DNA of 64,000 nt from Propionivibrio limicola (lineage in GTDB: Bacteria > Pseudomonadota > Gammaproteobacteria > Burkholderiales > Rhodocyclaceae), in NCBI RefSeq assembly GCF_009469695.1, contig NZ_SSSR01000007.1, forward strand, positions 1 to 64,000. The letters are read 5' to 3'. Below the pieces are notes generated by a model. That model worked only from the letters and a program-made list of their open reading frames with translations. It ran no database searches and was not told the origin of the DNA. Below are positions 1 to 64,000 of this stretch, piece by piece (within the stretch, counting starts at the first letter, position 1; each line of letters starts with the position of its first letter). Made by a program: the position numbers and the translations under genes.

Positions 1-60
1 CGAAAAGACCTCCGTCAGCGAGACTCGTTGATTTGCCGTAGCCGCTTTCTCCGTCTCCAT
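1..60 (-). CDS. possible 5' end of a gene leaving the window
   Basis: An ATG on the minus strand (60-58) opens a frame that stays open for 20 codons to the window edge, beginning METEKAATAN. A GGGTGG stretch lies a few bases upstream and could act as a ribosome binding site. Nothing in so short a peptide identifies a family. It would be divergent from the GGDEF-EAL gene. It may equally be chance. Confidence 0.25.
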   Translation of the reverse strand, partial: METEKAATANQRVSLTEVFS

Positions 61-301
61 ACGCCACCCAAAAAGACAGAAAACTACACAAATCAACGCC
101 CTGTGAACAGCCCCTTTGTAACTGATTGATTGTGAACGGCTATTTTGGCATGTTCACGACGGTGGCATTTCGGGTTTGGTGCGATTGCCCTGGTTGCTAA
201 CGCCATAATGCATAAGTATTTTTTTCTCCCTGCTATCATGGAGTGCTGTTGATCGGATCCGCGATGAATTCGTTCTTTTGTCGCTTCGCTTCGGTGCTCT
301 C
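61..301. other. intergenic region upstream of the GGDEF-EAL gene
   Basis: About 240 bases without a convincing gene. It is more A+T-rich than its surroundings, with a run of seven T near 220. TTGCTA followed 17 bases later by TATTTT (about 195-223) is a possible weak sigma70 promoter reading rightward. No RNA gene or clear repeat is visible. Confidence 0.3.
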
Positions 302-2890
302 ATGAGAAAACTCTTTCGCCCATTCCGGCTGGCCGGTCACTGCATCTTCCTTGCCTTCGCCGTACTGCCGCTACTGGCCGTGCCGGCTGCGGCCAGCGCC
401 GGCCATGGTCGCGAGATCATCGTCGGCGTCCACGAAAACGAGCCGAAGATTTTCATGGGGCCGAATGGTCAGCCCTCGGGGATTCTCGGCGATCTGCTCG
501 TCGAGATGGCGCGGCAGGAGGGGTGGAAACTGAAGCCGGTGGCCTGCATCTGGCAGGATTGCCTGACCGCATTGCAATCCGGGACGATCGACCTGCTGCC
601 CGATGTCGCGTTCTCCGAGGAGCGCAGCCGGCAGCTCGGTTTTCACGAACGGGCGGCGTTGAACAGCTGGTCGCGGCTTTATCACGGCGATTCGGCACAG
701 ATCAATTCGATGCTTGATTTGCAGGGCAAGCGTGTCGCGGTCATGGAGGGCTCGATCCAGCAAACGTACCTCGACGAGGTTCTGCGCGGCTTCGGCGTGC
801 AGGCCGTCTTGGTCCCGGTGGCATCGATTCCGGAGGGGTTCCGCCGAGTGGCGGCGGGCGAACTGGACGTGGCGGTGGCGAATCGCTTCGTTGGCGACTT
901 GCAGGCGCCGCGGCACCACCTTCTGGAAACCCCGGTCATCTTTCAGCCGACGCAGCTCTACTACGCAACGGCCAGCGGGCGTAACGTCGACCTGCGGCAG
1001 GCGATCGACGAGCACCTCGAAAAATGGCAAGCGCAGCCGGATTCCGTCTATTCGCGCGTTCTGGAGCGCTGGATGGGGGCGGCGCCGCCGCGGCCCTTTC
1101 CCCGTGCCGTATGGTGGATCGGCGCCGGGCTCCTATTCCTGTTTCTCGTGACGCTCAAGGCGGTAGCGTTCCTGCGTCGCCAGGTCGCCAGAAAGACGGC
1201 GCAATTGCGCGAGAACGAGAACCGTCTGAACACGATCCTCGACAGTGTCGATGCGCACATCTTCATCAAGGACAGCGATTTTCGCTACCAGTACGTCAAT
1301 CGGGGCGTCTGCGATCTGTTCGCCTGTACGCGGACAGCGATCATCGGCCGGGAAGACAAGGACTTTTTCGATGCCGATACGGCCGCCAACATGCGCGAAG
1401 ACGATCGCCTCGTCCTGCAACAGGGAAAGCGCATCGAGGTCAAGGAAACGAAGCGCACGCTGGACGGCCGGTCGGAAAAGAACTATCTCACGGTCAAGCA
1501 GCCGTTGCTCGGCGACGACGGGGAAATTCAGGGGCTGTGCGGCGTATCGACCGATATCACCCGGCTCGCCGAGGCCGAGGCGGCGATCCATGAACTGGCC
1601 TTTTACGATCCGCTGACCGGCCTGCCGAACCGCCGCCTGTTGCATGATCGTTTGCAGCAGGCGATGTCGGCGACGACCCGTTACGCCGAGGGCGGCGCCT
1701 TGCTGTTCATCGATCTCGACAATTTCAAGGATCTCAATGACACGCAGGGGCACGACGCTGGCGATCGATTGCTCGTGCAAGCGGCCGGACGCTTGCACGA
1801 TTGCGTGCGGGAGACCGACACGATTGCCCGGCTCGGCGGCGACGAATTCGTCGTCATGTTGCGCGGACTCAGCGCGGAGCCGGATCAGGCGCTGCTGCAG
1901 GCCGAGCGCATCGGCCGCAAAATCTGGGCCGCCATGCGCCAGCCGTACGAACTTGTAGGGCAGAGCCACCTGAGCACGGTCAGCATCGGCATCGCGATGT
2001 TTTCCGACCAGTACAAGAGCAAGGAGGATCTGCTCAAGCGGGCGGATCTGGCGATGTATCAGGCGAAAGCCGATGGGCGCGATACGTTGCGTTTCTTCAA
2101 CCCGGACATGCAGGCCAAGGTCGCGGAGCGGACCGGCATCGAAAGCGCCCTGCGTCTGGCGCTGGCCCATTCCCAGTTCGTTCTGCACTATCAGCCGCAG
2201 GTCGATTCGAGTGGCCGCATCCGCGGCGTCGAGGCGCTGGTGCGTTGGCAGCGGCCCGGGCATGGGGTCGTGCCGCCGGATAGCTTCATCCCCGTCGCCG
2301 AATCGTCCGGCCTGATCCTGCCGCTTGGCGACTGGATTCTCCAGACGGCCTGCGGGCAACTGGTGGCGTGGGCCGACGATCCGGTGGCTTGTGGCTGGCA
2401 TATCGCGGTCAATGTGAGCGCCCATCAATTCCGCCAGCCGGACTTTGCCGACAAGGTCATTGGCATTCTGGGTCAGACCGGCGCCAGTCCGGCGCTTCTC
2501 AAGCTCGAACTGACCGAGAGCCAGTTGATCGACGATATCGACAGTGTGATTTACCAGATGGAACGGCTGACAGAAAAGGGCGTTCGCTTCTCGCTCGACG
2601 ACTTCGGCACCGGCTATTCATCGTTGAGCTTCCTCAAGCGCTTGCCGCTCGATCAGGTCAAGATCGACCGCTCCTTCGTCCGCGATCTGCTCTCGGATCC
2701 CGATGATGCGTCGATCGTCAAGACGATCATCGCCCTCGGTCAGAGTCTGCAGCTCAAAGTGATCGCCGAAGGCGTCGAAACGCAGGAACAGCGCGATACG
2801 CTGGAGCGGATCGGCTGTTTCCACTACCAGGGCTACCTGTTCGGCCGGCCGGTCAATTCGGACTCCCTGGCCGCTTCCGTGGCCGCCTGA
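302..2890 (+). CDS. periplasmic-sensor PAS-GGDEF-EAL cyclic-di-GMP protein
   Basis: Predicted inner-membrane enzyme that makes and/or degrades cyclic-di-GMP in response to a periplasmic ligand. From the ATG at 302 (862 aa) it has a signal peptide, a bacterial solute-binding domain (SBP family 3, about residues 35-260), one membrane helix (about 270-290), a PAS domain (about 310-425), a GGDEF domain with intact GGDEF at 512-516, and an EAL domain with EAL at 644-646 plus the DDFGTGYSS and IAEGVET motifs. Both catalytic sites look complete, so the net activity cannot be predicted. An in-frame TTG at 278 would add eight residues; the ATG is preferred because it opens directly into the signal peptide. 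It appears monocistronic, and the ligand is unknown. Confidence 0.88.
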   Translation: MRKLFRPFRLAGHCIFLAFAVLPLLAVPAAASAGHGREIIVGVHENEPKIFMGPNGQPSGILGDLLVEMARQEGWKLKPVACIWQDCLTALQSGTIDLLPDVAFSEERSRQLGFHERAALNSWSRLYHGDSAQINSMLDLQGKRVAVMEGSIQQTYLDEVLRGFGVQAVLVPVASIPEGFRRVAAGELDVAVANRFVGDLQAPRHHLLETPVIFQPTQLYYATASGRNVDLRQAIDEHLEKWQAQPDSVYSRVLERWMGAAPPRPFPRAVWWIGAGLLFLFLVTLKAVAFLRRQVARKTAQLRENENRLNTILDSVDAHIFIKDSDFRYQYVNRGVCDLFACTRTAIIGREDKDFFDADTAANMREDDRLVLQQGKRIEVKETKRTLDGRSEKNYLTVKQPLLGDDGEIQGLCGVSTDITRLAEAEAAIHELAFYDPLTGLPNRRLLHDRLQQAMSATTRYAEGGALLFIDLDNFKDLNDTQGHDAGDRLLVQAAGRLHDCVRETDTIARLGGDEFVVMLRGLSAEPDQALLQAERIGRKIWAAMRQPYELVGQSHLSTVSIGIAMFSDQYKSKEDLLKRADLAMYQAKADGRDTLRFFNPDMQAKVAERTGIESALRLALAHSQFVLHYQPQVDSSGRIRGVEALVRWQRPGHGVVPPDSFIPVAESSGLILPLGDWILQTACGQLVAWADDPVACGWHIAVNVSAHQFRQPDFADKVIGILGQTGASPALLKLELTESQLIDDIDSVIYQMERLTEKGVRFSLDDFGTGYSSLSFLKRLPLDQVKIDRSFVRDLLSDPDDASIVKTIIALGQSLQLKVIAEGVETQEQRDTLERIGCFHYQGYLFGRPVNSDSLAASVAA

Positions 2891-2929
2891 CTTCGCCCGC
2901 GGCGAAGCGACGGCCTCCGCGTCACAGCG

Positions 2930-3475
2930 TCAATAAGCCCGCGGCGGCGGGGGCGGACTGCCGGGTGGCGGAGGCGGGTAGGAGCCGGCAGGCGCGAGCG
3001 GCGGATAGGTGGTCGTGCGCCCTGACGATGATCTGACTACCGTGCCGGAGACCGGCACCCGTTGCCCGCGCGCGTACATGCACTGGAAGTAGGCGTTGTC
3101 GTAATACTGCTGCGTCGCGTAGTAGGAGCTCTGGGCCGTTCCAAGCCCAATCATGCTGCCGAACAACAGCCCCGTGCCGGCGCCGAATGCCGCGCCGTCT
3201 TGGCCGCCGAAGGCGGCTCCCGCCAAGGCGCCGACGACCGTTCCGACGGCCGCACTCTCAACGCCGGCCTGGGTCGCCGCCCCGGAAGCCGTCGTGCCGC
3301 CAAGCTGGTTGGTGGCATATTGCCGGCATTCGGCGTCGTCCCGGTTGAATTGCGCGAGTGTCTTTCCCGTTCCCGGCAGCGCCATGGCGCTGGGGCCCGT
3401 CGGAACGCTGGCGCAGCCGCCGAACAATGTCAGGCCGGCGAGCGCAAGGAGCACAGTCAGCGATTTCATATCCAT
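2930..3475 (-). CDS. glycine-zipper lipoprotein
   Basis: Small predicted envelope lipoprotein of 181 aa. The N-terminus is a lipoprotein signal with lipobox LFGGC. The centre (about residues 70-115) is rich in Gly and Ala with GxxxG spacing (GALAGAAFGG), typical of glycine-zipper domains that insert in membranes. The C-terminal 30 residues are proline-rich. AGGG lies just before the ATG at 3475; a second ATG two codons later is possible. Its start is 21 bp from the stop of the gene at 3497-3883, so the two are probably co-transcribed. The function is unknown. Confidence 0.75.
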   Translation of the reverse strand: MDMKSLTVLLALAGLTLFGGCASVPTGPSAMALPGTGKTLAQFNRDDAECRQYATNQLGGTTASGAATQAGVESAAVGTVVGALAGAAFGGQDGAAFGAGTGLLFGSMIGLGTAQSSYYATQQYYDNAYFQCMYARGQRVPVSGTVVRSSSGRTTTYPPLAPAGSYPPPPPGSPPPPPRAY

Positions 3476-3496
3476 TGTCCCTTTCGCGAATAGAAA

Positions 3497-3883
3497 CTAA
3501 CGCGGCGGTTGCGGCAACACCCGCTCCCAGCCGCCGGGACACTCCCTGACGTAGGGGTAGTAAGCCTTGGCCGAACGGCAGAAGTACCAATAATTTGCCG
3601 TAGCGTCCTGGCCGGTTGCCTCGCTGGACGGAGATGCCGAGTCAGCCGGAGCTTGCTCGATATAAACCTGCGGATAAGGACGCTCTATTACGGCCGGCGG
3701 ATAGTAGTAGCGCGGCGGGTAATACCACGGATCCCAATACGGTCCCCAGTAAGGGCCGAAAGTGATGCCGACACTGCCTCTGTAGCCAGAATAATGTCGG
3801 TGCGCACGGTGGTCGGCCTCGGCGTTGTGGCTGCTGGCCAAGCCAACGAGCAAAAGCACGATTGTTGCGATTGTCGATTTCAT
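3497..3883 (-). CDS. small secreted Tyr/Pro-rich protein
   Basis: A 128-aa protein with a clean N-terminal signal peptide (MKSTIATIVLLLVGLASS). The middle is very rich in Tyr, Pro and Trp. The C-terminus has a WYFC...YYPYV..CPGGW pattern with two cysteines, which recurs in small uncharacterised proteobacterial exported proteins. The ATG follows AGGTCCCG. It is the first gene of a likely pair with the glycine-zipper lipoprotein. I do not recognise a biochemical function; an envelope or stress role is only a guess. Confidence 0.7.
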   Translation of the reverse strand: MKSTIATIVLLLVGLASSHNAEADHRAHRHYSGYRGSVGITFGPYWGPYWDPWYYPPRYYYPPAVIERPYPQVYIEQAPADSASPSSEATGQDATANYWYFCRSAKAYYPYVRECPGGWERVLPQPPR

Positions 3884-4087
3884 CGGGACCTACCTTTCCT
3901 CTCAACTCTCCGATGCATCTCCGCCGGGATGCTCCTTGCCGTGATCGCAACGCGACCGTCGTTGGGGCAAGCAGCCCGGCATGGGATCAACTAGCTATCA
4001 GACTCTTGGATTATTGATCAGTTTCCGTGGCATTCAAGGGAGTGCAGGTAGCAGGGCGTGTTTTCCCGCCCGACCTGGCGCCGCCGC

Positions 4088-4735
4088 CTACTTTTCGGCG
4101 TCCTTCGCTGGTTTGTTCAGATCGCCATCCGGCAGATAGCCGACGCCACCCCAGTTGGCTTGCAGCAAGGCGCCGCGATCCGTCATTTGATATACGGAGA
4201 GCAGGGGATTGAACGACACGGCGCCATCAAGCACCAGACCCTCGCCTTCCTTCTTCAGCTTGAGCGTTGCGTCGCCGCTTGCCGTCACATCGGCGCCGAC
4301 CTTGCAGAATGTCTTGAACAGCGACTTGTCCTTGAAGATCAGCACCTGTTTGTAGCTCTTGTGACCGATACCGGGCCCGGTTCCCAAACGGGCCATTTTC
4401 ATGAACGTTTCCTGCTTGCTCTCGTTATCTACAGCAACACCGGCGCCCCGACCTGTCACGAGGAGAATGATGTTGGATTGCGAGGCATCGAACACGGCGT
4501 ATCCCACCGACTTCCGGAGTTCTTCGCGCGCTTTCGGGTGGGCCTTGTACAAGCGTTTTAGCGTTTCGTCGCGCATGGTGCGGATTTCATCGCGGGCCTT
4601 TTGCTGCTCCGCGGTGCTGAGTGAACTGGTCGTTGGTTCCTCGGCGGAGGATTCCTGCTTTGGGTCATCGGCCAGTGCGGGGGCACCGGCAAACAGCAAG
4701 ACCAACGAGAAGAGCAAACTGGCGCGTGATTTCAT
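4088..4735 (-). CDS. SYLF/Ysc84-like lipid-binding domain protein
   Basis: Exported protein of 215 aa with a signal peptide ending near ALA-DD. After a charged linker (about 22-60) comes a SYLF/Ysc84-type domain, recognised from RKSVGYAVFD, the glycine-rich GRGAGVAVDN segment and the C-terminal DGAVSFNP and GGVGYLPD segments. In eukaryotes this domain binds phosphoinositides and actin; bacterial members are exported and of unknown role. AGGGAC precedes the ATG. It is divergent from the dehydrogenase at 4834, and 3884-4087 downstream holds nothing I recognise. Confidence 0.75.
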   Translation of the reverse strand: MKSRASLLFSLVLLFAGAPALADDPKQESSAEEPTTSSLSTAEQQKARDEIRTMRDETLKRLYKAHPKAREELRKSVGYAVFDASQSNIILLVTGRGAGVAVDNESKQETFMKMARLGTGPGIGHKSYKQVLIFKDKSLFKTFCKVGADVTASGDATLKLKKEGEGLVLDGAVSFNPLLSVYQMTDRGALLQANWGGVGYLPDGDLNKPAKDAEK

Positions 4736-4833
4736 CTTGGTTGTCCCTTTAAGGATGGATGGGGTCTAATGGTCGGCGCCGCGGACGGTTCCAACCGTCG
4801 TGCACTGCAAAATTATTCTACGCCGAGGAAAAA

Positions 4834-5784
4834 ATGCTTCCCAAGATAGTGTTTCTCGATCGCTCCACGCTGGCGGTTCCGCTGCGTCCCGTCGGCGTGC
4901 CGCACGCGTGGGTGGAATACCCACTGACCGCGCCGGACGAAACCGGCGAACGCCTGCAGGACGCCACCGTTGTCATCACCAACAAGACGCTCATCGACGA
5001 AGCGGTCCTGCGGCAAACCCCATCGTTGAAACTCGTCGCCGTCTCGGCGACCGGCTACAACAACGTCGATGTCGCGGCCTGCAAGGCGCGTGGTATTACG
5101 GTGTGCAACGTGCGTGACTACGCGCTGACCGGTGTCACCGAGCATACGCTGATGTTGATGCTGGCGCTGCGGCGCCAGCTGCTGGCCTATCGGACGCGGC
5201 TCATGGCCGGCGACTGGCAGAAATCGGCCAGCTTCTGCCTGTCCGAACCGCCTTTGCACGATCTGGCCGGCAGTACGTTGGTCATCATCGGTGGCGGCGC
5301 GCTTGGCAAGAGCGTGGCGGCGGCCTGTGGGGCGCTGGGCATGCGCGTGCTGTTTGCCGAGCACAAGGGCGCTGGCGTCGTGCGCCCGGGTTATGTGCCG
5401 TTCGCTGACGCGTTGGCGCAGGCGGATGTCGTGAGTCTGCATTGCCCGCTGACGCCGGAAACGCGCCACCTGATTGGTGCGCCCGAGCTGGCGCAGATGA
5501 AACGCAGCGCCCTGCTCATCAACACGGCACGCGGCGGCATCGTCGATGAACCGGCATTGCTCACCGCGTTGCAAAGCGGGCAGATTGCCGGCGCCGGCGT
5601 CGATGTGCTGAGCGAGGAGCCGCCGGTCAACGGCAACCCGCTGCTCAATGTCGACCTGCCGAATCTGATCGTCACCCCGCACGTCGCCTGGGCCAGCGAG
5701 GAAACGGTGCACAAGCTGGCCGAGCAGCTGATCGGTAACGTGGAAGCGTTTTTGTCGGGGACGCCGCGCAATATCGTGGTTTAG
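4834..5784 (+). CDS. D-2-hydroxyacid dehydrogenase (glycerate dehydrogenase type)
   Basis: Predicted NAD(P)H-dependent reductase of 2-keto acids such as hydroxypyruvate or glyoxylate, 316 aa, cytosolic. It carries the Rossmann motif GGGALGKSVA (about residue 150), the family signature LLINTARGGIVDE, the acidic catalytic residue in LSEEPP and the catalytic His in TPHVAWAS. The ATG at 4834 is chosen over an in-frame start at 4759 because GAGGAA lies directly upstream and the fold begins at once. The family includes HprA, GhrB and phosphoglycerate dehydrogenases; the length and motifs fit the HprA branch best, but the substrate is not proved. Confidence 0.85.
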   Translation: MLPKIVFLDRSTLAVPLRPVGVPHAWVEYPLTAPDETGERLQDATVVITNKTLIDEAVLRQTPSLKLVAVSATGYNNVDVAACKARGITVCNVRDYALTGVTEHTLMLMLALRRQLLAYRTRLMAGDWQKSASFCLSEPPLHDLAGSTLVIIGGGALGKSVAAACGALGMRVLFAEHKGAGVVRPGYVPFADALAQADVVSLHCPLTPETRHLIGAPELAQMKRSALLINTARGGIVDEPALLTALQSGQIAGAGVDVLSEEPPVNGNPLLNVDLPNLIVTPHVAWASEETVHKLAEQLIGNVEAFLSGTPRNIVV

Positions 5785-5808
5785 AAAGCTGCAGATTTAT
5801 TGCAGATG

Positions 5809-5876
5809 CGTCATCCCGGCGAACGCCGGAATCCATAAAATCAACGAACTGGACCCCGGCTTTTGCCGGGGTGACG
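5809..5876. repeat. REP-like palindromic repeat, copy 1
   Basis: Two inverted GC-rich hairpins (CCCGGCgaacGCCGG and CCCCGGCttttGCCGGGG) flanked by CGTCA on the left and TGACG on the right, so the whole unit is a large palindrome. A related unit lies at 24354-24417. It sits between convergent genes and could also end transcription of both. This is the layout of common proteobacterial REP/BIME-type repeats. Confidence 0.6.
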
Positions 5877-5893
5877 AATACTTCAACAACTCC

Positions 5894-7840
5894 TTAGCAG
5901 GCTTCCGCCTCGATTTGCTCGGAGAGCAGCAGCCACTTTTCTTCGCATTCGGCGAGCGCGTCGTTGACCGCTTGCAACTCCAGCCCGAGTTCGCCGATTT
6001 CCTGCGGCGAGAGCGGTTCCGCGAGGCGGGTTTCGAGGTCGGATTTCTGCGTTTCCAGTTCGGCCATGCGCGTTTCGACCTTGCCGAGGTCGCGCTTCAT
6101 CGCCTTCATCTGCGGCGTGATTTTCTTGTTCGCGGCGGGGGGCGGCGCGACCGGGGCGGCGGCTGATGTTGTGGCCTTTTCTTCCTTGAGCGAGGTTTTG
6201 AGTTCCTCGCGCGCTCGTTTGGCTTCGTCGAGCAGGAATTGCTGGTAGTCGTCGAGGTCGCCGTCGAACGGGCCGACGCCACCGCGCGTGACGAGCCAGA
6301 ACTCGTCGCAGACGGCGCGCAGCAGGGCGCGGTCGTGGCTGACCAGCATCACCGTGCCTTCGAATTCGTTGAGCGCAACGGCCAGCGCCTCGCGCGTCGC
6401 GAGATCGAGGTGGTTGGTCGGTTCGTCGAGCAGCAGCAGGTTCGGGCGTTGCCAGACGAGCATGCACAGCACGAGGCGCGCCTTTTCGCCGCCGCTCATC
6501 GTGCCGACCGGTTGTTTGACCATGTCGCCGCTGAAATTGAACGAGCCGAGGAAGTTGCGCAGATCCTGCTCGCGGCCCGATTCACCGTCCGGCAGCGCTT
6601 CCTTGGCCAGCCGCACCATGTGTTCGAGCGGGTTGTCCTGCGGGCGCAGCACGTCGAGTTCCTGCTGCGCGAAATAGCCGATCTTCAGGCCCTTGCCTTC
6701 GGTGACGGTGCCGCCGAGCGGGGCCAGCGTGCGGGCGATCGTCTTGACCAGCGTCGACTTGCCCTGGCCGTTGGCGCCGAGGATGCCGATGCGCTGGCCG
6801 GCGTTCACCGTGCGCGTTGCCTTGTTCACGATGACGGTCGGCGGGGTGCCGGCCGGCGCGTCGTCGGGAGCGGGATAGCCGCAGTCGGCGTCGCGCAGGA
6901 CCAGCATCGGGTTGGGCAGGTTGGCCGGTTCCTTGAATTCGAAGGTGAAGTCGGCGCTGGCCAGTACCGGCGCGATCTTTTCCATGCGTTCGAGCGCCTT
7001 GACCCGGCTTTGCGCCTGCTTGGCTTTCGTCGCCTTGGCCTTGAAGCGGTCGATGAATTTCTGCAGGTGGGCGATCTTGTCCTGCTGCTTGGCGTAGGCG
7101 CTTTGCTGCAATTCAAGCTGCATCGCCTGTGTTTCCTCGAAGGTCGAGTAGTTGCCGCCGTAGCGGGTCAGCTTGCCGCTGTCGATGTGCAGCGTGACGT
7201 TGGTGATGGCGTCGAGGAATTCGCGGTCGTGGCTGATGACGAGCAGCGTGCCGTCGTAGCGCTTGAGCCAGGCTTCGAGCCAGACCAGCGCGTCGAGATC
7301 GAGGTGGTTGGTCGGTTCATCGAGCAGCAGCAGGTCGGATGGGCACATCAGTGCACGCGCCAGTTGCAGACGCATGCGCCAGCCGCCGGAGAAACTGTTG
7401 ACCGGGTTTTCGAGCTCGGTGACCTTGAAGCCGAGGCCGAGAATCAGCGCTTGCGCCCGCGCTTCGGCGTCGTGCGAACCGGCGTCGTGCAGCGTCATGT
7501 AGGCGTGCGCCATGCGCTCGCCGTCGCCGGAGGCTTCGGCCGCGGCGACCTCGTCCTGCGCAGCTTTCAGGCGCGTATCGCCCTCGATGACGAAGGCCGT
7601 CGCGCTTTGCGCCGTTTCCGGCATCTCCTGCGCCACCTGCGCCAGCCGCCACGAAGGCGGCATGAAGAATTCGCCGCCGTCCTCGTGCAGGTTGCCGTTG
7701 ATCAAGGCGAACAGCGACGACTTGCCGGCGCCGTTGCGCCCGACGAGGCCGGCTTTCTCGCCGGGATTGATCGTGACCGACGCGTTTTCGAGCAATACCT
7801 TGGCGCTGCGGCGCAGGGTGACATTCTTGAGGGTAATCAT
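5894..7840 (-). CDS. yheS: ABC-F family ATPase, YheS type
   Basis: Soluble ATPase of 648 aa with two ABC domains and no membrane segment. ABC-F proteins act on the ribosome, mostly at the E site. Domain 1 has Walker A GRNGAGKSS, signature SFSGGW and Walker [13 protein letters not shown]; domain 2 has GANGQGKST, TMSGGE and [12 protein letters not shown]. The domains are joined by the charged linker of the family, and a coiled-coil tail (about 540-640) follows. Size and tail match YheS rather than YbiT, which is encoded separately at 20381. The precise ribosomal role of YheS is not settled. Confidence 0.88.
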   Translation of the reverse strand: MITLKNVTLRRSAKVLLENASVTINPGEKAGLVGRNGAGKSSLFALINGNLHEDGGEFFMPPSWRLAQVAQEMPETAQSATAFVIEGDTRLKAAQDEVAAAEASGDGERMAHAYMTLHDAGSHDAEARAQALILGLGFKVTELENPVNSFSGGWRMRLQLARALMCPSDLLLLDEPTNHLDLDALVWLEAWLKRYDGTLLVISHDREFLDAITNVTLHIDSGKLTRYGGNYSTFEETQAMQLELQQSAYAKQQDKIAHLQKFIDRFKAKATKAKQAQSRVKALERMEKIAPVLASADFTFEFKEPANLPNPMLVLRDADCGYPAPDDAPAGTPPTVIVNKATRTVNAGQRIGILGANGQGKSTLVKTIARTLAPLGGTVTEGKGLKIGYFAQQELDVLRPQDNPLEHMVRLAKEALPDGESGREQDLRNFLGSFNFSGDMVKQPVGTMSGGEKARLVLCMLVWQRPNLLLLDEPTNHLDLATREALAVALNEFEGTVMLVSHDRALLRAVCDEFWLVTRGGVGPFDGDLDDYQQFLLDEAKRAREELKTSLKEEKATTSAAAPVAPPPAANKKITPQMKAMKRDLGKVETRMAELETQKSDLETRLAEPLSPQEIGELGLELQAVNDALAECEEKWLLLSEQIEAEAC

Positions 7841-7880
7841 GAAGGGGGACGTCTTTTGAAAAACTGCGCAAACGCCTTAA

Positions 7881-7967
7881 ACGCAGAGAACGCAGAGCCG
7901 CAGAGATACAGAGAAGTTCAAATCTGATTTTTCTCTGCGATCTCTGCGGCTCTGCGCGCTCTGCGTT
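7881..7967. repeat. CGCAGAG-type palindromic intergenic repeat, copy 1
   Basis: Repeated CGCAGAG heptamers on the left half and their complement CTCTGCG on the right half, able to form a long imperfect hairpin and ending in tgcgttgaaagag. A second copy with the same ending is at 62603-62692. It lies between purU and the ABC-F gene, outside coding sequence. Confidence 0.7.
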
Positions 7968-7987
7968 GAAAGAGTTTCTAGTTCGAT

Positions 7988-8854
7988 TTACTTGAAAACC
8001 ACCGTCTTGTTGCCATGCACCAGCACGCGGTCTTCGAGGTGGTAGCGCAGGCCGCGGGCGAGGACGGTCTTTTCGATGTCCTTGCCGTAGCGCACCATGT
8101 CTTCAACCGAGTCGGAGTGGTCGATGCGGATCACGTCCTGCTCGATGATCGGGCCCTGGTCGAGCTCGCTGGTGACGTAGTGGCAGGTCGCGCCGATCAG
8201 CTTGACGCCGCGCTGGTAGGCCTGGTGGTACGGGCGGGCGCCGATGAAGCTGGGCAGGAAGGAGTGGTGGATGTTGATGATCTGGCCGGCAAATTTCTCG
8301 CACAGAGACGGCGAGAGAATCTGCATGTAGCGCGCCAGCACCATCGTGTCGCCCTTCACTTCCTCGAAGATGCGCTGCACTTCGGCGTAGGCCGATTCCT
8401 TGTTGTCCGGCGTCACCGGTACGTGATGGAACGGGATGCCGTGCCACTCGACGAAGCCCTTGAAGGTGTCGTGGTTTGAGATGACGCAGGGGATCTCGAT
8501 GTCGAGCTCCTTCGACTGCCAGCGCGCCAGCAGGTCGTACAGGCAGTGTTCCTGCTTGCTGACGAGGACGACCACACGCTTCTTGACCGCCGAATCGTTG
8601 ATCTTCCAGTCCATCTTGATTTCCTCGGCAAGCGGGCGGAAACGCTCGCGGAATTCCGCGAGATGGAAGGGCAGCGAGTCGGCCTTGATGTCGATGCGCA
8701 TGAAATAGCGGCTGTCGCCGTTATTGTTGTCCGAGTGGTAGCGCGATTCGAGAATCCAGCCCTTGTGCTCGGCGATGAAGCCCGCGACGCGGGCGACGAT
8801 GCCGACCTGGTCGGGGCACGAGGCCGATAGCGTGTAATAGCGTTTCGAGTACAT
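7988..8854 (-). CDS. purU: formyltetrahydrofolate deformylase
   Basis: Hydrolyses 10-formyltetrahydrofolate to formate and tetrahydrofolate, balancing one-carbon pools. The 288-aa protein has an N-terminal ACT domain (about 5-85, CPDQVGIVARVAGFI) and a C-terminal formyltransferase fold (about 90-285) with the catalytic elements IINIHHSFLPSF and GATCHYVTSELDQGPII, where the Asn, His and Asp are conserved. Length and domain order are those of PurU. It follows thrH by 8 bp in the same direction, so the two are probably co-transcribed. Confidence 0.95.
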   Translation of the reverse strand: MYSKRYYTLSASCPDQVGIVARVAGFIAEHKGWILESRYHSDNNNGDSRYFMRIDIKADSLPFHLAEFRERFRPLAEEIKMDWKINDSAVKKRVVVLVSKQEHCLYDLLARWQSKELDIEIPCVISNHDTFKGFVEWHGIPFHHVPVTPDNKESAYAEVQRIFEEVKGDTMVLARYMQILSPSLCEKFAGQIINIHHSFLPSFIGARPYHQAYQRGVKLIGATCHYVTSELDQGPIIEQDVIRIDHSDSVEDMVRYGKDIEKTVLARGLRYHLEDRVLVHGNKTVVFK

Positions 8855-8862
8855 GGCGGCGC

Positions 8863-9477
8863 TCAGCCTCCGACGCGGGCGAATGCCTTGTCGATTTCCG
8901 TGCGCAGTTCGTCGTAGTTCATGGTGACCGGGAACTGCGGGAATTCGCGGATGACGTTCTCCGGCGGGTGGAAGAGGATGCCGGCATCGGCTTCGCCGAG
9001 CATCGCCGTGTCGTTGTACGAATCGCCGGCGGCGACGATCTTGAAGTTGAGTTCCTTGAAGCGCTGGACGGCTTCGCGCTTCTGGTCGGGCATGCGCAGA
9101 TGGTAGTCGACGAGCAAGCCGTTGGCGTCCGCCTCGAGGCTGTGGCAGAACAGCGTCGGCCAGCCGAGTTGGCGCATCAGCGGGTGGGCGAATTCGTAGA
9201 ACGTGTCGGACAGGATGATCACCTGATAATCCTCGCGCAGCTTGTCGAGGAATTCGCGGGCGCCCGGCATCGGCCCCATTTCGCCGATCACCTTCTGGAT
9301 GTCCGGCAGGCCGAGTTTTTTCTCGGCGAGAATGTTCAGACGATAGGTCATCAGCTTGTCGTAGTCCGGCTCGTCGCGCGTCGTGCGGCGCAATTCGGGA
9401 ATACCGGTGCGCTCGGCAAACTGGATCCAGATTTCGGGGACAAGCACGCCTTCAAGGTCGAGACAGACGATTTTCAC
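8863..9477 (-). CDS. thrH: bifunctional phosphoserine phosphatase/homoserine phosphotransferase
   Basis: HAD-superfamily enzyme of 204 aa matching ThrH, which dephosphorylates phosphoserine and can transfer the phosphate to homoserine. HAD motif I is CLDLEGVLVPE, with Glu two places after the nucleophile Asp, a ThrH hallmark; motif II Ser is in IILSDTF and motif IV is GDSYNDTAML. The start is GTG, supported by GGGAG at good spacing. It is the first gene of a probable two-gene unit with purU, linking serine and one-carbon metabolism. Confusion with SerB is unlikely given the short length. Confidence 0.9.
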   Translation of the reverse strand: MKIVCLDLEGVLVPEIWIQFAERTGIPELRRTTRDEPDYDKLMTYRLNILAEKKLGLPDIQKVIGEMGPMPGAREFLDKLREDYQVIILSDTFYEFAHPLMRQLGWPTLFCHSLEADANGLLVDYHLRMPDQKREAVQRFKELNFKIVAAGDSYNDTAMLGEADAGILFHPPENVIREFPQFPVTMNYDELRTEIDKAFARVGG

Positions 9478-9638
9478 GAGAAGCTCCCAGAGAATGAGTA
9501 AAAAAACAGCCGGTCATTCTACCAAAGGGGGGAGTGGCGCATGTGGCTGATTCAGCGGGATTCATCGCCGTTTTTCCGCAAACCGGAGGCGCCCGTCTCC
9601 GCCGCGGCGTAAAATCGCCGGCTGTGGAGGAAACCGTA

Positions 9639-10259
9639 ATGCACATGCGTAATCTGATGACCGTTTTGCTGTTGACCAGCACCCCGCTGGGGGCGCAGGT
9701 GCCTGCCGCCCATCCGGGGCCCGTGCCGAAAACGCTGGAGGAGGCGAAGGCGCAACGCGAACGCGCCTCGCAAATGGAGAAGGATGCCGAGCAGCGCTAC
9801 GCCGCTGACGAAGCCGCTTGTTACCAGAAGATTCTGGTCAACGACTGCCTGGACGAAGCGAAAAAGCGTCTGACCCAGTCGAAGATCGACGCTCGCAATC
9901 TCGACACGCCGGCCCGCGACTTCGAGCGCGAGGCCAAGCGTGCCGACGTCGAGGCCAAGGAAGCGAAGCGCGAAGCCGATCGTCCGGTGCGCGAAGCCGA
10001 GCAGCAGACGAGGGGCGAACAGTACCGTAGCGAAGAGGCCGCCAAAGCGGTCGAGCGCGAGCGAAAAGCCGCCGAAAAAACGCAACAGGCCGCCGAGAAT
10101 CGCCAGAAACTGGCCGAGGAGCAGGCCAGGCGGGCAGAAAAGAACGAAAAGCGCGCCAAGAAGGATGCCGAACGCGCCGCCCAGCGGGCCAAGCGGGAAG
10201 CCAAGGAAGCGGCGAAGGCGGCTGAGAAAGCGGCGGCCGACAAGGCGAAGGGCAATTGA
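9639..10259 (+). CDS. exported Lys/Glu/Ala-rich coiled-coil protein
   Basis: A 206-aa protein with a signal peptide (MHMRNLMTVLLLTS) and then an almost unbroken charged helix (about 40-206) of repeating Ala, Lys, Glu and Arg, like the stalk of TolA. Two cysteines (AACYQK and VNDCLD) near residue 60-70 could form a disulfide. The ATG at 9639 follows GTGGAGGAAA, so the longer in-frame extension from 9534 is rejected. No enzymatic domain is visible. Its role is unknown; a periplasmic spacer or structural role is plausible. Confidence 0.7.
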   Translation: MHMRNLMTVLLLTSTPLGAQVPAAHPGPVPKTLEEAKAQRERASQMEKDAEQRYAADEAACYQKILVNDCLDEAKKRLTQSKIDARNLDTPARDFEREAKRADVEAKEAKREADRPVREAEQQTRGEQYRSEEAAKAVERERKAAEKTQQAAENRQKLAEEQARRAEKNEKRAKKDAERAAQRAKREAKEAAKAAEKAAADKAKGN

Positions 10260-10302
10260 GTTGAGCGATTCCTTGTCCGATTCCGACACGGCGATTTGCC
10301 TG

Positions 10303-10345
10303 AAAAAAGCTGCCGGCGAGGAATGAAAACTCCCTGCGCCGGCAG
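10303..10345 (-). terminator. intrinsic terminator after the SDR operon
   Basis: Read leftward, arms CTGCCGGCG (10345-10337) and CGCCGGCAG (10318-10310) flank an 18-base loop and are followed by CTTTTTTC. It lies about 80 bp beyond the stop of the SDR gene, at the end of the dctP operon. Confidence 0.55.
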
Positions 10346-10422
10346 TCAAGGCTTCAAGTCGTGCTTCAAGAGGTACTGCTTGCTGCCACTGCGGGTACTA
10401 CTTCTACTGCAATCCATAACGC

Positions 10423-11163
10423 TCAGATATACACGCCGCCATTGACGTCGAGGATTTCGCCAGTCACCCATTCTGCCTCGTCGCTGGCGAGGTAGAGGGC
10501 GGCATTGCCGATGTCGTCGGGGCGCCCAAGGCGGCCGATGCAGGCGGTGCTGATCAGCGCCTTGAGGTTTTCCGGCGGCATCGATTCCGTCATGCGGCCG
10601 GCCAGCGGGCCCGGACAGATGCTGTTGACGGTGATGTTGAAGGCGCCGAGTTCGCGGGCGAGGCACATCGTCAGGCCGTTGACCCCGGCTTTCGACGCGG
10701 CGTAATTAACGCCGACCTTCGGCCGGCCGGTGCGGCCGCCGACCGATGAGATCGTGATGATGCGACCGCTTTGTTGCTGCTTCATGAACGGCACGGCGGC
10801 TTTGCAGGTGACGAAGGTGCCGGTCAGGTTGATATCGACGACCCATTTCCAGTCGTTGAGCGACATCTCGTCGATCGGCATGTGCTTGATCACGCCGGCG
10901 CAGGGCACGACGATATCGAGCTTGCCGAACTGGCTGACGGCCAGCCTGGCGGCGGCTTCCATGTCGTCGAGGTGGCACACGTCGCCGGTGACGGTTGCCA
11001 GCGCGGCGCCGGCGTTCAGTTTCTGCGCGGCGGCCGCGAGCAGCTCGGGTTTCAGGTCGACCAGTACGACCCTGGCGCCGTTGGCGAGGAATTTTTCGGC
11101 GATCGCGATGGCCACATCGCCGCCGCCGCCGGTAATCAATGCCACTTTGTCTTTCAGTCTCAT
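10423..11163 (-). CDS. SDR-family oxidoreductase, last gene of the dctP operon
   Basis: Short-chain dehydrogenase of 246 aa, probably oxidising or reducing a sugar or hydroxy acid taken up through the neighbouring TRAP receptor. It has the catalytic Ser (ISSVGG), the YAASK active-site motif, VPCAG in place of NNAG, and a C-terminal GxxxxVNGG end. The cofactor loop is unusual: TGGGGDVAIA instead of TGxxxGxG, so two of the usual glycines are replaced. The start has a strong GGAGGTGA site. It lies 54 bp after the isomerase-like gene. Confidence 0.85.
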   Translation of the reverse strand: MRLKDKVALITGGGGDVAIAIAEKFLANGARVVLVDLKPELLAAAAQKLNAGAALATVTGDVCHLDDMEAAARLAVSQFGKLDIVVPCAGVIKHMPIDEMSLNDWKWVVDINLTGTFVTCKAAVPFMKQQQSGRIITISSVGGRTGRPKVGVNYAASKAGVNGLTMCLARELGAFNITVNSICPGPLAGRMTESMPPENLKALISTACIGRLGRPDDIGNAALYLASDEAEWVTGEILDVNGGVYI

Positions 11164-11217
11164 GTGTTCACCTCCGATGGTTCGAGTTCAGATGTGCCGT
11201 GCGATTGCCTTGCGCGC

Positions 11218-12036
11218 TCAGAGTCCGTTGGCTTCCAGATATGCCTTGGTTGTCTCGATGCTGCGGGAAATATGTTCGGAGGCGCCAATGGCCTTGAGGC
11301 GTTCGATATGCGGGATTTCGATGCCGCAAACGACGTTCGCCGGCATGTTGCTGACGATGCCGGCGATGTCGATGCCGCCTTCCCCGACGTAGAGCCGTTC
11401 GCCGCGGCCGGTGTGGATCAATCCTTCCTTGGTCGTCGGGATTTCGGCCGGCGCATCGCACAGGTGCAGCGCCCCGAGGTAGTCGGGCGGCAGGGCGGCC
11501 AGTTCTTCCAGCGTGCAGCGCGAGCGGGAAAAATGCAGCGTGTCGAGGGCGATTGCGGCGTTGTCGGCGCCGGACGATTTGATGATCTCGACGGAATCCT
11601 TGAGGTCGGTGATGCTTGCCCAAGTGACAAATTCAAGATTGACCTTGAGGCCGTAAGACTTGGCATGACCGCAAAGCTCGGCGAACTTGTCGACGACGAA
11701 AGCGCGGTCGGTTGACCAGATGTTCGTCAGCACCGCCTTGGCGCCGAGTTCGGCGGCAATTTCCATTTCCGGCAGATATTTCCTGATATCGACGTCGTCA
11801 TGGAGGCGGGCATTTTCGATGTCGAGCAGCTTGACGCCGCTGTCGGCCAGCGCCGCCTTGGTGTCGCGCAGCAAGGCCGGATTGCTCGAAAGTCCGAAAT
11901 TCAACTCGCCGGGAAGCCCCATGGCGATGGTGCGCAGGCTGACATAATCGAAACCGGCCCGGCCCGCCGTCTCGATCATTTCCGGCGGCGCCAGTTCCGA
12001 AGCGGTGAGATATACCAGCGAGAATTGTCTTTTCAT
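11218..12036 (-). CDS. sugar phosphate isomerase/epimerase-like TIM-barrel protein
   Basis: 272-aa protein of the xylose isomerase-like TIM-barrel (AP endonuclease 2) superfamily, which isomerises or epimerises sugars and related acids using a divalent metal. Likely metal ligands are Glu in NLEFVTWAS, Asp/His in ALDTLHFSRS, His/Asp in ALHLCDAP and Glu in GIEIPH. The ATG at 12036 is used because the longer frame would run into dctP; the ribosome site is weak. It lies between dctP and an SDR and presumably acts on the transported compound. The exact substrate is unknown. Confidence 0.8.
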   Translation of the reverse strand: MKRQFSLVYLTASELAPPEMIETAGRAGFDYVSLRTIAMGLPGELNFGLSSNPALLRDTKAALADSGVKLLDIENARLHDDVDIRKYLPEMEIAAELGAKAVLTNIWSTDRAFVVDKFAELCGHAKSYGLKVNLEFVTWASITDLKDSVEIIKSSGADNAAIALDTLHFSRSRCTLEELAALPPDYLGALHLCDAPAEIPTTKEGLIHTGRGERLYVGEGGIDIAGIVSNMPANVVCGIEIPHIERLKAIGASEHISRSIETTKAYLEANGL

Positions 12037-12106
12037 TTGCGGTGCGTCCGAGATGTTGGCGGGGGCGGCCAGCGCCTGCTGAGACGCCAGCCCCCGTTCC
12101 AGCGGC

Positions 12107-13123
12107 TTACTTGCTGCCGCGCACCTTGGCGATTTCGGCGGTGAATTCCTTGTACAGCGCTTCGCCGACATCCTTCTGGACGAACTTGTCGATCACCGGC
12201 TTGGCTTTTTCGCGCAGCTTGGCGACGTCCTGCGGCGTCAGTTCATTGACCTGCACACCCGCTTTCTTCATGCGCTCGATCGCTTGCTGGTTCTGCTCGC
12301 GCGACAGATTGCGCTGGAAGACGGACGCTTCCTTGGCGGCATCGCCGATGATCTTCTTCTCTTCGGGAGTGAACTTGTCCCAGACCTTCTTGCTGATCAG
12401 GAACGCCATCGGGTTGTAGGTGTGCTGGGTCAGCGTCATGTACTTCTGAACCTCGAACAGCTTGGACGCCTCGATCGTGCGCGGCGGGTTTTCCTGGCCG
12501 TCGATGGTCTTCTGCTCCAGCGCGGTGTACAACTCGCCGAACGGCATCGGCACGGCATTGGCGCCCAGGGCGTTGAACAGGTCGATATAGATCGGCGACT
12601 GCACGACGCGGATCTTCAGGCCGGCGATATCCTCGACCTTGGTGATCGGCCGCTTGCTGTTGGTCAGGTTGCGGAAGCCGTTGTCGAAATAGCCCAAACC
12701 GACGAGCCCTTTCTCCGGCAGGCGGTCAAACATCTTCTGGCCGACCGGGCCTTCCATGATGGCGTCGGCTTCCTTCGAGTTGTTGAACAGGAAGGGCAGG
12801 TCGAAAACGATGAATTCCTTGATCAGACCATTGAGCAGACCGGCGTTGAGCGAGGTCATGTCGATCGTACCGCCCTGCAGCGCGGCGACGGTTTGCAAGT
12901 CGCCGCCGAGCACGCCGCCCGGAAACAGCTTTACGGCCATTTTGCCGCCGCTCTTTTCCTTCACCAGATCGGCAAACTTTTGCGAGCCGATGCCTTGCGG
13001 GTGATCGGCCTGATTCTGGAAAGTCAGGCGCAGCACCTTTTCCTGCGCCAATGCGGCCGAGCCCCCAACCAACAAGGCAGCCGAAAACAGACCCGCGGCG
13101 ATTTTTTTGAGTGTCGTATTCAT
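12107..13123 (-). CDS. dctP: TRAP transporter solute-binding protein
   Basis: Periplasmic receptor of a TRAP transporter (DctP family), 338 aa, which captures organic or sugar acids. A signal peptide covers about residues 1-27; LRLTFQN, the family Arg in GLKIRVVQSP and the downstream NPPRTIEASK segment fit DctP. The ATG at 13123 has GGAGG upstream; a TTG one codon earlier is rejected. It heads an operon with the isomerase-like and SDR genes. No dctQ or dctM membrane subunit is in the window, so it must pair with subunits elsewhere or be an orphan receptor. Confidence 0.9.
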   Translation of the reverse strand: MNTTLKKIAAGLFSAALLVGGSAALAQEKVLRLTFQNQADHPQGIGSQKFADLVKEKSGGKMAVKLFPGGVLGGDLQTVAALQGGTIDMTSLNAGLLNGLIKEFIVFDLPFLFNNSKEADAIMEGPVGQKMFDRLPEKGLVGLGYFDNGFRNLTNSKRPITKVEDIAGLKIRVVQSPIYIDLFNALGANAVPMPFGELYTALEQKTIDGQENPPRTIEASKLFEVQKYMTLTQHTYNPMAFLISKKVWDKFTPEEKKIIGDAAKEASVFQRNLSREQNQQAIERMKKAGVQVNELTPQDVAKLREKAKPVIDKFVQKDVGEALYKEFTAEIAKVRGSK

Positions 13124-13183
13124 CAAGGAAGTCCTCCGAGAAGTGATTGGATAGAACCGGCACGAGTGGTGTGGAGCGCTAGT

Positions 13184-13222
13184 ACCTCAGTTCATTTAAT
13201 CACTGAGGTGTTAGTGTGTCAA
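13184..13222 (-). promoter_or_regulatory. dctP promoter with palindromic operator
   Basis: Reading leftward, TTGACA (13222-13217), a 17-base spacer and TTAAAT (13199-13194) form a good sigma70 promoter about 70 bp before dctP. The palindrome ACCTCAGT (13184-13191) and ACTGAGGT (13202-13209), separated by 10 bases, brackets the -10. A bound protein here would block transcription, so this is a likely operator. The GntR/FCD regulator at 19633-20388 is the obvious candidate, but this is inference. Confidence 0.6.
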
Positions 13223-13313
13223 TCGATCTGCTAAAAAATCGGGACAAAACTGCTCCCGTTCAGGCGGTACGCTGCTTCGGCCTGTGCGAAAAAGCTTGTA
13301 GCACGCTCGGGTG

Positions 13314-13356
13314 TGTTGCATGTAACTGGATTTGTTGTATAGTGTTTCATGTAACA
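13314..13356 (+). promoter_or_regulatory. toxin-antitoxin promoter flanked by paired operators
   Basis: TTGCAT (13316-13321), 16 bases, and TATAGT (13338-13343) form a sigma70-like promoter. Two copies of the palindromic motif TGTTNCATGNAAC, at 13314-13327 and 13343-13356, overlap the -35 and abut the -10. Their start-to-start spacing is 29 bp. This suits autorepression by the antitoxin or the toxin-antitoxin complex. The motif is seen directly; binding is inferred. Confidence 0.6.
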
Positions 13357-13374
13357 TGGAAAAAGAGGTTCAAC

Positions 13375-13599
13375 ATGGCCACAACTCACGTAAACGCCCG
13401 AGTGCAGAAGCACCGCGCAGCCCTGCGCATGGCCGGGCTGCGCCCGGTTCAGATTTGGGTGCCCGACACGCGCCGGCCCGGCTTCGCCGAAGAATGCCGG
13501 CGACAATGCCGACTCGCGGCTCAGGCAGATGCCGCCGACACCGATATGCAGCACTTCATGGACGAGGCCTTGGCCGACGTGGACGGCTGGACTGAGTGA
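13375..13599 (+). CDS. MazE-family antitoxin (DUF3018 type)
   Basis: Small antitoxin of 74 aa that would neutralise the toxin encoded directly downstream. The ATG at 13375 follows GAGG at good spacing; the longer open frame from 13216 is rejected because it would run through the promoter and operators. The pattern RVQKHRAALRMAGLRPVQIWVPDTR is shortened here: RPVQIWVPD is the family core, an N-terminal DNA-binding part, and the acidic C-terminus (DEALADVDGWTE) should wrap the toxin. Its stop overlaps the toxin start (TGATG), the usual coupled layout. Confidence 0.85.
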   Translation: MATTHVNARVQKHRAALRMAGLRPVQIWVPDTRRPGFAEECRRQCRLAAQADAADTDMQHFMDEALADVDGWTE

Positions 13600-13922
13600 T
13601 GCGCGGCGACCTCGTTACCATCGCCATGCAAGGCGATTTCGGCAAGCCACGTCCCGCCTTGATAATCCAGTCCGATCAGTTTGACGAACACGCGAGCGTC
13701 ACGGTGCTACCCGTGACCAGCACGCTCGTTGCAGCTCCCTTGTTCCGTGTCACGGTGCGGCCGAGCACGGCGAACGGTCTCCAAAAGCCATCGCAGGTGA
13801 TGGTCGACAAGGCCATGACTGTGAAACGGGATAAGGTTGGCCAAGCCTTCGGGCGCATTGACGCTGATGCACTGCTCGAAGTCGAACGTTGCTTGGCCGT
13901 GTTTTTGGGGATCGCTAAATGA
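13599..13922 (+). CDS. MazF/PemK-family toxin endoribonuclease
   Basis: Toxin of about 107 aa that in this family cleaves mRNA at short sequence motifs. The family elements are GDLVTIAMQGDFGKPRPALI (nucleic-acid loop with the GKPRPALI signature), TVLPVTSTL with the catalytic Thr, and SQVMVDKAMTV, followed by the GRIDADALLEVERCLAVFLGI helix. All appear intact, so it is probably active. GTG at 13596 is an alternative start. It is translationally coupled to the antitoxin, and its stop is only 39 bp before the first CRISPR repeat, with no terminator between them. Confidence 0.88.
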   Translation: MRGDLVTIAMQGDFGKPRPALIIQSDQFDEHASVTVLPVTSTLVAAPLFRVTVRPSTANGLQKPSQVMVDKAMTVKRDKVGQAFGRIDADALLEVERCLAVFLGIAK

Positions 13923-13961
13923 GAACCCAAACCCCAGGAATCGCGATCCGCGTCTGATACG

Positions 13962-14855
13962 GTTGTAGCTCCCTCTCTCACCCCGGAAAGCTACAATGTC
14001 AACGATTTGACGGTCACGGCGCCTGAGGTTGTAGCTCCCTCTCTCACCCCGGAAAGCTACAATCGATCGTTGTAGATAGCCATCAAACGGTCTGTTGTAG
14101 CTCCCTCTCTCACCCCGGAAAGCTACAATAATCGCAGTCGTCTCGCTTGCCGTCGCGTTGTTGTAGCTCCCTCTCTCACCCCGGAAAGCTACAATGTTTT
14201 TCAAGATCGGCACAACGCCGGAGCAGTTGTAGCTCCCTCTCTCACCCCGGAAAGCTACAATTCGATCCACACGCGGCACTTTATAGGTGTAGTTGTAGCT
14301 CCCTCTCTCACCCCGGAAAGCTACAATACTACACCCGGAAGGGTGGCGTTCTCCTGTGTTGTAGCTCCCTCTCTCACCCCGGAAAGCTACAATCATCTTC
14401 GTCGAAGCCTTCGCTGTCTGACTGTTGTAGCTCCCTCTCTCACCCCGGAAAGCTACAATCCATTTAGGTTTCGGCCCCTTGCCGCCATGGTTGTAGCTCC
14501 CTCTCTCACCCCGGAAAGCTACAATAGGTGCGCATGAGCAAGAAGGGCGAGCGCTGTTGTAGCTCCCTCTCTCACCCCGGAAAGCTACAATTCCAGCACA
14601 TCGACTGATGCATTGGCATAAGTTGTAGCTCCCTCTCTCACCCCGGAAAGCTACAATTCTTGCCCTGGCCGTTGGCTACGAGAAGAAGTTGTAGCTCCCT
14701 CTCTCACCCCGGAAAGCTACAATTCCTGACAATCAACCTGCCGAGCCAAGAGGGTTGTAGCTCCCTCTCTCACCCCGGAAAGCTACAATTGCAAAGCAGC
14801 ACAGTACGCAAGAATGAAGGTTGTAGCTCCCTCTCTCACCCCGGAAAGCTACAAT
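13962..14855 (+). CRISPR. type II-C CRISPR array: 14 repeats, 13 spacers
   Basis: Fourteen 36-bp repeats, beginning GTTGTAGCTC and ending AGCTACAAT, occur every 66 bp at 13962, 14028, 14094 and so on to 14820. All 14 look identical, and all 13 spacers are exactly 30 bp and unique. The repeat closely resembles the Neisseria meningitidis II-C repeat, and its orientation (crRNA made from the plus strand) follows from that match and from the tracrRNA. The repeat ends in the hexamer TACAAT, usable as a -10, but the preceding TG of the extended -10 known in Neisseria is AG here. No degenerate terminal repeat marks the old end. No A+T-rich leader precedes the first repeat. Confidence 0.98.
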
Positions 14856-14866
14856 AGACCTCCCCA

Positions 14867-14900
14867 AAATTCCCGCCCGGCGTGAGCTGGGCGGGAATTT
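14867..14900. terminator. bidirectional terminator between array and cas2
   Basis: A perfect 12-bp stem, AAATTCCCGCCC (14867-14878) with GGGCGGGAATTT (14889-14900), around a 10-base loop. T runs follow in both directions (longer on the plus strand). It separates the convergent array and cas operon transcripts. Confidence 0.85.
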
Positions 14901-14917
14901 TTTCTGAAAAATCCGTG

Positions 14918-15250
14918 TCAGAAAAGTAGCATTTGTTCGGCTGTGACCGTTTTTTCTTGAAAAAGGCGCATGCCGACGAGCAGACGGATGCCGGCGAACT
15001 GCTTTTCAGTGACTGTCATGCAACGGACGGAGCCGGCGGGAGGAAGGCTGTCTACCAAACGCTTGAGGTGTTTTTCTTGATCGTCCGAACCATTGAGCAG
15101 GCGACCGTAGACGGACCACTGGATCATGTCGTAACCGTCGTTGAGCAAGAAGCGCCGGAATTGAACGTAGGCGCGCTTTTCGGTTTTTGTGACCATCGGT
15201 AGGTCGAAGAAGACAATCAGTCGCATGAAACGTCGCGTCTCCCTGCTCAT
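14918..15250 (-). CDS. cas2: CRISPR-associated protein Cas2
   Basis: Small partner of Cas1 in the spacer-acquisition complex, 110 aa with a ferredoxin-like fold. The conserved metal-site Asp is D16 in IVFFDLP, followed by RAYVQFRRFLLNDGY and VYGRL segments typical of Cas2. The ATG at 15250 is 2 bp after the cas1 stop, so the genes are tightly coupled. It is the last gene of the operon cas9-cas1-cas2. No cas4 or csn2 follows, as expected for subtype II-C. Confidence 0.95.
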   Translation of the reverse strand: MSRETRRFMRLIVFFDLPMVTKTEKRAYVQFRRFLLNDGYDMIQWSVYGRLLNGSDDQEKHLKRLVDSLPPAGSVRCMTVTEKQFAGIRLLVGMRLFQEKTVTAEQMLLF

Positions 15251-15252
15251 GT

Positions 15253-16155
15253 TTAATAGTCCAGCGTGTGTGTTCTGAGTCCAATCAGGGAAGGCAATTC
15301 GAGATGGCTATCTTCTTGCTCGAAAAGTCGCCCAAGGCTCTCCACTGCGTATTCGATTGCCGACATGACAGACATCTTGCCCTGTGGCATCGCGAGGTCG
15401 ACATTGAGCAGGGCAACCAGATCGGCTTTGTCTTTTGGTGAAAGATCGCCTTCTGTACTTGGGGGATTCTTTGCAACATGCAGATCGACCACGGGGCGAA
15501 ATGGTTCGATCAGGTCGTCAGCAAGGTTGAAGGCGTTTTGCTCGCTGGCATGGAAAATACCCAGCGGAGGATGCAGACCGTGGGCGACAAGGCCGCGCGC
15601 AATTGCTCCACGGAGAACAGCGTAGCCATAATCGAGCGCAGCATTGATCCAGCGCTCTTCGGCACGGTAGAAACCGGGGCCGAAGAGTTGCGCGAAATAA
15701 AAGGCGGCGGCTTGTCCTTCGATATTGTCGACGTCGCCAGAGCGAACCCGGTTCGCGTATGAACTCAGGCGGTCCGCTCCCTGTCGCGCAGCCAAACGTA
15801 GGCATGCCGCCTGGTTTTCGATCTTGCGGCGGACGATGTTGGCCCATGCCTGTTTGGCAAGCGGCTTGCTGACGTCGAGTTGCTTTCGCATCAGGCGCGT
15901 CGTTCTCGAATGCGACAGAAAGGGCAGGAAAATGCCGTTCGGCTGATGGTTGTCGCCGGTTGCATAGAGTCCGATCCCATATTCGGCGCAGGCAGATAGC
16001 ACCGGATGGGTCAGGTTGATTTGCCGGTGGTTGAGGACGATGACGGCAATGTCTTCAAACGGGATAAAGGCCGTTTCTTCCTGCTCGATAGCGAGCGAGA
16101 AGTGCTCCCGACGCAGACGGGCTGGCCGGGAGATCATTACGCTACGCCAGCCCAC
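15253..16155 (-). CDS. cas1: CRISPR-associated integrase Cas1 (type II)
   Basis: Metal-dependent integrase that inserts new spacers at the array. The 300-aa protein begins GWRSVMISRPARL, the standard opening of type II Cas1, which supports the GTG start at 16155; the ATG at 16137 would cut this off. Metal ligands visible are E146 (DNIEGQAA), H202 (FHASEQNAF) and D213/D214 (LADDLIEPF). The start overlaps the cas9 stop by 14 bases, so translation is coupled. All catalytic residues are present, so adaptation should be functional. Confidence 0.96.
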   Translation of the reverse strand: MGWRSVMISRPARLRREHFSLAIEQEETAFIPFEDIAVIVLNHRQINLTHPVLSACAEYGIGLYATGDNHQPNGIFLPFLSHSRTTRLMRKQLDVSKPLAKQAWANIVRRKIENQAACLRLAARQGADRLSSYANRVRSGDVDNIEGQAAAFYFAQLFGPGFYRAEERWINAALDYGYAVLRGAIARGLVAHGLHPPLGIFHASEQNAFNLADDLIEPFRPVVDLHVAKNPPSTEGDLSPKDKADLVALLNVDLAMPQGKMSVMSAIEYAVESLGRLFEQEDSHLELPSLIGLRTHTLDY

Positions 16156-19100
16156 GGCGTGGCTCCGGTTGCGCCGGGTAGATATGGCCGAGGGTGTCGA
16201 CGTGGAGTTTCTCTAATGCCAAGGCGGTTTTTACGCCAATCCCTTCAAGCATTCCATCTTTGCCCACCTGCTGATTTCGGTCATGTACCCAAATGTTTAG
16301 ATTTCCTGTCCCACGATGGCAACTCGAGTAATAGCCAATAATTGGTTGTTTGCCTTTTTGTGTAACTCTGACCAGATCGTTCGGATAAAGCGAGAAACAC
16401 CAGTCAAACGTCTCGTCGATCAGCGTCCATTCGCCTTCGTCCTTGGCCTGCACAATCGCCCGGTTTGGCAACACGGTCACTTTGTGGTGCACATAGACTG
16501 GCACGAGATGGAATTTGCCCGCTTTCGTGAAAACATCCACCCGCAACATGCTGTCGTTTTTTGCGATGCCGCCCCGAACAGGAATGCCGGAGAGCTTGTC
16601 GATGAGCATCGTGACGCTACGCACAACCGGGCCGGTCGGGTTTCCATCCCGGTCGGGTTTACGAAGCGGATTGTCGGGTGGAAAAGCCTTCTCTCCCTTG
16701 CCTCCATGTGCATTCAGGCGTTCCCGAATGGCGGCGTAGAGTTTTTCGTTCCGGTGCGGATCAATTAGCTTGTCAATGTCTTTCAGGCTCAGGCTGGCCA
16801 GCGGTACTTTCTGCGTTACGCTGCCTAGTTGTTGAAACCGTGCCGGTTGCGCGTAGATGGTGTCCTTGTGTGCGGCACCGCCATTGCGCCGTTGCGGCGC
16901 GCGGGAGACGAACAGGGGGAGTAGTGCGTCGAGCGCGGCATCGTCGTAGGTGCCAAAGCGTTCTATATCGGCACGAAGCTGCATGCGGTCATCTGTTTTG
17001 AGACGGGATTCAAGCTCATGGCGGAAGTGCGACCACGGTTCCGGAAAGTGCTGTTTCAGTTGTCGGAATTTGGCGGGGTTGATGATTTCGCCTGTGGTCG
17101 TGTCGATAAAGCCGTCACGAACCTGATGTAATTCCCGCGTGCGTGAATAATCGGCCAGACGTTTGACCATGCCATGCGAGCAGGCGGCGATGACGGCGGC
17201 GTCCAATGCGTGATGGCGGTCACTCTCGCTGCGGATTTTGTTGATTCCCCAGCGCGCACGCAAAAAGGCGGTCATTTGTCCGCTGAGAACGACACAGCGC
17301 TTGACCTCGCTGCCGTCTGCGAGTTGCAGGTAGCGCTCGACATGGTTTTTGAAGAATTTGCAGATGTAGCGGGTGTCGTTCAGGTTGCGCTCCTTGAACT
17401 CTTCAGCCTCTTTGCTTCCGAACTCCTTGCGCAACAAGCGGCTGCGTTTCGCTAACCGGTAGGCCTTGTTTGTTTCAACGAACACCACAAATCGCTGCCA
17501 GCGCGGGCTGTTTTCTGCTCCGCCAAGATATTCATACGGTGTGCGATTGCCTTTGTCGCGATTTTCCCGGGCGAGAACGAGTACTTTGTTGTTCTTGCCA
17601 TCGTCGAAACTGCGCGAGTAGGGGAGTGCATGGTCGATTTCGACGTAACCGGCTTCGAGCAAACGGTCGAGGTCGATGGCCTCCTGGGAATAGGCGCATT
17701 TGCCCAGCTGTTCGCGGTAAAGGCGAAATTTCTCGAATTCGCCGCCTTTGGGCTCTTGCCCGAATTCTTCGATGAACAGGGTTTTGTCGCGTTCATTTCG
17801 GGTGCGGTATTCGTCCTGCTCTTTCTTGATCTTGTTGCGTTCATCAAGCGGCCGGGACAAATCACGCGCCATTTCGATATTTACCGCCATCGGCGATCCA
17901 TAACGCCGCGCAATCGCGTTAACAACCTTACGCGCCTGATTCAACGCTCTTAAAACCACCGGATTGCGTGGAATATCAGCATCTTCAGCAAAAAGCATAC
18001 GGCCATCGGAGTCTCGTCCTTTGTATAGCGGCGGCAACGTGCGGAATTTGCTTTCATCCGGTGCGTGCAACTGGCTGTGATGATAGCCGGCGGAAACACA
18101 GGCTTCGTCGTAGCGTTGCCCCTGTTCCATGAACGGGACAATTTTGCGAAGCACCTTCAGCGACAGCGCATGGAACTTATCAAAACGAATGTCGAGCAGT
18201 GCTTCGACCATCCTTTCCCGATTGGGCAGCTCCAGTTTTTCCAGCTCGGTGCGGGCCTCGTCGTCTTCTTTGTAGATACTGAGAATTCGGGCGATGTCGT
18301 CGAGTGTATGCGGATTGCCGCCATTAGCCGCGCCAGCGAGACTTTCCCATTCGGTTTCCAGTCCGGCTCTTTTCAGGGTGTTGCGAAGCTCCTGCCAGGC
18401 GGGCAAACGAATCAGCTTTTCCGACTTGGGGTCTTTGCCTTCTTTGGCCGCACGCAGTCCCGCAAATTCGAACGATTCTGGCAGCAGGCCTTTTTTGACG
18501 AGTGCGCTATGCAGTTGCTTGTAGGTCAGATCGCTGGCTTGCAGATAGGGCAGTGGAAGAGCTATCGCGCGTTCTTCAGCATTGAGGGGGCGGGTGACGC
18601 CGTCGCACACGATGCGCAGGTTGTTCAGTCGGGTCAGCCAGACCTGGCGCTCGGCGGTGAAACTGGCTTTGGGCGCGCGGTGTTCTGCTTTTTCAAATGT
18701 GCATTTGCCCAGCATTTTGAGCAAGGCGGCTCCGGAAAGTGCCGGCCTCTGCCGCCAGAACAAGCCGTTTTTTCGGTCACCATTGCCCAGAATGGTCATT
18801 TCCAGGGGGGCGCTTGTATATGGGTTGCCGAATTTGCGCTGGAGAGAAAACAGCGTTTTCAGTTCCTCGCCAAGCAGCAAACGAGAGATCGCTTTTGTGT
18901 ATTCGCCCTGTTTGTTGCGCTGTGCGTTGGGAAACTCGGTGAGCAACATTTCGGCAACCGAGCGATAGCTTTTTTCTTCCATGAGGCGACGTGTGCCAGA
19001 TAGCCCACGTTTGACCCGACCGCCTTCGCCTTTCGCATCACCTTCCGCCTGTTTTTCCTCGGCACGGCTAACCCAGTGAAAGCCCCGGTGTTTGCAGAGG

Positions 19101-19471
19101 TGATAGATAACCCGCGCCCACTCATCTCTGTTCAGCTTTCTGTCCAACCCCTCAACGCGCAGTTTCCACGGAGACACTTCTGCCGGATTGCTCGGCTGAA
19201 AATGCCGCTTATCCTCGATCAGGCCATGGCGCTTGAGTTCTCGTGTCAGTTTTTTTAGACGCCATGCGCGTTGGGCAAGGCGATGGCGTGCGAGACGAGC
19301 CATGCGCCGGGTGAGGTTTAGCGGATCACCTTCCTTGGCCGTTTCCGCCTTGTCGAAAGCGCGGACGCCTAAGTCGATTAGGCGGTTTTCACCAAGCAGG
19401 CACCAGCCGACGGAAGCGATGCCTATATCCAGTCCGAGTGTGTACGCGTGTTGCATAAATTGACCTGGCAT
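16142..19471 (-). CDS. cas9: compact type II-C Cas9 nuclease
   Basis: RNA-guided DNA endonuclease of 1109 aa, close in size to Neisseria Cas9 (1082 aa) and much smaller than the Streptococcus enzyme. Numbering from 19471: RuvC-I D15 in LGLDIGIAS; an Arg-rich bridge helix (about 55-90); a recognition lobe (about 90-500); RuvC-II E533 in NIEMARDL; HNH His H614 in EIDHALPYS with the downstream GKNNK Asn; RuvC-III H754 and D757 in RHHALDAA; and a C-terminal PAM-interacting region (about 850-1109). Every catalytic residue is present. The ATG at 19456, five codons in, has a better AGGT site and may be the true start. The PAM cannot be read from sequence. Confidence 0.97.
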   Translation of the reverse strand: MPGQFMQHAYTLGLDIGIASVGWCLLGENRLIDLGVRAFDKAETAKEGDPLNLTRRMARLARHRLAQRAWRLKKLTRELKRHGLIEDKRHFQPSNPAEVSPWKLRVEGLDRKLNRDEWARVIYHLCKHRGFHWVSRAEEKQAEGDAKGEGGRVKRGLSGTRRLMEEKSYRSVAEMLLTEFPNAQRNKQGEYTKAISRLLLGEELKTLFSLQRKFGNPYTSAPLEMTILGNGDRKNGLFWRQRPALSGAALLKMLGKCTFEKAEHRAPKASFTAERQVWLTRLNNLRIVCDGVTRPLNAEERAIALPLPYLQASDLTYKQLHSALVKKGLLPESFEFAGLRAAKEGKDPKSEKLIRLPAWQELRNTLKRAGLETEWESLAGAANGGNPHTLDDIARILSIYKEDDEARTELEKLELPNRERMVEALLDIRFDKFHALSLKVLRKIVPFMEQGQRYDEACVSAGYHHSQLHAPDESKFRTLPPLYKGRDSDGRMLFAEDADIPRNPVVLRALNQARKVVNAIARRYGSPMAVNIEMARDLSRPLDERNKIKKEQDEYRTRNERDKTLFIEEFGQEPKGGEFEKFRLYREQLGKCAYSQEAIDLDRLLEAGYVEIDHALPYSRSFDDGKNNKVLVLARENRDKGNRTPYEYLGGAENSPRWQRFVVFVETNKAYRLAKRSRLLRKEFGSKEAEEFKERNLNDTRYICKFFKNHVERYLQLADGSEVKRCVVLSGQMTAFLRARWGINKIRSESDRHHALDAAVIAACSHGMVKRLADYSRTRELHQVRDGFIDTTTGEIINPAKFRQLKQHFPEPWSHFRHELESRLKTDDRMQLRADIERFGTYDDAALDALLPLFVSRAPQRRNGGAAHKDTIYAQPARFQQLGSVTQKVPLASLSLKDIDKLIDPHRNEKLYAAIRERLNAHGGKGEKAFPPDNPLRKPDRDGNPTGPVVRSVTMLIDKLSGIPVRGGIAKNDSMLRVDVFTKAGKFHLVPVYVHHKVTVLPNRAIVQAKDEGEWTLIDETFDWCFSLYPNDLVRVTQKGKQPIIGYYSSCHRGTGNLNIWVHDRNQQVGKDGMLEGIGVKTALALEKLHVDTLGHIYPAQPEPRRGLA

Positions 19472-19504
19472 TATTCAAATGCAGGTAGAATACGCCCGTT
19501 TGTA
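19460..19504. promoter_or_regulatory. overlapping tracrRNA and cas9 promoter region
   Basis: Rightward, TAGAAT (19486-19491) would place a start near 19498, at the tracrRNA 5' end; TTGACC (19460-19465) is upstream but at 20 bases, longer than ideal. Leftward, the complement of the anti-repeat supplies TACAAA (19504-19499), about 28 bp before the cas9 ATG at 19471. The two -10 elements are only 7 bp apart. Assignment is inferred. Confidence 0.45.
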
Positions 19505-19595
19505 GCTTTCCGGGGTGAGAGCCGTTGCTACAATAAGGTGTCATCGAAAGATGACGACCGAATCCGGCCCGACAGGGAAACCTGTCGGGCCTTTT
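19498..19595 (+). ncRNA. tracrRNA of the type II-C system
   Basis: The anti-repeat (about 19500-19534) pairs with the CRISPR repeat over 22 uninterrupted bases (TTGTAGCTTTCCGGGGTGAG and on), then a 5-base mismatch (CCGTT) and again GCTACAA. It is followed by AATAAGG, a hairpin GTCATC-GAAA-GATGAC (19540-19555), and an 11-bp terminator hairpin GGCCCGACAGG-GAAA-CCTGTCGGGCC (19566-19591) with TTTT. Order and motifs (CCGTTGCTACAATAAGG) match the Neisseria tracrRNA. It is divergent from cas9. Confidence 0.93.
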
Positions 19596-19632
19596 CATTT
19601 CTTGTTTGGTTTTTCTGCCCGGGCGGTGGCCG

Positions 19633-20388
19633 TCAGTCGTCGATCTGCAGCGTCAGACCGGATTCGCTGAGGGATGTGTAAGGCTTGGTGAGGAGGCCGT
19701 GTTCCAGCGCCAGATCGAAGGCGTCGAGCGCCTTGGCGATGTGCTCGGTAAGAACCGCTTCGGCTTCGGCGATGTTGCCCTGTTCAAAGGCATTGACGAT
19801 TGCCCAGTGCTCGGACATCGAGCGCGTGCGCACGTCGCCGACGGCCAGCAGGACATGCGAGCGCAGCGCGACAAAACGGCCCGAGGAGACGCGATAGGCC
19901 TCGATCAGGTACTTGTTGCCGCTGTTTTCGACGAACGACGCATGAAAGTCCGTATCGGCGTGGGCTACCGCGAGAAAATCGTTGGCTGCCTTGGCGGCCT
20001 CCATTTCGTCGATCGATTGGCGCAGCAGGGCGAGGGTTGCCTGCTTGTGCCGGGTGCTACTGAGCGCGATTGCCTGCACTTCGAGAATGGTCCGGAATTC
20101 GCACAACTCGGCGACATCCTGCCGCGTTGGCATGAATACGTAACTGCCGCGCTGCGGCCGGATGTCGATCAGCCCTTGTACCTGCAGCGCCGTCAGCGCG
20201 TCGCGCACCGGCGTGCGGCTGACGCCGAGGGCGGTAGCGAGCTTGTCTTCGGAAAGCGCCTCGCCAAGCCCGAGTTCGGCGTCGAGGATGGCCCGGCGCA
20301 GGCGGTCGGTGACGCGGGAGGTCAGCGAGCCGCTGCGGGAGGACGAGATGGCGCGTGGCATGGTCGATGCGGCGGTGTGGTTATTCAA
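19633..20388 (-). CDS. GntR-family regulator with FCD domain
   Basis: Transcription factor of 251 aa: an N-terminal winged helix (about 20-90; [21 protein letters not shown], with the recognition helix) and a C-terminal FCD ligand domain (about 95-235) whose Asp and His metal ligands are in [10 protein letters not shown] and SEHWAIV. FCD regulators usually repress operons for organic or sugar acid use and release DNA on binding the acid. It overlaps the end of the YbiT gene by 8 bp. The nearest catabolic operon of the same direction is dctP, now separated by the CRISPR island; control of dctP is inferred. Confidence 0.88.
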
Positions 20389-22003
20389 TCCCCTGGCTGG
20401 CCAGATACTCTTCGTAATTACCGAGGTAATTGACGATGGTGCCGTCCATGCGGATTTCGAGGATGCGCGTCGCCAGCGAGGAGACGAACTCGCGGTCGTG
20501 CGAGACGAAAACCAGCGTGCCCTTGAATTTTTCGAGCGCGGTGTTCAGCGATTCGATCGATTCCATGTCCAGGTGGTTGGTCGGTTCGTCGAGCACCAGC
20601 ACGTTGTTCTTCATCAGCATCAGCTTGCCGAAGATCATGCGGCCCTGTTCGCCGCCGGAAATGACGTTGACCGATTTCTTGACCTCGTCGCCGGAGAACA
20701 GCAAACGGCCCAGCGTGCCGCGAATCAGCGTTTCCAGATCCTCGCCCTCGGCGGCGTTGGCGCGTGCGTACTCGGCGACCCACTCGGTCAGGCTGGTATC
20801 GCCCTTGAAGTCCTCGGCGTGGTCCTGCGCGTAATAGCCGACGCGCGCTTTTTCGGTCCATTTGACGGTGCCGAACTGTGGTTGCAGTTCGCCCATCAAC
20901 AGCTTGAGCAGCGTCGATTTGCCGACGCCGTTTTCACCGATGATGGCCAGACGGTCACCGGCATTGAGCGCCAGATCGAAGTTGTTGAAAATCTTGCGCT
21001 CGCTGCCTTCGTAGGCAAAGGTCAGCTTTTCGATTTCGACGGCCAGACGGTGCAGTTTTTCCTTCTCGTCGTATTCGAAGCGGATCCACGGGTACTGGCG
21101 CGACGACGGCTTGATGTCCTCGGGCTTGAGCTTGTCGATCTGCTTCATGCGGCTGGTTGCCTGCTTGGCTTTCGAGGCGTTGGCCGAGAAGCGGCGGACG
21201 AAGGTCTGCAGTTCGGCAATGCGTTCCTTGGCCTTGGCGTTGGCCGAAGCCTGACGTTCGCGCGCCTGCGTCGAGGCTTCCATGAAGTCGTCGTAGTTGC
21301 CCGGATAGACGGTGATCTTGCCGTAATCCAGATCGGCCATGTGCGTACACACCTGGTTCAGGAAGTGACGGTCGTGGGAGATGATGATCATCGTGCTGTT
21401 ACGCTCGTTGATCACATTCTCCAGCCAGCGGATGGTGGCGATGTCGAGGTTGTTGGTCGGTTCGTCGAGCAGCAGGATTTCGGGATTGGCGAACAGCGCC
21501 TGCGTCAGCAGCACGCGCAGTTTCCAGCCCGGCGCGACTTCGCTCATCGGGCCAAAATGCTGTTCCAACGGAATGCCGACGCCAAGCAGCAATTCGCCGG
21601 CACGTGCTTCGGCGGTGTAGCCGTCATACTCGGCGAACTTGCTTTCCAGTTCGGCGGCGTGCATGAAGTCTTCTTCGGTGGCCTCCGGATTGGCGTAGAT
21701 CGCGTCCTTTTCCTGCATGCAGGCCCACATCTGCTCGTGCCCCATCATGACCACGTCGATAACGCGCATGTCTTCGTAGGCAAACTGATCTTGGCGCAGA
21801 TAGGCCATGCGCTCGTGGGCATCCTTCGAGACATTGCCGGCGGTGGGCTCCAGCTCGCCGGCGAGGATCTTCATGAAGGTCGACTTGCCGGCGCCGTTGG
21901 CGCCGATCAGGCCATAACGAAAGCCTTCGCCAAACTTGACGGAAACGTTTTCAAACAGGGGCTTGGCCCCGAACTGCATGGTGATGTTGGCGGCGACGAG
22001 CAC
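20381..22003 (-). CDS. ybiT: ABC-F family ATPase, YbiT type
   Basis: Soluble ribosome-associated ATPase of 540 aa with two ABC domains. Domain 1 has Walker [10 protein letters not shown] and Walker [13 protein letters not shown], but its signature is EVAPGWK instead of LSGGQ, a known trait of the YbiT branch. Domain 2 has [15 protein letters not shown] and [12 protein letters not shown]. The inter-domain linker (about 230-310) is rich in Lys and Ala. It is distinct from the YheS-type protein at 5894. It overlaps the GntR gene start by 8 bp, so the two may share a transcript. Confidence 0.9.
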
Positions 22004-22119
22004 TCGAAAACCTCGGAAAGTCTTTGATTTGACAAGCCCGCCATTGTACCCGAGGCGCGCGGTCTGCTGCCGGGAAGAAGAGTAAGGATTTGACGAATCG
22101 TAAAACGGGTGGCGCGCGA

Positions 22120-23508
22120 TCAGTCGCGCTTTTCGTCTTTGTCCTCGTACATGCGCCGGTCGGCGAGCTCGATCAGTGCGGCGGGGGTGGCCGCTTCGGC
22201 CGGATACAGCGCCGCGCCAATCGCCGCGCCGACGTGAAGCGAAAGGCCGTCGATTTCGAAGGCGGCGCTTGCGCGTTTGCGCAGGCGTTCGATCACGCGG
22301 GCGAGGAGGGCTTCGTCGGCGTCCTCAATGAGGATGGCGAATTCGTCGCCTGCCCAGCGCGAGACGGTGTCGGCAAGGCGTACTTCTTGCTGGAGTCGGG
22401 TGGCGAATATGTGCAGTACCCGGTCGCCGAATTTATGCCCGTATCGATCGTTGATGGGCTTGAAACCGTTGAGGTCGATGAAAATGACGGCGATTTGTCC
22501 GCCGTTGCGCCGCATCAATCGCCGGATGCTCTGTTCCAGGCGGTCGTCGAACAGGCGCCGGTTGGGCAGTTCGGTGAGGCTGTCAAAGCCGGCCAGACGT
22601 GCCATTTCGCTGCGCTGGCGGAGTACTGTGAAAACGCAGAGGCCGCCCAGCACGGCGAGAAGCCAGCCAATGCTGCGAATTGTCCATGCCAGATCGGCGC
22701 GGCCCTTGTCGTTGTTGCGTACAGCGTAGGTCCAGGTGCCGCTGGGCATCTCGGCCTTGAGTTGCACGGTGGCCGGATCGGCGAACAGTTCGGGCCGTCC
22801 CCACAGGATGCCGCCGGGCGCGCCGTTCCGTTCTTCGCTACGCAGGGTGAACTCGAAAGACTTGTCCTCCATTCCCTCGAATACCGCTTGGTGCAGCGAG
22901 GGTATGTCGATCACCGTCGACAGCAGGCCCCAGTATTTGCCCTCGACGATGACGGGAACGCGGTAAATCAGGCCGGTGCCGCCCTGAACCAGGTTAACCG
23001 GCCCGGTCAGTACCGTCTGGTGATTTTCGACGGCTTGCCGAACAGCCGGCCATTGCGCCGGAATGTCGCGGTAATCGCGACCAAGCGCCTGTTCGTTTCC
23101 GGCACGCGGGCAGACGTAAGTCATGCGCGTGCCGATGGCGATGGAAAAGTTCCGGATGTGGCGCCCGAAGCCATGCACAGTTTCCAGGATGCGGTTGATT
23201 TCCTCGCTGTCGAGTTGATCGTGGCGCACGGCCAGATAGCCGACGATGCCGCTCGACAGATAGAGCACGGAGTTGAGTTCGCGGTCGGTGCGGGCGCGCA
23301 GTTCGGAGGCGATGGCCAGAGTTTTCGCCGAATTTTCCGACGCAATCTCCCTGGCGCGGAGGGCAATCAGGGTTTCCGTGGTCGTGATCAGCGAGAGACC
23401 GACCAGCAAGGCCGCCAGGCCGGCAAAACCGCGTGTCATGGATGCCCGGTTCAAGGCAAGCCCGATGTGACGTGCGACGGCGCTGTGCGAATTCTGGTGG
23501 CGGGTCAT
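22120..23508 (-). CDS. membrane-bound diguanylate cyclase with CHASE-type sensor
   Basis: Inner-membrane protein of 462 aa: first membrane helix (about 25-45), a periplasmic sensor domain (about 50-265) with CHASE-like features ([21 protein letters not shown]), second helix (about 272-292, [13 protein letters not shown]), and a GGDEF domain (about 300-460). The active-site motif is AGDEF ([11 protein letters not shown]); Ala in the first place is found in working cyclases, so activity is likely. No EAL domain is present. The ATG at 23508 is chosen over a start 50 codons earlier, which lacks any domain and overlaps the promoter region. Confidence 0.83.
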
Positions 23509-23660
23509 GGTAAGCCGGAACCTCGATGCGTTCCGGATTGTCTGTAATGGTTGGGTTTTCAAGCTTGTCCGGGGACGCGTTAGGATTGTAGCATCTGGGC
23601 TCCCGGCGCTTTGGGACAAGGCATGTGTCATGGCCGTTCCGTCACACCTGAATAACAACG

Positions 23661-23726
23661 ATAAACAAAGGCTATCGTTGTTATCGAAACAATCAATTGG
23701 TTAAATGATTTGTGTGTCTTTAAGAT
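23661..23726 (+). promoter_or_regulatory. ahpC promoter with OxyR-like site
   Basis: Four tetranucleotides at the exact OxyR spacing (each separated by 7 bases): ATAA (23661), CTAT (23672), ATCG (23683) and CAAT (23694); three differ from ATAG/CTAT by one base. The site ends where the -35 TTGGTT (23697-23702) begins, with -10 TAAGAT at 23721-23726 after 18 bases. This is the usual geometry for OxyR activation of peroxidase genes. Confidence 0.7.
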
Positions 23727-23771
23727 TCACTCGTCGCTTCACTTTTCAACCCGAAACAAGGAGTCGTAACG

Positions 23772-24338
23772 ATGAAATCACTGATCAATTCCGAAGTTCT
23801 CCCGTTCAACGCCACCGCCTTCCATAACGGCAAATTTGTTGCCGTCTCCGACGCCGATCTGCGCGGCAAGTGGTCGGTGGTCTTCTTCTATCCGGCCGAC
23901 TTTACCTTCGTCTGCCCGACCGAACTCGGCGATCTGGCCGACAACTACGCCGAATTCAAGAAGCTCGGCGTCGAGATCTACAGCGTGTCGACCGACACGC
24001 ACTTCACGCACAAGGCATGGCACGACAGCTCGGAAACGATCAAGAAGATCGAATACGTGATGGTTGGCGACCCGACCGGCGTGATCAGCCGCAACTTCGG
24101 CGTGATGATCGAGGAAGCCGGCCTCGCCGAGCGTGGCACCTTCGTGATCGATCCACAGGGCAAGATCCAGATCATCGAAATCAACGCCGGCGGCATCGGC
24201 CGCGACGCTTCCGAACTGTTGCGCAAGGTCAAGGCCGCGCAATACGTCGCCTCGCACCCGGGTGAAGTCTGCCCGGCCAAGTGGAATGAAGGCGACGCCA
24301 CGCTGGCGCCGTCGCTCGACCTCGTCGGCAAGATCTAA
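23772..24338 (+). CDS. ahpC: alkyl hydroperoxide reductase subunit C (typical 2-Cys peroxiredoxin)
   Basis: Cytosolic peroxidase of 188 aa that reduces hydrogen peroxide and organic hydroperoxides. The peroxidatic Cys is C48 in TFVCPTE and the resolving Cys is C167 in GEVCPAKW; the length matches AhpC. It is preceded by AAGGAG and by an OxyR-like promoter, and followed by ahpF, its NADH-dependent reductase, with a REP-like palindrome in between (24354-24417). Confidence 0.97.
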
Positions 24339-24353
24339 GTTACGCAAGGTCCT

Positions 24354-24417
24354 CCGTCACCCCGGCGCATGCCGGGGCCAGCGAGTTGTCCTGGAGTCCC
24401 GCTTCCGCAGGTGACGG
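24354..24417. repeat. REP-like palindromic repeat, copy 2
   Basis: CCGTCACCCCGGC-gcat-GCCGGGG on the left and a weaker CCCGC-ttcc-GC hairpin ending TGACGG on the right, the same plan as 5809-5876. It lies between ahpC and ahpF, where it could adjust the ratio of the two products by RNA processing or partial termination; that role is inference. Confidence 0.55.
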
Positions 24418-24475
24418 TTTCCCCTCAGTCAATGCTTCCTCAATAAAAAACCACCCGTCGCACTGGGAGAAAAGA

Positions 24476-26035
24476 ATGCTCGACGCCGCCATCAAGACCC
24501 AACTCAAGGCCTATCTCGAAAGATTGCAGCAACCGATTGAACTCGTCGCCTCGCTTGATGCGGGCGCCAAGTCCGGGGAGGTGCGGGGCCTGCTGACCGA
24601 CATCGCCGAGCTGTCGGACAAGGTGGCGGTCCGCTTTGACGGTCACGATGCCCGGCGTCCGTCGTTCTCCGTCGGCCGTCCCGGCGAACCGGCGCGCATC
24701 CAGTTCGCCGGCATCCCGATGGGGCACGAATTCACCTCGCTCGTTCTGGCTTTGCTGCAGACGGGCGGCCATCCGCCGAAGGTCGAGCCGGCGGTCATCG
24801 AACAGATCAAGGCACTTTCCGGCACCTTCCGCTTCGAGACCTTCATTTCCCTGTCCTGCCACAACTGCCCGGATGTCGTGCAGGCGCTCAATCTGATGGC
24901 CGTGCTCAATCCCGGCATCAGCAGCGCCATGATCGACGGCGCGCTGTTCCAGGATGAGGTTGAGCAGCGCCAGATCATGGCCGTGCCGACCGTTTTCCTG
25001 AATGGCGAACCGTTCGGCCAGGGGCGCATGACGCTCGAAGAGATCGTCGCCCAGATCGACACCGGCGCGGCGGCGCGCGAAGCCGAAAAGATTGCGGCGA
25101 AGGCAGCGTTCGACGTGCTTGTCGTCGGCGGCGGGCCAGCCGGTGCAGCGGCGGCGATCTACGCGGCACGCAAGGGCGTGCGCACCGGCGTCGTCGCCGA
25201 GCGTTTCGGCGGCCAGGTGCTCGACACGCTGGCGATCGAAAACTTCATCTCGGTCAAGGAAACCGACGGGCCGAAACTCGCCGCCGGCCTCGAGCAGCAT
25301 GTCCGCATCTACGACGTGGATATCATGAATTTGCAACGCGCCGAGGCGTTGGTCAGCGATCCCGACGGACTGACCGAAGTGCGCCTGGCGAACGGCGCGA
25401 CGCTGAAGAGCAAGACGGTCATTCTGTCGACCGGCGCCCGCTGGCGCGAAATGAACGTGCCGGGCGAGAAGGAATACAAGGCGCGCGGCGTTTGTTTCTG
25501 CCCGCACTGCGACGGCCCGCTGTTCAAGGGCAAGCGCGTGGCGGTGATCGGCGGCGGCAACTCCGGCGTCGAAGCGGCGATCGACTTGGCCGGTATCGTT
25601 GGCCACGTGACTTTGCTCGAATTCGATCCGGCCTTGCGCGCCGATTCCGTGCTGCAGAAAAAGCTGTTCAGCCTGCCCAACGTCAAGGTCATCACACAGG
25701 CGCAGACGACCGAGGTGACCGGCGACGGCGAAAAGGTCAACGGCCTCGTTTACAAGGACCGGGCGACCGGCGACTCGCACAAGGTCGAGCTCGAAGGCAT
25801 CTTCGTGCAGATCGGCCTCTTGCCGAACACCGATTGGCTCAAGGGGACGCTCAACCTCTCGCCGCGCGGTGAGATCGAGGTCGACAACCGTGGCCAGACG
25901 TCGATGGCGGGTGTCTTTGCGGCCGGCGACTGCACGACGGTGCCGTACAAGCAGATCATCATCGCCATGGGCGAAGGCGCCAAGGCGTCGCTCTCGGCGT
26001 TCGACTACCTGATCCGCAATTCGGCCCCGGAATAA
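24476..26035 (+). CDS. ahpF: alkyl hydroperoxide reductase subunit F
   Basis: Flavoprotein disulfide reductase of 519 aa that passes electrons from NADH to AhpC. The N-terminal tandem thioredoxin-like domain holds the redox pair C128/C131 (SCHNC). The FAD domain starts at about 210 ([12 protein letters not shown]), the thioredoxin reductase-type CPHC pair is C342/C345, the NAD motif is [10 protein letters not shown], and GVFAAGDC is the C-terminal FAD motif. The start is the ATG at 24476 after GGGAGAAAAG; the 30-codon extension is rejected because it runs through the REP-like repeat. Confidence 0.96.
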
Positions 26036-26067
26036 ACGACGGTCCGTTGTTGCGCAAAGGAATGGGC

Positions 26068-26096
26068 GGGCCGGGGGATTTCTCCGGCCCGTTTGC
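26068..26096 (+). terminator. weak terminator hairpin after ahpF
   Basis: GGGCCGG (26068-26074) and CCGGCCC (26084-26090) around a 9-base loop, followed by a short GTTTG. The T run is poor, so termination may be partial. Confidence 0.4.
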
Positions 26097-26306
26097 TATG
26101 GGCGCTTGTCCGATCGGCTTGCCGTGCCAGAAGATGTCGCCGGACGCGGGGGCGAGAGTTCGCACGGGAGGCGCGGCAAGCTGGTTTTTCCGGAGCCATT
26201 CTGTCCCGTCAGATAAACGAGTTCGCCGGCGGCGACGTGGAATCCGATGCCGGCGAAAAGACGGCGTTCGCCACGAATGCATTCGAGATTGGAGACGGGC
26301 TGGCTG
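26093..26306 (-). pseudogene. ccmA: decayed ccmA (heme exporter ATPase) fragment
   Basis: The first 70 or so codons of a cytochrome c biogenesis ABC ATPase are readable in two frames. One frame gives VSNLECIRGERRLF, then AGELVYLTGQNGSGKTSL with an intact Walker A (GQNGSGKT). After about 26165 a shifted frame continues LAPASGDIFWHGKPIG. The expected start codon is ATC, and the rest of the gene (signature, Walker B) is missing where ahpF ends. So it is frameshifted, truncated at its 3' part and lacks a start. The region 26036-26387 otherwise holds only two terminators. Confidence 0.75.
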
Positions 26307-26312
26307 ATCGAG

Positions 26313-26350
26313 AAAAAAACCCCCGGGGCCGCAGGGCGGCGCCGGGGGCT
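26313..26350 (-). terminator. intrinsic terminator after the Tim44-domain gene
   Basis: Read leftward, a GC-rich stem (GCCCCCGG...CCGGGGG, with inner CGCC/GGC pairing) is followed by seven T. It is about 40 bp past the stop of the gene at 26388. Confidence 0.8.
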
Positions 26351-26387
26351 GTAAGCTACGTCGGTTGCCCGGAATGTAGCGAGGTGA

Positions 26388-27299
26388 TTATTGCGTCTGC
26401 TGGATCCCGGCCACGACCCAGCCGCCGGAGCCGCTGGTTGCCTTGGTAAGGTGCCAGATCTCATCGATCGCTTCCGGCGTCGCGTCCTTGTCCTCACGAA
26501 TCAGGCCGGTAAACCGCACGCTGACGATGTAGCGCGTCGCTTCCTGGACGACTTCGACCACTTCCGCGTCGAGCGTGACGACGTCGGTCTGCTGCGCGGC
26601 GTTTCCGCGTTCGGAGAGGTTCATCTTGATCTCGGCGAACATTTCCGGCGTCGTGAATTCGCGGATGTCGTCGAGGTTGCCGGCATCATGGGCGGCCTGC
26701 AGGCGGATGAAATTGACCTTGGCGTTGCGGACGAAGGCATCGGCATCGAAATCGGCCGGGATGGCTGCGCCTGTCGGGGTATCCGTGGTACTCGCGGTGT
26801 TGGACGATCCCCCGCCGACCGGTGCCGTATATTCAAACGGCCTGACGTCGGCCGACGGGTTGGCGCCCGCCGTCGCGTATTGCAGACCGCTCACGCGGGA
26901 ACCGCCCTGCGCGGCGGCCCGCCGGCGCATGAAGAAGCCGATCACCGCCATCGCGACCATGGCCAGCAACGCGATCATCATGATCGACGCCAATCCCTCG
27001 CCGAAGCCGAGGTGCGAGGCCAGTGCCGCCAGACCGAGACCGGCGGCGAGGCCGGCCAGAGGCCCCATCCAGGAACGTTTGGCTGGCGCGGCTTGTGGTC
27101 CGGGGGTTGCGCTCTTGGCCGCGCTGGGCGCCGTGGCCTGGTTGGGGGCCGGCGCGGCGTTCTGCTTGTTGAACGTGGAGGACTGCCGTTGCATACCGAA
27201 GGATTTACCGCCGCCGAAGCGCTTGGCGGCTTCGGCATCGCCCGCTGTCAGCGTCAGCCCGAGTGCAAAGATAACAGCCAGCAACGAGAGAAATTTCAT
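26388..27299 (-). CDS. Tim44-like domain membrane protein
   Basis: Exported or inner-membrane protein of 303 aa. It has an N-terminal signal sequence, a low-complexity Gly/Ala/Pro region (about 25-75), two hydrophobic segments (about 78-120: PLAGLAAGLGLAALA and MMIALLAMVAMAVIGFFM) and a C-terminal Tim44-like domain (about 175-300; FVRNAKVNFIRLQAAHDAGNL is shortened here to its core NFIRLQ, then LDDIREFTTPEMF). Tim44 domains resemble NTF2 folds and bind membranes or partners. Bacterial members are common but uncharacterised. It is probably monocistronic, with its own terminator at 26313-26350. Confidence 0.82.
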   Translation of the reverse strand: MKFLSLLAVIFALGLTLTAGDAEAAKRFGGGKSFGMQRQSSTFNKQNAAPAPNQATAPSAAKSATPGPQAAPAKRSWMGPLAGLAAGLGLAALASHLGFGEGLASIMMIALLAMVAMAVIGFFMRRRAAAQGGSRVSGLQYATAGANPSADVRPFEYTAPVGGGSSNTASTTDTPTGAAIPADFDADAFVRNAKVNFIRLQAAHDAGNLDDIREFTTPEMFAEIKMNLSERGNAAQQTDVVTLDAEVVEVVQEATRYIVSVRFTGLIREDKDATPEAIDEIWHLTKATSGSGGWVVAGIQQTQ

Positions 27300-27429
27300 G
27301 TTTGAACTCCTGAGTTAGGAAAGAGTGCGTAAGGGTACGCAACTCTGATTGCAAAGAAAACAAGGATTATTGGCTTGGATGCGTCGAAAAATCCTGTGTG
27401 TTGCGTGGTTGCCGGGAGGTCTTGCGGCT

Positions 27430-28347
27430 TCAGTTCGGCGAACCGGCGTCACCGAAAATCGTGTGCTGGGCCTCGCGGCAGATCGTGGCGATGATCGGGT
27501 GGCTGAGTTTACGCTCGTTGGTGATCGCGTAGATTTGCTCGCGCACGGCGTCGGTGCGCCCGATGACCGTGATGCCGCTCTTTTGCATGAGCTCGCTTTC
27601 GATCGCCGACGGTGCAGCGAAAAAGCCGATACCGGCCTGGCCGAAAGCCTTGAGCAAGGCACTGTCGTCAAACTCGCCGATGATGCGCGGGCGCAGGCGT
27701 TCGGCTTCGAACCAGCGCATCAGCCGTGTATGCAGGGCGACGTCGGCACCGGGCAGGAGGAAGGGCGCGCCATCGAGCAGTTGCGGAAAGGGGAGGTCGG
27801 TTTGCCCGAGCAGTTCCCCGGTGCCGAAGAAACTGATCCCGCTTTCGCCGAGAAAATGATCGTAGCCGCGCACGTTGAGATTCTCGGGCATCGGCCGGTC
27901 GGCGATCACCATGTCGAGCCGATGCACCGCCAGATCGGCGAGTAGCGTCGTCAGGCGGCCTTCGCGGCAGATCAGCTTGATCGGCTCCTCGCTGGAGAGC
28001 GAGGGTTTGACCAGGCGAAAAGCGACCATTTTCGGCACCGAGTCGGCGATGCCGATGCGGAACGGCTTGCATTGAGAAAATGACTGGTCGCGCAGCGAAT
28101 CGATCAATTCATCGCCGAGCGCGAAAATCTGTTCGGCGTAGCCGAGCATGCGTTCGCCGGCCTCGGTCAGTTCGAGACCTCGTCCAACGCGACGGAACAG
28201 TTCAATGCCCAGCACCGACTCGAATTCGCCAAGCTGGCCGCTGATCGACTGTGGCGTCAAATGCAGGTGTTTGCTGGCGCGGGCGATGCTGCCCGATTTG
28301 GCAACAACCCAGAAATAGCGCAAATGTTTGTAGTTCAGGCTTGGCAT
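27430..28347 (-). CDS. nhaR: LysR-family regulator, NhaR type
   Basis: Transcription activator of 305 aa with an N-terminal LysR winged helix (about 4-63; GSIARASKHLHLTPQSISGQ) and a C-terminal effector-binding domain (about 95-295). The opening LNYKHLRYFWVVAKSGSIARAS (cited to 20: LNYKHLRYFWVVAKSGSIAR) and the FGTGELLGQ and ADRPMP segments match NhaR, the sodium-responsive activator of the nhaA antiporter in enteric bacteria. No antiporter gene is adjacent here, so its target may differ. Genes on both sides are separately transcribed. Confidence 0.83.
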   Translation of the reverse strand: MPSLNYKHLRYFWVVAKSGSIARASKHLHLTPQSISGQLGEFESVLGIELFRRVGRGLELTEAGERMLGYAEQIFALGDELIDSLRDQSFSQCKPFRIGIADSVPKMVAFRLVKPSLSSEEPIKLICREGRLTTLLADLAVHRLDMVIADRPMPENLNVRGYDHFLGESGISFFGTGELLGQTDLPFPQLLDGAPFLLPGADVALHTRLMRWFEAERLRPRIIGEFDDSALLKAFGQAGIGFFAAPSAIESELMQKSGITVIGRTDAVREQIYAITNERKLSHPIIATICREAQHTIFGDAGSPN

Positions 28348-28477
28348 CGTTGTGATTCACGGCGGCGCGGAAACGAAAATGGTAGTGCAAAGTGGCGGGG
28401 ATCTTGCCGCTGCCATGCAATTATTTTCGCAATCGGCCGTTTGGAGCGTAGATCGGGAAAAAGGAGGGGCTTGTCGG

Positions 28478-29494
28478 TTAGCGCGTTACGAACGCCGGCT
28501 TGTAGCCGAGCGCCAAGCGGATTTTTTCGGCGACCTTTTCGGCGTCGGCCCGGCTCGGATAGGGGCCGAGATGCACGCGATGGATGCCGCCGCCGGCATT
28601 GATCTGGATGCCTTCGGTTAGCCAATCGAGTTCGCGCGACAGGTGCGAACGCAGGCTCTCGGCGTTGTCGGCGCTGGAAAAGGCGCCGAGTTGCAGGAAG
28701 ACGCCTTTTTGCACGACCGGCGGCAGACTGGTACCGGTCTGCGGCGTGAAGGTGATCTCGCTGCTGCTCAGTTTGCTGGCCAGCATTTCGATTTCATCGC
28801 GGCCGGCGGTCTGGGTGGTTGTCGGTGGCTTGGGCAGCGAAGCCGCCGGCGTGGGCGGTGCTGAGGCCAGCATCAGCGACCCGTCGGGAATGATGGATTC
28901 AACTTCGACTTGCGTGCTGCCGTTGTTGATGTAATCGAGACGGTAGGCGGCGGCATAGGAGAGGTCGATGACACGGTCGGCATGGAAGGGGCCGCGGTCG
29001 GTGACGCGCACGACGACGGACTTGCCGTTGCTGACGTTGGTGACGCGCACGTAGGACGGAATGGCCAGCGTCGGGTGCGCGGCCGTCATCGAGAACATGT
29101 CGTACGGCTCGCCGATCGAGGTCTTCTGGCCATGGAATTTCTTGCCGTACCAGCTGGCGATGCCACGCTCCCTGAACGGTTGTAGCTGGGTGGCCGGGAC
29201 GTAGGATTTGCCGAGGACGACGTAGGGCCGGTTGGCGAAGCGGTGCAGCGCTTCGAGGCGCGGCTGGGCGTCGGGGATGTCGTCGAGGTTGTCCGGAATG
29301 TCGTCGCCCGGGCCGTCGTCCTTGTAGTAACCGCCGCCGCGCTTGAGCGTCACGGCGGGCTTGCGCGCCGTCTTCGTCGATGATTTTTCGGCTTCCGTTC
29401 CGGCCGGCGTGCCGTCGCCGATGCGGGCCGGTTGTCCGCCGCAGCCGGCGAGCAACAGAAGAATGACCAGCGTTGCGCTCCTGCGATTTCTCAT
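28478..29494 (-). CDS. rlpA: septal ring lipoprotein RlpA (lytic transglycosylase)
   Basis: Outer-membrane lipoprotein of 338 aa that cleaves naked glycan strands at the division site. A lipobox (LLLAGC) is near residue 18; the double-psi beta barrel (about 105-205) includes GIASWYGKKFHG, MTAAHPTLAIPS with the catalytic His, and VRVTDRGPFHADRVIDLS with the catalytic Asp; the C-terminus (about 258-336) is a SPOR domain that binds denuded peptidoglycan. It is the last gene of the mre-mrd cluster, 17 bp after mrdB. Confidence 0.93.
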   Translation of the reverse strand: MRNRRSATLVILLLLAGCGGQPARIGDGTPAGTEAEKSSTKTARKPAVTLKRGGGYYKDDGPGDDIPDNLDDIPDAQPRLEALHRFANRPYVVLGKSYVPATQLQPFRERGIASWYGKKFHGQKTSIGEPYDMFSMTAAHPTLAIPSYVRVTNVSNGKSVVVRVTDRGPFHADRVIDLSYAAAYRLDYINNGSTQVEVESIIPDGSLMLASAPPTPAASLPKPPTTTQTAGRDEIEMLASKLSSSEITFTPQTGTSLPPVVQKGVFLQLGAFSSADNAESLRSHLSRELDWLTEGIQINAGGGIHRVHLGPYPSRADAEKVAEKIRLALGYKPAFVTR

Positions 29495-29510
29495 CCCCGA
29501 GACCTCCTTG

Positions 29511-30617
29511 CTACTGCTTGACCAGCATCCGGTGCGACTGAATGCTCATCAGCATACCAAGCCCGAGAAACAGGGTCACCAGCGCCGTGCCGCCATAGCT
29601 CATGAACGGGAGCGGGACACCGACGACCGGCAGAATGCCGCTGACCATGCCCATGTTGACGAAGGCGTAGGTGAAGAAGCTGAGCGAAATCGAGCCGGCG
29701 AGGACGCGGGCGAACAGCGTCGAGGCATTGGCGGCGATGATCAGGCCGCGTCCGATCAGCATCAGATAGAGGACGAGCAGGATGCCGTTGCCAAGCAGCC
29801 CGTGCTCCTCCGAGAAGACGGCGAAGATGAAGTCGGTGTGGCGTTCGGGGATGAATTCGAGGTGTGTCTGCGTTCCTTCTAGCCAGCCCTTGCCGAAACT
29901 GCCGCCGGAGCCGATGGCAATCGTCGATTGGATGATGTGGTAGCCGGCGCCGAGCGGGTCGCTCGACGGGTCAAGCAGGGTCAGGATGCGCCGGCGCTGG
30001 TAGTCGTGGAGCATGTGCCAGAGAAAGGGGGCGGCGCTGGCACCGGCGACGACCAGGCCGATGATCACCTTCCACGACAATCCGGCAAAAAAGATGACGT
30101 AAAAACCGGCGCTACCGACGAGGACTGCCGTGCCAAGGTCGGGCTGCTTGGCGATCAGGGCGAACGGGATCAGCAGCAGCAGGCAGGCGCCGATGTAATG
30201 GCGGGTATTCAAGGCCGCTTCGTGCTTCTGGAAATACCAGGCGATCATCAACGGTGTCGCGATCTTGAGGATTTCCGACGGCTGGATGCGCGTGAAACCG
30301 AGCGACAGCCAGCGGCGGGAGCCATTGACCGTGATGCCGAACAGGGCCACCAAGACCAACAGCACGACTCCGGCGACATAGAGTGGAACGGCGAAACGCA
30401 TCAGCTTTTGCGGCGACAGGCGCGCAACGGCAAGCATGAGGATGAAACCGACCGCCAGGTTGAGCACCTGGTCACCCGTCCGGTTGGTCGCGTAGTAGGT
30501 GGCGCTGTAGATTGTGAACAGGCCGATGGTCATCAGGCAAAGCACGATGAGCAGCAGCGGCAGGTCGAGGTGGGCGACGAGGCCGGCGCGGAAGCGGCGC
30601 AGATAATCATTGATCAT
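29511..30617 (-). CDS. mrdB: rod-shape SEDS glycosyltransferase RodA
   Basis: Polytopic inner-membrane peptidoglycan polymerase of the SEDS family, 368 aa with about ten membrane helices, working with PBP2 and the MreBCD complex in cell elongation. Motifs include GSRRWLSLGF, IAKQPDLGTA with the essential Asp in the large loop, and GGTALVTLFLGLGMLMSI at the C-terminus. The ATG at 30617 (MINDYLRRF) is used; the longer frame has a run of Arg and overlaps mrdA. It overlaps the mrdA stop by 11 bases, so translation is coupled. Confidence 0.95.
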   Translation of the reverse strand: MINDYLRRFRAGLVAHLDLPLLLIVLCLMTIGLFTIYSATYYATNRTGDQVLNLAVGFILMLAVARLSPQKLMRFAVPLYVAGVVLLVLVALFGITVNGSRRWLSLGFTRIQPSEILKIATPLMIAWYFQKHEAALNTRHYIGACLLLLIPFALIAKQPDLGTAVLVGSAGFYVIFFAGLSWKVIIGLVVAGASAAPFLWHMLHDYQRRRILTLLDPSSDPLGAGYHIIQSTIAIGSGGSFGKGWLEGTQTHLEFIPERHTDFIFAVFSEEHGLLGNGILLVLYLMLIGRGLIIAANASTLFARVLAGSISLSFFTYAFVNMGMVSGILPVVGVPLPFMSYGGTALVTLFLGLGMLMSIQSHRMLVKQ

Positions 30618-32520
30618 GGGGATCCTCCTCGGTCGCGGCTTCATCCTCCTGCGCCGCCCCTTTCGGTTTTTTGCCCAGGAGGTAGTAATCGAGCACCATG
30701 CGTGCGATCGGTGCGGCCGACTGGGCGCCAAAACCGCCGTTTTCGACGAGGACGGCGAGGGCGATTTTCGGCTCGTCGACGGGGGCGAAAGCGATGAACA
30801 GCGCGTGATCGCGCAGGTGCTCCTTGATCTGCGATGCCTTGTATTCGCTGCCCTTCAGGCTGAACACCTGGGCCGTGCCGGTCTTGCCGCCGGAGGTGTA
30901 TTCAGCACCGGCGAAGGCGCGGGCGCCGGTCCCTTCCTTGTTGACGCCAACCATTGCCTTCTTGATCGTTTCGACGTGTTCCTTTTTCCAGTGCAGCGAG
31001 CGTAGCGGCTGTGGCTCGATCATCGTTTTCGCACCGCTCTTGCTGTCGGTGATGTATTTGACGAGGTGCGGACGGAAGAGGACGCCGTTGTTGACCAGCA
31101 TCGCGGTGGCCTGGGCGAGCTGGATCGGCGTGTACGCGTTGTAGCCCTGGCCGATGCCGATCGAGATCGTTTCGCCGGCGAACCATTTCTGCTGTTCGCG
31201 GCGCTTGAAGCGGCGTTTCTTCCATTCCGGCGAGGGCAACACGCCGGCCGATTCGCCGTCGATGTCGATTCCGGTCTTGCTGCCGAAGCCGAGCGGGGCC
31301 ATGAAGCGGGCGATGTTGTCGATGCCCATGTCGTTGGCGAGGATGTAGTAGTAGGTATCGCACGATTCGACGATCGATTTGTACATGTCGACGATGCCGT
31401 GGCCGCCCTTCTTGTCGTCGCGGAAGGTGTGACCGCCAAAGTTGAAGAAGCCGGGGTCGGCGATGGCTTGACCGGCGGTGCGTTTGCCGAGTTCAAGCGC
31501 GGCCAGCGCCATGAACGGCTTGAAGGTCGATCCCGGTGGATAGGCGCCGTTCAGGGCGCGGTTGATCATTGGCCGATTCGGCGAATCGTTGAGTTCGTTC
31601 CAGTCTTCGGCGCGGATGCCGTCGATGAACAGATTGGGATCGAAGGAGGGGGTCGAAACGAGCGCCAGAATGCCGCCCGTCGACGGCTCGATGGCCACGA
31701 GCGCGCCGCGCCGGTCGCCGAAAGCTTTCTCGGCGATTTCCTGCAGCTTGATGTCGAGCGTTAGCGTCAGGTTGTTGCCGGATACCGGCGCCGTGCGTGA
31801 GAGGCCGCGCACAGCGCGACCGCCGGCGTCGATTTCGACCCGCTCGTAACCGGTGATGCCGTGCAGGTGAAACTCGTATTTCTGCTCCAAGCCGGTCTTG
31901 CCGATGTGGTCGGTGCCCTTGTAGTTGGCGGCCTGGTCGTTGGCCTCGATGTGCTCGAGGTCTTTCTTGTTGATGCGATTGATGTAGCCGATGGCGTGCG
32001 AGGCGCTGGGGCCGAGCGGGTATTGCCGGAACAGCCGGGCCTTGACCTCCACGCCGGGGAAACGATAGCGGTTGGCGGCAAAGCGTGCCACCTCCTCGTC
32101 CGAAAGGCGCGCGCGGATCGGCAGGCTCTCGAAGGACTTGCTTTCCTCGAGCAGCTTGCGGAAGCGCCGTTTGTCCTTGGGCTGAATGTCGACCAGCGTC
32201 GCCAGCGCGTCGATGGTCGCGTCCAGATCCTTGACCTTCGACGGCGTGATTTCGAGGGTGAACGCCGAATAGTTGCGCGCCAGCACGATGCCGTTGCGGT
32301 CGACGATGGTGCCGCGGTTGGGCGGTATCGGCACCAGCGAGATGCGGTTGTCTTCGGCGCGGGTGGTGTAGTAGTCGTGCTGGATGACCTGCAGGTAAAC
32401 GAAGCGGGCCAGCAGGACGCCGAAGGCGAGCAGCACCAAGGCCGCGACGACGACGATCCGGTTGCGGAACCGGTCGAGGTCGCTGTCGGTGGTGTTGAAA
32501 GACGAGTGCCGGATAAGCAA
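30607..32520 (-). CDS. mrdA: penicillin-binding protein 2 (elongation transpeptidase)
   Basis: Class B penicillin-binding protein that cross-links peptidoglycan of the side wall. 637 aa: one N-terminal membrane helix (about 22-42), a pedestal domain (about 55-230) and the transpeptidase domain (about 260-610). Active-site motifs are STFK with nucleophile S331, SCD (in VESCDTYYY) as the second motif, and KTGTAQ as the third. Its position between mreD and mrdB and the coupled overlap with mrdB identify it as the elongasome enzyme rather than the division PBP3. Confidence 0.96.
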   Translation of the reverse strand: MLIRHSSFNTTDSDLDRFRNRIVVVAALVLLAFGVLLARFVYLQVIQHDYYTTRAEDNRISLVPIPPNRGTIVDRNGIVLARNYSAFTLEITPSKVKDLDATIDALATLVDIQPKDKRRFRKLLEESKSFESLPIRARLSDEEVARFAANRYRFPGVEVKARLFRQYPLGPSASHAIGYINRINKKDLEHIEANDQAANYKGTDHIGKTGLEQKYEFHLHGITGYERVEIDAGGRAVRGLSRTAPVSGNNLTLTLDIKLQEIAEKAFGDRRGALVAIEPSTGGILALVSTPSFDPNLFIDGIRAEDWNELNDSPNRPMINRALNGAYPPGSTFKPFMALAALELGKRTAGQAIADPGFFNFGGHTFRDDKKGGHGIVDMYKSIVESCDTYYYILANDMGIDNIARFMAPLGFGSKTGIDIDGESAGVLPSPEWKKRRFKRREQQKWFAGETISIGIGQGYNAYTPIQLAQATAMLVNNGVLFRPHLVKYITDSKSGAKTMIEPQPLRSLHWKKEHVETIKKAMVGVNKEGTGARAFAGAEYTSGGKTGTAQVFSLKGSEYKASQIKEHLRDHALFIAFAPVDEPKIALAVLVENGGFGAQSAAPIARMVLDYYLLGKKPKGAAQEDEAATEEDPHDQ

Positions 32521-32550
32521 GGCGGTGTGTCCCGAAGTTTTCTTTGGCGC

Positions 32551-33072
32551 CTAGATCGGGCGGTTTTCGTCGCGGTCGACCGGCCGGTATTGCGGCAGCA
32601 ACAGGATGAAGGTGAGCGGCCACCAGAGGAGGGCGCCAATCAAAGGTCCGATGAAGTAAGCCAGTCCGGGGAATTCCTCGCCGGTCATGGCGCGGGCGCC
32701 GAGTTGAATCAGTTGCACGATCGCGAGGAGGGCGAGAACGTGCAAGGCCTGCTGTGCCATCGGAAACCACAAAATGCGACGCGACAGGGAAGAGGCAGCA
32801 TAGGCGGCGAGAACATAGGCCAGCGCATGCTGGCCCATCACGCTGGCATCGGCGACATCCATGAGGACGCCGAGCAGAAAAGCGCTTCCCATGCCGACCC
32901 GCCGCGGTTCGCGGATGCTCCAGAACAACAGTACCAAGGCGACCCAGTCGGGCATCCAGGGCCACGCCGAGGTAGGCAGGAAATTGAGCGTCAGGGCGGC
33001 GATCAGGCTGAGGCCGATAAACCAGGGACGTACCGGCAGAAGAATGCGCGACGAGGCGAAGGAATGGGGCAT
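32551..33072 (-). CDS. mreD: rod-shape-determining protein MreD
   Basis: Small inner-membrane protein of 173 aa with five to six hydrophobic helices, part of the MreBCD elongation scaffold. Recognisable family segments are LNFLPTS, the PDWVALVLLFWSIREPRRVGM core (cited as WVALVLLFWSIREPRRVGM) and FLLGVLMDVADAS. It begins 3 bp after the mreC stop and ends 30 bp before mrdA, within the single-direction cell-shape operon. Sequence conservation in MreD is low, so context carries much of the call. Confidence 0.92.
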   Translation of the reverse strand: MPHSFASSRILLPVRPWFIGLSLIAALTLNFLPTSAWPWMPDWVALVLLFWSIREPRRVGMGSAFLLGVLMDVADASVMGQHALAYVLAAYAASSLSRRILWFPMAQQALHVLALLAIVQLIQLGARAMTGEEFPGLAYFIGPLIGALLWWPLTFILLLPQYRPVDRDENRPI

Positions 33073-33075
33073 CGG

Positions 33076-34008
33076 TTATTCCTTGCGCGGCCGTTCGTTC
33101 CGGGCCGCGGCTTTGCCGCGTCCGTCGGCTGGTTTGGATTTGCTCGCCTTTTCGGTCAATTCGCCCGGCAGGTCCAGCGGTTCACGCGGGTCGAGCACCA
33201 TGACGAGGCCGAAATTCTCGACGCCGGCGAGCGGTTCGCAATGGATGCGCGCGAACGAATACGAGGCGTCGCGCTCCACGCTGACGACCCGAGCCACCGC
33301 CAGACCGGGCAGAAAGATGCCGTCCAGTCCCGAAGTGACGATCAGGTCGCCTTTTTCCACGTCGGCATTGTTCGGTAAAAAACGCAGCTCGAGACGCCCG
33401 TTGCCGACGCCGAATACCACGGAGCGCAGGCCGTTGCGCAAGATCTGGACGGGCACCACCTGATCCTTGTCGGTGATCAGGGTGACCTCCGAAACGTAGG
33501 GGAAGACGCGCGTTACCTGGCCGATGACACCTTTTTCGTCCACGACCGGTTGTCCGGGAACAATGTTGTCCTGCTGCCCCTTGTCAACGACGATGCGCCG
33601 GGAGTAGGGATCGCGCACCGTATAGAGAAGCTGGGCGACGCGCCCTTGCGCTTTCTTGCTTTCCTTGACTTCGAGCAACTGGCGCAGTCGCTCGTTTTCG
33701 GCTTCCAGATGTTGCGCGCGCAGCAGTGTTGTCGCATTTTCTACGTGGGTGCGTTCCAGGCGGCTGTTTTGTTCGCGCAGCGAATCCATGCCCGACAGGT
33801 AGCCGGCCGCGTTCTGCAGCATCTCGACCGGTTTCTGGACGACGCGCTGGATCGGGTGCGTGATCAGGGAAACCCCTTGGCGCAGGATCTCCAGCGTCTG
33901 AAAGCGCGAATCGATAAAAATCAGTGCCAGCGAAAGCGCGGCGTAGAACGAAAGCTGCGCCAGCGGCGCCGGGCCGCGTTTGAAAAAGGGAGGCGGCTGA
34001 TAGTCCAT
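33076..34008 (-). CDS. mreC: rod-shape-determining protein MreC
   Basis: Periplasmic scaffold protein of 310 aa anchored by one N-terminal helix (about 18-35), followed by a coiled coil (about 72-115) and the double beta-barrel domain (about 120-275), which includes VDKGQQDNIVPGQPVVDEKG and DLIVTSGLDGIFLPGLAVA. It binds PBP2 to activate RodA-PBP2. A C-terminal Lys/Arg-rich tail extends past the usual end. A 140-bp gap with GC-rich inverted sequence separates it from mreB. Confidence 0.94.
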   Translation of the reverse strand: MDYQPPPFFKRGPAPLAQLSFYAALSLALIFIDSRFQTLEILRQGVSLITHPIQRVVQKPVEMLQNAAGYLSGMDSLREQNSRLERTHVENATTLLRAQHLEAENERLRQLLEVKESKKAQGRVAQLLYTVRDPYSRRIVVDKGQQDNIVPGQPVVDEKGVIGQVTRVFPYVSEVTLITDKDQVVPVQILRNGLRSVVFGVGNGRLELRFLPNNADVEKGDLIVTSGLDGIFLPGLAVARVVSVERDASYSFARIHCEPLAGVENFGLVMVLDPREPLDLPGELTEKASKSKPADGRGKAAARNERPRKE

Positions 34009-34148
34009 GGGGTTCGGTGGTGCCTAACGAGCGGAGCGGGCGGGGCGTGAGAGGCAAGCCGTGAGCGAAAGCCGTTTTCGGCCCCGCTCAGGCGAGAGTG
34101 CGGCGGCCGTGGCTGCCAACACTCTTTGCGTCGTTCTGGCTATGCCCG

Positions 34149-35282
<1,134 letters not shown>

Positions 35283-35299
35283 TTACTGATTTCATTACC

Positions 35300-35587
35300 A
35301 TGTCGCTCACTCTGGAACAAGTCCGGCGCGTCGCCCATCTGGCCCGGATCGAAATCAGCGACGCCGAGGCGCAAAGCACGCTCGGCCACCTGAACGGAAT
35401 TTTCACCCTGATCGAAGAAATGCAGGCCGTCGATACGCAAGGCATCGAGCCGATGGCGCACGCTCAGGATCTCGCCCAGCGCCTGCGCGCCGACGCCGTG
35501 ACCGAGCAGAACCGCCGCGACGCCTTTCAGGCCGTGGCGCCGGAAACGGAAGCCGGTCTCTATCTTGTGCCGAAGGTGATCGAATGA
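35300..35587 (+). CDS. gatC: Asp-tRNA(Asn)/Glu-tRNA(Gln) amidotransferase subunit C
   Basis: 95-aa subunit that bridges GatA and GatB in the amidotransferase which converts mischarged Glu-tRNA(Gln) or Asp-tRNA(Asn) to the correct form. It shows the family opening [19 protein letters not shown] (first 19 residues after Met), GIEPMAHAQ and the C-terminal LYLVPKVIE. Its stop overlaps the gatA start (ATGA). Its presence implies indirect charging of one or both tRNAs. Confidence 0.95.
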
Positions 35588-37038
35588 TTACGCGTAGCCT
35601 TTCTTCCCTCGCCCAGGCGCTGGCCGCCAAGGAAATCTCCAGCGTCGAGCTGACTCAGCTCTATCTCGATCGCATCGCCCGTCTCAATCCGTCGGTCAAC
35701 GCCTACATCACTGTCGATGCCGAGAAAAGCCTGGCGCAGGCCCAGGCGGCTGACGCGTTACGCGCCGCTGGTCAGGCCGGGCCGCTGACCGGCATCCCGC
35801 TGGCACAGAAGGATATTTTCTGTGCCAAGGGCTGGCTGACGACCTGCGGCTCGAAGATGCTCGGCAACTTCGTCAGCCCCTACGACGCGACGGTAATCGA
35901 ACGTTTCAACGCGGCCGGCAGCGTCATCCTTGGCAAGACGAACATGGACGAATTCGCCATGGGCTCGTCGAACGAGACGTCCTATTTCGGCTCGGTCAAG
36001 AACCCGTGGGATAACGCACGCGTGCCCGGCGGCTCGTCGGGCGGTTCCGCCGCCGCTGTGGCGGCGCTGCTGGCACCGGCGGCGACCGGCACCGATACCG
36101 GCGGCTCGATCCGTCAACCGGCGGCGCTCTGCAACCTGACCGGCCTCAAGCCGACCTACGGCGTCGTTTCGCGTTACGGCATGATTGCCTTTGCCTCGTC
36201 GCTCGATCAGGGCGGGCCGATGGCGCGTTCGGCCGAGGATTGCGCGCTGCTGCTCAACACGATGGCCGGTTTCGACGAGCGCGATTCGACCAGCCTCGAC
36301 CGCCCAGCCGAAGACTACGGCCGCGATCTGGAAAAACCGCTGGCCGGCCTGAAAATCGGCCTGCCGAAGGAATTCTTCGGCGAAGGCTGTACGCCCGAGG
36401 TCATGGCGCTGGTCGAAGCGGCGATTGCCGAGTATCGCAAGCTCGGTGCCGAAACAGTCGAAGTCAGCCTGCCGAACATGAAGCTCTCCGTGCCGGCCTA
36501 CTACGTGATCGCGCCGGCCGAAGCCAGCTCGAACCTGTCGCGCTTCGACGGTGTGCGCTACGGCTATCGCGCCCCCGAGTACGCCGACCTCAGCGACATG
36601 TACAGCAAGAGCCGCGCGCAGGGCTTCGGCGCCGAAGTGAAGCGCCGCATCCTGATCGGCACCTATGTGTTGTCGCATGGCTATTACGACGCCTATTACC
36701 TGCAGGCGCAGCGCATCCGCCGCCTGATCGCCAACGATTTCGTCGAAGCGTTCAAGCAATGCGATGTGATCATGGGGCCGACCAGTCCGAGTACCGCGTT
36801 CAAGCTCGGCGAGAGGGCGGCCGATCCGGTCCAGATGTACCTGTCCGATATCTACACGATTGCCGTCAATCTTGCCGGTCTGCCCGGGATGTCGGTGCCG
36901 TGCGGTTTTGCCGGTGGATTGCCGGCAGGTCTGCAACTGATCGGCGACTATTTCAGCGAAGCGAAATTGCTGAATGTGGCGCACCGCTACCAGCAGGTGA
37001 CGGATTGGCATCTGCAACATCCGGCCGGACTCGTCTGA
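35584..37038 (+). CDS. gatA: aminoacyl-tRNA amidotransferase subunit A
   Basis: Amidase subunit of 484 aa that releases ammonia from glutamine for transamidation. The Ser-cisSer-Lys triad is visible: Lys in PLAQKDIF, cis-Ser and nucleophile Ser in the glycine-rich [14 protein letters not shown] to [12 protein letters not shown] region. Length and the TGLKPTYG motif fit GatA. It begins 4 bases inside gatC. Unusually, it is followed by a lipoprotein gene (37047) before gatB. Confidence 0.97.
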
Positions 37039-37046
37039 GCGTTCCG

Positions 37047-37571
37047 ATGAAGCGGATCTGCCTCGTTGTGCCGTTCCTGCTGTTGGCGGGTTGTGCCGGT
37101 TCTCCGCCCGACCAAACGCTGGAGGCGCCGGCCAAAGCGGAGACGGCCGCGAAGCCGGAGCTCAAATCGCAGCCGTTGAAGCATCTTGCCGGCCGTAATC
37201 TGAAACCGATGCCGGACAGAGAGTTGAACGTGCGCACACGTTGCCGCTTCAAGGATGTGAACGGCGGGCATGGCAGCCTGGATTTGCAGGTGGTGAAGGC
37301 CGATGTCAAGCGCTTTTCGGCCGAGGTCAACATCCCGAAGCAGGGCGTTTGCCGCTTTGACATGAATGATTTCGAACAGACGGCCCGGATGCCGAACGTC
37401 GTGCTGGCCGAAAAAGGCAGCGCCTGCACGGTGCGCATGTGGGAGCAGGAGTTGGGCGGCAAGAAAGGCGTCACTGTGTCGTTCAACAGCTGCCAGACCC
37501 AATGCACCGGCGATGCCTTCAGTTACCTGTGGCCGATCCTGGTCGATGCCCGGAATGGTCGCTGTTCTTGA
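37047..37571 (+). CDS. small lipoprotein between gatA and gatB
   Basis: A 174-aa protein with a lipoprotein signal and lipobox LLAGC at about residue 15. The remainder has paired cysteines (RTRCRF, GVCRF, SACTV, NSCQTQC, NGRCS), suggesting disulfides in the periplasm, and no domain I recognise. The ATG at 37047 lies 8 bp after the gatA stop and the gene ends 17 bp before gatB, so it is co-transcribed with them. Why a lipoprotein sits in the gat operon is unclear; it may simply share the promoter. Confidence 0.78.
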   Translation: MKRICLVVPFLLLAGCAGSPPDQTLEAPAKAETAAKPELKSQPLKHLAGRNLKPMPDRELNVRTRCRFKDVNGGHGSLDLQVVKADVKRFSAEVNIPKQGVCRFDMNDFEQTARMPNVVLAEKGSACTVRMWEQELGGKKGVTVSFNSCQTQCTGDAFSYLWPILVDARNGRCS

Positions 37572-37588
37572 TAAGTGAGTAATTGACA

Positions 37589-39040
37589 ATGAAACAATGG
37601 GAAGTCGTCATCGGTATCGAGACGCACGTTCAGCTCTCGACGCAATCCAAAATTTTCTCCGGCAGTTCGACCGCCTTCGGCGCTGAGCCGAATGTGCAGG
37701 CCAATGCCGTTGATATCGCGCTGCCCGGTGTGCTGCCAGTGCTCAACAAGGGCGCCGTCGACTGCGCGATCCGCTTCGGGCTGGCCGTCGAGGCTGAAGT
37801 GGCGCCGAAATCCGTATTCGCCCGCAAGAATTATTTCTACCCTGACCTTCCCAAGGGCTACCAGATCAGCCAGTACGAACTGCCGGTGGTGGTTGGCGGC
37901 AAGGTGAATATCACGCTCGGCCAAGGCGATACGGCCACGGAAAAGACGATCAATCTGACGCGCGCCCACCTCGAGGAAGACGCCGGCAAGTCCTTGCACG
38001 AGGATTTCCACGGCAAGACCGGCATCGACCTCAACCGGGCCGGCACGCCGTTGCTGGAAATCGTCACCGAGCCGGACATGCGCTCGTCGGCCGAGGCCGT
38101 GGCCTACGCCAAGGCGTTGCATGCGCTGGTGCGCTGGATCGGTATCTGCGATGGCAACATGCAGGAAGGCTCGTTCCGCTGCGACGCCAACGTCTCCGTG
38201 CGTCCGCTCGGGCAAAAGGAATTCGGCACGCGGCGCGAGATCAAGAACCTCAACTCCTTCCGCTTCATGCAGCAGGCCATCGATTACGAGGTGCAGTGGC
38301 AGATCGCCACGATCGAGGACGGCGGGCGCATCGAGCAGGCCACCGTGCTGTTCGACCCGGATACCGGCGAAACGCGCGCCATGCGCTCGAAGGAAGACGC
38401 GCACGACTACCGCTATTTCCCCGACCCCGACCTGCTGCCGCTGATCATCGACCGCGATTGGGTCGAGCGGACGCGCAGCGCGATGCCCGAGCTGCCGGCC
38501 GCCAAGAAACAGCGCTTCATGGCCGATTACAACCTGTCGGCCTACGATGCGACGACCTTGACCTCCTCGCTGGAAATCGCTGACTACTACGAAGCCGCCG
38601 TTGCTGTTGCCGGAAATGCCGCTGCCAAGCCCTGTGCCAACTGGGTCATGGTCGATCTGGCGGCGCGTCTCAACAAGGACGGCAAGGAGCTGGCCGATTC
38701 GCCGGTTTCCGCCGCGCAACTTGGCGGACTGGTCGCGCGCATCGCCGACAACACCATCTCCAACAACATCGCCAAGAAGGTTTTCGAGGCACTCTGGAAC
38801 GGCGAAGGCCGCTCGGCCGACGAGATCATTGAGAAGCAGGGGCTCAAGCAGATCACCGACACCGGCGCCATCGAAGCGCTGATCGACGGCGTACTGGCGG
38901 CAAATGAAGCAATGGTCGCCGAATTCAGGGCCGGCAAGGAAAAGGCCTTCAATGCGCTGGTCGGTCAGGCGATGAAGGCGACCAAAGGCAAGGCCAATCC
39001 GCAGCAGGTCAACGAACTGTTGCGCAAGAAGCTCGGCTGA
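37589..39040 (+). CDS. gatB: aminoacyl-tRNA amidotransferase subunit B
   Basis: Kinase and transamidase subunit of 483 aa: it phosphorylates the misacylated Glu or Asp and swaps in ammonia from GatA. Family motifs are [11 protein letters not shown] at the N-terminus, [19 protein letters not shown] (19 residues), [22 protein letters not shown], and a C-terminal YqeY-like tail ([13 protein letters not shown]). The ATG at 37589 is chosen over a TTG two codons earlier. A strong terminator follows at 39061. Confidence 0.97.
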
Positions 39041-39060
39041 TTTAGGGCGCCGAGGTAGAA

Positions 39061-39100
39061 AAAACGGCCGGAATGCCTCGAGGGGCGTTCCGGCCGTTTT
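39061..39100. terminator. bidirectional terminator after gatB
   Basis: Inverted arms aaaacggccggaa-gcc (39061-39077) and ggc-ttccggccgtttt (39084-39100) around a 6-base loop, with T runs in both directions. It serves gatB and the convergent gene at 39121. Confidence 0.88.
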
Positions 39101-39120
39101 TGTTTGACTGATTGTGGCGC

Positions 39121-39786
39121 TTAACGGCTGGCTGTCGGGGCAGGGCGTTGCGTCAGCTCAAGGTAGTGCTGGCGATCATTGTTGTATTTGGCTTCGATGA
39201 CAGCCAACTCCTTCTTCTTGGCCTCGACGATCGACTCCTGCGTCTTGATTTCCGCCTCGCTGTCCTTCAAGCCTTTGCGGACTTCGACGGGCAACGGCTT
39301 GTTTTTGTAGAACTCGGCGTCCTGCTGGTATTTCTTACGCTTTTTGCTGATTTCGCCGATCCGTGACTGGGCCGCGTTGATCGATTTGATTACGTCCGAG
39401 CGGGCGCGTTCGCGCATGGCTTCAATGTCGTCAAGGCTGCCGTAGGTGTTGAGCAGCGCCTGATCCTTGCGCTGTTTTTCCTTGAGAGCCGCTTCCTCGG
39501 CTTTCTGCTTTTCTTCTTCAATGGCGCGCTGGCGTCGTTGTTCGGCCGTTGGCGGTGCGTCGACGTGACGGCGCGTTAGCCCATTGCTGCCAACTTCGCG
39601 ATAAGCGCGGCTGTGACACGCCGGCGGGAGAATGTCGCCGCACATCTGTTTGCCGTTTGCGTCGGTGCAACAGTAAAAATTGCTGCCGCCGGCCGCGGCT
39701 GGCGAGGCCGCCGTCGCTTCACCCGAGAGCGGCAGCAGGCCGTAGAGGAGCGCCGTCGCGAATCTAGCGGCGATACGCAACGCCAT
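39121..39786 (-). CDS. exported DUF4124-like coiled-coil protein
   Basis: Secreted protein of 221 aa. After a signal peptide ([16 protein letters not shown]) is a short Cys-containing segment ([15 protein letters not shown]) like the DUF4124 domain, with a further Cys ([13 protein letters not shown]), then a long charged coiled coil (about 75-215). The ATG at 39786 starts 23 bases inside the end of pyrE, so the genes are coupled. Function unknown; the family is common in betaproteobacteria. Confidence 0.75.
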
Positions 39787-40411
39787 ACTCCTCGCGGTAA
39801 CGGGCAACGGCTTGCCGGTAGTCCTCGAAATCGGACCGCTGTTCCAGGTAAGCCATCAGATCGTCGAGGGTGGCGACGGCAACGACCGGGATGCCGTAAT
39901 CGCGCTCGACTTCCTGCACGGCCGACAACTCGCCCGTGCCGCGCTCCATGCGGTCCAGCGCGATGACGACGCCGCAGGGCGTGGCGCCGGCGGCGCGGAT
40001 GATCTCGACCGACTCGCGCACCGAGGTGCCGGCGGAAATCACGTCGTCGACGATCAGCACCCGGTCGCTCAATGGCGCACCGATGATGTTGCCGCCTTCG
40101 CCGTGATCCTTGACCTCCTTGCGGTTGAAGGCAAACGGCAGGTTGTGGCCATCGCGGGCCAGTGCCAGCGCACTGACGGCGACGAGCGGGATGCCCTTGT
40201 AGGCAGGGCCGAACAGCATGTCGGGGGCGATCCCGCTGGCGACGATGGCCTTCGCGTAAAATTGCGAGAGCCGGTCGAGTGCATTGCCGTCATTGAACAG
40301 CCCGGCGTTGAAAAAATAAGGCGAGAGGCGCCCGGCCTTGGTCTTGAATTCGCCGAAGCGCAATACGTTCTGGGCAAGGGCGAACTCGATAAATTCCTGA
40401 CGAAAATCCAT
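39764..40411 (-). CDS. pyrE: orotate phosphoribosyltransferase
   Basis: Joins orotate with PRPP to give OMP in pyrimidine synthesis; 215 aa, cytosolic dimer. The PRPP-binding motif is [17 protein letters not shown] (17 residues), the flexible catalytic loop is [11 protein letters not shown], and GPAYKGIPL binds the diphosphate. The ATG at 40411 ([10 protein letters not shown]) gives the family N-terminus; two upstream in-frame starts are less likely. It is divergent from xthA across 48 bp. Confidence 0.96.
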
Positions 40412-40459
40412 AACAACCGCAATCAATGTCGTTCAAAGCCGGAGTCGGCGGGAGCACTT

Positions 40460-41269
40460 ATGTTACGCATCATTACCCTAAACCTCAACGGCATCCGCTC
40501 CGCGTGGAGCAAGGGCGTCCTGCCGTGGCTGGCGGGGCAGGACGCCGATTTCGTCTGCGTGCAGGAGCTCAAGGCGCAGCATGGCGATCTGTCGGATGAC
40601 ATGCGCGCGCCGGACGGCATGCACGCCATTTATCACTGTGCCGAAAAGAAAGGCTATAGCGGTGTTGGCCTGTGGAGCCGGCACGCGCCCGATGCCGTTG
40701 TCGAAGGCATCGGTCATCCGGAATTCGATGCCGAAGGGCGTTATCTGCGGGCGGATTTCGGCCGTCTCTCGGTGGTTTCGCTTTATCTGCCTTCCGGGTC
40801 AAGTTCTCCGGAACGTCAGGCAGCGAAGTTCCGCTTCATGGAGGTTTTCTATCCGCATCTGCTTGAACTCGGCAAGAGCGGCCGTGAGGTAGTCGTTTGC
40901 GGCGACTGGAACATCGCGCACCGGGAAATCGACCTGAAAAACTGGAAATCCAACCAGAAGAATTCGGGTTTTCTGCCCGAGGAGCGGGCGTGGATTGGCC
41001 GGGTTCTGGAGGAGGGCGGCTGGTGCGATGCCTACCGGCGCTGTCATCCGGCGGCGACGGACGAGTGCTATACGTGGTGGTCGAATCGCGGTCAGGCGTG
41101 GACGAAGAATGTCGGCTGGCGGCTCGATTATCAACTGGCGACGCGCGGGCTGGCCGAAAGGGTAAGTGCGGCGCGCGTGTATAAGGAGCAGCGCTTCTCG
41201 GATCATGCGCCGCTGATCGTTGACTACAATGCCCCGATTGGCATTGCTTCAGGCTCGCAAATTGGATAA
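40460..41269 (+). CDS. xthA: exonuclease III-type apurinic endonuclease
   Basis: Base-excision-repair enzyme of 269 aa that nicks abasic sites and removes 3' blocking groups. ExoIII/AP endonuclease family motifs are NLNGIRSA, VQELK with the metal-binding Glu, CGDWNIAHREID with the catalytic Asp and Asn, and RLDYQL...FSDHAPL with the catalytic Asp-His pair. The ATG at 40460 has GGGAG upstream; a much longer in-frame extension over pyrE is rejected. Confidence 0.95.
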   Translation: MLRIITLNLNGIRSAWSKGVLPWLAGQDADFVCVQELKAQHGDLSDDMRAPDGMHAIYHCAEKKGYSGVGLWSRHAPDAVVEGIGHPEFDAEGRYLRADFGRLSVVSLYLPSGSSSPERQAAKFRFMEVFYPHLLELGKSGREVVVCGDWNIAHREIDLKNWKSNQKNSGFLPEERAWIGRVLEEGGWCDAYRRCHPAATDECYTWWSNRGQAWTKNVGWRLDYQLATRGLAERVSAARVYKEQRFSDHAPLIVDYNAPIGIASGSQIG

Positions 41270-41344
41270 TCTGAAAATGGTGGCAGCGGATGCATGATCG
41301 CTCCGTTCCATACTCCCCGAACCTTTCCAAGAATGAGGTGTGCT

Positions 41345-41659
41345 ATGTCAGAGGTGACCGATATGAGCAGCAAACAAAAAATTGTTTCCGACATGAAAGT
41401 CGTGGTTTCCGATGCAGAGGAGATTCTGCGCGCGACCGCCGGTGTTGCAGGTGAAAAGATCGGCGATTTGCGTGAGCGCATCAGCGACCGTCTGCGGGAT
41501 GCCAAGGTGCGTCTGGCTGACGCCGAGGCCGCGCTGGTCGACAGGACCAAGGCGGCCGCACGTGCCACCGACGATTACGTGCATGACAAGCCCTGGCAAG
41601 CCGTCGGCATCGCGGCCGGCATCGGCTTCCTCATCGGTGTGATCATTGGTCGTCGTTAA
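41345..41659 (+). CDS. yqjD: YqjD/ElaB-family (DUF883) ribosome-anchoring membrane protein
   Basis: 104-aa protein with an amphipathic, Ala/Asp/Arg-rich helix (about 1-75) and a single C-terminal membrane helix ending GIGFLIGVIIGRR. This is the DUF883 layout (YqjD, ElaB, YgaM); the E. coli proteins tether stationary-phase ribosomes to the inner membrane. GAGGTG precedes the ATG at 41345. It is the first of a yqjD-yqjE-yqjK-like trio, as in enterobacteria. Confidence 0.87.
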   Translation: MSEVTDMSSKQKIVSDMKVVVSDAEEILRATAGVAGEKIGDLRERISDRLRDAKVRLADAEAALVDRTKAAARATDDYVHDKPWQAVGIAAGIGFLIGVIIGRR

Positions 41660-41674
41660 TCAAAGCGATACCCT

Positions 41675-42085
41675 ATGAGCGCACCCCAAGGCGGTGAACA
41701 GAGCGGTCTGTTCGCCGCCCTGAAAAATATTTCGGCAACGCTGCTGGCGACGGGCAAGACGCGGCTGGAACTCCTCGGCAACGAGATCGAGGAGGAGAAA
41801 CTGCGTGCCATTCGTCTTGTCTTTCTGGCTCAGGGCATGGCGTTTTGCCTCGGTGTCGGCGTGCTGCTCTTTGTCGCTCTGATGGCGGCATTGTTCTGGG
41901 AAAGCCGGCTCGTCGTGCTGGGTGGGGCGGCGGGGGTGTTTCTTGCCGGAGGCGCGTTCTGTTGCGTGCTGTTCAAACGCGCGACCGTTCGGCCGGAACC
42001 GGTATTTGCCGCCAGCATCGCGGAACTTCAGGAAGATATCCGTCAATTGAAAGCCGCACTGGAAAATGAACAGACGGCTCGATGA
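41675..42085 (+). CDS. yqjE: YqjE-like phage holin-family membrane protein
   Basis: 136-aa inner-membrane protein with two adjacent hydrophobic helices (about 48-72 and 76-98: AFCLGVGVLLFVALMAALFW and VVLGGAAGVFLAGGAFCCVLF shortened to GGAAGVFLAGGAFCCVLF). The amphipathic N-terminal part (KTRLELLGNEIEEEKLR) matches the holin superfamily III/YqjE family. Its end overlaps the next gene by 20 bases. No lysis role is implied; the family is widespread and chromosomal. Confidence 0.85.
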   Translation: MSAPQGGEQSGLFAALKNISATLLATGKTRLELLGNEIEEEKLRAIRLVFLAQGMAFCLGVGVLLFVALMAALFWESRLVVLGGAAGVFLAGGAFCCVLFKRATVRPEPVFAASIAELQEDIRQLKAALENEQTAR

Positions 42086-42383
42086 AATTCTTGTGAAGCG
42101 GGGGCGTTTGCTTGAACGCATCGCCGCTCAGCGCGCCGAGTTGGGCCGTCAGTCCCAACCGGTGGTGATGGCCTTATCGCGCGTCGACCGGGCGGTTGGC
42201 CGCATCCGGTCGGGCGTTTCGTTCGTCAAGTCTCATCCGGCGTGGGTGGCTATCGCAATGACGGCGCTTATCGCCTTCAGGCCGAGCCGATTGTGGCGCT
42301 GGACGCGGCGCGGTTTCTCCGTCTGGCAGATCTGGCGGACGGTGCGCAGCCGCTTCATGTCCGTCGGCCTGTCGCTGCTCTGA
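42066..42383 (+). CDS. yqjK: YqjK-like protein
   Basis: 105-aa basic protein. The N-terminal 35 residues (RLDEILVKRGRLLERIAAQR, then AELGRQ) resemble YqjK, followed by a likely membrane helix (about 60-72, WVAIAMTALIAF) and an Arg/Trp-rich C-terminus. It starts 20 bases inside yqjE, so translation is coupled. The role of the yqjDEK trio beyond YqjD is not established. Confidence 0.78.
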   Translation: MNRRLDEILVKRGRLLERIAAQRAELGRQSQPVVMALSRVDRAVGRIRSGVSFVKSHPAWVAIAMTALIAFRPSRLWRWTRRGFSVWQIWRTVRSRFMSVGLSLL

Positions 42384-42422
42384 ATTCTGATCGGGGCGTG
42401 GCGCCAGCCGCGATTCGTTTTT

Positions 42423-43184
42423 TTACCCTGCCGGCGGCCAGATGCCCTGAGCGATGAGCTGCTTCGTTGCCGCTTCCGACCAGCCGCGATTGGCGGCCGG
42501 GCTGGCGGGGCTGGGATGCAGCACCTTGCCGATACGCACGTCCATGCCGTTCAGCGCTTCCTTGGCGCGTGCTTCGGCGAACCCCCCGATCCCGATCACC
42601 CACTCCGGTTCGAGAATTTCGACGAGCCGTCGCAGGTGTTGGTCGCACGCCGCGTAGAGCGGGCTGGCTTCGGCGGCGGGCAGTTTGTCGGGCGTCAGGT
42701 TGCGGCCGTGATCGAAGAAGGCGAGCGGGCAGTAGTTGGCGACGAAATGCGCGGAGAAAAAAGCCTCGGCGCTGCCGAAACGCTCCTGGAACAGCGCCCA
42801 CAGTCGACGGCCACTGACTTCAGAGCGGGCGCAGGCGAAACCTTCGATCGGCCGTTTCGGGTTTTCCTGCGCCGGTTTGATGACGTCGGCTTCAATGCCC
42901 ATCCAGTCGCGGACGGCGGCGATTTCGCCGAACGGGACGCCGCATTGCACCATGCCGAACGGTCCCGGATTCATGCCGAGAAAGACGATCTCCTTGCGGC
43001 CGTTGCCGAAGCGGCGAAGGTACGTTTCATGGGGCGCCCAAGCGTAGTCGAGCGGGTTGTAGATGTGCGAGACGGGCGGCGCGAAGGCGAGCCGGTCGAC
43101 CGCGGCCGAGAGATCACGGGCCGCGTCGATGAGCGCGTCGGAATATGTGGCGGAAAGCGGGGCCGAGGTGCGGTGTTCAGGCAT
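42423..43184 (-). CDS. SMUG1-type uracil-DNA glycosylase
   Basis: Single-strand-selective monofunctional uracil-DNA glycosylase family, 253 aa, which removes uracil and oxidised uracils from DNA. Motif 1 is FLGMNPGPFGMVQCGVPFGE (20 residues), the SMUG1 catalytic loop with Asn as catalytic residue; motif 2 is HPSPASPAANRGW, the leucine/intercalation loop. Cys replaces the Thr seen in animal SMUG1 (MVQCG versus MAQTG). It starts 8 bases inside the end of ampG. SMUG1 is best known from animals; bacterial members are fewer. Confidence 0.9.
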   Translation of the reverse strand: MPEHRTSAPLSATYSDALIDAARDLSAAVDRLAFAPPVSHIYNPLDYAWAPHETYLRRFGNGRKEIVFLGMNPGPFGMVQCGVPFGEIAAVRDWMGIEADVIKPAQENPKRPIEGFACARSEVSGRRLWALFQERFGSAEAFFSAHFVANYCPLAFFDHGRNLTPDKLPAAEASPLYAACDQHLRRLVEILEPEWVIGIGGFAEARAKEALNGMDVRIGKVLHPSPASPAANRGWSEAATKQLIAQGIWPPAG

Positions 43185-44460
43185 TTTGCAGGGCTTCCTT
43201 CGGTTTGGCCTCGTACCAGGGCGCGACGCGCGCAAGCAGCAGCATGCCGGGTACGGCGAGCACGAAGCAGAGCAGGAAAAAGCTCATCCAGCCCATGTTT
43301 TCGACGAGCCAGCCGGCCGAGGCGTTGATGAAGGTGCGCGGCACGGCGGCGAGGCTGGTGAATAAGGCGAATTGCGTGGCCGTGTAGGCCGGGTGCGTGG
43401 CGCGGGCGATGAAGGCGACGAAGGCCGCCGTGCCGAGGCCGACGCCGAGGGCTTCCAGTCCGATGACGCCGGCCAGCGCCAGCCGCTGCTCGGCGCCGAT
43501 GATCGTCTGTGGCCCGAGCCAGGCCAGCCAGGCAAAGCCGAGGATCGAGACGATCTGCACGACGCCGAACAGCCAGAGGGCGCGGTTGATGCCGAGGCGC
43601 ACCATCCACAAACCGCCGAGCAGGCCGCCGATGACGGCCGGCCACAAGCCGGCATGCTTGGCGATCAGCCCGATATCGGTCTTGGTGAAACCCATGTCGA
43701 GATAGAACGGCGTCGCCAGTGCCGTGCACAGCGAATCGCCCAGTTTGTAGAGGAAGATGAAGGCGAGGATCAGCAGTGCCTCGCGCACGCCGGCACGGTT
43801 GATGAATTCGTGAAAGGGCTCGACCACGGCCTCGCGCAGGGTTTTGGGGGCCGTTCGCGCCGAGGCGGGTTCGCGGATGAGCAGCGTCATCAGCATGCCC
43901 GGCAGCATGAAGGCGGCGGTGATCCAGAATACCTGCGCCCACGGCAACTGGTCGGCGAGGATCAGCGACAGCGAGCCGGGCACCAGTCCGGCGACGCGGT
44001 AGGCATTTACGTGCACGGCGTTGCCGAGGCCGAGTTCGGCTTCGGTGAGCAGTTCGCGCCGGAAGGCGTCGAGCGCGATGTCCTGCGTGGCTGAAAAGAG
44101 GGCGAGCAAGGTGGCCAGCCAGAGTACCGGCGCGATGCTTGTCTGCGGCGACAGGCCGCCGAGGAAGCCGATCGACAGCAACAGGCCGATCTGCATCAGC
44201 AGCGACCAGCCGCGCCGACGGCCGAGCAGCGGCAGTGCGTAGCGGTCGAGGAACGGCGACCAGAGGAATTTCCAGGTGTACGGAAACTGGATCAGCGCGA
44301 AAAAGCCGATCGTTTTCAGATCGACGCCTTCACTGCGCAGCCAGGCCGGCAGCAGGTTGAGCAGCAGATAGAGCGGCAGGCCGGAACTGAAGCCGGTGAA
44401 GACGCAGATCAGCATCTTGCGGGTGAGCAGCACCCGCAAGCTTTCGGGCAGCGCGGCCAT
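43177..44460 (-). CDS. ampG: muropeptide permease AmpG
   Basis: Twelve-helix MFS transporter of 427 aa that imports anhydro-muropeptides for cell-wall recycling. Family segments are CVFTGFSSGLPLYLL, IGFFALIQFPYTWKFLWSP (19 residues), DAFRREL and the GLALGTAAFVAF-like C-terminal half (GVGLGTAAFVAF). The first codon overlaps the last base of the metW stop region (both at 44460). It is part of a run metX-metW-ampG-glycosylase read leftward. Confidence 0.92.
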   Translation of the reverse strand: MAALPESLRVLLTRKMLICVFTGFSSGLPLYLLLNLLPAWLRSEGVDLKTIGFFALIQFPYTWKFLWSPFLDRYALPLLGRRRGWSLLMQIGLLLSIGFLGGLSPQTSIAPVLWLATLLALFSATQDIALDAFRRELLTEAELGLGNAVHVNAYRVAGLVPGSLSLILADQLPWAQVFWITAAFMLPGMLMTLLIREPASARTAPKTLREAVVEPFHEFINRAGVREALLILAFIFLYKLGDSLCTALATPFYLDMGFTKTDIGLIAKHAGLWPAVIGGLLGGLWMVRLGINRALWLFGVVQIVSILGFAWLAWLGPQTIIGAEQRLALAGVIGLEALGVGLGTAAFVAFIARATHPAYTATQFALFTSLAAVPRTFINASAGWLVENMGWMSFFLLCFVLAVPGMLLLARVAPWYEAKPKEALQNA

Positions 44461-45101
44461 CAGGCTTTTCGCCCGAGACGGTAGAAGGCGAGGCTGCCGT
44501 TCAGGTTGGGGTCGTCAGCTACCGGTTGGCCGAAAACGTCGAAGGCCAGCCGTTCGCGGATCTCGATGCCGAGCTTCTCGCACAACGCCTCGAAATCGAC
44601 GATGGTGAAGAAGCGCACGTTCGGCGTGTCGTACCACTCGTAGGGCAGGTCTTCGGACACAGGCATGTGGCCGCCGGTGATCGCCTCGCGGTTGGCGCGG
44701 TAGGCGAAGTTGGGAAAGCTGATGACCGCTTCCTCGGCGACGCGCAGCATTTCGGTGAGGATGCGTTCGGTGGCGCGCATCGCCTGCAGCGCCTGCGAAA
44801 TGATGACGTGGTTGAATGACTGACTCTCGAAGCCGGACAGGCCGCGCTCGATATCGATCTGGATGACGTCGACACCGTTGCGGATGCAGGCGAGCACGCT
44901 CTCGTCGTCAATCTCGACGCCGTAGCCGTCGACGTCCTTTGTTTCGCGCAGATAGCGCAGCAACCGGCCATCGCCGCAACCGAGATCGAGTACCCGTTCG
45001 CCCGGGGGAATCCAGTTGGCGATGACAGCGAAGTCGAAGCGTTCGCGTTCCTTGGCGGTGAGCGGGTTCCGGGGCGTCCCGCGCGGTTTTTCGTAGGTCA
45101 T
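44460..45101 (-). CDS. metW: methionine biosynthesis protein MetW
   Basis: SAM-dependent methyltransferase-like protein of 213 aa that cooperates with MetX in methionine synthesis. Motif I is [12 protein letters not shown], followed by YGVEIDD and the family-specific [19 protein letters not shown]-type ([13 protein letters not shown]) and [10 protein letters not shown] segments. The start overlaps the metX stop by 4 bases. In several bacteria MetW is needed for full MetX activity; its catalytic function is not proved. Confidence 0.95.
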
Positions 45102-46225
45102 ACCGAAATATTCTCCAGATAGGCGCGCAGCACGGCGTGGTAATGCGCGTCGTCGAGCAGGAACGAGTCGTGCCCGGCGTCGCAGTCGATCTCGGCGTAG
45201 GCGACATGGCGCCGGTTGTGCAACAGCGCGAAGACGATCTCGCGCGAGCGCGCCGGCGAGAAGCGCCAGTCGGTCGAGAAGCTGGCGACGAGGAACCTGG
45301 CCTTGGCGCGGGCCAGCGCGGCGGCGAGGTTGCCGTCGTAATTGAAGGCCGGGTCGAAATAATCGAGCGCTTTCGTCGTCATCAGGTAGGTGTTGGCGTC
45401 GAAGAAGCCGGCGAACTTGTCGCCCTGGTAGCGCAGGTAGGACTCGATCTCGAAATCGACGTCGTAGCTGAACTTGTGCTCGCCGTGGCGCAACTGGCGG
45501 CCGAATTTTTCGCCCATCTGGCTATCCGACAGATAGGTGATATGGCCGACCATGCGTGCCAGACGCAGGCCGCGTGCCGGAACGACGCCGTGTTCGGCGT
45601 AGTGGCCGCCGTGGAAATCCGGGTCGGATAGGATCGCCTGCCGGGCAACCTCGTTGAAGGCGATGTTCTGCGCCGAGAGCTTGGGGGCCGAGGCAATCAC
45701 GATGGCGTGGCGGATGCGATCCGGGAACTGCAGCGACCATTCGAGTGCCTGCATGCCGCCGAGGCTGCCGCCGATGACGGCTGCCCAGGTGTCGACGCCG
45801 AGATGGTCGGCCAGCCGGGCGTGGGCGGCGACCCAGTCCTCGACGGTGACGAGCGGAAAATCGGCGCCGTAGTGCTTGCCGGTCTGCGGATTGATCGACA
45901 GCGGGCCGGTCGAGCCGAAGCAGCCGCCGAGGTTGTTGACGCCGACGACGAAGAACTTGTCGGTGTCGAGCGGCTTGCCGGGGCCGACCAGGTTGTCCCA
46001 CCAGCCGACATTCTTCGGGTCGTCGGCATAGGTGCCGGCGACGTGGTGGCCGCCGGAGAGGGCGTGGCAGACGAGCACCGCATTCGAGCGCGCGGCGTTG
46101 AGCGTGCCATAGGTTTCATAGACGAGTTCGAAGCCGGGGAGCTGCGCGCCGCTTTTCAGCGCAATCGGCTCGTTGAAGCGGAAGCGCTGCGGTGCAACGA
46201 TTCCGACGGATTTTTCTTGTGACAT
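45098..46225 (-). CDS. metX: homoserine O-acyltransferase MetX
   Basis: Alpha/beta-hydrolase-fold enzyme of 375 aa that acylates homoserine at the first step of methionine synthesis. Substrate motif [10 protein letters not shown], nucleophile Ser in [12 protein letters not shown], and a C-terminal Asp (FSTDWRFSP) and His (DAGHDSFL) complete the triad. MetX proteins use acetyl- or succinyl-CoA; many proteobacterial ones with this MetW pairing are succinyl transferases, which sequence alone does not settle here. It is preceded by a SAM-II riboswitch candidate and terminator. Confidence 0.95.
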
Positions 46226-46280
46226 CGCAATTTACCCAACTGAACAAGGCGTCCGGCAGCGTGTCCGGACGTGACGCTGG

Positions 46281-46320
46281 AAAAACAAAACCCGGTCAGC
46301 TTTTTGAGGCGGACCGGGTT
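46281..46320 (-). terminator. intrinsic terminator between SAM riboswitch and metX
   Basis: Read leftward, AACCCGGTCC (46320-46311) and GACCGGGTT (46297-46289) around a 13-base loop, followed by TTGTTTTT. It lies 55 bp before metX and directly after the riboswitch, so it is the likely expression platform. Confidence 0.8.
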
Positions 46321-46324
46321 GATT

Positions 46325-46380
46325 CCGCTTTAGCCGTATTTATTGGGCGCCCGCAAGCTGATCGTTCAAATCGGCGCCAT
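46325..46380 (-). promoter_or_regulatory. SAM-II riboswitch upstream of metX
   Basis: Read leftward, GGCGCC-GATTTGAACGA, then GCTTGC, GGGCGCC, AATAAATAC and GGCTAAAGCGG follow the SAM-II (SAM-alpha) consensus in order: stem P1 (GGCGCC with GGCGCC), a conserved GATTTGAA loop, the GCTTGC segment that forms the pseudoknot with the 3' GCTAAAGCGG region, and the conserved A-rich AATAAAT. This class binds S-adenosylmethionine and sits upstream of metA/metX. Low SAM would permit metX-metW transcription. Confidence 0.85.
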
Positions 46381-46447
46381 CAGTCCCGGCTGAAGTTACC
46401 GCCCGCTCCGGCAAAAGTCAAATTGCCGGAGGGGCGCCATCGGGGCG

Positions 46448-48193
46448 TTACATCGCATTGAGCCGCTCGATCTGCTCCTGGATTTTGGCCGATTCGTCGC
46501 AGCGAAGGATTTTGCGCACGATCGGCGTGATTTCGGCAATGTCGCTCTGCTTGATGCGCTGCTTGATCGCCGGAACTTGCGCCGGGTGCATCGAAAACTG
46601 GCGCAGGCCGAGACCGAGCAAGAGCCGCGTGTAGTTCGGATCGCCGGCCATTTCGCCGCACACAGACACCGGGATGTTGGCTTTTTCGGCGCTGCTGAAT
46701 ACATGCGAGAGCAACATCAATATGGCCGGGTGCACCGGGTCGTAAAGGTTTGAAACCTGCTCGTCGCTGCGATCGATGGCCAGCGTGTATTGGATCAGGT
46801 CGTTGGTGCCGATCGACAGGAAGTTGAGGCGGCGCAGGAACATGCCGACGGCCAGCGCAGCGGCCGGCACCTCGATCGTGCCGCCGATCTCGATGTTCTC
46901 GTCGAACGCAATGCGCTCGCAACGCAGGCTCGATTTGGCCTGCTCGACGGCGGCCAGCATCTGGTCGATCTGGTGCCCGTGCGACATCATCGGCACCAGG
47001 ATACGCACCTTGCCCAGCTTGGAGGCGCGCAGGATGGCGCGCAGTTGCGCCTGGAACGATTTCGGTTCGATGAGCGACAGGCGGATCGAACGCAGGCCGA
47101 GCGCCGGGTTGTCGCGCCGTTCGTCCTCGCGGTCCTCGAACAGGTTCTTGTCGTTGCCAAGGTCGAAGGTGCGGATGGTGACCGGCTGGCCTTCCATGCC
47201 CTTGACGACCTTGCGATAGGCTTCGTATTGCTCGTCTTCGCTCGGCATGTCGCCACGGCCAAGAAAGATGAACTCGGTGCGGAAGAGGCCGACGCCTTCG
47301 GCGCCGCTTTCAAAGACGGCGGGAATGTCGTCTGGTTCTTCGATGTTGGCGAGCAGATCGATTTTTACGCGGTCGAGCGTCGTCGCGCGCGCCGTCTTGA
47401 GCAGCTTGAGCTTCGAGCGTTCGAGCTCGATCTGACTCTTCTTGAGCTCGTATTCTTCGAGAACGCGCTGGTCCGGATTGACGATGATGACGCCGCGCGT
47501 GCCGTCGACGATCAACGTTTCCTTGTCGCGGATGAGTTGGCGAGCGTTGTGCAGGCCGAGCACGGCCGGGATGGCCATGCCGCGTGCCAGGATCGCCGTG
47601 TGCGAGGTGGCGCCGCCGACGTCGGTGACGAAGGACGCAAAATGCTGATCCTTGAACGCCATGACGTCCGAAGGCGACAGGTCGTGCGCGACGACGATCA
47701 GGTTTTCGCCCTTGAAGCCACGTGTCCGCGACGAGGCGTGGCCGTGCCCGGCCAGTTCGCGCACGACGCGTTCGACGACCTGGCGCACGTCGTAGCTCCG
47801 TTCGCGCAGATAGACGTCGTCGATCTTCTCGAATTCCTCGACCAGGCGCTCCATCTGCTGGACGATCGCCCATTCGGCGTTGCAGCGGCGCTCGCGGATG
47901 ATCTGTTTGGGCACTTCCGACAGCTCGGGGTCGGAGAGCAGCAGCAAGTGCAGGTCGATGAACGCGCCGATGTCGGCCGGGCCGCTCTCCTTGCTCTGCT
48001 TCATCGTCGCGAATTCGTTGCGCACGCTGGCGAGCGCTGCCTCGAAACGCGCCACTTCCTTTTCCACCATGCGTGGCGAAACAAGCAGGTGCGAGACTTC
48101 GAGCGTTGCCTGCGAAATGAGGTGCGCCTGACCGATCGCGATGCCGCCCGAAACCGGAAGTCCATGCAGGGTGAAGCTCATGGTGGGCTTCAT
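46448..48193 (-). CDS. ptsI: PTS enzyme I (phosphoenolpyruvate-protein phosphotransferase)
   Basis: First enzyme of the phosphotransferase chain, 581 aa from the ATG at 48193: it autophosphorylates from PEP and passes the phosphate to HPr. The N-terminal domain (about 1-220) holds the active His, H198, in GGATSHTAILARG. The C-terminal PEP-binding domain (about 250-570) has GLFRTEFIFLGR, NDLIQYTLAIDR and the CGEMAGDP Cys loop. AAGGAGAG precedes the chosen ATG; further in-frame starts lie 21 bases up and 12 bases down. Only a soluble EIIA is nearby, so the chain is probably regulatory. Confidence 0.95.
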   Translation of the reverse strand: MKPTMSFTLHGLPVSGGIAIGQAHLISQATLEVSHLLVSPRMVEKEVARFEAALASVRNEFATMKQSKESGPADIGAFIDLHLLLLSDPELSEVPKQIIRERRCNAEWAIVQQMERLVEEFEKIDDVYLRERSYDVRQVVERVVRELAGHGHASSRTRGFKGENLIVVAHDLSPSDVMAFKDQHFASFVTDVGGATSHTAILARGMAIPAVLGLHNARQLIRDKETLIVDGTRGVIIVNPDQRVLEEYELKKSQIELERSKLKLLKTARATTLDRVKIDLLANIEEPDDIPAVFESGAEGVGLFRTEFIFLGRGDMPSEDEQYEAYRKVVKGMEGQPVTIRTFDLGNDKNLFEDREDERRDNPALGLRSIRLSLIEPKSFQAQLRAILRASKLGKVRILVPMMSHGHQIDQMLAAVEQAKSSLRCERIAFDENIEIGGTIEVPAAALAVGMFLRRLNFLSIGTNDLIQYTLAIDRSDEQVSNLYDPVHPAILMLLSHVFSSAEKANIPVSVCGEMAGDPNYTRLLLGLGLRQFSMHPAQVPAIKQRIKQSDIAEITPIVRKILRCDESAKIQEQIERLNAM

Positions 48194-48200
48194 TGCCGAC

Positions 48201-48470
48201 TTACTCTCCTTCACCGAACTTGTCTTCGATGAGTTTGAGGATGGAGGTAAGCGCCTCGTCTTCGTCGCCGCCTTCGGTTTCGATGGCGACCTTCGAGCCT
48301 TTGCCGGCCGCCAGCATCATGACGCCCATGATGCTCTTGGCGTTGACGCGGCGCGTGCCTTTTTCGATCCATACTTCGGAGTCGAAGCTGCCGGCCAGTT
48401 GCGTCAGCTTGGCCGAGGCCCGGGCGTGCAGGCCGAGTTTGTTGGGGATTTCAATTTCAGCGCGTGGCAT
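48201..48470 (-). CDS. ptsH: PTS phosphocarrier protein HPr
   Basis: 89-aa carrier that accepts phosphate from enzyme I on H15 (GLHARAS) and hands it to EIIA. The region SIMGVMMLAAGKGS includes the Ser that HPr kinase phosphorylates in some bacteria; no hprK is in the window. The ATG at 48470 (MPRAEIE) is used rather than the one five codons earlier. It lies between the EIIA gene (12 bp after its stop) and ptsI. Confidence 0.95.
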   Translation of the reverse strand: MPRAEIEIPNKLGLHARASAKLTQLAGSFDSEVWIEKGTRRVNAKSIMGVMMLAAGKGSKVAIETEGGDEDEALTSILKLIEDKFGEGE

Positions 48471-48481
48471 GGGATTTTCCG

Positions 48482-48883
48482 TCAATCATCCGGCGACTGC
48501 CGGGGCAGGTTGATAACGCCATCCCGGCCGCCGGTGATGGCTTTTTGCAAAAGGTTTTCCATGGAGCCGGTGCGATAGGTCAGCGCGCGCAGCAACATCG
48601 GCAGGTTGACGCCAGCGATGCCCTCGATCCGGCCGGGGGCGAGCAGGTGCTGGACGATGTTCGACGGCGTGGCGCCGAGCATGTCGGTGAGCACCAGCAC
48701 GCCGTCGCCGCCGTCGACCTCGGCCAGCAGGCGCTGCGCCAGCGGCAGAACGTCCTGCGGATCGTCCTGCGCGGCAATGCCGAGCTGGGCCAGCTGCGGC
48801 GGGCGTTTGTGCAGGACGTGGCAGACATTCTGCAGCAGACTCTCGCCAAACGTGCCATGCGTAATCAGGAGGATGCCAATCAT
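48482..48883 (-). CDS. PTS mannose-type EIIA protein
   Basis: 133-aa EIIA domain of the mannose/fructose family (PF03610 fold) with active His H9 in LLITHGTFGESL. LVLTDMLGATPSNI is the second family motif. There is no linked EIIB, EIIC or EIID permease, and the order EIIA-ptsH-ptsI matches the incomplete, probably regulatory PTS of betaproteobacteria, where phosphorylation status rather than sugar uptake is the output. The output partner is unknown. Confidence 0.88.
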   Translation of the reverse strand: MIGILLITHGTFGESLLQNVCHVLHKRPPQLAQLGIAAQDDPQDVLPLAQRLLAEVDGGDGVLVLTDMLGATPSNIVQHLLAPGRIEGIAGVNLPMLLRALTYRTGSMENLLQKAITGGRDGVINLPRQSPDD

Positions 48884-48973
48884 TGCGCGGTCTCATGGAA
48901 AGCAGACTGCATTCTAAGGGAATCCGGGCCGTTCGGTGGCCTTGCCGTCATATCCGGAAACACTTTCGCTGGC

Positions 48974-50044
48974 TCATGGTGCGGGAAGGCGGATGACTTC
49001 CGGCGCCGGTGCCGGCGATCCGGTGAATTCGAGGCGATCCGTCATCTTTTCGCTGACCTGGAGGCGTCCCTCGGCATCGACGCGCAGCACATGGTCGATG
49101 CCGAATTTTGCGGCCATTTCCGGCCAGCCGCTGCCGGCGATGAAGAGCGGTTTCGAACCGGCGTCGGAGAGTGTGCCGGCGGCCGGGCGCGGCGTGATCA
49201 GTACCGTCAGCGCCTGCGTGTGCGTGACCGGCGCGCCGGTGCGCGGGTCGAGCAGGTGACAGTAGCGTTTGCCGTCGAGCTCGAAATAGCGCTGGTAGTC
49301 GCCCGAGGTGCCGATCGCCTCGCCGTCGTTGAGCTTGAGGGTGGCCAGCGGGCCGGGCTGGCGCGGGTGCTGGATGCCGACGCGCCAGGGTTCGCCATTC
49401 TTGCTGCCGAGCGCCATGACGTTGCCGCCGATGTTGATCAGTGCGTTGTGGACGCCGTTCTCGCGCAGGATGGCGGCGGCGCGGTCGAGTGCCAGGCCCT
49501 TGAGATAGCCGCCGAAGTCGAGCGCCACTTCCCGGTTGCGGCTGCTGACGCGGTCGCCTTCAAGCTTGATGTCGGCGATGCCCGGTCGCGACGCCCGCCA
49601 GGCGGCCAAGGCTTCGGCGGGCGGCAACACGGGTTTGAATTCGTCGGAGTGGAAGCCCCAGATCTGGATCAGCTTGCCGATGCCGGGATCGAAATTGCCG
49701 CCTGCCAGGGCGGAAAAGCGTTGGGCGTCGGCGATCAGTCCGGCCATTTCGGGCGTGACGGTATGTGTCTGGCCGGCGGCGATGGCGTCGTTGAGCGCAT
49801 TCAGTTCGGACGGCTGCCAAGGATGGTAGGTGCGGTGCAGGCGGTCGAACTCGCGCAGCACGGCGGAAGCGGCCGGACGCGCCTTGGCTTCGTCGAGTCC
49901 GGCGATCAGGATTTCGACGCGCGTGCCGAAGACGAACGACTCCTGATGATGCATCGGGGCCTTACCGCAGGCGGCAAGCAGTAGCGCCATACCGCCGAGC
50001 AGCAGAAACTGGAAAAACCTTTGAATGGACAGGAGCGGATTCAT
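48974..50044 (-). CDS. apbE: FAD:protein FMN transferase ApbE
   Basis: Periplasmic lipoprotein of 356 aa that attaches FMN to Thr residues of target proteins such as Na+-NQR or RnfG subunits. A lipobox (LLAAC) is at about residue 25; the catalytic core includes ALDFGGYLKGLALD, LINIGGNVMALG, and DPRTGAPVTHTQALTVL, with the metal-binding Asp/Thr in the DAGSKPLFI segment. The start overlaps the gshB stop (ATGA). The fusion-like frame that runs on into gshB is rejected. Targets are not in the window. Confidence 0.93.
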   Translation of the reverse strand: MNPLLSIQRFFQFLLLGGMALLLAACGKAPMHHQESFVFGTRVEILIAGLDEAKARPAASAVLREFDRLHRTYHPWQPSELNALNDAIAAGQTHTVTPEMAGLIADAQRFSALAGGNFDPGIGKLIQIWGFHSDEFKPVLPPAEALAAWRASRPGIADIKLEGDRVSSRNREVALDFGGYLKGLALDRAAAILRENGVHNALINIGGNVMALGSKNGEPWRVGIQHPRQPGPLATLKLNDGEAIGTSGDYQRYFELDGKRYCHLLDPRTGAPVTHTQALTVLITPRPAAGTLSDAGSKPLFIAGSGWPEMAAKFGIDHVLRVDAEGRLQVSEKMTDRLEFTGSPAPAPEVIRLPAP

Positions 50045-51003
50045 CTTTTCTCGATGGCCGCTTCGAGCGCCTTGATGAACAGGGCGGCGGTGTCGAAGCC
50101 GGTTTGTTTGTAAATTTCGACCATGCAGGTCGGGCTGGTGACGTTGATTTCGGTGAGCCAGTCGCCGATGACGTCGATGCCGACGAAAAGCAAGCCGCGT
50201 GCCGCCAACACTGGCGCCAGCGCTTCGCCGATTTTGCGGTCGCGCGCCGAGAGTGGCCGCGCCTCGCCACGGCCGCCGGCGGCGAGATTGCCGCGCGTTT
50301 CCCCGGCCATCGGGACGCGGGCGAGGCAGAAGGGCACGACTTCGCCGCCGACGATCAGGATGCGCTTGTCGCCATCGACGATTTCGGGGATGAAGCGCTG
50401 CGCCATGATGGTGCGCTGGCTGTCGCGGGTCAGCGTTTCGACGATGACGTTGCGGTTGGGGTCGTCGTAGCGGACGCGGAAAACTTCGCTGCCGCCCATG
50501 CCGTCGAGCGGCTTGAGCACGCAATCGCGGTGGCTGTCGATGAAGCCGTGCAGCAGGGCGGGGTCGCGGGCGACCAGCGTCGGCACAGTGAATTGCGGGA
50601 ACTCGGCGGCGGAGAGCTTTTCCGAATGGTCGCGCAGGGCGCGCGGGCTGTTGAAAACGCGCGCGCCTTCCGCCTCGGCGCGTTCGAGCAGCCAGGTGGC
50701 GGTGACGTACTCCATGTCGAACGGCGGGTCCTTGCGCATGACGACGGCGGCGAAGTCGCGCAGCGGAACGGTGTGGCGGACGAGCTCGGTATGCCACGCC
50801 GGGTCGCTTTCGTCGGCGACTTCCAGCATCTCTAGATGCACGGCCTCGGCGCAGACGCCGTGCAGCGTCGACCAGTGCAGCGCGGGTTGCTGGATGGCCC
50901 AGACGGCGTGGCCGGCGGCTTGGGCGGCACGCATCATGGCGATGCTCGAATCCTTGGCCGGGTTGAGCTTGTCGAGCGGGTCGAGAATGAAGGCGATGCG
51001 CAT
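50041..51003 (-). CDS. gshB: glutathione synthetase
   Basis: ATP-grasp ligase of 320 aa that joins gamma-glutamylcysteine and glycine. The N-terminus MRIAFILDPLDKLNPAKDSS (20 residues) and the substrate motif RKDPPFDMEYVTATWLLE are GshB signatures; CVLKPLDGMGGSEVFR and GDKRILIVGGE are the ATP-grasp nucleotide site, and TEINVTSPT holds metal ligands. It starts 3 bp after the gshA stop and overlaps apbE by 4 bases. Confidence 0.97.
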   Translation of the reverse strand: MRIAFILDPLDKLNPAKDSSIAMMRAAQAAGHAVWAIQQPALHWSTLHGVCAEAVHLEMLEVADESDPAWHTELVRHTVPLRDFAAVVMRKDPPFDMEYVTATWLLERAEAEGARVFNSPRALRDHSEKLSAAEFPQFTVPTLVARDPALLHGFIDSHRDCVLKPLDGMGGSEVFRVRYDDPNRNVIVETLTRDSQRTIMAQRFIPEIVDGDKRILIVGGEVVPFCLARVPMAGETRGNLAAGGRGEARPLSARDRKIGEALAPVLAARGLLFVGIDVIGDWLTEINVTSPTCMVEIYKQTGFDTAALFIKALEAAIEKR

Positions 51004-51006
51004 GGG

Positions 51007-52287
51007 TTACTCCTCGGGTTCGGTACGTTCAAGTTCCAGCGAAGCCGCCAGGAGGGCGAGGCGGGCGACGACGCCGTAGGCGTAGAAACGGTTGGGCGGG
51101 GCATCGGGCGTCTGGCAACAGTCGGGCAGCGAGCAACTGGTCGAAAAGGCGAGCGGCTCGAAGTGCATGCCCGGCGCGTTGAGGTTCTCGTCCTTGCCGC
51201 GCCCGGAATGGACGCGGTAGAAGCCGCCGACGACGAAGCGGTCGATCATGTAGACGACCGGCTCGGCGACGCCATCGCGGACGCGCTCGTAGGTGTGTAC
51301 GCCTTCCTGGATGATGACCTGGCTGACGCTCGCGCCTTCCTTGATCACCGACATCTTGTTGCGCTGTTTGCGGTTGAGGCCGACGACTTCGGAGGCGTCC
51401 TTGACCGTCATCACCCCCATGCCGTAGGTGCCGGCATCAGCCTTGACGACGACGTAGGGCGTCTCATCGATGCCGTACTCGGCGTACTTCTCGCGGATCA
51501 GCGTCAACACCGCGTCGACGTTGGCGGCGAGGCATTCCTCGCCCTGCCGTTCGTGGAAATTGACGCTGTTGCAGACGGAGAAATACGGGTTGATGCGCCA
51601 CGGGTCGATGCCGACCAGTTTCGCGAATTCGTCGGCGACCTCGTCGTAGGCGGCAAAGTGGTTCGACTTGCGGCGCGTCGCCCAGCCGGCGTGCAGCGGC
51701 GGCAGGATGAACTGTTCGTTGAGGCCGCGCAGGATGTCGGGGACGCCGGCCGTCAGGTCGTTGTTGAGCAGGATCGCGCACGGGTCGAAGCCGTCGAGGC
51801 CGAGGCGGTACTTTGTCCGCCGCAGCGGTTCGAGCAGCAGCGTCGTGCCGTTCGGCAGTTCGATCGGCGTCGGCGTGTCGATTTCGGGCAGCAGCGAGCC
51901 GATGCGCACGTCGAGGCCGGTCATGCGCAGGATGGTCGCCAACTGGGCGACGTTCTGCAGGTAGAAGAGGTTGCGCGTGTGGTTTTCCGGGATCAGCAAC
52001 AGGCTCTTGGCTTCCGGGCAGATTTTTTCGATCGCCGACATCGCCGCCTGCACGCAGAGCGGCAGGAAGGCGTCGCTCAGATTGTTGAAACCGCCGGGGA
52101 AAAGGTTCATGTCGACCGGCGCCAGCTTGAAGCCGGCATTGCGCAAATCGACCGAGCCGTAGAACGGCGGCGTGTGCTCCTGCCACTGGCTGCGCAGCCA
52201 GCGCTCGATGTCGGGCGCGGTGTCGAGGAACTTCGCCTCGAGTTCGTGAAGCGGACCGGTGAGCGCGGTCGTCAGATGAGGAACCAT
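51007..52287 (-). CDS. gshA: glutamate-cysteine ligase, ferrooxidans-type
   Basis: First enzyme of glutathione synthesis, 426 aa, of the distinct family typical of betaproteobacteria and acidithiobacilli (TIGR02049 type) rather than the E. coli GshA family. Recognised by YGSVDLRNAGFKLAPVDMN (19 residues), LFPGGFNNL, SVNFHER-type (CNSVNFHERQGEE) and VVVKADAGTYGMGVMTVKDA (20 residues), the ATP-grasp-like site. It heads the gshA-gshB-apbE unit. Confidence 0.93.
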   Translation of the reverse strand: MVPHLTTALTGPLHELEAKFLDTAPDIERWLRSQWQEHTPPFYGSVDLRNAGFKLAPVDMNLFPGGFNNLSDAFLPLCVQAAMSAIEKICPEAKSLLLIPENHTRNLFYLQNVAQLATILRMTGLDVRIGSLLPEIDTPTPIELPNGTTLLLEPLRRTKYRLGLDGFDPCAILLNNDLTAGVPDILRGLNEQFILPPLHAGWATRRKSNHFAAYDEVADEFAKLVGIDPWRINPYFSVCNSVNFHERQGEECLAANVDAVLTLIREKYAEYGIDETPYVVVKADAGTYGMGVMTVKDASEVVGLNRKQRNKMSVIKEGASVSQVIIQEGVHTYERVRDGVAEPVVYMIDRFVVGGFYRVHSGRGKDENLNAPGMHFEPLAFSTSCSLPDCCQTPDAPPNRFYAYGVVARLALLAASLELERTEPEE

Positions 52288-52406
52288 TGCTTTTCTCCAA
52301 TCAACCCGGCCGGTGAGTCACGCCGGCGCAGGCAAAAAGGGAGGCTAGACAGTGCGCGCGGCGTCAGGTTCGGTTCGGGGCTTTTCCGGATGCCCGGACA
52401 ACGGCA

Positions 52407-53681
52407 TCACAGCAGTTTTTCGGTGTTTTCCTGCGATGTTACACCGGCCGTCGGCAGGAAGGCACGGAAGGATTCCGGTAGCGGCGCTTGCTCCAGACTG
52501 CGCTGGGTGAACAGGAAGCGGCCGTCGCAGACGAAGCCGAGATCGTCCCAGTCGACACCGTTGAGCGCGGCGGCCAGCGTGGCGACGTCGACGGCCGGAT
52601 CGCGCGGGAAAATGGCGAGGACGGCGCCGTCGTAGTGCGGGCAGTCATGCACGAAAAACGGATTGGCGCGGCGCGTCTTGTTATTCACATAGACGCGAGC
52701 TTGCGGCGATTGGAAGTAGCCGCGACCCCATTGCCACCAGTTCGTTTCGTCGAACGGGCGGATGCGGCGCGCGATCAAGCGTTCCTTGTGCGCCTGCAGG
52801 ATGACGGGCGGCGCTTCGCCGGGTTCGCACCAGATCATGCGCCGCGTCTTGCCGCTGGCGACGGTGGAGGAGCAGACGAAATCGCGGTTGCCGAAGGACT
52901 CGTCGGCGTAGATGTCGTCGGCTCCCGAGACCGCGCCGACCTTGACGAAGGCGAGGTCGGACAGGTGCAGCGGGTAGTCGCCGCGGGTGAACAACAGATG
53001 GCCGCCGCTTTCGATGAAGCGCCGCTCTTCCCACGCCAGCGTGGCGAGACCGCCGATGCCGCTGGAGGTGCCGAGCGCGGCATGACGCGTGACGCGGGAG
53101 TGGTTGCCCTTCTCGAAGCGCCAGATGGCGCAGTTCGGCGTCGCGCCGTCGAACAGGCGCGCGTCGCCGAGATCGATGAAATCGGTGATCGTGCCTTCGG
53201 CAAAGAGTTCGCGGTTGAGCGGCACGGCCGAGGTCGCCTTGATGAAGTCGCGCGGCGTGATGAAGATCAGCTCGCCGCCCGGCGCCAGGTGGTGCAGACA
53301 CTTCTCGATGAAAAACAGGTAGAGGTTGGCGCGTCCGTCGAGCGCGCTGCGCCGCGTCAGCTGCCGCGTCTCGGGCGTGATGTCCTGATAGCGCACGTAG
53401 GGCGGATTGCCAATGATGGTGGCGAAGCGCTGGCGCGGATCGAGCGCGAAGAAGTTCATCACCTTCGCTCCCGGCGGCGCGTGGCGCGGGTCGATCTCGA
53501 TGCCGAGCGCCTCTGGAAAATGCTGCAGGAAGGCGCCGTCGCCGCAGGCCGGTTCGAGTACCTTGCCGGTGTTGCGTACCAGCGTCCGCATGCAGTCGAC
53601 GATGGTCGGTGGCGTAAACACCTGGCCGAGCAGGGCGACGTCGTTTTCAAGGAGCGAAGTGTTGAGCGAGGCGGAAGTCAT
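52407..53681 (-). CDS. orphan N6-adenine DNA methyltransferase (class I)
   Basis: SAM-dependent DNA methyltransferase of 424 aa. Motif X-like VFTPPTIVDCM precedes motif I LEPACGDGAFL (43-53), and the catalytic motif IV is NPPY (92-95), which marks N6-adenine enzymes. This order (X-I-IV) with a C-terminal recognition region (about 200-420) resembles the gamma, TaqI/Eco57I-like class. No restriction nuclease or specificity subunit lies beside it, so it looks orphan. The ATG at 53681 gives a normal N-terminus; the 41-codon extension is rejected. Recognition site unknown. Confidence 0.85.
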   Translation of the reverse strand: MTSASLNTSLLENDVALLGQVFTPPTIVDCMRTLVRNTGKVLEPACGDGAFLQHFPEALGIEIDPRHAPPGAKVMNFFALDPRQRFATIIGNPPYVRYQDITPETRQLTRRSALDGRANLYLFFIEKCLHHLAPGGELIFITPRDFIKATSAVPLNRELFAEGTITDFIDLGDARLFDGATPNCAIWRFEKGNHSRVTRHAALGTSSGIGGLATLAWEERRFIESGGHLLFTRGDYPLHLSDLAFVKVGAVSGADDIYADESFGNRDFVCSSTVASGKTRRMIWCEPGEAPPVILQAHKERLIARRIRPFDETNWWQWGRGYFQSPQARVYVNNKTRRANPFFVHDCPHYDGAVLAIFPRDPAVDVATLAAALNGVDWDDLGFVCDGRFLFTQRSLEQAPLPESFRAFLPTAGVTSQENTEKLL

Positions 53682-53843
53682 GTGGCGTGTCAGGGGCGAT
53701 CGGGCGGGAGGCGTAACGGCCTGGAAGTATATACGCTGGGCCGCGCCGGGCGAGACAAGACGGCGGACAAAAGAGTAGAGTAACCCTCTGTTTTCGGCAG
53801 CCACTGTTGCTGGCGAAACTTACTAACTACAGGGAGAATCTGG

Positions 53844-54782
53844 ATGCGTATTCTTGTCTTGGGGGCGGGCGGTATCGGCGGTTATTTCGGCGCGAGGATC
53901 CACGAAGCAGGCGGCGATGTGACCTTTCTCGTGCGGCCGGGACGGCTGACGACCTTGCGCGAGCACGGACTCAAGGTGCTCAGCCCGCTCGGCGATCTCC
54001 ATTTTTCCCCGAAGCTGCTGACCAAGGACGAGCTCAAGGCGAAGGCCGAACACTTCGATCTCGTCATCCTCTCCTGCAAGGCCTACGACCTCGCTTCGGC
54101 GATGGATGACATCGCGCCGGCAGTCGGCAAGGAGAGCGCGGTTCTGCCGCTGCTCAACGGCGTGCGGCATATCGACGTCCTCGCCGAGCGCTTCGGCGAG
54201 GAGCGGGTGTTCGGCGGCGTGGCGCAGGCGGCATTGCTGGTGACGGCGGCGGGGGAGATCCGCCATTTCAACAAGATTCACCGCCTGATTACGGGCGCGC
54301 GCGGCGTGCCGCATCCGCCCTGCCTGCACGAGCTGGCGGCGCTGATGGCGAAAACCTCGGTCGAATTCATCCTCGCCGACAATATCGAGCAATCGATGTG
54401 GAACAAGTTCGTTTTCTGGTCGTCGCTGGCGAGTGCGACATGCACGTTGCGCGCCAACATCGGCGAGATTCTGCAGACCGTCAGCGGCGAGGAATTCATC
54501 ACCGGCCTCATCGACGAGTGCGCGCACATCGCGTCCGCCAGCGGCCACGCCCTGACCGAGTCGCAACTGGCGACGGCGCGTGCGACGCTGACCGAGAAAG
54601 ACTCGGTGCTCGCCGCCTCGATGCTGCGCGATATCGAACGCAACGGGCCGACCGAGGCGGAGCACACGCTCGGCGACCTCGTGGTTCGTGCCGGGGCGCT
54701 CGGGTTCAAGGCGCATTGCCTGCGCCTCGCCTATTCGCACATGCAGGCCTACGAATTGCGCCGGCAGACGCAGCAAGGCTGA
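53844..54782 (+). CDS. panE: ketopantoate reductase-family protein
   Basis: NADPH-dependent 2-dehydropantoate 2-reductase family, 312 aa, forming pantoate for coenzyme A or acting on a related 2-keto acid. The Rossmann motif is LGAGGIGGYFGA; catalytic Lys is in SCKAYD and ENKF-like SMWNKFVFW, and the Ser/Glu elements lie in the C-terminal helical domain (about 180-305). AGGGAG precedes the ATG. Many genomes carry several paralogues, so the true PanE role is not certain. Confidence 0.85.
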   Translation: MRILVLGAGGIGGYFGARIHEAGGDVTFLVRPGRLTTLREHGLKVLSPLGDLHFSPKLLTKDELKAKAEHFDLVILSCKAYDLASAMDDIAPAVGKESAVLPLLNGVRHIDVLAERFGEERVFGGVAQAALLVTAAGEIRHFNKIHRLITGARGVPHPPCLHELAALMAKTSVEFILADNIEQSMWNKFVFWSSLASATCTLRANIGEILQTVSGEEFITGLIDECAHIASASGHALTESQLATARATLTEKDSVLAASMLRDIERNGPTEAEHTLGDLVVRAGALGFKAHCLRLAYSHMQAYELRRQTQQG

Positions 54783-54802
54783 GTGTTGCGGGAGCGCCGG
54801 AT

Positions 54803-55687
54803 ATGCTGAGTGCCAATCAGTCCGAGCCGATTTATGTTCCATCACTGCTTTACCGCGATGAGGAAGGGCAGCCTGCGCTGGAACTGCCGCCGCAGTGGCG
54901 GGGCATTCCTCTGAATTTGTATCGCAGCCTGATCAGCGCGGAACGAGGTCCATGCCATCTCGATTGGCCGGTACTCATCTATTGCCACAACATCACCGGG
55001 CAGCGCTGGTATCGGGAGAACGGAAAAACGGTCGAGCTTGGCGCAACGCCCGGGCAACTGGAATTGCTGGACCGCGACTACCAGCGGGAATGGGGGCGTT
55101 GGGAGACGTCGCCCGGCTTTACCGTCGTCTTGCAGCTGACCCCCGAGACGCTGACGCGCTTGGCGCCGGAACTCACCGGTTTCGATTTGCGAACGACGCA
55201 CGTACTGTTCGATCCGAAGGTTGAGTGGCTGGTTCGCGAGTTGCTCGACGAGGCGCAACGCGGGGCGCCGGAGGGCGGGCTGTACGCCGAGAGCCTCTCG
55301 TGCGCGTTGATTGCCCGCCTGGCCAAGGATTACGCGGACGGCGGCAAGGATGATGCTCCGGCCGGAGGCCTGTCGACCCGCTGCCGGTGCCGGATCGTTG
55401 ACTTCATCGAGGCTAACCTTGGCGAAGAGCTCAGCGTTACCCTGCTGGCGCAGGAGGCGGGCCTGAGTCCCAATCACTTTGCCAACTGTTTTACCGCCAG
55501 CTTCGGCCAGTCTCCGCACCGCTACGTATTGCGCCGCCGCATCCAGGAGGCGCTCCGATTGCTGCCGCTGTCCTCGCGTTCGATTGCCGAGATCGCCATG
55601 GATCTCGGTTTTTCCAGTCAATCGCATTTCACCAAGGTCTTCCGCGAATACACCGGCATGACACCGAGCGGTGCTCGTCGTTCGTGA
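54803..55687 (+). CDS. AraC-family transcriptional regulator
   Basis: 294-aa regulator: an N-terminal sensor part (about 1-185) without a recognised ligand domain and a C-terminal AraC DNA-binding domain with two helix-turn-helix units (about 198-292; LSVTLLAQEAGLSPNHFANC and SIAEIAMDLGFSSQSHFTKV, each 20 residues). The start ATG at 54803 follows GGGAGCG; a long upstream in-frame extension over panE is rejected. It lies 126 bp before the tannase-family gene in the same direction, so that gene is a plausible target. Confidence 0.88.
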   Translation: MLSANQSEPIYVPSLLYRDEEGQPALELPPQWRGIPLNLYRSLISAERGPCHLDWPVLIYCHNITGQRWYRENGKTVELGATPGQLELLDRDYQREWGRWETSPGFTVVLQLTPETLTRLAPELTGFDLRTTHVLFDPKVEWLVRELLDEAQRGAPEGGLYAESLSCALIARLAKDYADGGKDDAPAGGLSTRCRCRIVDFIEANLGEELSVTLLAQEAGLSPNHFANCFTASFGQSPHRYVLRRRIQEALRLLPLSSRSIAEIAMDLGFSSQSHFTKVFREYTGMTPSGARRS

Positions 55688-55813
55688 AAACCGACCGTAG
55701 AATCTGACAACTTTATTCCGTGGTTTTATGGCAGACCGCGGACGGCGATGGGCCCTATCCTTTTTGCACGGTTGTTTGCATGACCGGTAAATCTAAAACA
55801 GGAGGGGTGAAAC

Positions 55814-57697
55814 ATGCATCACCCATCGACTAAAGAGCTTGCCACGGACGGTCGTTTCCGACTCAAATCGAGCTTGCGCATGATGGCACTTTGCGGTGTT
55901 CTTGGTATTTCGGCGTTCCTTACCGCCTGCGGCGGGAGCGATAGCGACGATGAAGTGGCCGTTACCGAGCCATCCGTTCCGCAGCTTTCAGCGGCCGTCG
56001 GCACTACGCTGAGCAAGTGCGCCGATCTGGCTTCAACCTTCAGTTACTCCGGGCTCAAAATCACCTCATCGACACTGGTGGCCGCCGGCTCGACCGTGAC
56101 GGCTGACGGAGAGACTTACACGCTGCCCGAGCACTGCTATGTGCAGGGCTACATGAACGAGCGCGTCAGCGTCGTGGATGGACAGACGTACCGGATCGGT
56201 TTCGAGATGAAGCTGCCGAAGGACTGGAACGGCCGCTTCTTCTTCCAGCCGAACGGCGGAACCGAAGGCACGCTGCTCCTGCCGCAGAACCAGGCGAACG
56301 GGCGCATGCTCGGCGGCGGCCCGGTGACGACCGGCCTGAACAAGGGCTTTGCCGTTTTGAGCTCCGATTCGGGGCATGACGGCAACGCCCGAACCGATGT
56401 CGCGGCGAGCATTCGTGGCGCGGTGTTCGGCATCGACCCCGGCTCACGTACCGACAACGCGCATCGCTACGTGGCGACCCTGACGCCGATGGCCAAAGGC
56501 CTGATCGCAGCGGCTTACGGCAAGGGGCCGGACCGTTCCTACATGATCGGCTGCTCGAACGGCGGGCGCGTCGCCCTCGTGACGGCAGCGCGCTATCCCG
56601 ACATGTTCGACGGCATCCTGTCGGCCGCGCCGGCCGTCAGCCTGCCAACGGGAACGGTCGCCGCGATGTGGAATGCGCAAGCCATGGCGCCCGTCTCGCC
56701 GCTGGTGGATGGCAAGGCCGATATTTCCAACAGTTTTATCCAGGCCGAAATGGATCTCGTGAAGAGCAAGGTGCTGGCCAAGTGCGATGCGCTCGACGGT
56801 GTGGCCGACGGCATCGTCGCCGACTACAAGGCCTGCAAGACGGCCTTCTCGCTGACGGCGGACGTGCCGACTTGCACAGGTGGCGAAACTGCGGGCACCT
56901 GCCTGACGAGCGCCCAGAAAACCGCAATGGCCAAGCTGATGGGTGGTCCGAAGAAGGCCGACGGAACGGCGATCTACGCCGACATGGACTACGATCCGGG
57001 CATGGCCGCGCCCGGATGGCGGGCGTGGATGATGGGGATGACCTCGAATGCGGCCGGCCCGGCCTCGGCGAGCAACCCGACCAGCCAGATCTTCAACCTG
57101 ATGGCGCCAAGCATGGGGCTGATGTTCTCCAGCCCGGCGGTCGACCCGGCAACGCTGACAAGCTCGGCCACCGGCCTTTTCGACTATGTCATGAATTTCA
57201 ACATGACGACCGATCTGGCCAAGGTCTATGCGACGGGCAACGGCTTTGCCGATTCGCCATGGAACGAGTACACGCCGCCGAACCGGGACGATCTGAGCGC
57301 ATTGCGCAATCGCGGCGGCAAGGTGCTGCTCTTCCACGGCACGGCCGATCCGATCTGGTACTTCAACGACACGATCAACTGGTACGAGGCGCTCAAGGCA
57401 AAAATGGGGTCAAACACCGAATCGTTCAGCCGCGTCTTCCCGGTTCCGGGCATGAACCATTGCTCGGGCGGCCCGGCGGCCGACCGCTTTGACATGGTGA
57501 CGGCACTGGTCGACTGGGTCGAGAAAGGGCAGGCGCCGGAGTCCGTGATGGCCTCGGTGCGCCCGGTGGCCAAAAATAGCGGCATGGATGCCAGCTGGCC
57601 GACGAACCGTACCCGCCTGCTCTGCCCGTACCCGAAGGTCGCGCGCTACAAGGGAACCGGCAACACGGAGGACGCGATCAACTATAGCTGCCAATAA
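55814..57697 (+). CDS. tannase/feruloyl esterase-family lipoprotein
   Basis: Predicted secreted or outer-membrane carboxylesterase of 627 aa that hydrolyses ester bonds of plant phenolics or similar compounds. A lipobox (LTACGG) is at about residue 40. Catalytic Ser is S248 in GCSNGGR; Asp lies in FHGTADPIW and His in GMNHCSGG, with the two family cysteines flanking the catalytic site (the C-terminal one beside the His). GGAGGGG precedes the start. It is monocistronic with a terminator at 57727, next to an AraC regulator. The natural substrate is unknown; MHET-cleaving enzymes belong to the same family. Confidence 0.88.
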   Translation: MHHPSTKELATDGRFRLKSSLRMMALCGVLGISAFLTACGGSDSDDEVAVTEPSVPQLSAAVGTTLSKCADLASTFSYSGLKITSSTLVAAGSTVTADGETYTLPEHCYVQGYMNERVSVVDGQTYRIGFEMKLPKDWNGRFFFQPNGGTEGTLLLPQNQANGRMLGGGPVTTGLNKGFAVLSSDSGHDGNARTDVAASIRGAVFGIDPGSRTDNAHRYVATLTPMAKGLIAAAYGKGPDRSYMIGCSNGGRVALVTAARYPDMFDGILSAAPAVSLPTGTVAAMWNAQAMAPVSPLVDGKADISNSFIQAEMDLVKSKVLAKCDALDGVADGIVADYKACKTAFSLTADVPTCTGGETAGTCLTSAQKTAMAKLMGGPKKADGTAIYADMDYDPGMAAPGWRAWMMGMTSNAAGPASASNPTSQIFNLMAPSMGLMFSSPAVDPATLTSSATGLFDYVMNFNMTTDLAKVYATGNGFADSPWNEYTPPNRDDLSALRNRGGKVLLFHGTADPIWYFNDTINWYEALKAKMGSNTESFSRVFPVPGMNHCSGGPAADRFDMVTALVDWVEKGQAPESVMASVRPVAKNSGMDASWPTNRTRLLCPYPKVARYKGTGNTEDAINYSCQ

Positions 57698-57726
57698 TCC
57701 CTAACCACCCTAAGCTCTGCTGTTGG

Positions 57727-57768
57727 CCGTCATCGCTCTCCCCGTGGGGCGGTGACGGTTTTTTTTGA
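57727..57768 (+). terminator. intrinsic terminator after the tannase-family gene
   Basis: CCGTCATCGC and GCGGTGACGG arms with an inner CCCC-gt-GGGG hairpin, followed by eight T. A strong rho-independent terminator. Confidence 0.88.
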
Positions 57769-57839
57769 CCGAGGTCAGGATCAGCGCCAGCCTCCTGACG
57801 GGCCGCCGTGCCAGTACGGCGCCCGACACGCGCCGCCGA

Positions 57840-59204
57840 TCAGCCGAATTTCGGCAAGTGCTGCAGCGACTTCTGGATGGCCTCGTCGGGGTACTCGAAG
57901 TCGACCAGTTCGCCCGCGAAATAGCGGTCGTAGGACGCCATGTCGAAGTGGCCATGGCCGGTCAGGTTGACGAGGATGGTCTTGGCTTCGCCCGTCTCTT
58001 TGCAGCGCAGCGCCTCGTCGATGGCGCCGCGAATGGCGTGGCAGGACTCCGGCGCCGGAATGACGCCTTCGGCGCGCGAGAACAACACACCGGCTTCGAA
58101 GGTGGCGACTTGCGGTACGGCGAGCGCCTCGATCAGCCCTTCGTGGTAAAGCTGCGAAAGAATCGGGCAGGCGCCGTGATAGCGCAGTCCGCCGGCGTGG
58201 ATGCCCGGCGGCATGAAGTCGTGCCCGAGCGTGTACATTTTCATGAGCGGCGTGAATCCCGACGAGTCGCCGAAATCGTAGGCGTATTGGCCCTTCGTCA
58301 GCGACGGACACGACGTCGGTTCGACCGCGACCAGCCGCACCGGCTTGCCGTTGCGCCCGCCGGCGGCGTTGTCGGCGACGAAGGGGAAGGCCATGCCGGC
58401 GAACGAGGAACCACCGCCGCACGGCGCGAACACGACGTCCGGCCAATCGCCGGCCAGCTCGAACTGTTTCTTCGCTTCCAGCCCGATGATCGTCTGATGT
58501 AGTGCGACGTGGTTGAGCACCGAGCCGAGCGCGTAGTTGGTGTCGGCGCGCGAGGCGGCTTCTTCGACGGCCTCCGAGATCGCCAGCCCGAGCGAGCCCA
58601 GGTTGTCCGGATCGTTGGCCAGCGCGTCGCGGCCCGTCTGCGTCATCACCGACGGGCTGGCGAACACTTCGGCGCCCCACGTCTGCATCATCGAACGGCG
58701 GTAAGGCTTCTGGTTGTAGCTGACCTTGACCATGTAGACGCGCACGTCGAGGCCGAACATCTGGCCGGCCAGCGCCATCGAGCAACCCCACTGCCCGGCG
58801 CCGGTCTCGGTGACGATCCGCTTGATCCCGGCCTGCTTGTTGTAATACGCCTGCGCGACGGCGGTGTTCGGCTTGTGCGAACCGGCCGGCGAGACGCTTT
58901 CCTTCTTGTAGTAAATCCGCGCCGGCGTGCCGAGCATCTCCTCAAGGCGCACGGCGCGCACGAGCGGGGCGGGGCGCCACAGGCGATAGATTTCGCGTAC
59001 CTCCTGCGGAATCGGAATCCAGCGCTCCATCGACATTTCCTGTTCGAGGATGCTCATCGGGAAAATGGCGCTCATCTGTTCGATTGTCGCCGGTTTGCCG
59101 TCCGCCCCGAGCGCCGGCAACGGCGGATTCGGCATGTCGGCAGCGACGTTGTACCAATGGGTCGGAATTTCGGATTGCGGCAGATCGAAGCGAAGGGATT
59201 CCAT
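57840..59204 (-). CDS. trpB2: TrpB2-type tryptophan synthase beta-like protein
   Basis: PLP-dependent enzyme of 454 aa of the TrpB2 (TrpB-related) group, which converts indole and serine or phosphoserine to tryptophan, often without a partner TrpA. PLP Lys is in GSHKPNTA, the phosphate loop is APCGGGSSFAG, and ETGAGQWG holds the catalytic Glu. The N-terminal extension (LPTHWYN-like IPTHWYNV) and length distinguish it from standard TrpB. No trpA is adjacent. Its role may be indole salvage. Confidence 0.9.
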   Translation of the reverse strand: MESLRFDLPQSEIPTHWYNVAADMPNPPLPALGADGKPATIEQMSAIFPMSILEQEMSMERWIPIPQEVREIYRLWRPAPLVRAVRLEEMLGTPARIYYKKESVSPAGSHKPNTAVAQAYYNKQAGIKRIVTETGAGQWGCSMALAGQMFGLDVRVYMVKVSYNQKPYRRSMMQTWGAEVFASPSVMTQTGRDALANDPDNLGSLGLAISEAVEEAASRADTNYALGSVLNHVALHQTIIGLEAKKQFELAGDWPDVVFAPCGGGSSFAGMAFPFVADNAAGGRNGKPVRLVAVEPTSCPSLTKGQYAYDFGDSSGFTPLMKMYTLGHDFMPPGIHAGGLRYHGACPILSQLYHEGLIEALAVPQVATFEAGVLFSRAEGVIPAPESCHAIRGAIDEALRCKETGEAKTILVNLTGHGHFDMASYDRYFAGELVDFEYPDEAIQKSLQHLPKFG

Positions 59205-59298
59205 GCACTAATCTCCTGAGACTGGGGCGCCCGCGCGGGGCGGGAAAAGGCGCCAGTATAGCGGTCGTGCGTTGTGCTAGCATTTTCGCTCCAAGGAC

Positions 59299-59341
59299 GT
59301 GAGGACGACCTCACCTCTCCAATTCGTTTGGGGACGGCCCC
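59299..59341 (+). promoter_or_regulatory. guanidine-II (mini-ykkC) riboswitch
   Basis: Two small hairpins with the diagnostic ACGR tetraloops: GTGAGG-ACGA-CCTCAC (59299-59314) and GGGG-ACGG-CCCC (59330-59341), joined by a 15-base linker. The ribosome site GAGGAG at 59351-59356 follows at once. This matches the mini-ykkC class, which binds guanidinium through loop-loop pairing and turns on translation. The gene downstream encodes a Gdx-type exporter, as known for this class. Confidence 0.92.
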
Positions 59342-59361
59342 GCTTGTTTGAGGAGCGTTTC

Positions 59362-59679
59362 GTGAATTGGATAATCCTTGTCGTCGCCGGGCTGCTTGAA
59401 GTCGGTTGGGCGATTGGACTCAAGTACTCCGAAGGTTTTACGCGACTGTGGCCCTCGGTCTGGACCAGTCTGTCCATGCTGCTCAGCGTTGGCTTGCTCG
59501 GCGTCGCCATGAAATCACTGCCGGTGGGTACGGCCTATGCGGTCTGGGTGGGTATCGGCGCCATCGGGACCGCCGTTATGGGCATCGTTCTATTCGGCGA
59601 GCCGGCCAACTCCACCCGATTGCTGAGCCTGCTTCTGATTTTCGCCGGTATCGTTGGCCTCAAGTTGTCGGCGCCTTGA
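59362..59679 (+). CDS. gdx: guanidinium exporter Gdx (SugE), SMR family
   Basis: Four-helix small multidrug resistance-family transporter of 105 aa. The conserved Glu of helix 1 is E13 in [14 protein letters not shown], and the [19 protein letters not shown] segment (19 residues) is the Gdx-type helix 3. Members with this signature export guanidinium in exchange for protons. The start is GTG at 59362, placed 5 bases after GAGGAG and 20 bases after the guanidine-II riboswitch, which supports the substrate. Confidence 0.93.
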
Positions 59680-59866
59680 CTGTCCGTGCCGGAGCGTTCC
59701 GAGGCCGTCAGTTGTGCGCGATCCGATGCTTGGCCGGGAAAAATCGTGAAAGCACCGGCCTTGAGGAAATAGCGTTTCAGCGGCGCGCTTTGGCGACGCC
59801 CTGGGTGTAACAGGTTGCGGTCGTTTATAAGCGGTTGTAAGGCGGTCGTCGGTCGACGCGGGCGGC

Positions 59867-61246
59867 TTACGCTTCCCAGCGCAGCCGGGCCTCGAAGCCG
59901 ACGATCTGTCCGCCTTCAGTACGGTTGGCGAGTTCGAGGCGGGCACCGTGCAGTTCGGCGATGCGGCTGACGATGGTCAGGCCGAGGCCGCTGCCTTCGG
60001 CGGTGACCGAGTTGCCGCGATAGAAGCGTTCGATCAGCCGCGGCAGTTCGTCGGCGGGAACGCCGGGGCCGTTGTCGCTGACGCCGATCACCGGGGCACC
60101 GTTCTCGGTGCGCAGGAAAACGCCGATGCGGCAGTCGGCCGGGCAGTAGCGCACGGCGTTGTCGATCAGGTTGCGCAGGACGATTTCGAGCAGCCCGGCA
60201 TCGCCCTCGACGATGGCATCCGGCGCCGCGAGGTCGAGCTCGATCGTCGCGGCGTGGGAGGTGTCGCGAACGCCGGCGACGACGCGCCGGGCAAGGTCGG
60301 CCAGCGGCACCGGCTGCGAATCGGGCAGTCGGCCCAGCGGGTCGAGGCGGGCCAGGCGCAGCATCTGCTCGACGAGGCGCGTCGCGCGGTCAAGCCCGGC
60401 CATGGTTTGCGCGAGGGCGTGGGTGCGTTGTTCGGCGCTGCCGCTCAGCTGGGCGACCTGTGCCTGGATGCGGGCGGCGGCGAGCGGCGTGCGCAGTTCG
60501 TGCGCCGCGTCGGCGGTGAAGCGGCGTTCGTTTTCCAGCGTCTGCCCCAAACGGAAGAGCAGCCGGTTGATGGCGGCGACGAGCGGCTGTGCCTCCCGCG
60601 GCACATCGCGCGTGGCGAGGGCGGCCATGTTGTCGGCGGAGCGGGTCGATACTTCGGATGCCAGATCGTCGAGCGGCTTCAAGCCGCGCCGGACCGAGAA
60701 ATAAATCGCCAGCAGGAGCAGCGGCAACATGAGGGCGATCGGCTTGATCGTCTTGTAGGCGATTTCCAGCGCTTCCTTGTCGCGCTTTGGGATCGACTCG
60801 ACGATCTGGACGCGCAGCGCGTGGTCGGCCGATTCGAGCAGCAGGCTGCGCCACGGCGTGCCGGCGTCGTCGAGCGTGGCGTAGCCGAGAGGGCCATTGA
60901 TCGGCGTGGCCGGCGCGTCCGGCGAACGGGTGAGCACGGTGCCGTCGGGGCGGCCGATCTGGTATTCGAGTGTCAGCCGGTTGCGGCGTGGCGAGAGGCC
61001 GCGTAGGCCGGCGATGCGGGCCGGCAGCTCGCGGAAATGATCGTCGCCGCTCTCCGCCTGCGCCAGGACAAGCTGCGCTGTTTTGGCCAACTGGTCGTCC
61101 ATCAGCTCCTGCACTTCATGGCGGGCGCGGCGGTAGCTGATCGAGGAGGCCAGCCCGAGCATGAGCAGCGAAGCGACCGAGACGAGCAGCAGCAGGCGCC
61201 TGCGCAGCGAAGGGACGGAGCCGGAATCGAGGGCGCCGGATTTCAA
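59867..61246 (-). CDS. sensor histidine kinase (QseC/TctE type)
   Basis: Inner-membrane kinase of 459 aa: helix 1 (about 17-36), periplasmic sensor (about 40-160), helix 2 (about 165-185), a HAMP-like linker, a DHp domain with phospho-acceptor His in AAHELRTPLAA, and the ATPase domain (about 345-455) with N box LRNLIDNAVRY, G1 VSDNGPGVP and GSGLGLTIV. The start overlaps the response regulator stop by 4 bases, so both are co-transcribed, along with the TPR gene. The stimulus is unknown; the type includes QseC and PmrB. Confidence 0.9.
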   Translation of the reverse strand: MKSGALDSGSVPSLRRRLLLLVSVASLLMLGLASSISYRRARHEVQELMDDQLAKTAQLVLAQAESGDDHFRELPARIAGLRGLSPRRNRLTLEYQIGRPDGTVLTRSPDAPATPINGPLGYATLDDAGTPWRSLLLESADHALRVQIVESIPKRDKEALEIAYKTIKPIALMLPLLLLAIYFSVRRGLKPLDDLASEVSTRSADNMAALATRDVPREAQPLVAAINRLLFRLGQTLENERRFTADAAHELRTPLAAARIQAQVAQLSGSAEQRTHALAQTMAGLDRATRLVEQMLRLARLDPLGRLPDSQPVPLADLARRVVAGVRDTSHAATIELDLAAPDAIVEGDAGLLEIVLRNLIDNAVRYCPADCRIGVFLRTENGAPVIGVSDNGPGVPADELPRLIERFYRGNSVTAEGSGLGLTIVSRIAELHGARLELANRTEGGQIVGFEARLRWEA

Positions 61247-61905
61247 TTTGCGTCACCCAGTTGGTAGCCGAGGCCGCGCACGGTACGGATGAAGTCGGCA
61301 CCGAATTTCTTGCGCAAATGATGCACATAGACTTCGACCGTGTTGCTTCCCGTTTCCTCTCCCCACGCGTAGAGGCTTTCCTCGAGCTGGGCGCGCGTGC
61401 GGATATGGTTCTTGTGGCGCAACAGGTCTTCGAGCAGCGCGAACTCGCGCGCCGAGAGCAGCACGTTCTGGCCGTTGAAACTCACCTGCTTGGCGGCCGG
61501 TTCGAGCACGACGCCGCCGTGTTCGAGCGTCGGCTTCGCTTCGCCGGCCGCACGGCGCAGCAGCGCGCGCAGGCGGGCCAGCAGTTCCTGCAGGTCGAAG
61601 GGCTTGGTCAGGTAGTCGTCGGCGCCGGCGTCGAGGCCGGCCACCTTGTCGGCGCTCGCGTCGCGCGCGGTGAGAATCAGCACCGGCAGACGGCTGCCGC
61701 GGTTGCGCAGATCTTTCAACACCGACAGGCCGTCGCGCTTGGGCAGGCCAAGATCGAGCACGCACGCATCGTAGGGATGGTCGAGCAGGGCGAGGCGGGC
61801 GGCCTCGCCGTCGCGCACCCAGTCGACCGCGTGATCGGCCAGTTTCAGCCCGGCATGGATGCCGTCTCCCAGCAGTGCATCGTCTTCAACCAGCAATATC
61901 CGCAC
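61243..61905 (-). CDS. OmpR-family response regulator
   Basis: 220-aa DNA-binding regulator: receiver domain (1-115) with acidic pocket VEDD, phospho-acceptor D51 (CVLDLGLP) and Lys in LTKPFDL, then a winged-helix effector domain (about 125-218). It is most like QseB/TctD/PmrA regulators and pairs with the kinase at 59867. It starts 12 bp after the TPR-protein gene stop. Confidence 0.93.
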   Translation of the reverse strand: MRILLVEDDALLGDGIHAGLKLADHAVDWVRDGEAARLALLDHPYDACVLDLGLPKRDGLSVLKDLRNRGSRLPVLILTARDASADKVAGLDAGADDYLTKPFDLQELLARLRALLRRAAGEAKPTLEHGGVVLEPAAKQVSFNGQNVLLSAREFALLEDLLRHKNHIRTRAQLEESLYAWGEETGSNTVEVYVHHLRKKFGADFIRTVRGLGYQLGDAN

Positions 61906-61917
61906 GTTTTCTCCCGT

Positions 61918-62568
61918 TTATTTCGATTCTTTGTCGAGTTTCGCCAGCAACGCCTGGACTTCCTGCCGGCGGCCGTTGTCGGCCAACTCGCGGCCGGGGC
62001 GCGGCGCGGCTTTGAGTGCCTTTTCCAGATACTGGCGTGCTTCCGCCGGGCGGTCGCGGTCGGCCAGATACTCGCCATAAAAGAAGTTCGGGTCAATCCC
62101 GTCCGGGTTGAGGGCGAGCGATTTCTTGAAGTACTCCTCGGCACGGGCCTTGTCGCCGAAACCGACCGGCCAGCCCGGGACCCTGGCGTAGAGCGTCGCC
62201 AGACTGGTGTAAGCCGAGCCATTGAGTGCCTTGTCGTTGAGCTTCAGCGCTTCCTCGAAACGTTTTCTGGCTTCCTTGGCCAGCGATAGCGCGCCCAGTC
62301 CGCCGCGCGCGCCGGCTTCGCTGGAAACGACGATACCGTCCCAGATCAGTGCTTCGGCCATGCCAGGATTGGTTTCGACGATCTGGCGCGATTTCTGCGC
62401 CAGCGCCTGGTACTGATCCGCCTGCTGTTTTTCCGGCATCCGGTACTTGATCTCCGCCCACTGGTCCTGAATCGGGCGAATCAGCTCCTCGGGCGTGGCC
62501 GCGTGCGCGGCGCTGGCGAGCAGGAGCGCAAAAAGGGCGGAGGCGGTGGTCTTGATGATCGAGCGCAT
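61918..62568 (-). CDS. exported TPR-repeat protein
   Basis: 216-aa periplasmic protein with a signal peptide (MRSIIKTTASALFALLLASA, 20 residues) and helical repeats of TPR type (about 45-200; ALKLNDKALNGSAYTSLATL, ARAEEYFKKSLALNPDGIDP and AEARQYLEKALKAAP). The ATG at 62568 is used rather than one five codons earlier. It is first in the unit with the response regulator and kinase, so it may be part of the signal path or simply co-regulated. A CGCAGAG-type repeat lies upstream. Confidence 0.75.
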   Translation of the reverse strand: MRSIIKTTASALFALLLASAAHAATPEELIRPIQDQWAEIKYRMPEKQQADQYQALAQKSRQIVETNPGMAEALIWDGIVVSSEAGARGGLGALSLAKEARKRFEEALKLNDKALNGSAYTSLATLYARVPGWPVGFGDKARAEEYFKKSLALNPDGIDPNFFYGEYLADRDRPAEARQYLEKALKAAPRPGRELADNGRRQEVQALLAKLDKESK

Positions 62569-62602
62569 GGTGGTTCCTTTCATACGGTGATAAACGCTTT
62601 CG

Positions 62603-62692
62603 ACGCAGAGATCGCAGAGATACAGAGAGCGCAGAGAAAACCTTTTTTCTCGCTTTTCTCTGCGTACTCTGCGCCTCTGCGATCTCTGCGTT
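62603..62692. repeat. CGCAGAG-type palindromic intergenic repeat, copy 2
   Basis: CGCAGAG heptamers on the left and CTCTGCG on the right, ending tgcgttgaaagag, as in 7881-7967. It forms a long imperfect hairpin in the gap between the SDR gene and the TPR gene. Confidence 0.7.
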
Positions 62693-62715
62693 GAAAGAGG
62701 TTTGGTGGCATGTCG

Positions 62716-63501
62716 TTATCGGCCGGCGGCGTGTTGTTTGATGATCGGCAGTTTGCCGGCGAGGCTGCGGTCGATGAGGCCGGGGGCGATGCCGTTGAGC
62801 CAGGCGAAGAAGCGTTCGGGAAAGCCGATGTGCAGTTCGCGGTCGTTGCGCACGAGCGCGGTCACGATTTCGCAGGCGACGTCGGCGGCGCTGTCGCTCT
62901 GGCTGTTGAGCGCCCGGTTGAGCGCGGTGACGGCGGCGCTGTTCATTGGCGTGTCGATGGAGCGCGGCGCGATATGCACGACGGCAACGCGCGTGTCAGC
63001 GAGTTCGCGCCGCAGCGCCTGCGAGAAGCCGCGCAGACCGGCCTTGGCCGCCGAATAGGCGGCAAATCCGGCGAACGGCAGGCTACCGAAGGTCGAGCCG
63101 ATGTTGACGACGACGGCTTCCGGCTGCGCCTTCAGCCACGGCAAGAGAGCGTGCGTGAGGCGGATCGGCGCTTCGAGGCTGGTGGCGAGCACCTGTTCGA
63201 TGGCGGCCCATTCCTGATTTTCGAGCAGGCCGAAGAGGCTCGCGCCGGCGTTGTTGATCAGCACGTTGGCGCCGAATTCACGGGCGGCATGGGCGACGGT
63301 GGCGATGCCATCGGCTTGGGTGAGATCGGCGCCGACGACAGCCGTGCGGCCGCCGAGCGAAGTCTGCAGCGCGGTGAGGCGCTCGGCGTTGCGGCCAGCC
63401 AGCAGCAAGGTGGCGCCAGCCTCGGTGAGTTGCTTCGCCAGTTCGCTGCCGAGTCCGCCGGTCGCACCGGTGAGCAGGATGCGGGCGTGCTGGAGTTTCA
63501 T
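62716..63501 (-). CDS. SDR-family oxidoreductase
   Basis: Classical short-chain dehydrogenase of 261 aa. Cofactor motif TGATGGLG, NNAG in INNAGAS, catalytic Ser in NIGSTFGS and YSAAK with the catalytic Tyr and Lys. A hydrophobic C-terminal stretch (RFFAWLNGIAPGLID) is typical of the YbbO/DltE-like SDRs that act on lipids or retinoid-like aldehydes. It overlaps the gene at 63498 by 4 bases, so the two are co-transcribed. Substrate unknown. Confidence 0.88.
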   Translation of the reverse strand: MKLQHARILLTGATGGLGSELAKQLTEAGATLLLAGRNAERLTALQTSLGGRTAVVGADLTQADGIATVAHAAREFGANVLINNAGASLFGLLENQEWAAIEQVLATSLEAPIRLTHALLPWLKAQPEAVVVNIGSTFGSLPFAGFAAYSAAKAGLRGFSQALRRELADTRVAVVHIAPRSIDTPMNSAAVTALNRALNSQSDSAADVACEIVTALVRNDRELHIGFPERFFAWLNGIAPGLIDRSLAGKLPIIKQHAAGR

Positions 63502-64000
63502 GACGTCTCCCGGGCGGTCGGCAGGGCGCGGAAAATGTCCGCGTAAAGCTTGAAGAAGACCTTGGCGCAATGCACGACCTCGGCCTGATCTTCCGGCGTC
63601 ATCTTGTCGAGCAGATCGGCGAGGTGGCGGGTGTGTTCCTGATCGAGCGTGCCGTGTGAGCGCAGGTAGGTGAAGGCCTGGTCGGGCACTCCCAAGGCTT
63701 CCTGAATGCGGTCGGCGGCGTTGAGCGCGAGGGCGACGCTGGTGCCTTCGAGCACGAACACCATGCCGAAGAAGCCGGCCGGATTGCGGCGATAAACGAG
63801 GTCGTAGGCGTAGGCGACCATCAGCTCGGCCGGCAGGTCCGGCTGGCTGTGGCGTACCGCCTCGGCGTCGCCACCGGCCGCCGCGATGTCGTTGAGAATC
63901 CATTCCTCGTGGCCGATTTCTTCCTCGATGTATTCGGCGACCGGGCGGCGCAGCCAGGCGAGGCGTTCGGGCAGGCGGCCGCCGAGCGCCATCAAAAGCG
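63498..64000 (-). CDS. TenA/PqqC-like helical protein, 5' end outside the window
   Basis: About 165 residues are visible and the frame stays open to the window edge, so the true start lies beyond 64000. The residues EEIGHEEWILNDI, DLVYRRNPAGFFGMVFVLEG (20 residues) and LRSHGTLDQEHTRHLADLLD (20 residues) supply Glu and His ligands in the manner of iron-containing redox enzymes of the TenA/PqqC/heme-oxygenase-like superfamily. It is coupled to the SDR at 62716. The reaction is unknown; a lipid- or aldehyde-related oxidation is one possibility. Confidence 0.72.
   Translation of the reverse strand, partial: LLMALGGRLPERLAWLRRPVAEYIEEEIGHEEWILNDIAAAGGDAEAVRHSQPDLPAELMVAYAYDLVYRRNPAGFFGMVFVLEGTSVALALNAADRIQEALGVPDQAFTYLRSHGTLDQEHTRHLADLLDKMTPEDQAEVVHCAKVFFKLYADIFRALPTARETS

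What the first reader, a model, noticed from the sequence alone, without database searches (positions are those of the whole stretch)
13962..19595. Complete, apparently active type II-C CRISPR-Cas9 locus with a compact Cas9
All parts are present and intact: Cas9 (1109 aa) with D15, E533, H614, H754 and D757; Cas1 with E146, H202 and D213/D214; Cas2 with D16; 14 identical repeats, 13 spacers of exactly 30 bp, and a tracrRNA with 22 paired bases to the repeat. The Cas9 is Neisseria-like in size and RNA architecture, but its C-terminal PAM-interacting region cannot be equated with a known one by eye, so its PAM may be new.
Basis: partly seen in the sequence, partly recalled or inferred. Interest (0 to 1): 0.8.

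Follow-up and report, generated by a model that had tools for sequence, protein, structure and literature searches.

The report
Ordinary Neisseria-type CRISPR-Cas9 locus
A complete CRISPR-Cas9 immune locus of a well-known type in an environmental bacterium; its Cas9 shares the four main DNA-motif-reading residues of the studied meningococcal enzyme, so its target motif is probably not new.

Summary
Parts and layout match subtype II-C of the Neisseria kind; one scan gave 54 related loci. The inference that the PAM-reading region matches nothing known, so the PAM may be new, is not supported: the domain aligns with Nme1Cas9 (120 of 250 residues identical) and keeps all four residues named as crucial there. 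The expected PAM is N4GATT-like. No true protospacer was found for any of the 13 spacers, so this is a prediction, and flanks of weak candidate sites are mixed. Beyond the finding, four pairs of relatives with 89-97% identical Cas9 bodies have C-terminal parts only 42-44% identical; in the three pairs aligned as DNA, identity recovers near cas1. Such discordance is already published for Neisseria. The window array lacks the hairpin that 18 of 25 folded arrays have at the old end. A new member of a known kind, of modest interest.

The parts
13962..14855 (+). CRISPR array: 14 identical 36-nt repeats, 13 spacers of 30 nt; crRNA strand + (inferred from pairing with the tracrRNA)
   Evidence: (Rfam CRISPR-DR34, 14 copies, 36.9 bits each)
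14866..14901 (+). GC-rich terminator-like hairpin between the array and cas2, at the cas-side end of the array; 39 of 40 arrays folded have z under -2 here
   Evidence: window z -5.4
14918..15250 (-). cas2, 110 aa
   Evidence: TIGR01573 70 bits; D16
15253..16155 (-). cas1 (type II), 300 aa, overlaps the end of cas9
   Evidence: TIGR03639 277 bits; E146, H202, D213, D214
16142..19471 (-). cas9, 1109 aa; start ATG as listed, a second in-frame ATG at codon 6 is possible
   Evidence: TIGR01865 737 bits; best PDB chains 798 bits; catalytic residues
16142..16954 (-). C-terminal PAM-interacting part of Cas9, with Q1008, H1052, T1055, N1057 identical to the four PAM residues of Nme1Cas9
19500..19595 (+). 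tracrRNA: anti-repeat with 22 consecutive pairs to the repeat (19500-19521), hairpin, terminator-like stem-loop 19566-19591; transcribed away from cas9; ends inferred
13396..13922 (+). MazE-like and MazF/PemK-like toxin-antitoxin genes next to the distal end of the array; a neighbour, not a conserved part
   Evidence: PF11455, PF02452; no relative in the related loci held

Best explanation
A complete subtype II-C CRISPR-Cas9 immune locus of the Nme1Cas9 kind. The array and the tracrRNA are read on the + strand and cas9-cas1-cas2 on the - strand. crRNA pairs with tracrRNA, is loaded into Cas9, and guides cutting of DNA that carries a PAM 3' of the protospacer. Cas1-Cas2 add new spacers at the repeat next to cas2. 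The PAM is predicted to be of the Nme1 type (N4GATT or a relaxed form with G at position 5). Shown: intact genes and motifs, repeat identity, repeat-tracrRNA pairing, the hairpins, identity of the four PAM residues. Inferred: expression, cleavage, acquisition end, PAM.
For: All parts intact. Cas9, type II Cas1 and Cas2 models above their cut-offs. Relatives have cas1 and cas2 after cas9 and, in 41 of 54 loci, an array on the same side and strand (which searched that strand alone). PI part 120 of 250 residues identical to Nme1Cas9 with the four contacts conserved; 221 bits to the Nme1-type chains against 80 bits to 6je3. Acquisition end: the cas-side terminal repeat equals the consensus in 41 of 42 arrays (L007, the other, is masked there), while the distal repeat is mutated in L005, L025, L026 and L032 and a decayed further unit precedes L034. 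Published II-C arrays acquire at the last repeat (PMC12080349, abstract and passages). In the own genome, at E 0.1, the only spacer match outside the array is 22 of 24 bases at 6758-6781.
Against: No confident protospacer for any window spacer. Weak candidate sites give mixed flanks at positions 1-8: spacer 8 CCAGGTCT and spacer 7 CGAAGCAT have G5 and T8 but not GATT; spacer 11 CGATGCGC has G5 only; spacer 9 TGATCCGC has neither. Sites homologous to spacer 12 of L017, another QHTN relative, have CACCGACT and GACCGACT. None reads GATT; all lie in or beside coding-like DNA and are homologues or chance. Distal repeats are unmutated in 22 of the 26 arrays marked complete, the window among them, so the polarity evidence rests on few arrays. 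The promoter scan finds no sigma-70-like site in the array, so the repeat-internal promoters reported for II-C are not supported here.
Confidence: 0.75

Rival explanations
1. The system is intact but its PAM is not of the N4GATT or G5 kind, because residues outside the four named contacts differ: the domain is only 48% identical to that of Nme1Cas9.
For: 48% PI identity leaves room. Wei et al. report that orthologues with H or N at the H1024 site prefer R (A or G) at position 5, and degenerate PAMs in several (PMC9433092). None of the candidate flanks reads GATT, and that of spacer 9 lacks G5.
Against: All four contacts are conserved, and the one published orthologue with the same four, BdeCas9, reads N4GATT.
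Confidence: 0.2
2. The locus is a silent or decaying remnant: genes open but no longer acquiring or transcribing.
For: The array finds no convincing spacer match in the phage and plasmid collections. The distal structured element seen in 18 of 25 folded arrays is missing (window z -0.8). No promoter-like site in the array by a simple scan.
Against: All 14 repeats are identical, catalytic residues are intact and the frames are open. Failed spacer searches are common for environmental bacteria (general knowledge).
Confidence: 0.07
3. The MazEF pair beside the array is a guard module that makes the CRISPR locus addictive.
For: mazF ends 39 bases before the first repeat.
Against: tblastn finds no MazE or MazF relative in the related loci held (E 1e-3), although many of those loci are short. 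No regulatory link is visible.
Confidence: 0.03

Closest known systems
Neisseria meningitidis Nme1Cas9 subtype II-C system (PDB 6jdv named Nme1Cas9 in PMC9433092; 6jdq and 6kc8 recalled as the same enzyme)
   Same: Cas9 aligned over residues 10-1100; catalytic motifs; all four PAM-contact residues
   Different: 45.6% identity over 813 aligned residues of 10-879 and 48% over 250 in the C-terminal part
Related loci, for example L053 (UBA1934), L023 (Zoogloea oleivorans MAG), L003 (Candidatus Desulfobacillus denitrificans)
   Same: Cas9 74-77% identical overall, Cas1 80-84%, Cas2 89-95%, near-identical repeats
   Different: PAM-contact residues QDTN, ADTA and ANTA instead of QHTN; L023 C-terminal part only 53% identical while its body is 81%
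Nme1Cas9 orthologues of Wei et al. 2022 (BdeCas9 with the same four residues)
   Same: same four PAM residues as BdeCas9
   Different: their 29 orthologues are 59.6-70.4% identical to Nme1Cas9; this one is about 46-48%
Nme2Cas9 (6je3, 6jfu; name recalled, not from a call)
   Same: same overall Cas9 architecture
   Different: its C-terminal domain matches the window's weakly, 80 bits against 221 for the Nme1-type chains

Membership tests
CRISPR-Cas subtype II-C | cas9 with RuvC and HNH nuclease motifs | tested here: met
   TIGR01865 737 bits; D15, E533, H614, H754, D757
CRISPR-Cas subtype II-C | cas1 and cas2 of type II, and no csn2 or cas4 in the operon | tested here: met
   by the ORF list, cas9, cas1 and cas2 fill the stretch between array and tracrRNA; neighbours scanned are MazE-like, PemK/MazF, GntR and DctP. 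No genome-wide search for csn2 or cas4 was run
CRISPR-Cas subtype II-C | repeat array with a matching tracrRNA | tested here: met
   22 consecutive pairs read
CRISPR-Cas subtype II-C | RNA-guided DNA cleavage and immunity | not testable with these tools
   no protospacer found and no experiment possible
CRISPR-Cas subtype II-C | repeat-internal promoters and acquisition at the 3' repeat (reported for II-C) | tested here: inconclusive
   no sigma-70-like site in the array; distal-end repeat decay in 4 of 26 complete arrays fits 3' acquisition
Nme1-type PAM recognition (N4GATT) | residues equivalent to Q981, H1024, T1027, N1029 | tested here: met
   Q1008, H1052, T1055, N1057
Nme1-type PAM recognition (N4GATT) | GATT at positions 5-8 of protospacer flanks | tested here: inconclusive
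   no true protospacer; weak sites give GTCT, GCAT, GCGC, CCGC for window spacers 8, 7, 11, 9 and GACT twice for L017

The most novel reading that the evidence does not exclude
In this group of relatives the C-terminal (PAM-interacting) part of Cas9 behaves as an exchangeable cassette. It is replaced by recombination from about the conserved FVSRA motif to about the end of cas9, within an otherwise near-identical locus, so lineages change PAM while keeping Cas9 body, Cas1-Cas2 and repeat. The window's QHTN set is one of at least three separate arrivals at an Nme1-like reading head.
Probability: 0.6. Interest if true: 0.45.

Novelty: new member of a known kind. Interest (0 to 1): 0.3.

Why it matters
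The locus itself adds one more compact II-C Cas9, probably with an already known PAM, so its tool value is modest. The wider set matters a little more. Close relatives with exchanged PAM-reading domains give natural pairs in which the effect of that domain can be tested with almost everything else constant.

Tried and rejected
Protospacers: the array as one stretch against phages and plasmids, 150 family genomes, 28 genus genomes and 399 order genomes; spacer 8 alone against phages (best E 2). Limits: one search scored at most 3 and at most 2 first-look candidates per genome, so spacer sites could be missed there. Exact 20-23-mers of seven window spacers (4, 9, 8, 13, 1, 12, 5) gave 0 matches in viral contigs; spacers 2, 3, 6, 7, 10 and 11 were not scanned there. 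Candidate sites for spacers 7, 8, 9 and 11 were not counted as targets: spacer 8's lies in an H-NS-like ORF (named by eye); the others were judged by eye as cellular genes, without a family search. The microvirus hits (E 0.3 and 0.9) are to the repeat, and its third hit (E 3) straddles a spacer and a repeat; all taken as chance.

The first array parser found nothing because of an offset error of mine; one search replaced it. MazEF as part of the system: rejected because it does not recur. An empty-site test with the neighbouring DctP gene was swamped by paralogues. A characterised near-identical Cas9: none in PDB by sequence and none seen in the listings. PMC10671331 cites a Rhodocyclaceae genome among its Cas9 orthologue references, and PMC7606464 lists an enzyme 'Rsp'; I could not tell whether either is a relative, since supplements were not open (passages only).

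Dropped rows: 6 of 55 Cas9 rows were empty at the four sites, L046 could be read at one only, and L047 was a wrongly picked frame. The tree used 46 of 54 loci plus the window, without L011, L042, L043, L045, L046, L047, L049 and L051; 11 of its 44 inner branches have support under 80. Folding used 25 of 42 arrays on the distal side and 40 of 42 on the cas side; the rest were near contig ends or held N.

Full report
Observation. Fourteen identical 36-nt repeats and 13 spacers of 30 nt lie at 13962-14855, and Rfam places each repeat in CRISPR-DR34. cas2, cas1 and cas9 follow on the other strand, with family models above cut-off and all named residues in place. The tracrRNA lies just upstream of cas9 and divergent from it: its anti-repeat at 19500-19521 pairs with the repeat over 22 consecutive bases (by eye), followed by a hairpin and a terminator-like stem-loop. 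The stretch folds far better than shuffles (z -6.5, 0 of 200).

What it is. One scan of genome contigs with the Cas9 gave 54 related loci, most with betaproteobacterial record titles. Of the 54, 41 had a parsed array; with the window this made 42 arrays and 626 spacers, most of 30 nt. Thirty-four of 150 family genomes, the own one included, match the array at E 0.01, some by single repeats only, and 7 of 28 genus genomes, the own one included, have a Cas9 match. The locus is an ordinary member of a well-populated group.

PAM. By sequence, residues 845-1100 match Nme1Cas9 (E 2.2e-64), 120 of 250 aligned residues identical. Wei et al. (PMC9433092, parts 1 and 2 of 6 read) name Q981, H1024, T1027 and N1029 as crucial in Nme1Cas9 and report that BdeCas9, the only one of 29 with the same four, reads N4GATT. 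The window Cas9 has the same four: Q1008, H1052, T1055, N1057. Of 55 Cas9 rows, of which 6 were empty at these sites, only the window, L015 and L017 show QHTN; the commonest set is ADTA, 10 rows. By Wei et al. D at the H1024 site goes with C at PAM position 5, and H or N with A or G.

Protospacers. No confident target was found for any window spacer. Weak sites, with their 3' flanks, positions 1-8: spacer 8, 27 of 30 in an H-NS-like ORF, CCAGGTCT; spacer 7, CGAAGCAT; spacer 11, CGATGCGC; spacer 9, TGATCCGC. Spacer 12 of L017 matches, 28 of 30, an annotated cobT-like gene of Rhizobium phage RHEph10 and sites in three viral contigs, flanks CACCGACT and GACCGACT. So G5 with T8 is seen for spacers 7 and 8 and for L017, not for 9 and 11, and GATT for none. 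These are few and either homologues or chance; they do not test the PAM.

Array polarity and ends. The repeat next to cas2 equals the consensus in 41 of 42 arrays (L007 is masked there). The far-end repeat is mutated in 4 of the 26 arrays marked complete and unmutated in 22; a decayed further unit precedes L034. A terminator-like hairpin lies between array and cas2 in 39 of 40 arrays folded, the window included. At the far end 18 of 25 arrays folded have z under -2; the window does not (z -0.8), and a MazE-MazF pair lies there instead. Feussner et al. (PMC12080349, abstract and passages) report that II-C systems acquire at the last repeat and may have a terminator or guide-sequestering hairpin before the first. 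PMC12638026 (passages) also notes 3' acquisition. So the pattern is known, and the window array may have lost its old end (inference).

C-terminal exchange. On a tree of 47 Cas9 bodies (residues 10-800), the residue at the H1024 site needs at least 20 changes and QHTN at least 3 (quick tree, SH-aLRT only, no shuffled control printed). Pairs with similar bodies differ in the C-terminal part: L005/L041 97% against 43%, L004/L054 93% against 44%, L007/L037 89% against 42%, L013/L038 90% against 42%. L017/L044, also looked at, is 91% and 81%: no swap, although its contact sets differ. At DNA level, for three of the four pairs (L007/L037 was not included), identity falls from roughly 0.85-0.95 to about 0.5 near the FVSRA motif and recovers about 800 columns later, near the start of cas1. 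The exchanged type of L041 is itself a distant match to Nme1-type chains, 102 bits, and 86 bits to 6je3. For the window, L053 is 77% in the body and 76% in the C-terminal part, while L023 is 81% and 53%, so L023 is the likelier exchanged one. Gasiunas et al. (PMC7606464, passages) already note that in N. meningitidis PI domains share 52% while the rest is 98% identical. I saw no report for this group in the listings.

Verdict. A new member of a known kind.

Noticed in passing
window 13396-13922: MazE-like antitoxin and MazF/PemK-like toxin genes end 39 bases before the first CRISPR repeat, where 18 of 25 folded arrays have a hairpin; no relative in the related loci held.
   Followed up: partly
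window 59299-59679: A Guanidine-II (mini-ykkC) riboswitch match (40.9 bits) at 59299-59342 overlaps the start of an ORF for a small membrane protein that looks by eye like an SMR-type exporter (not scanned).
   Followed up: partly
L005/L041, L004/L054, L013/L038 (DNA and protein), L007/L037 (protein): Cas9 bodies 89-97% identical but C-terminal parts 42-44% identical, with a shift near a conserved FVSRA motif: apparent cassette exchange of the PAM-reading domain.
   Followed up: yes
window 6758-6781: Spacer 11 matches 22 of 24 bases here, and the same part of the array matches in six other genus members; probably a shared cellular gene and chance rather than self-targeting.
   Followed up: partly
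L017 array, spacer 12: Matches an annotated cobT-like gene of Rhizobium phage RHEph10 and sites in three viral contigs at 28 of 30, with N4GACT flanks.
   Followed up: yes
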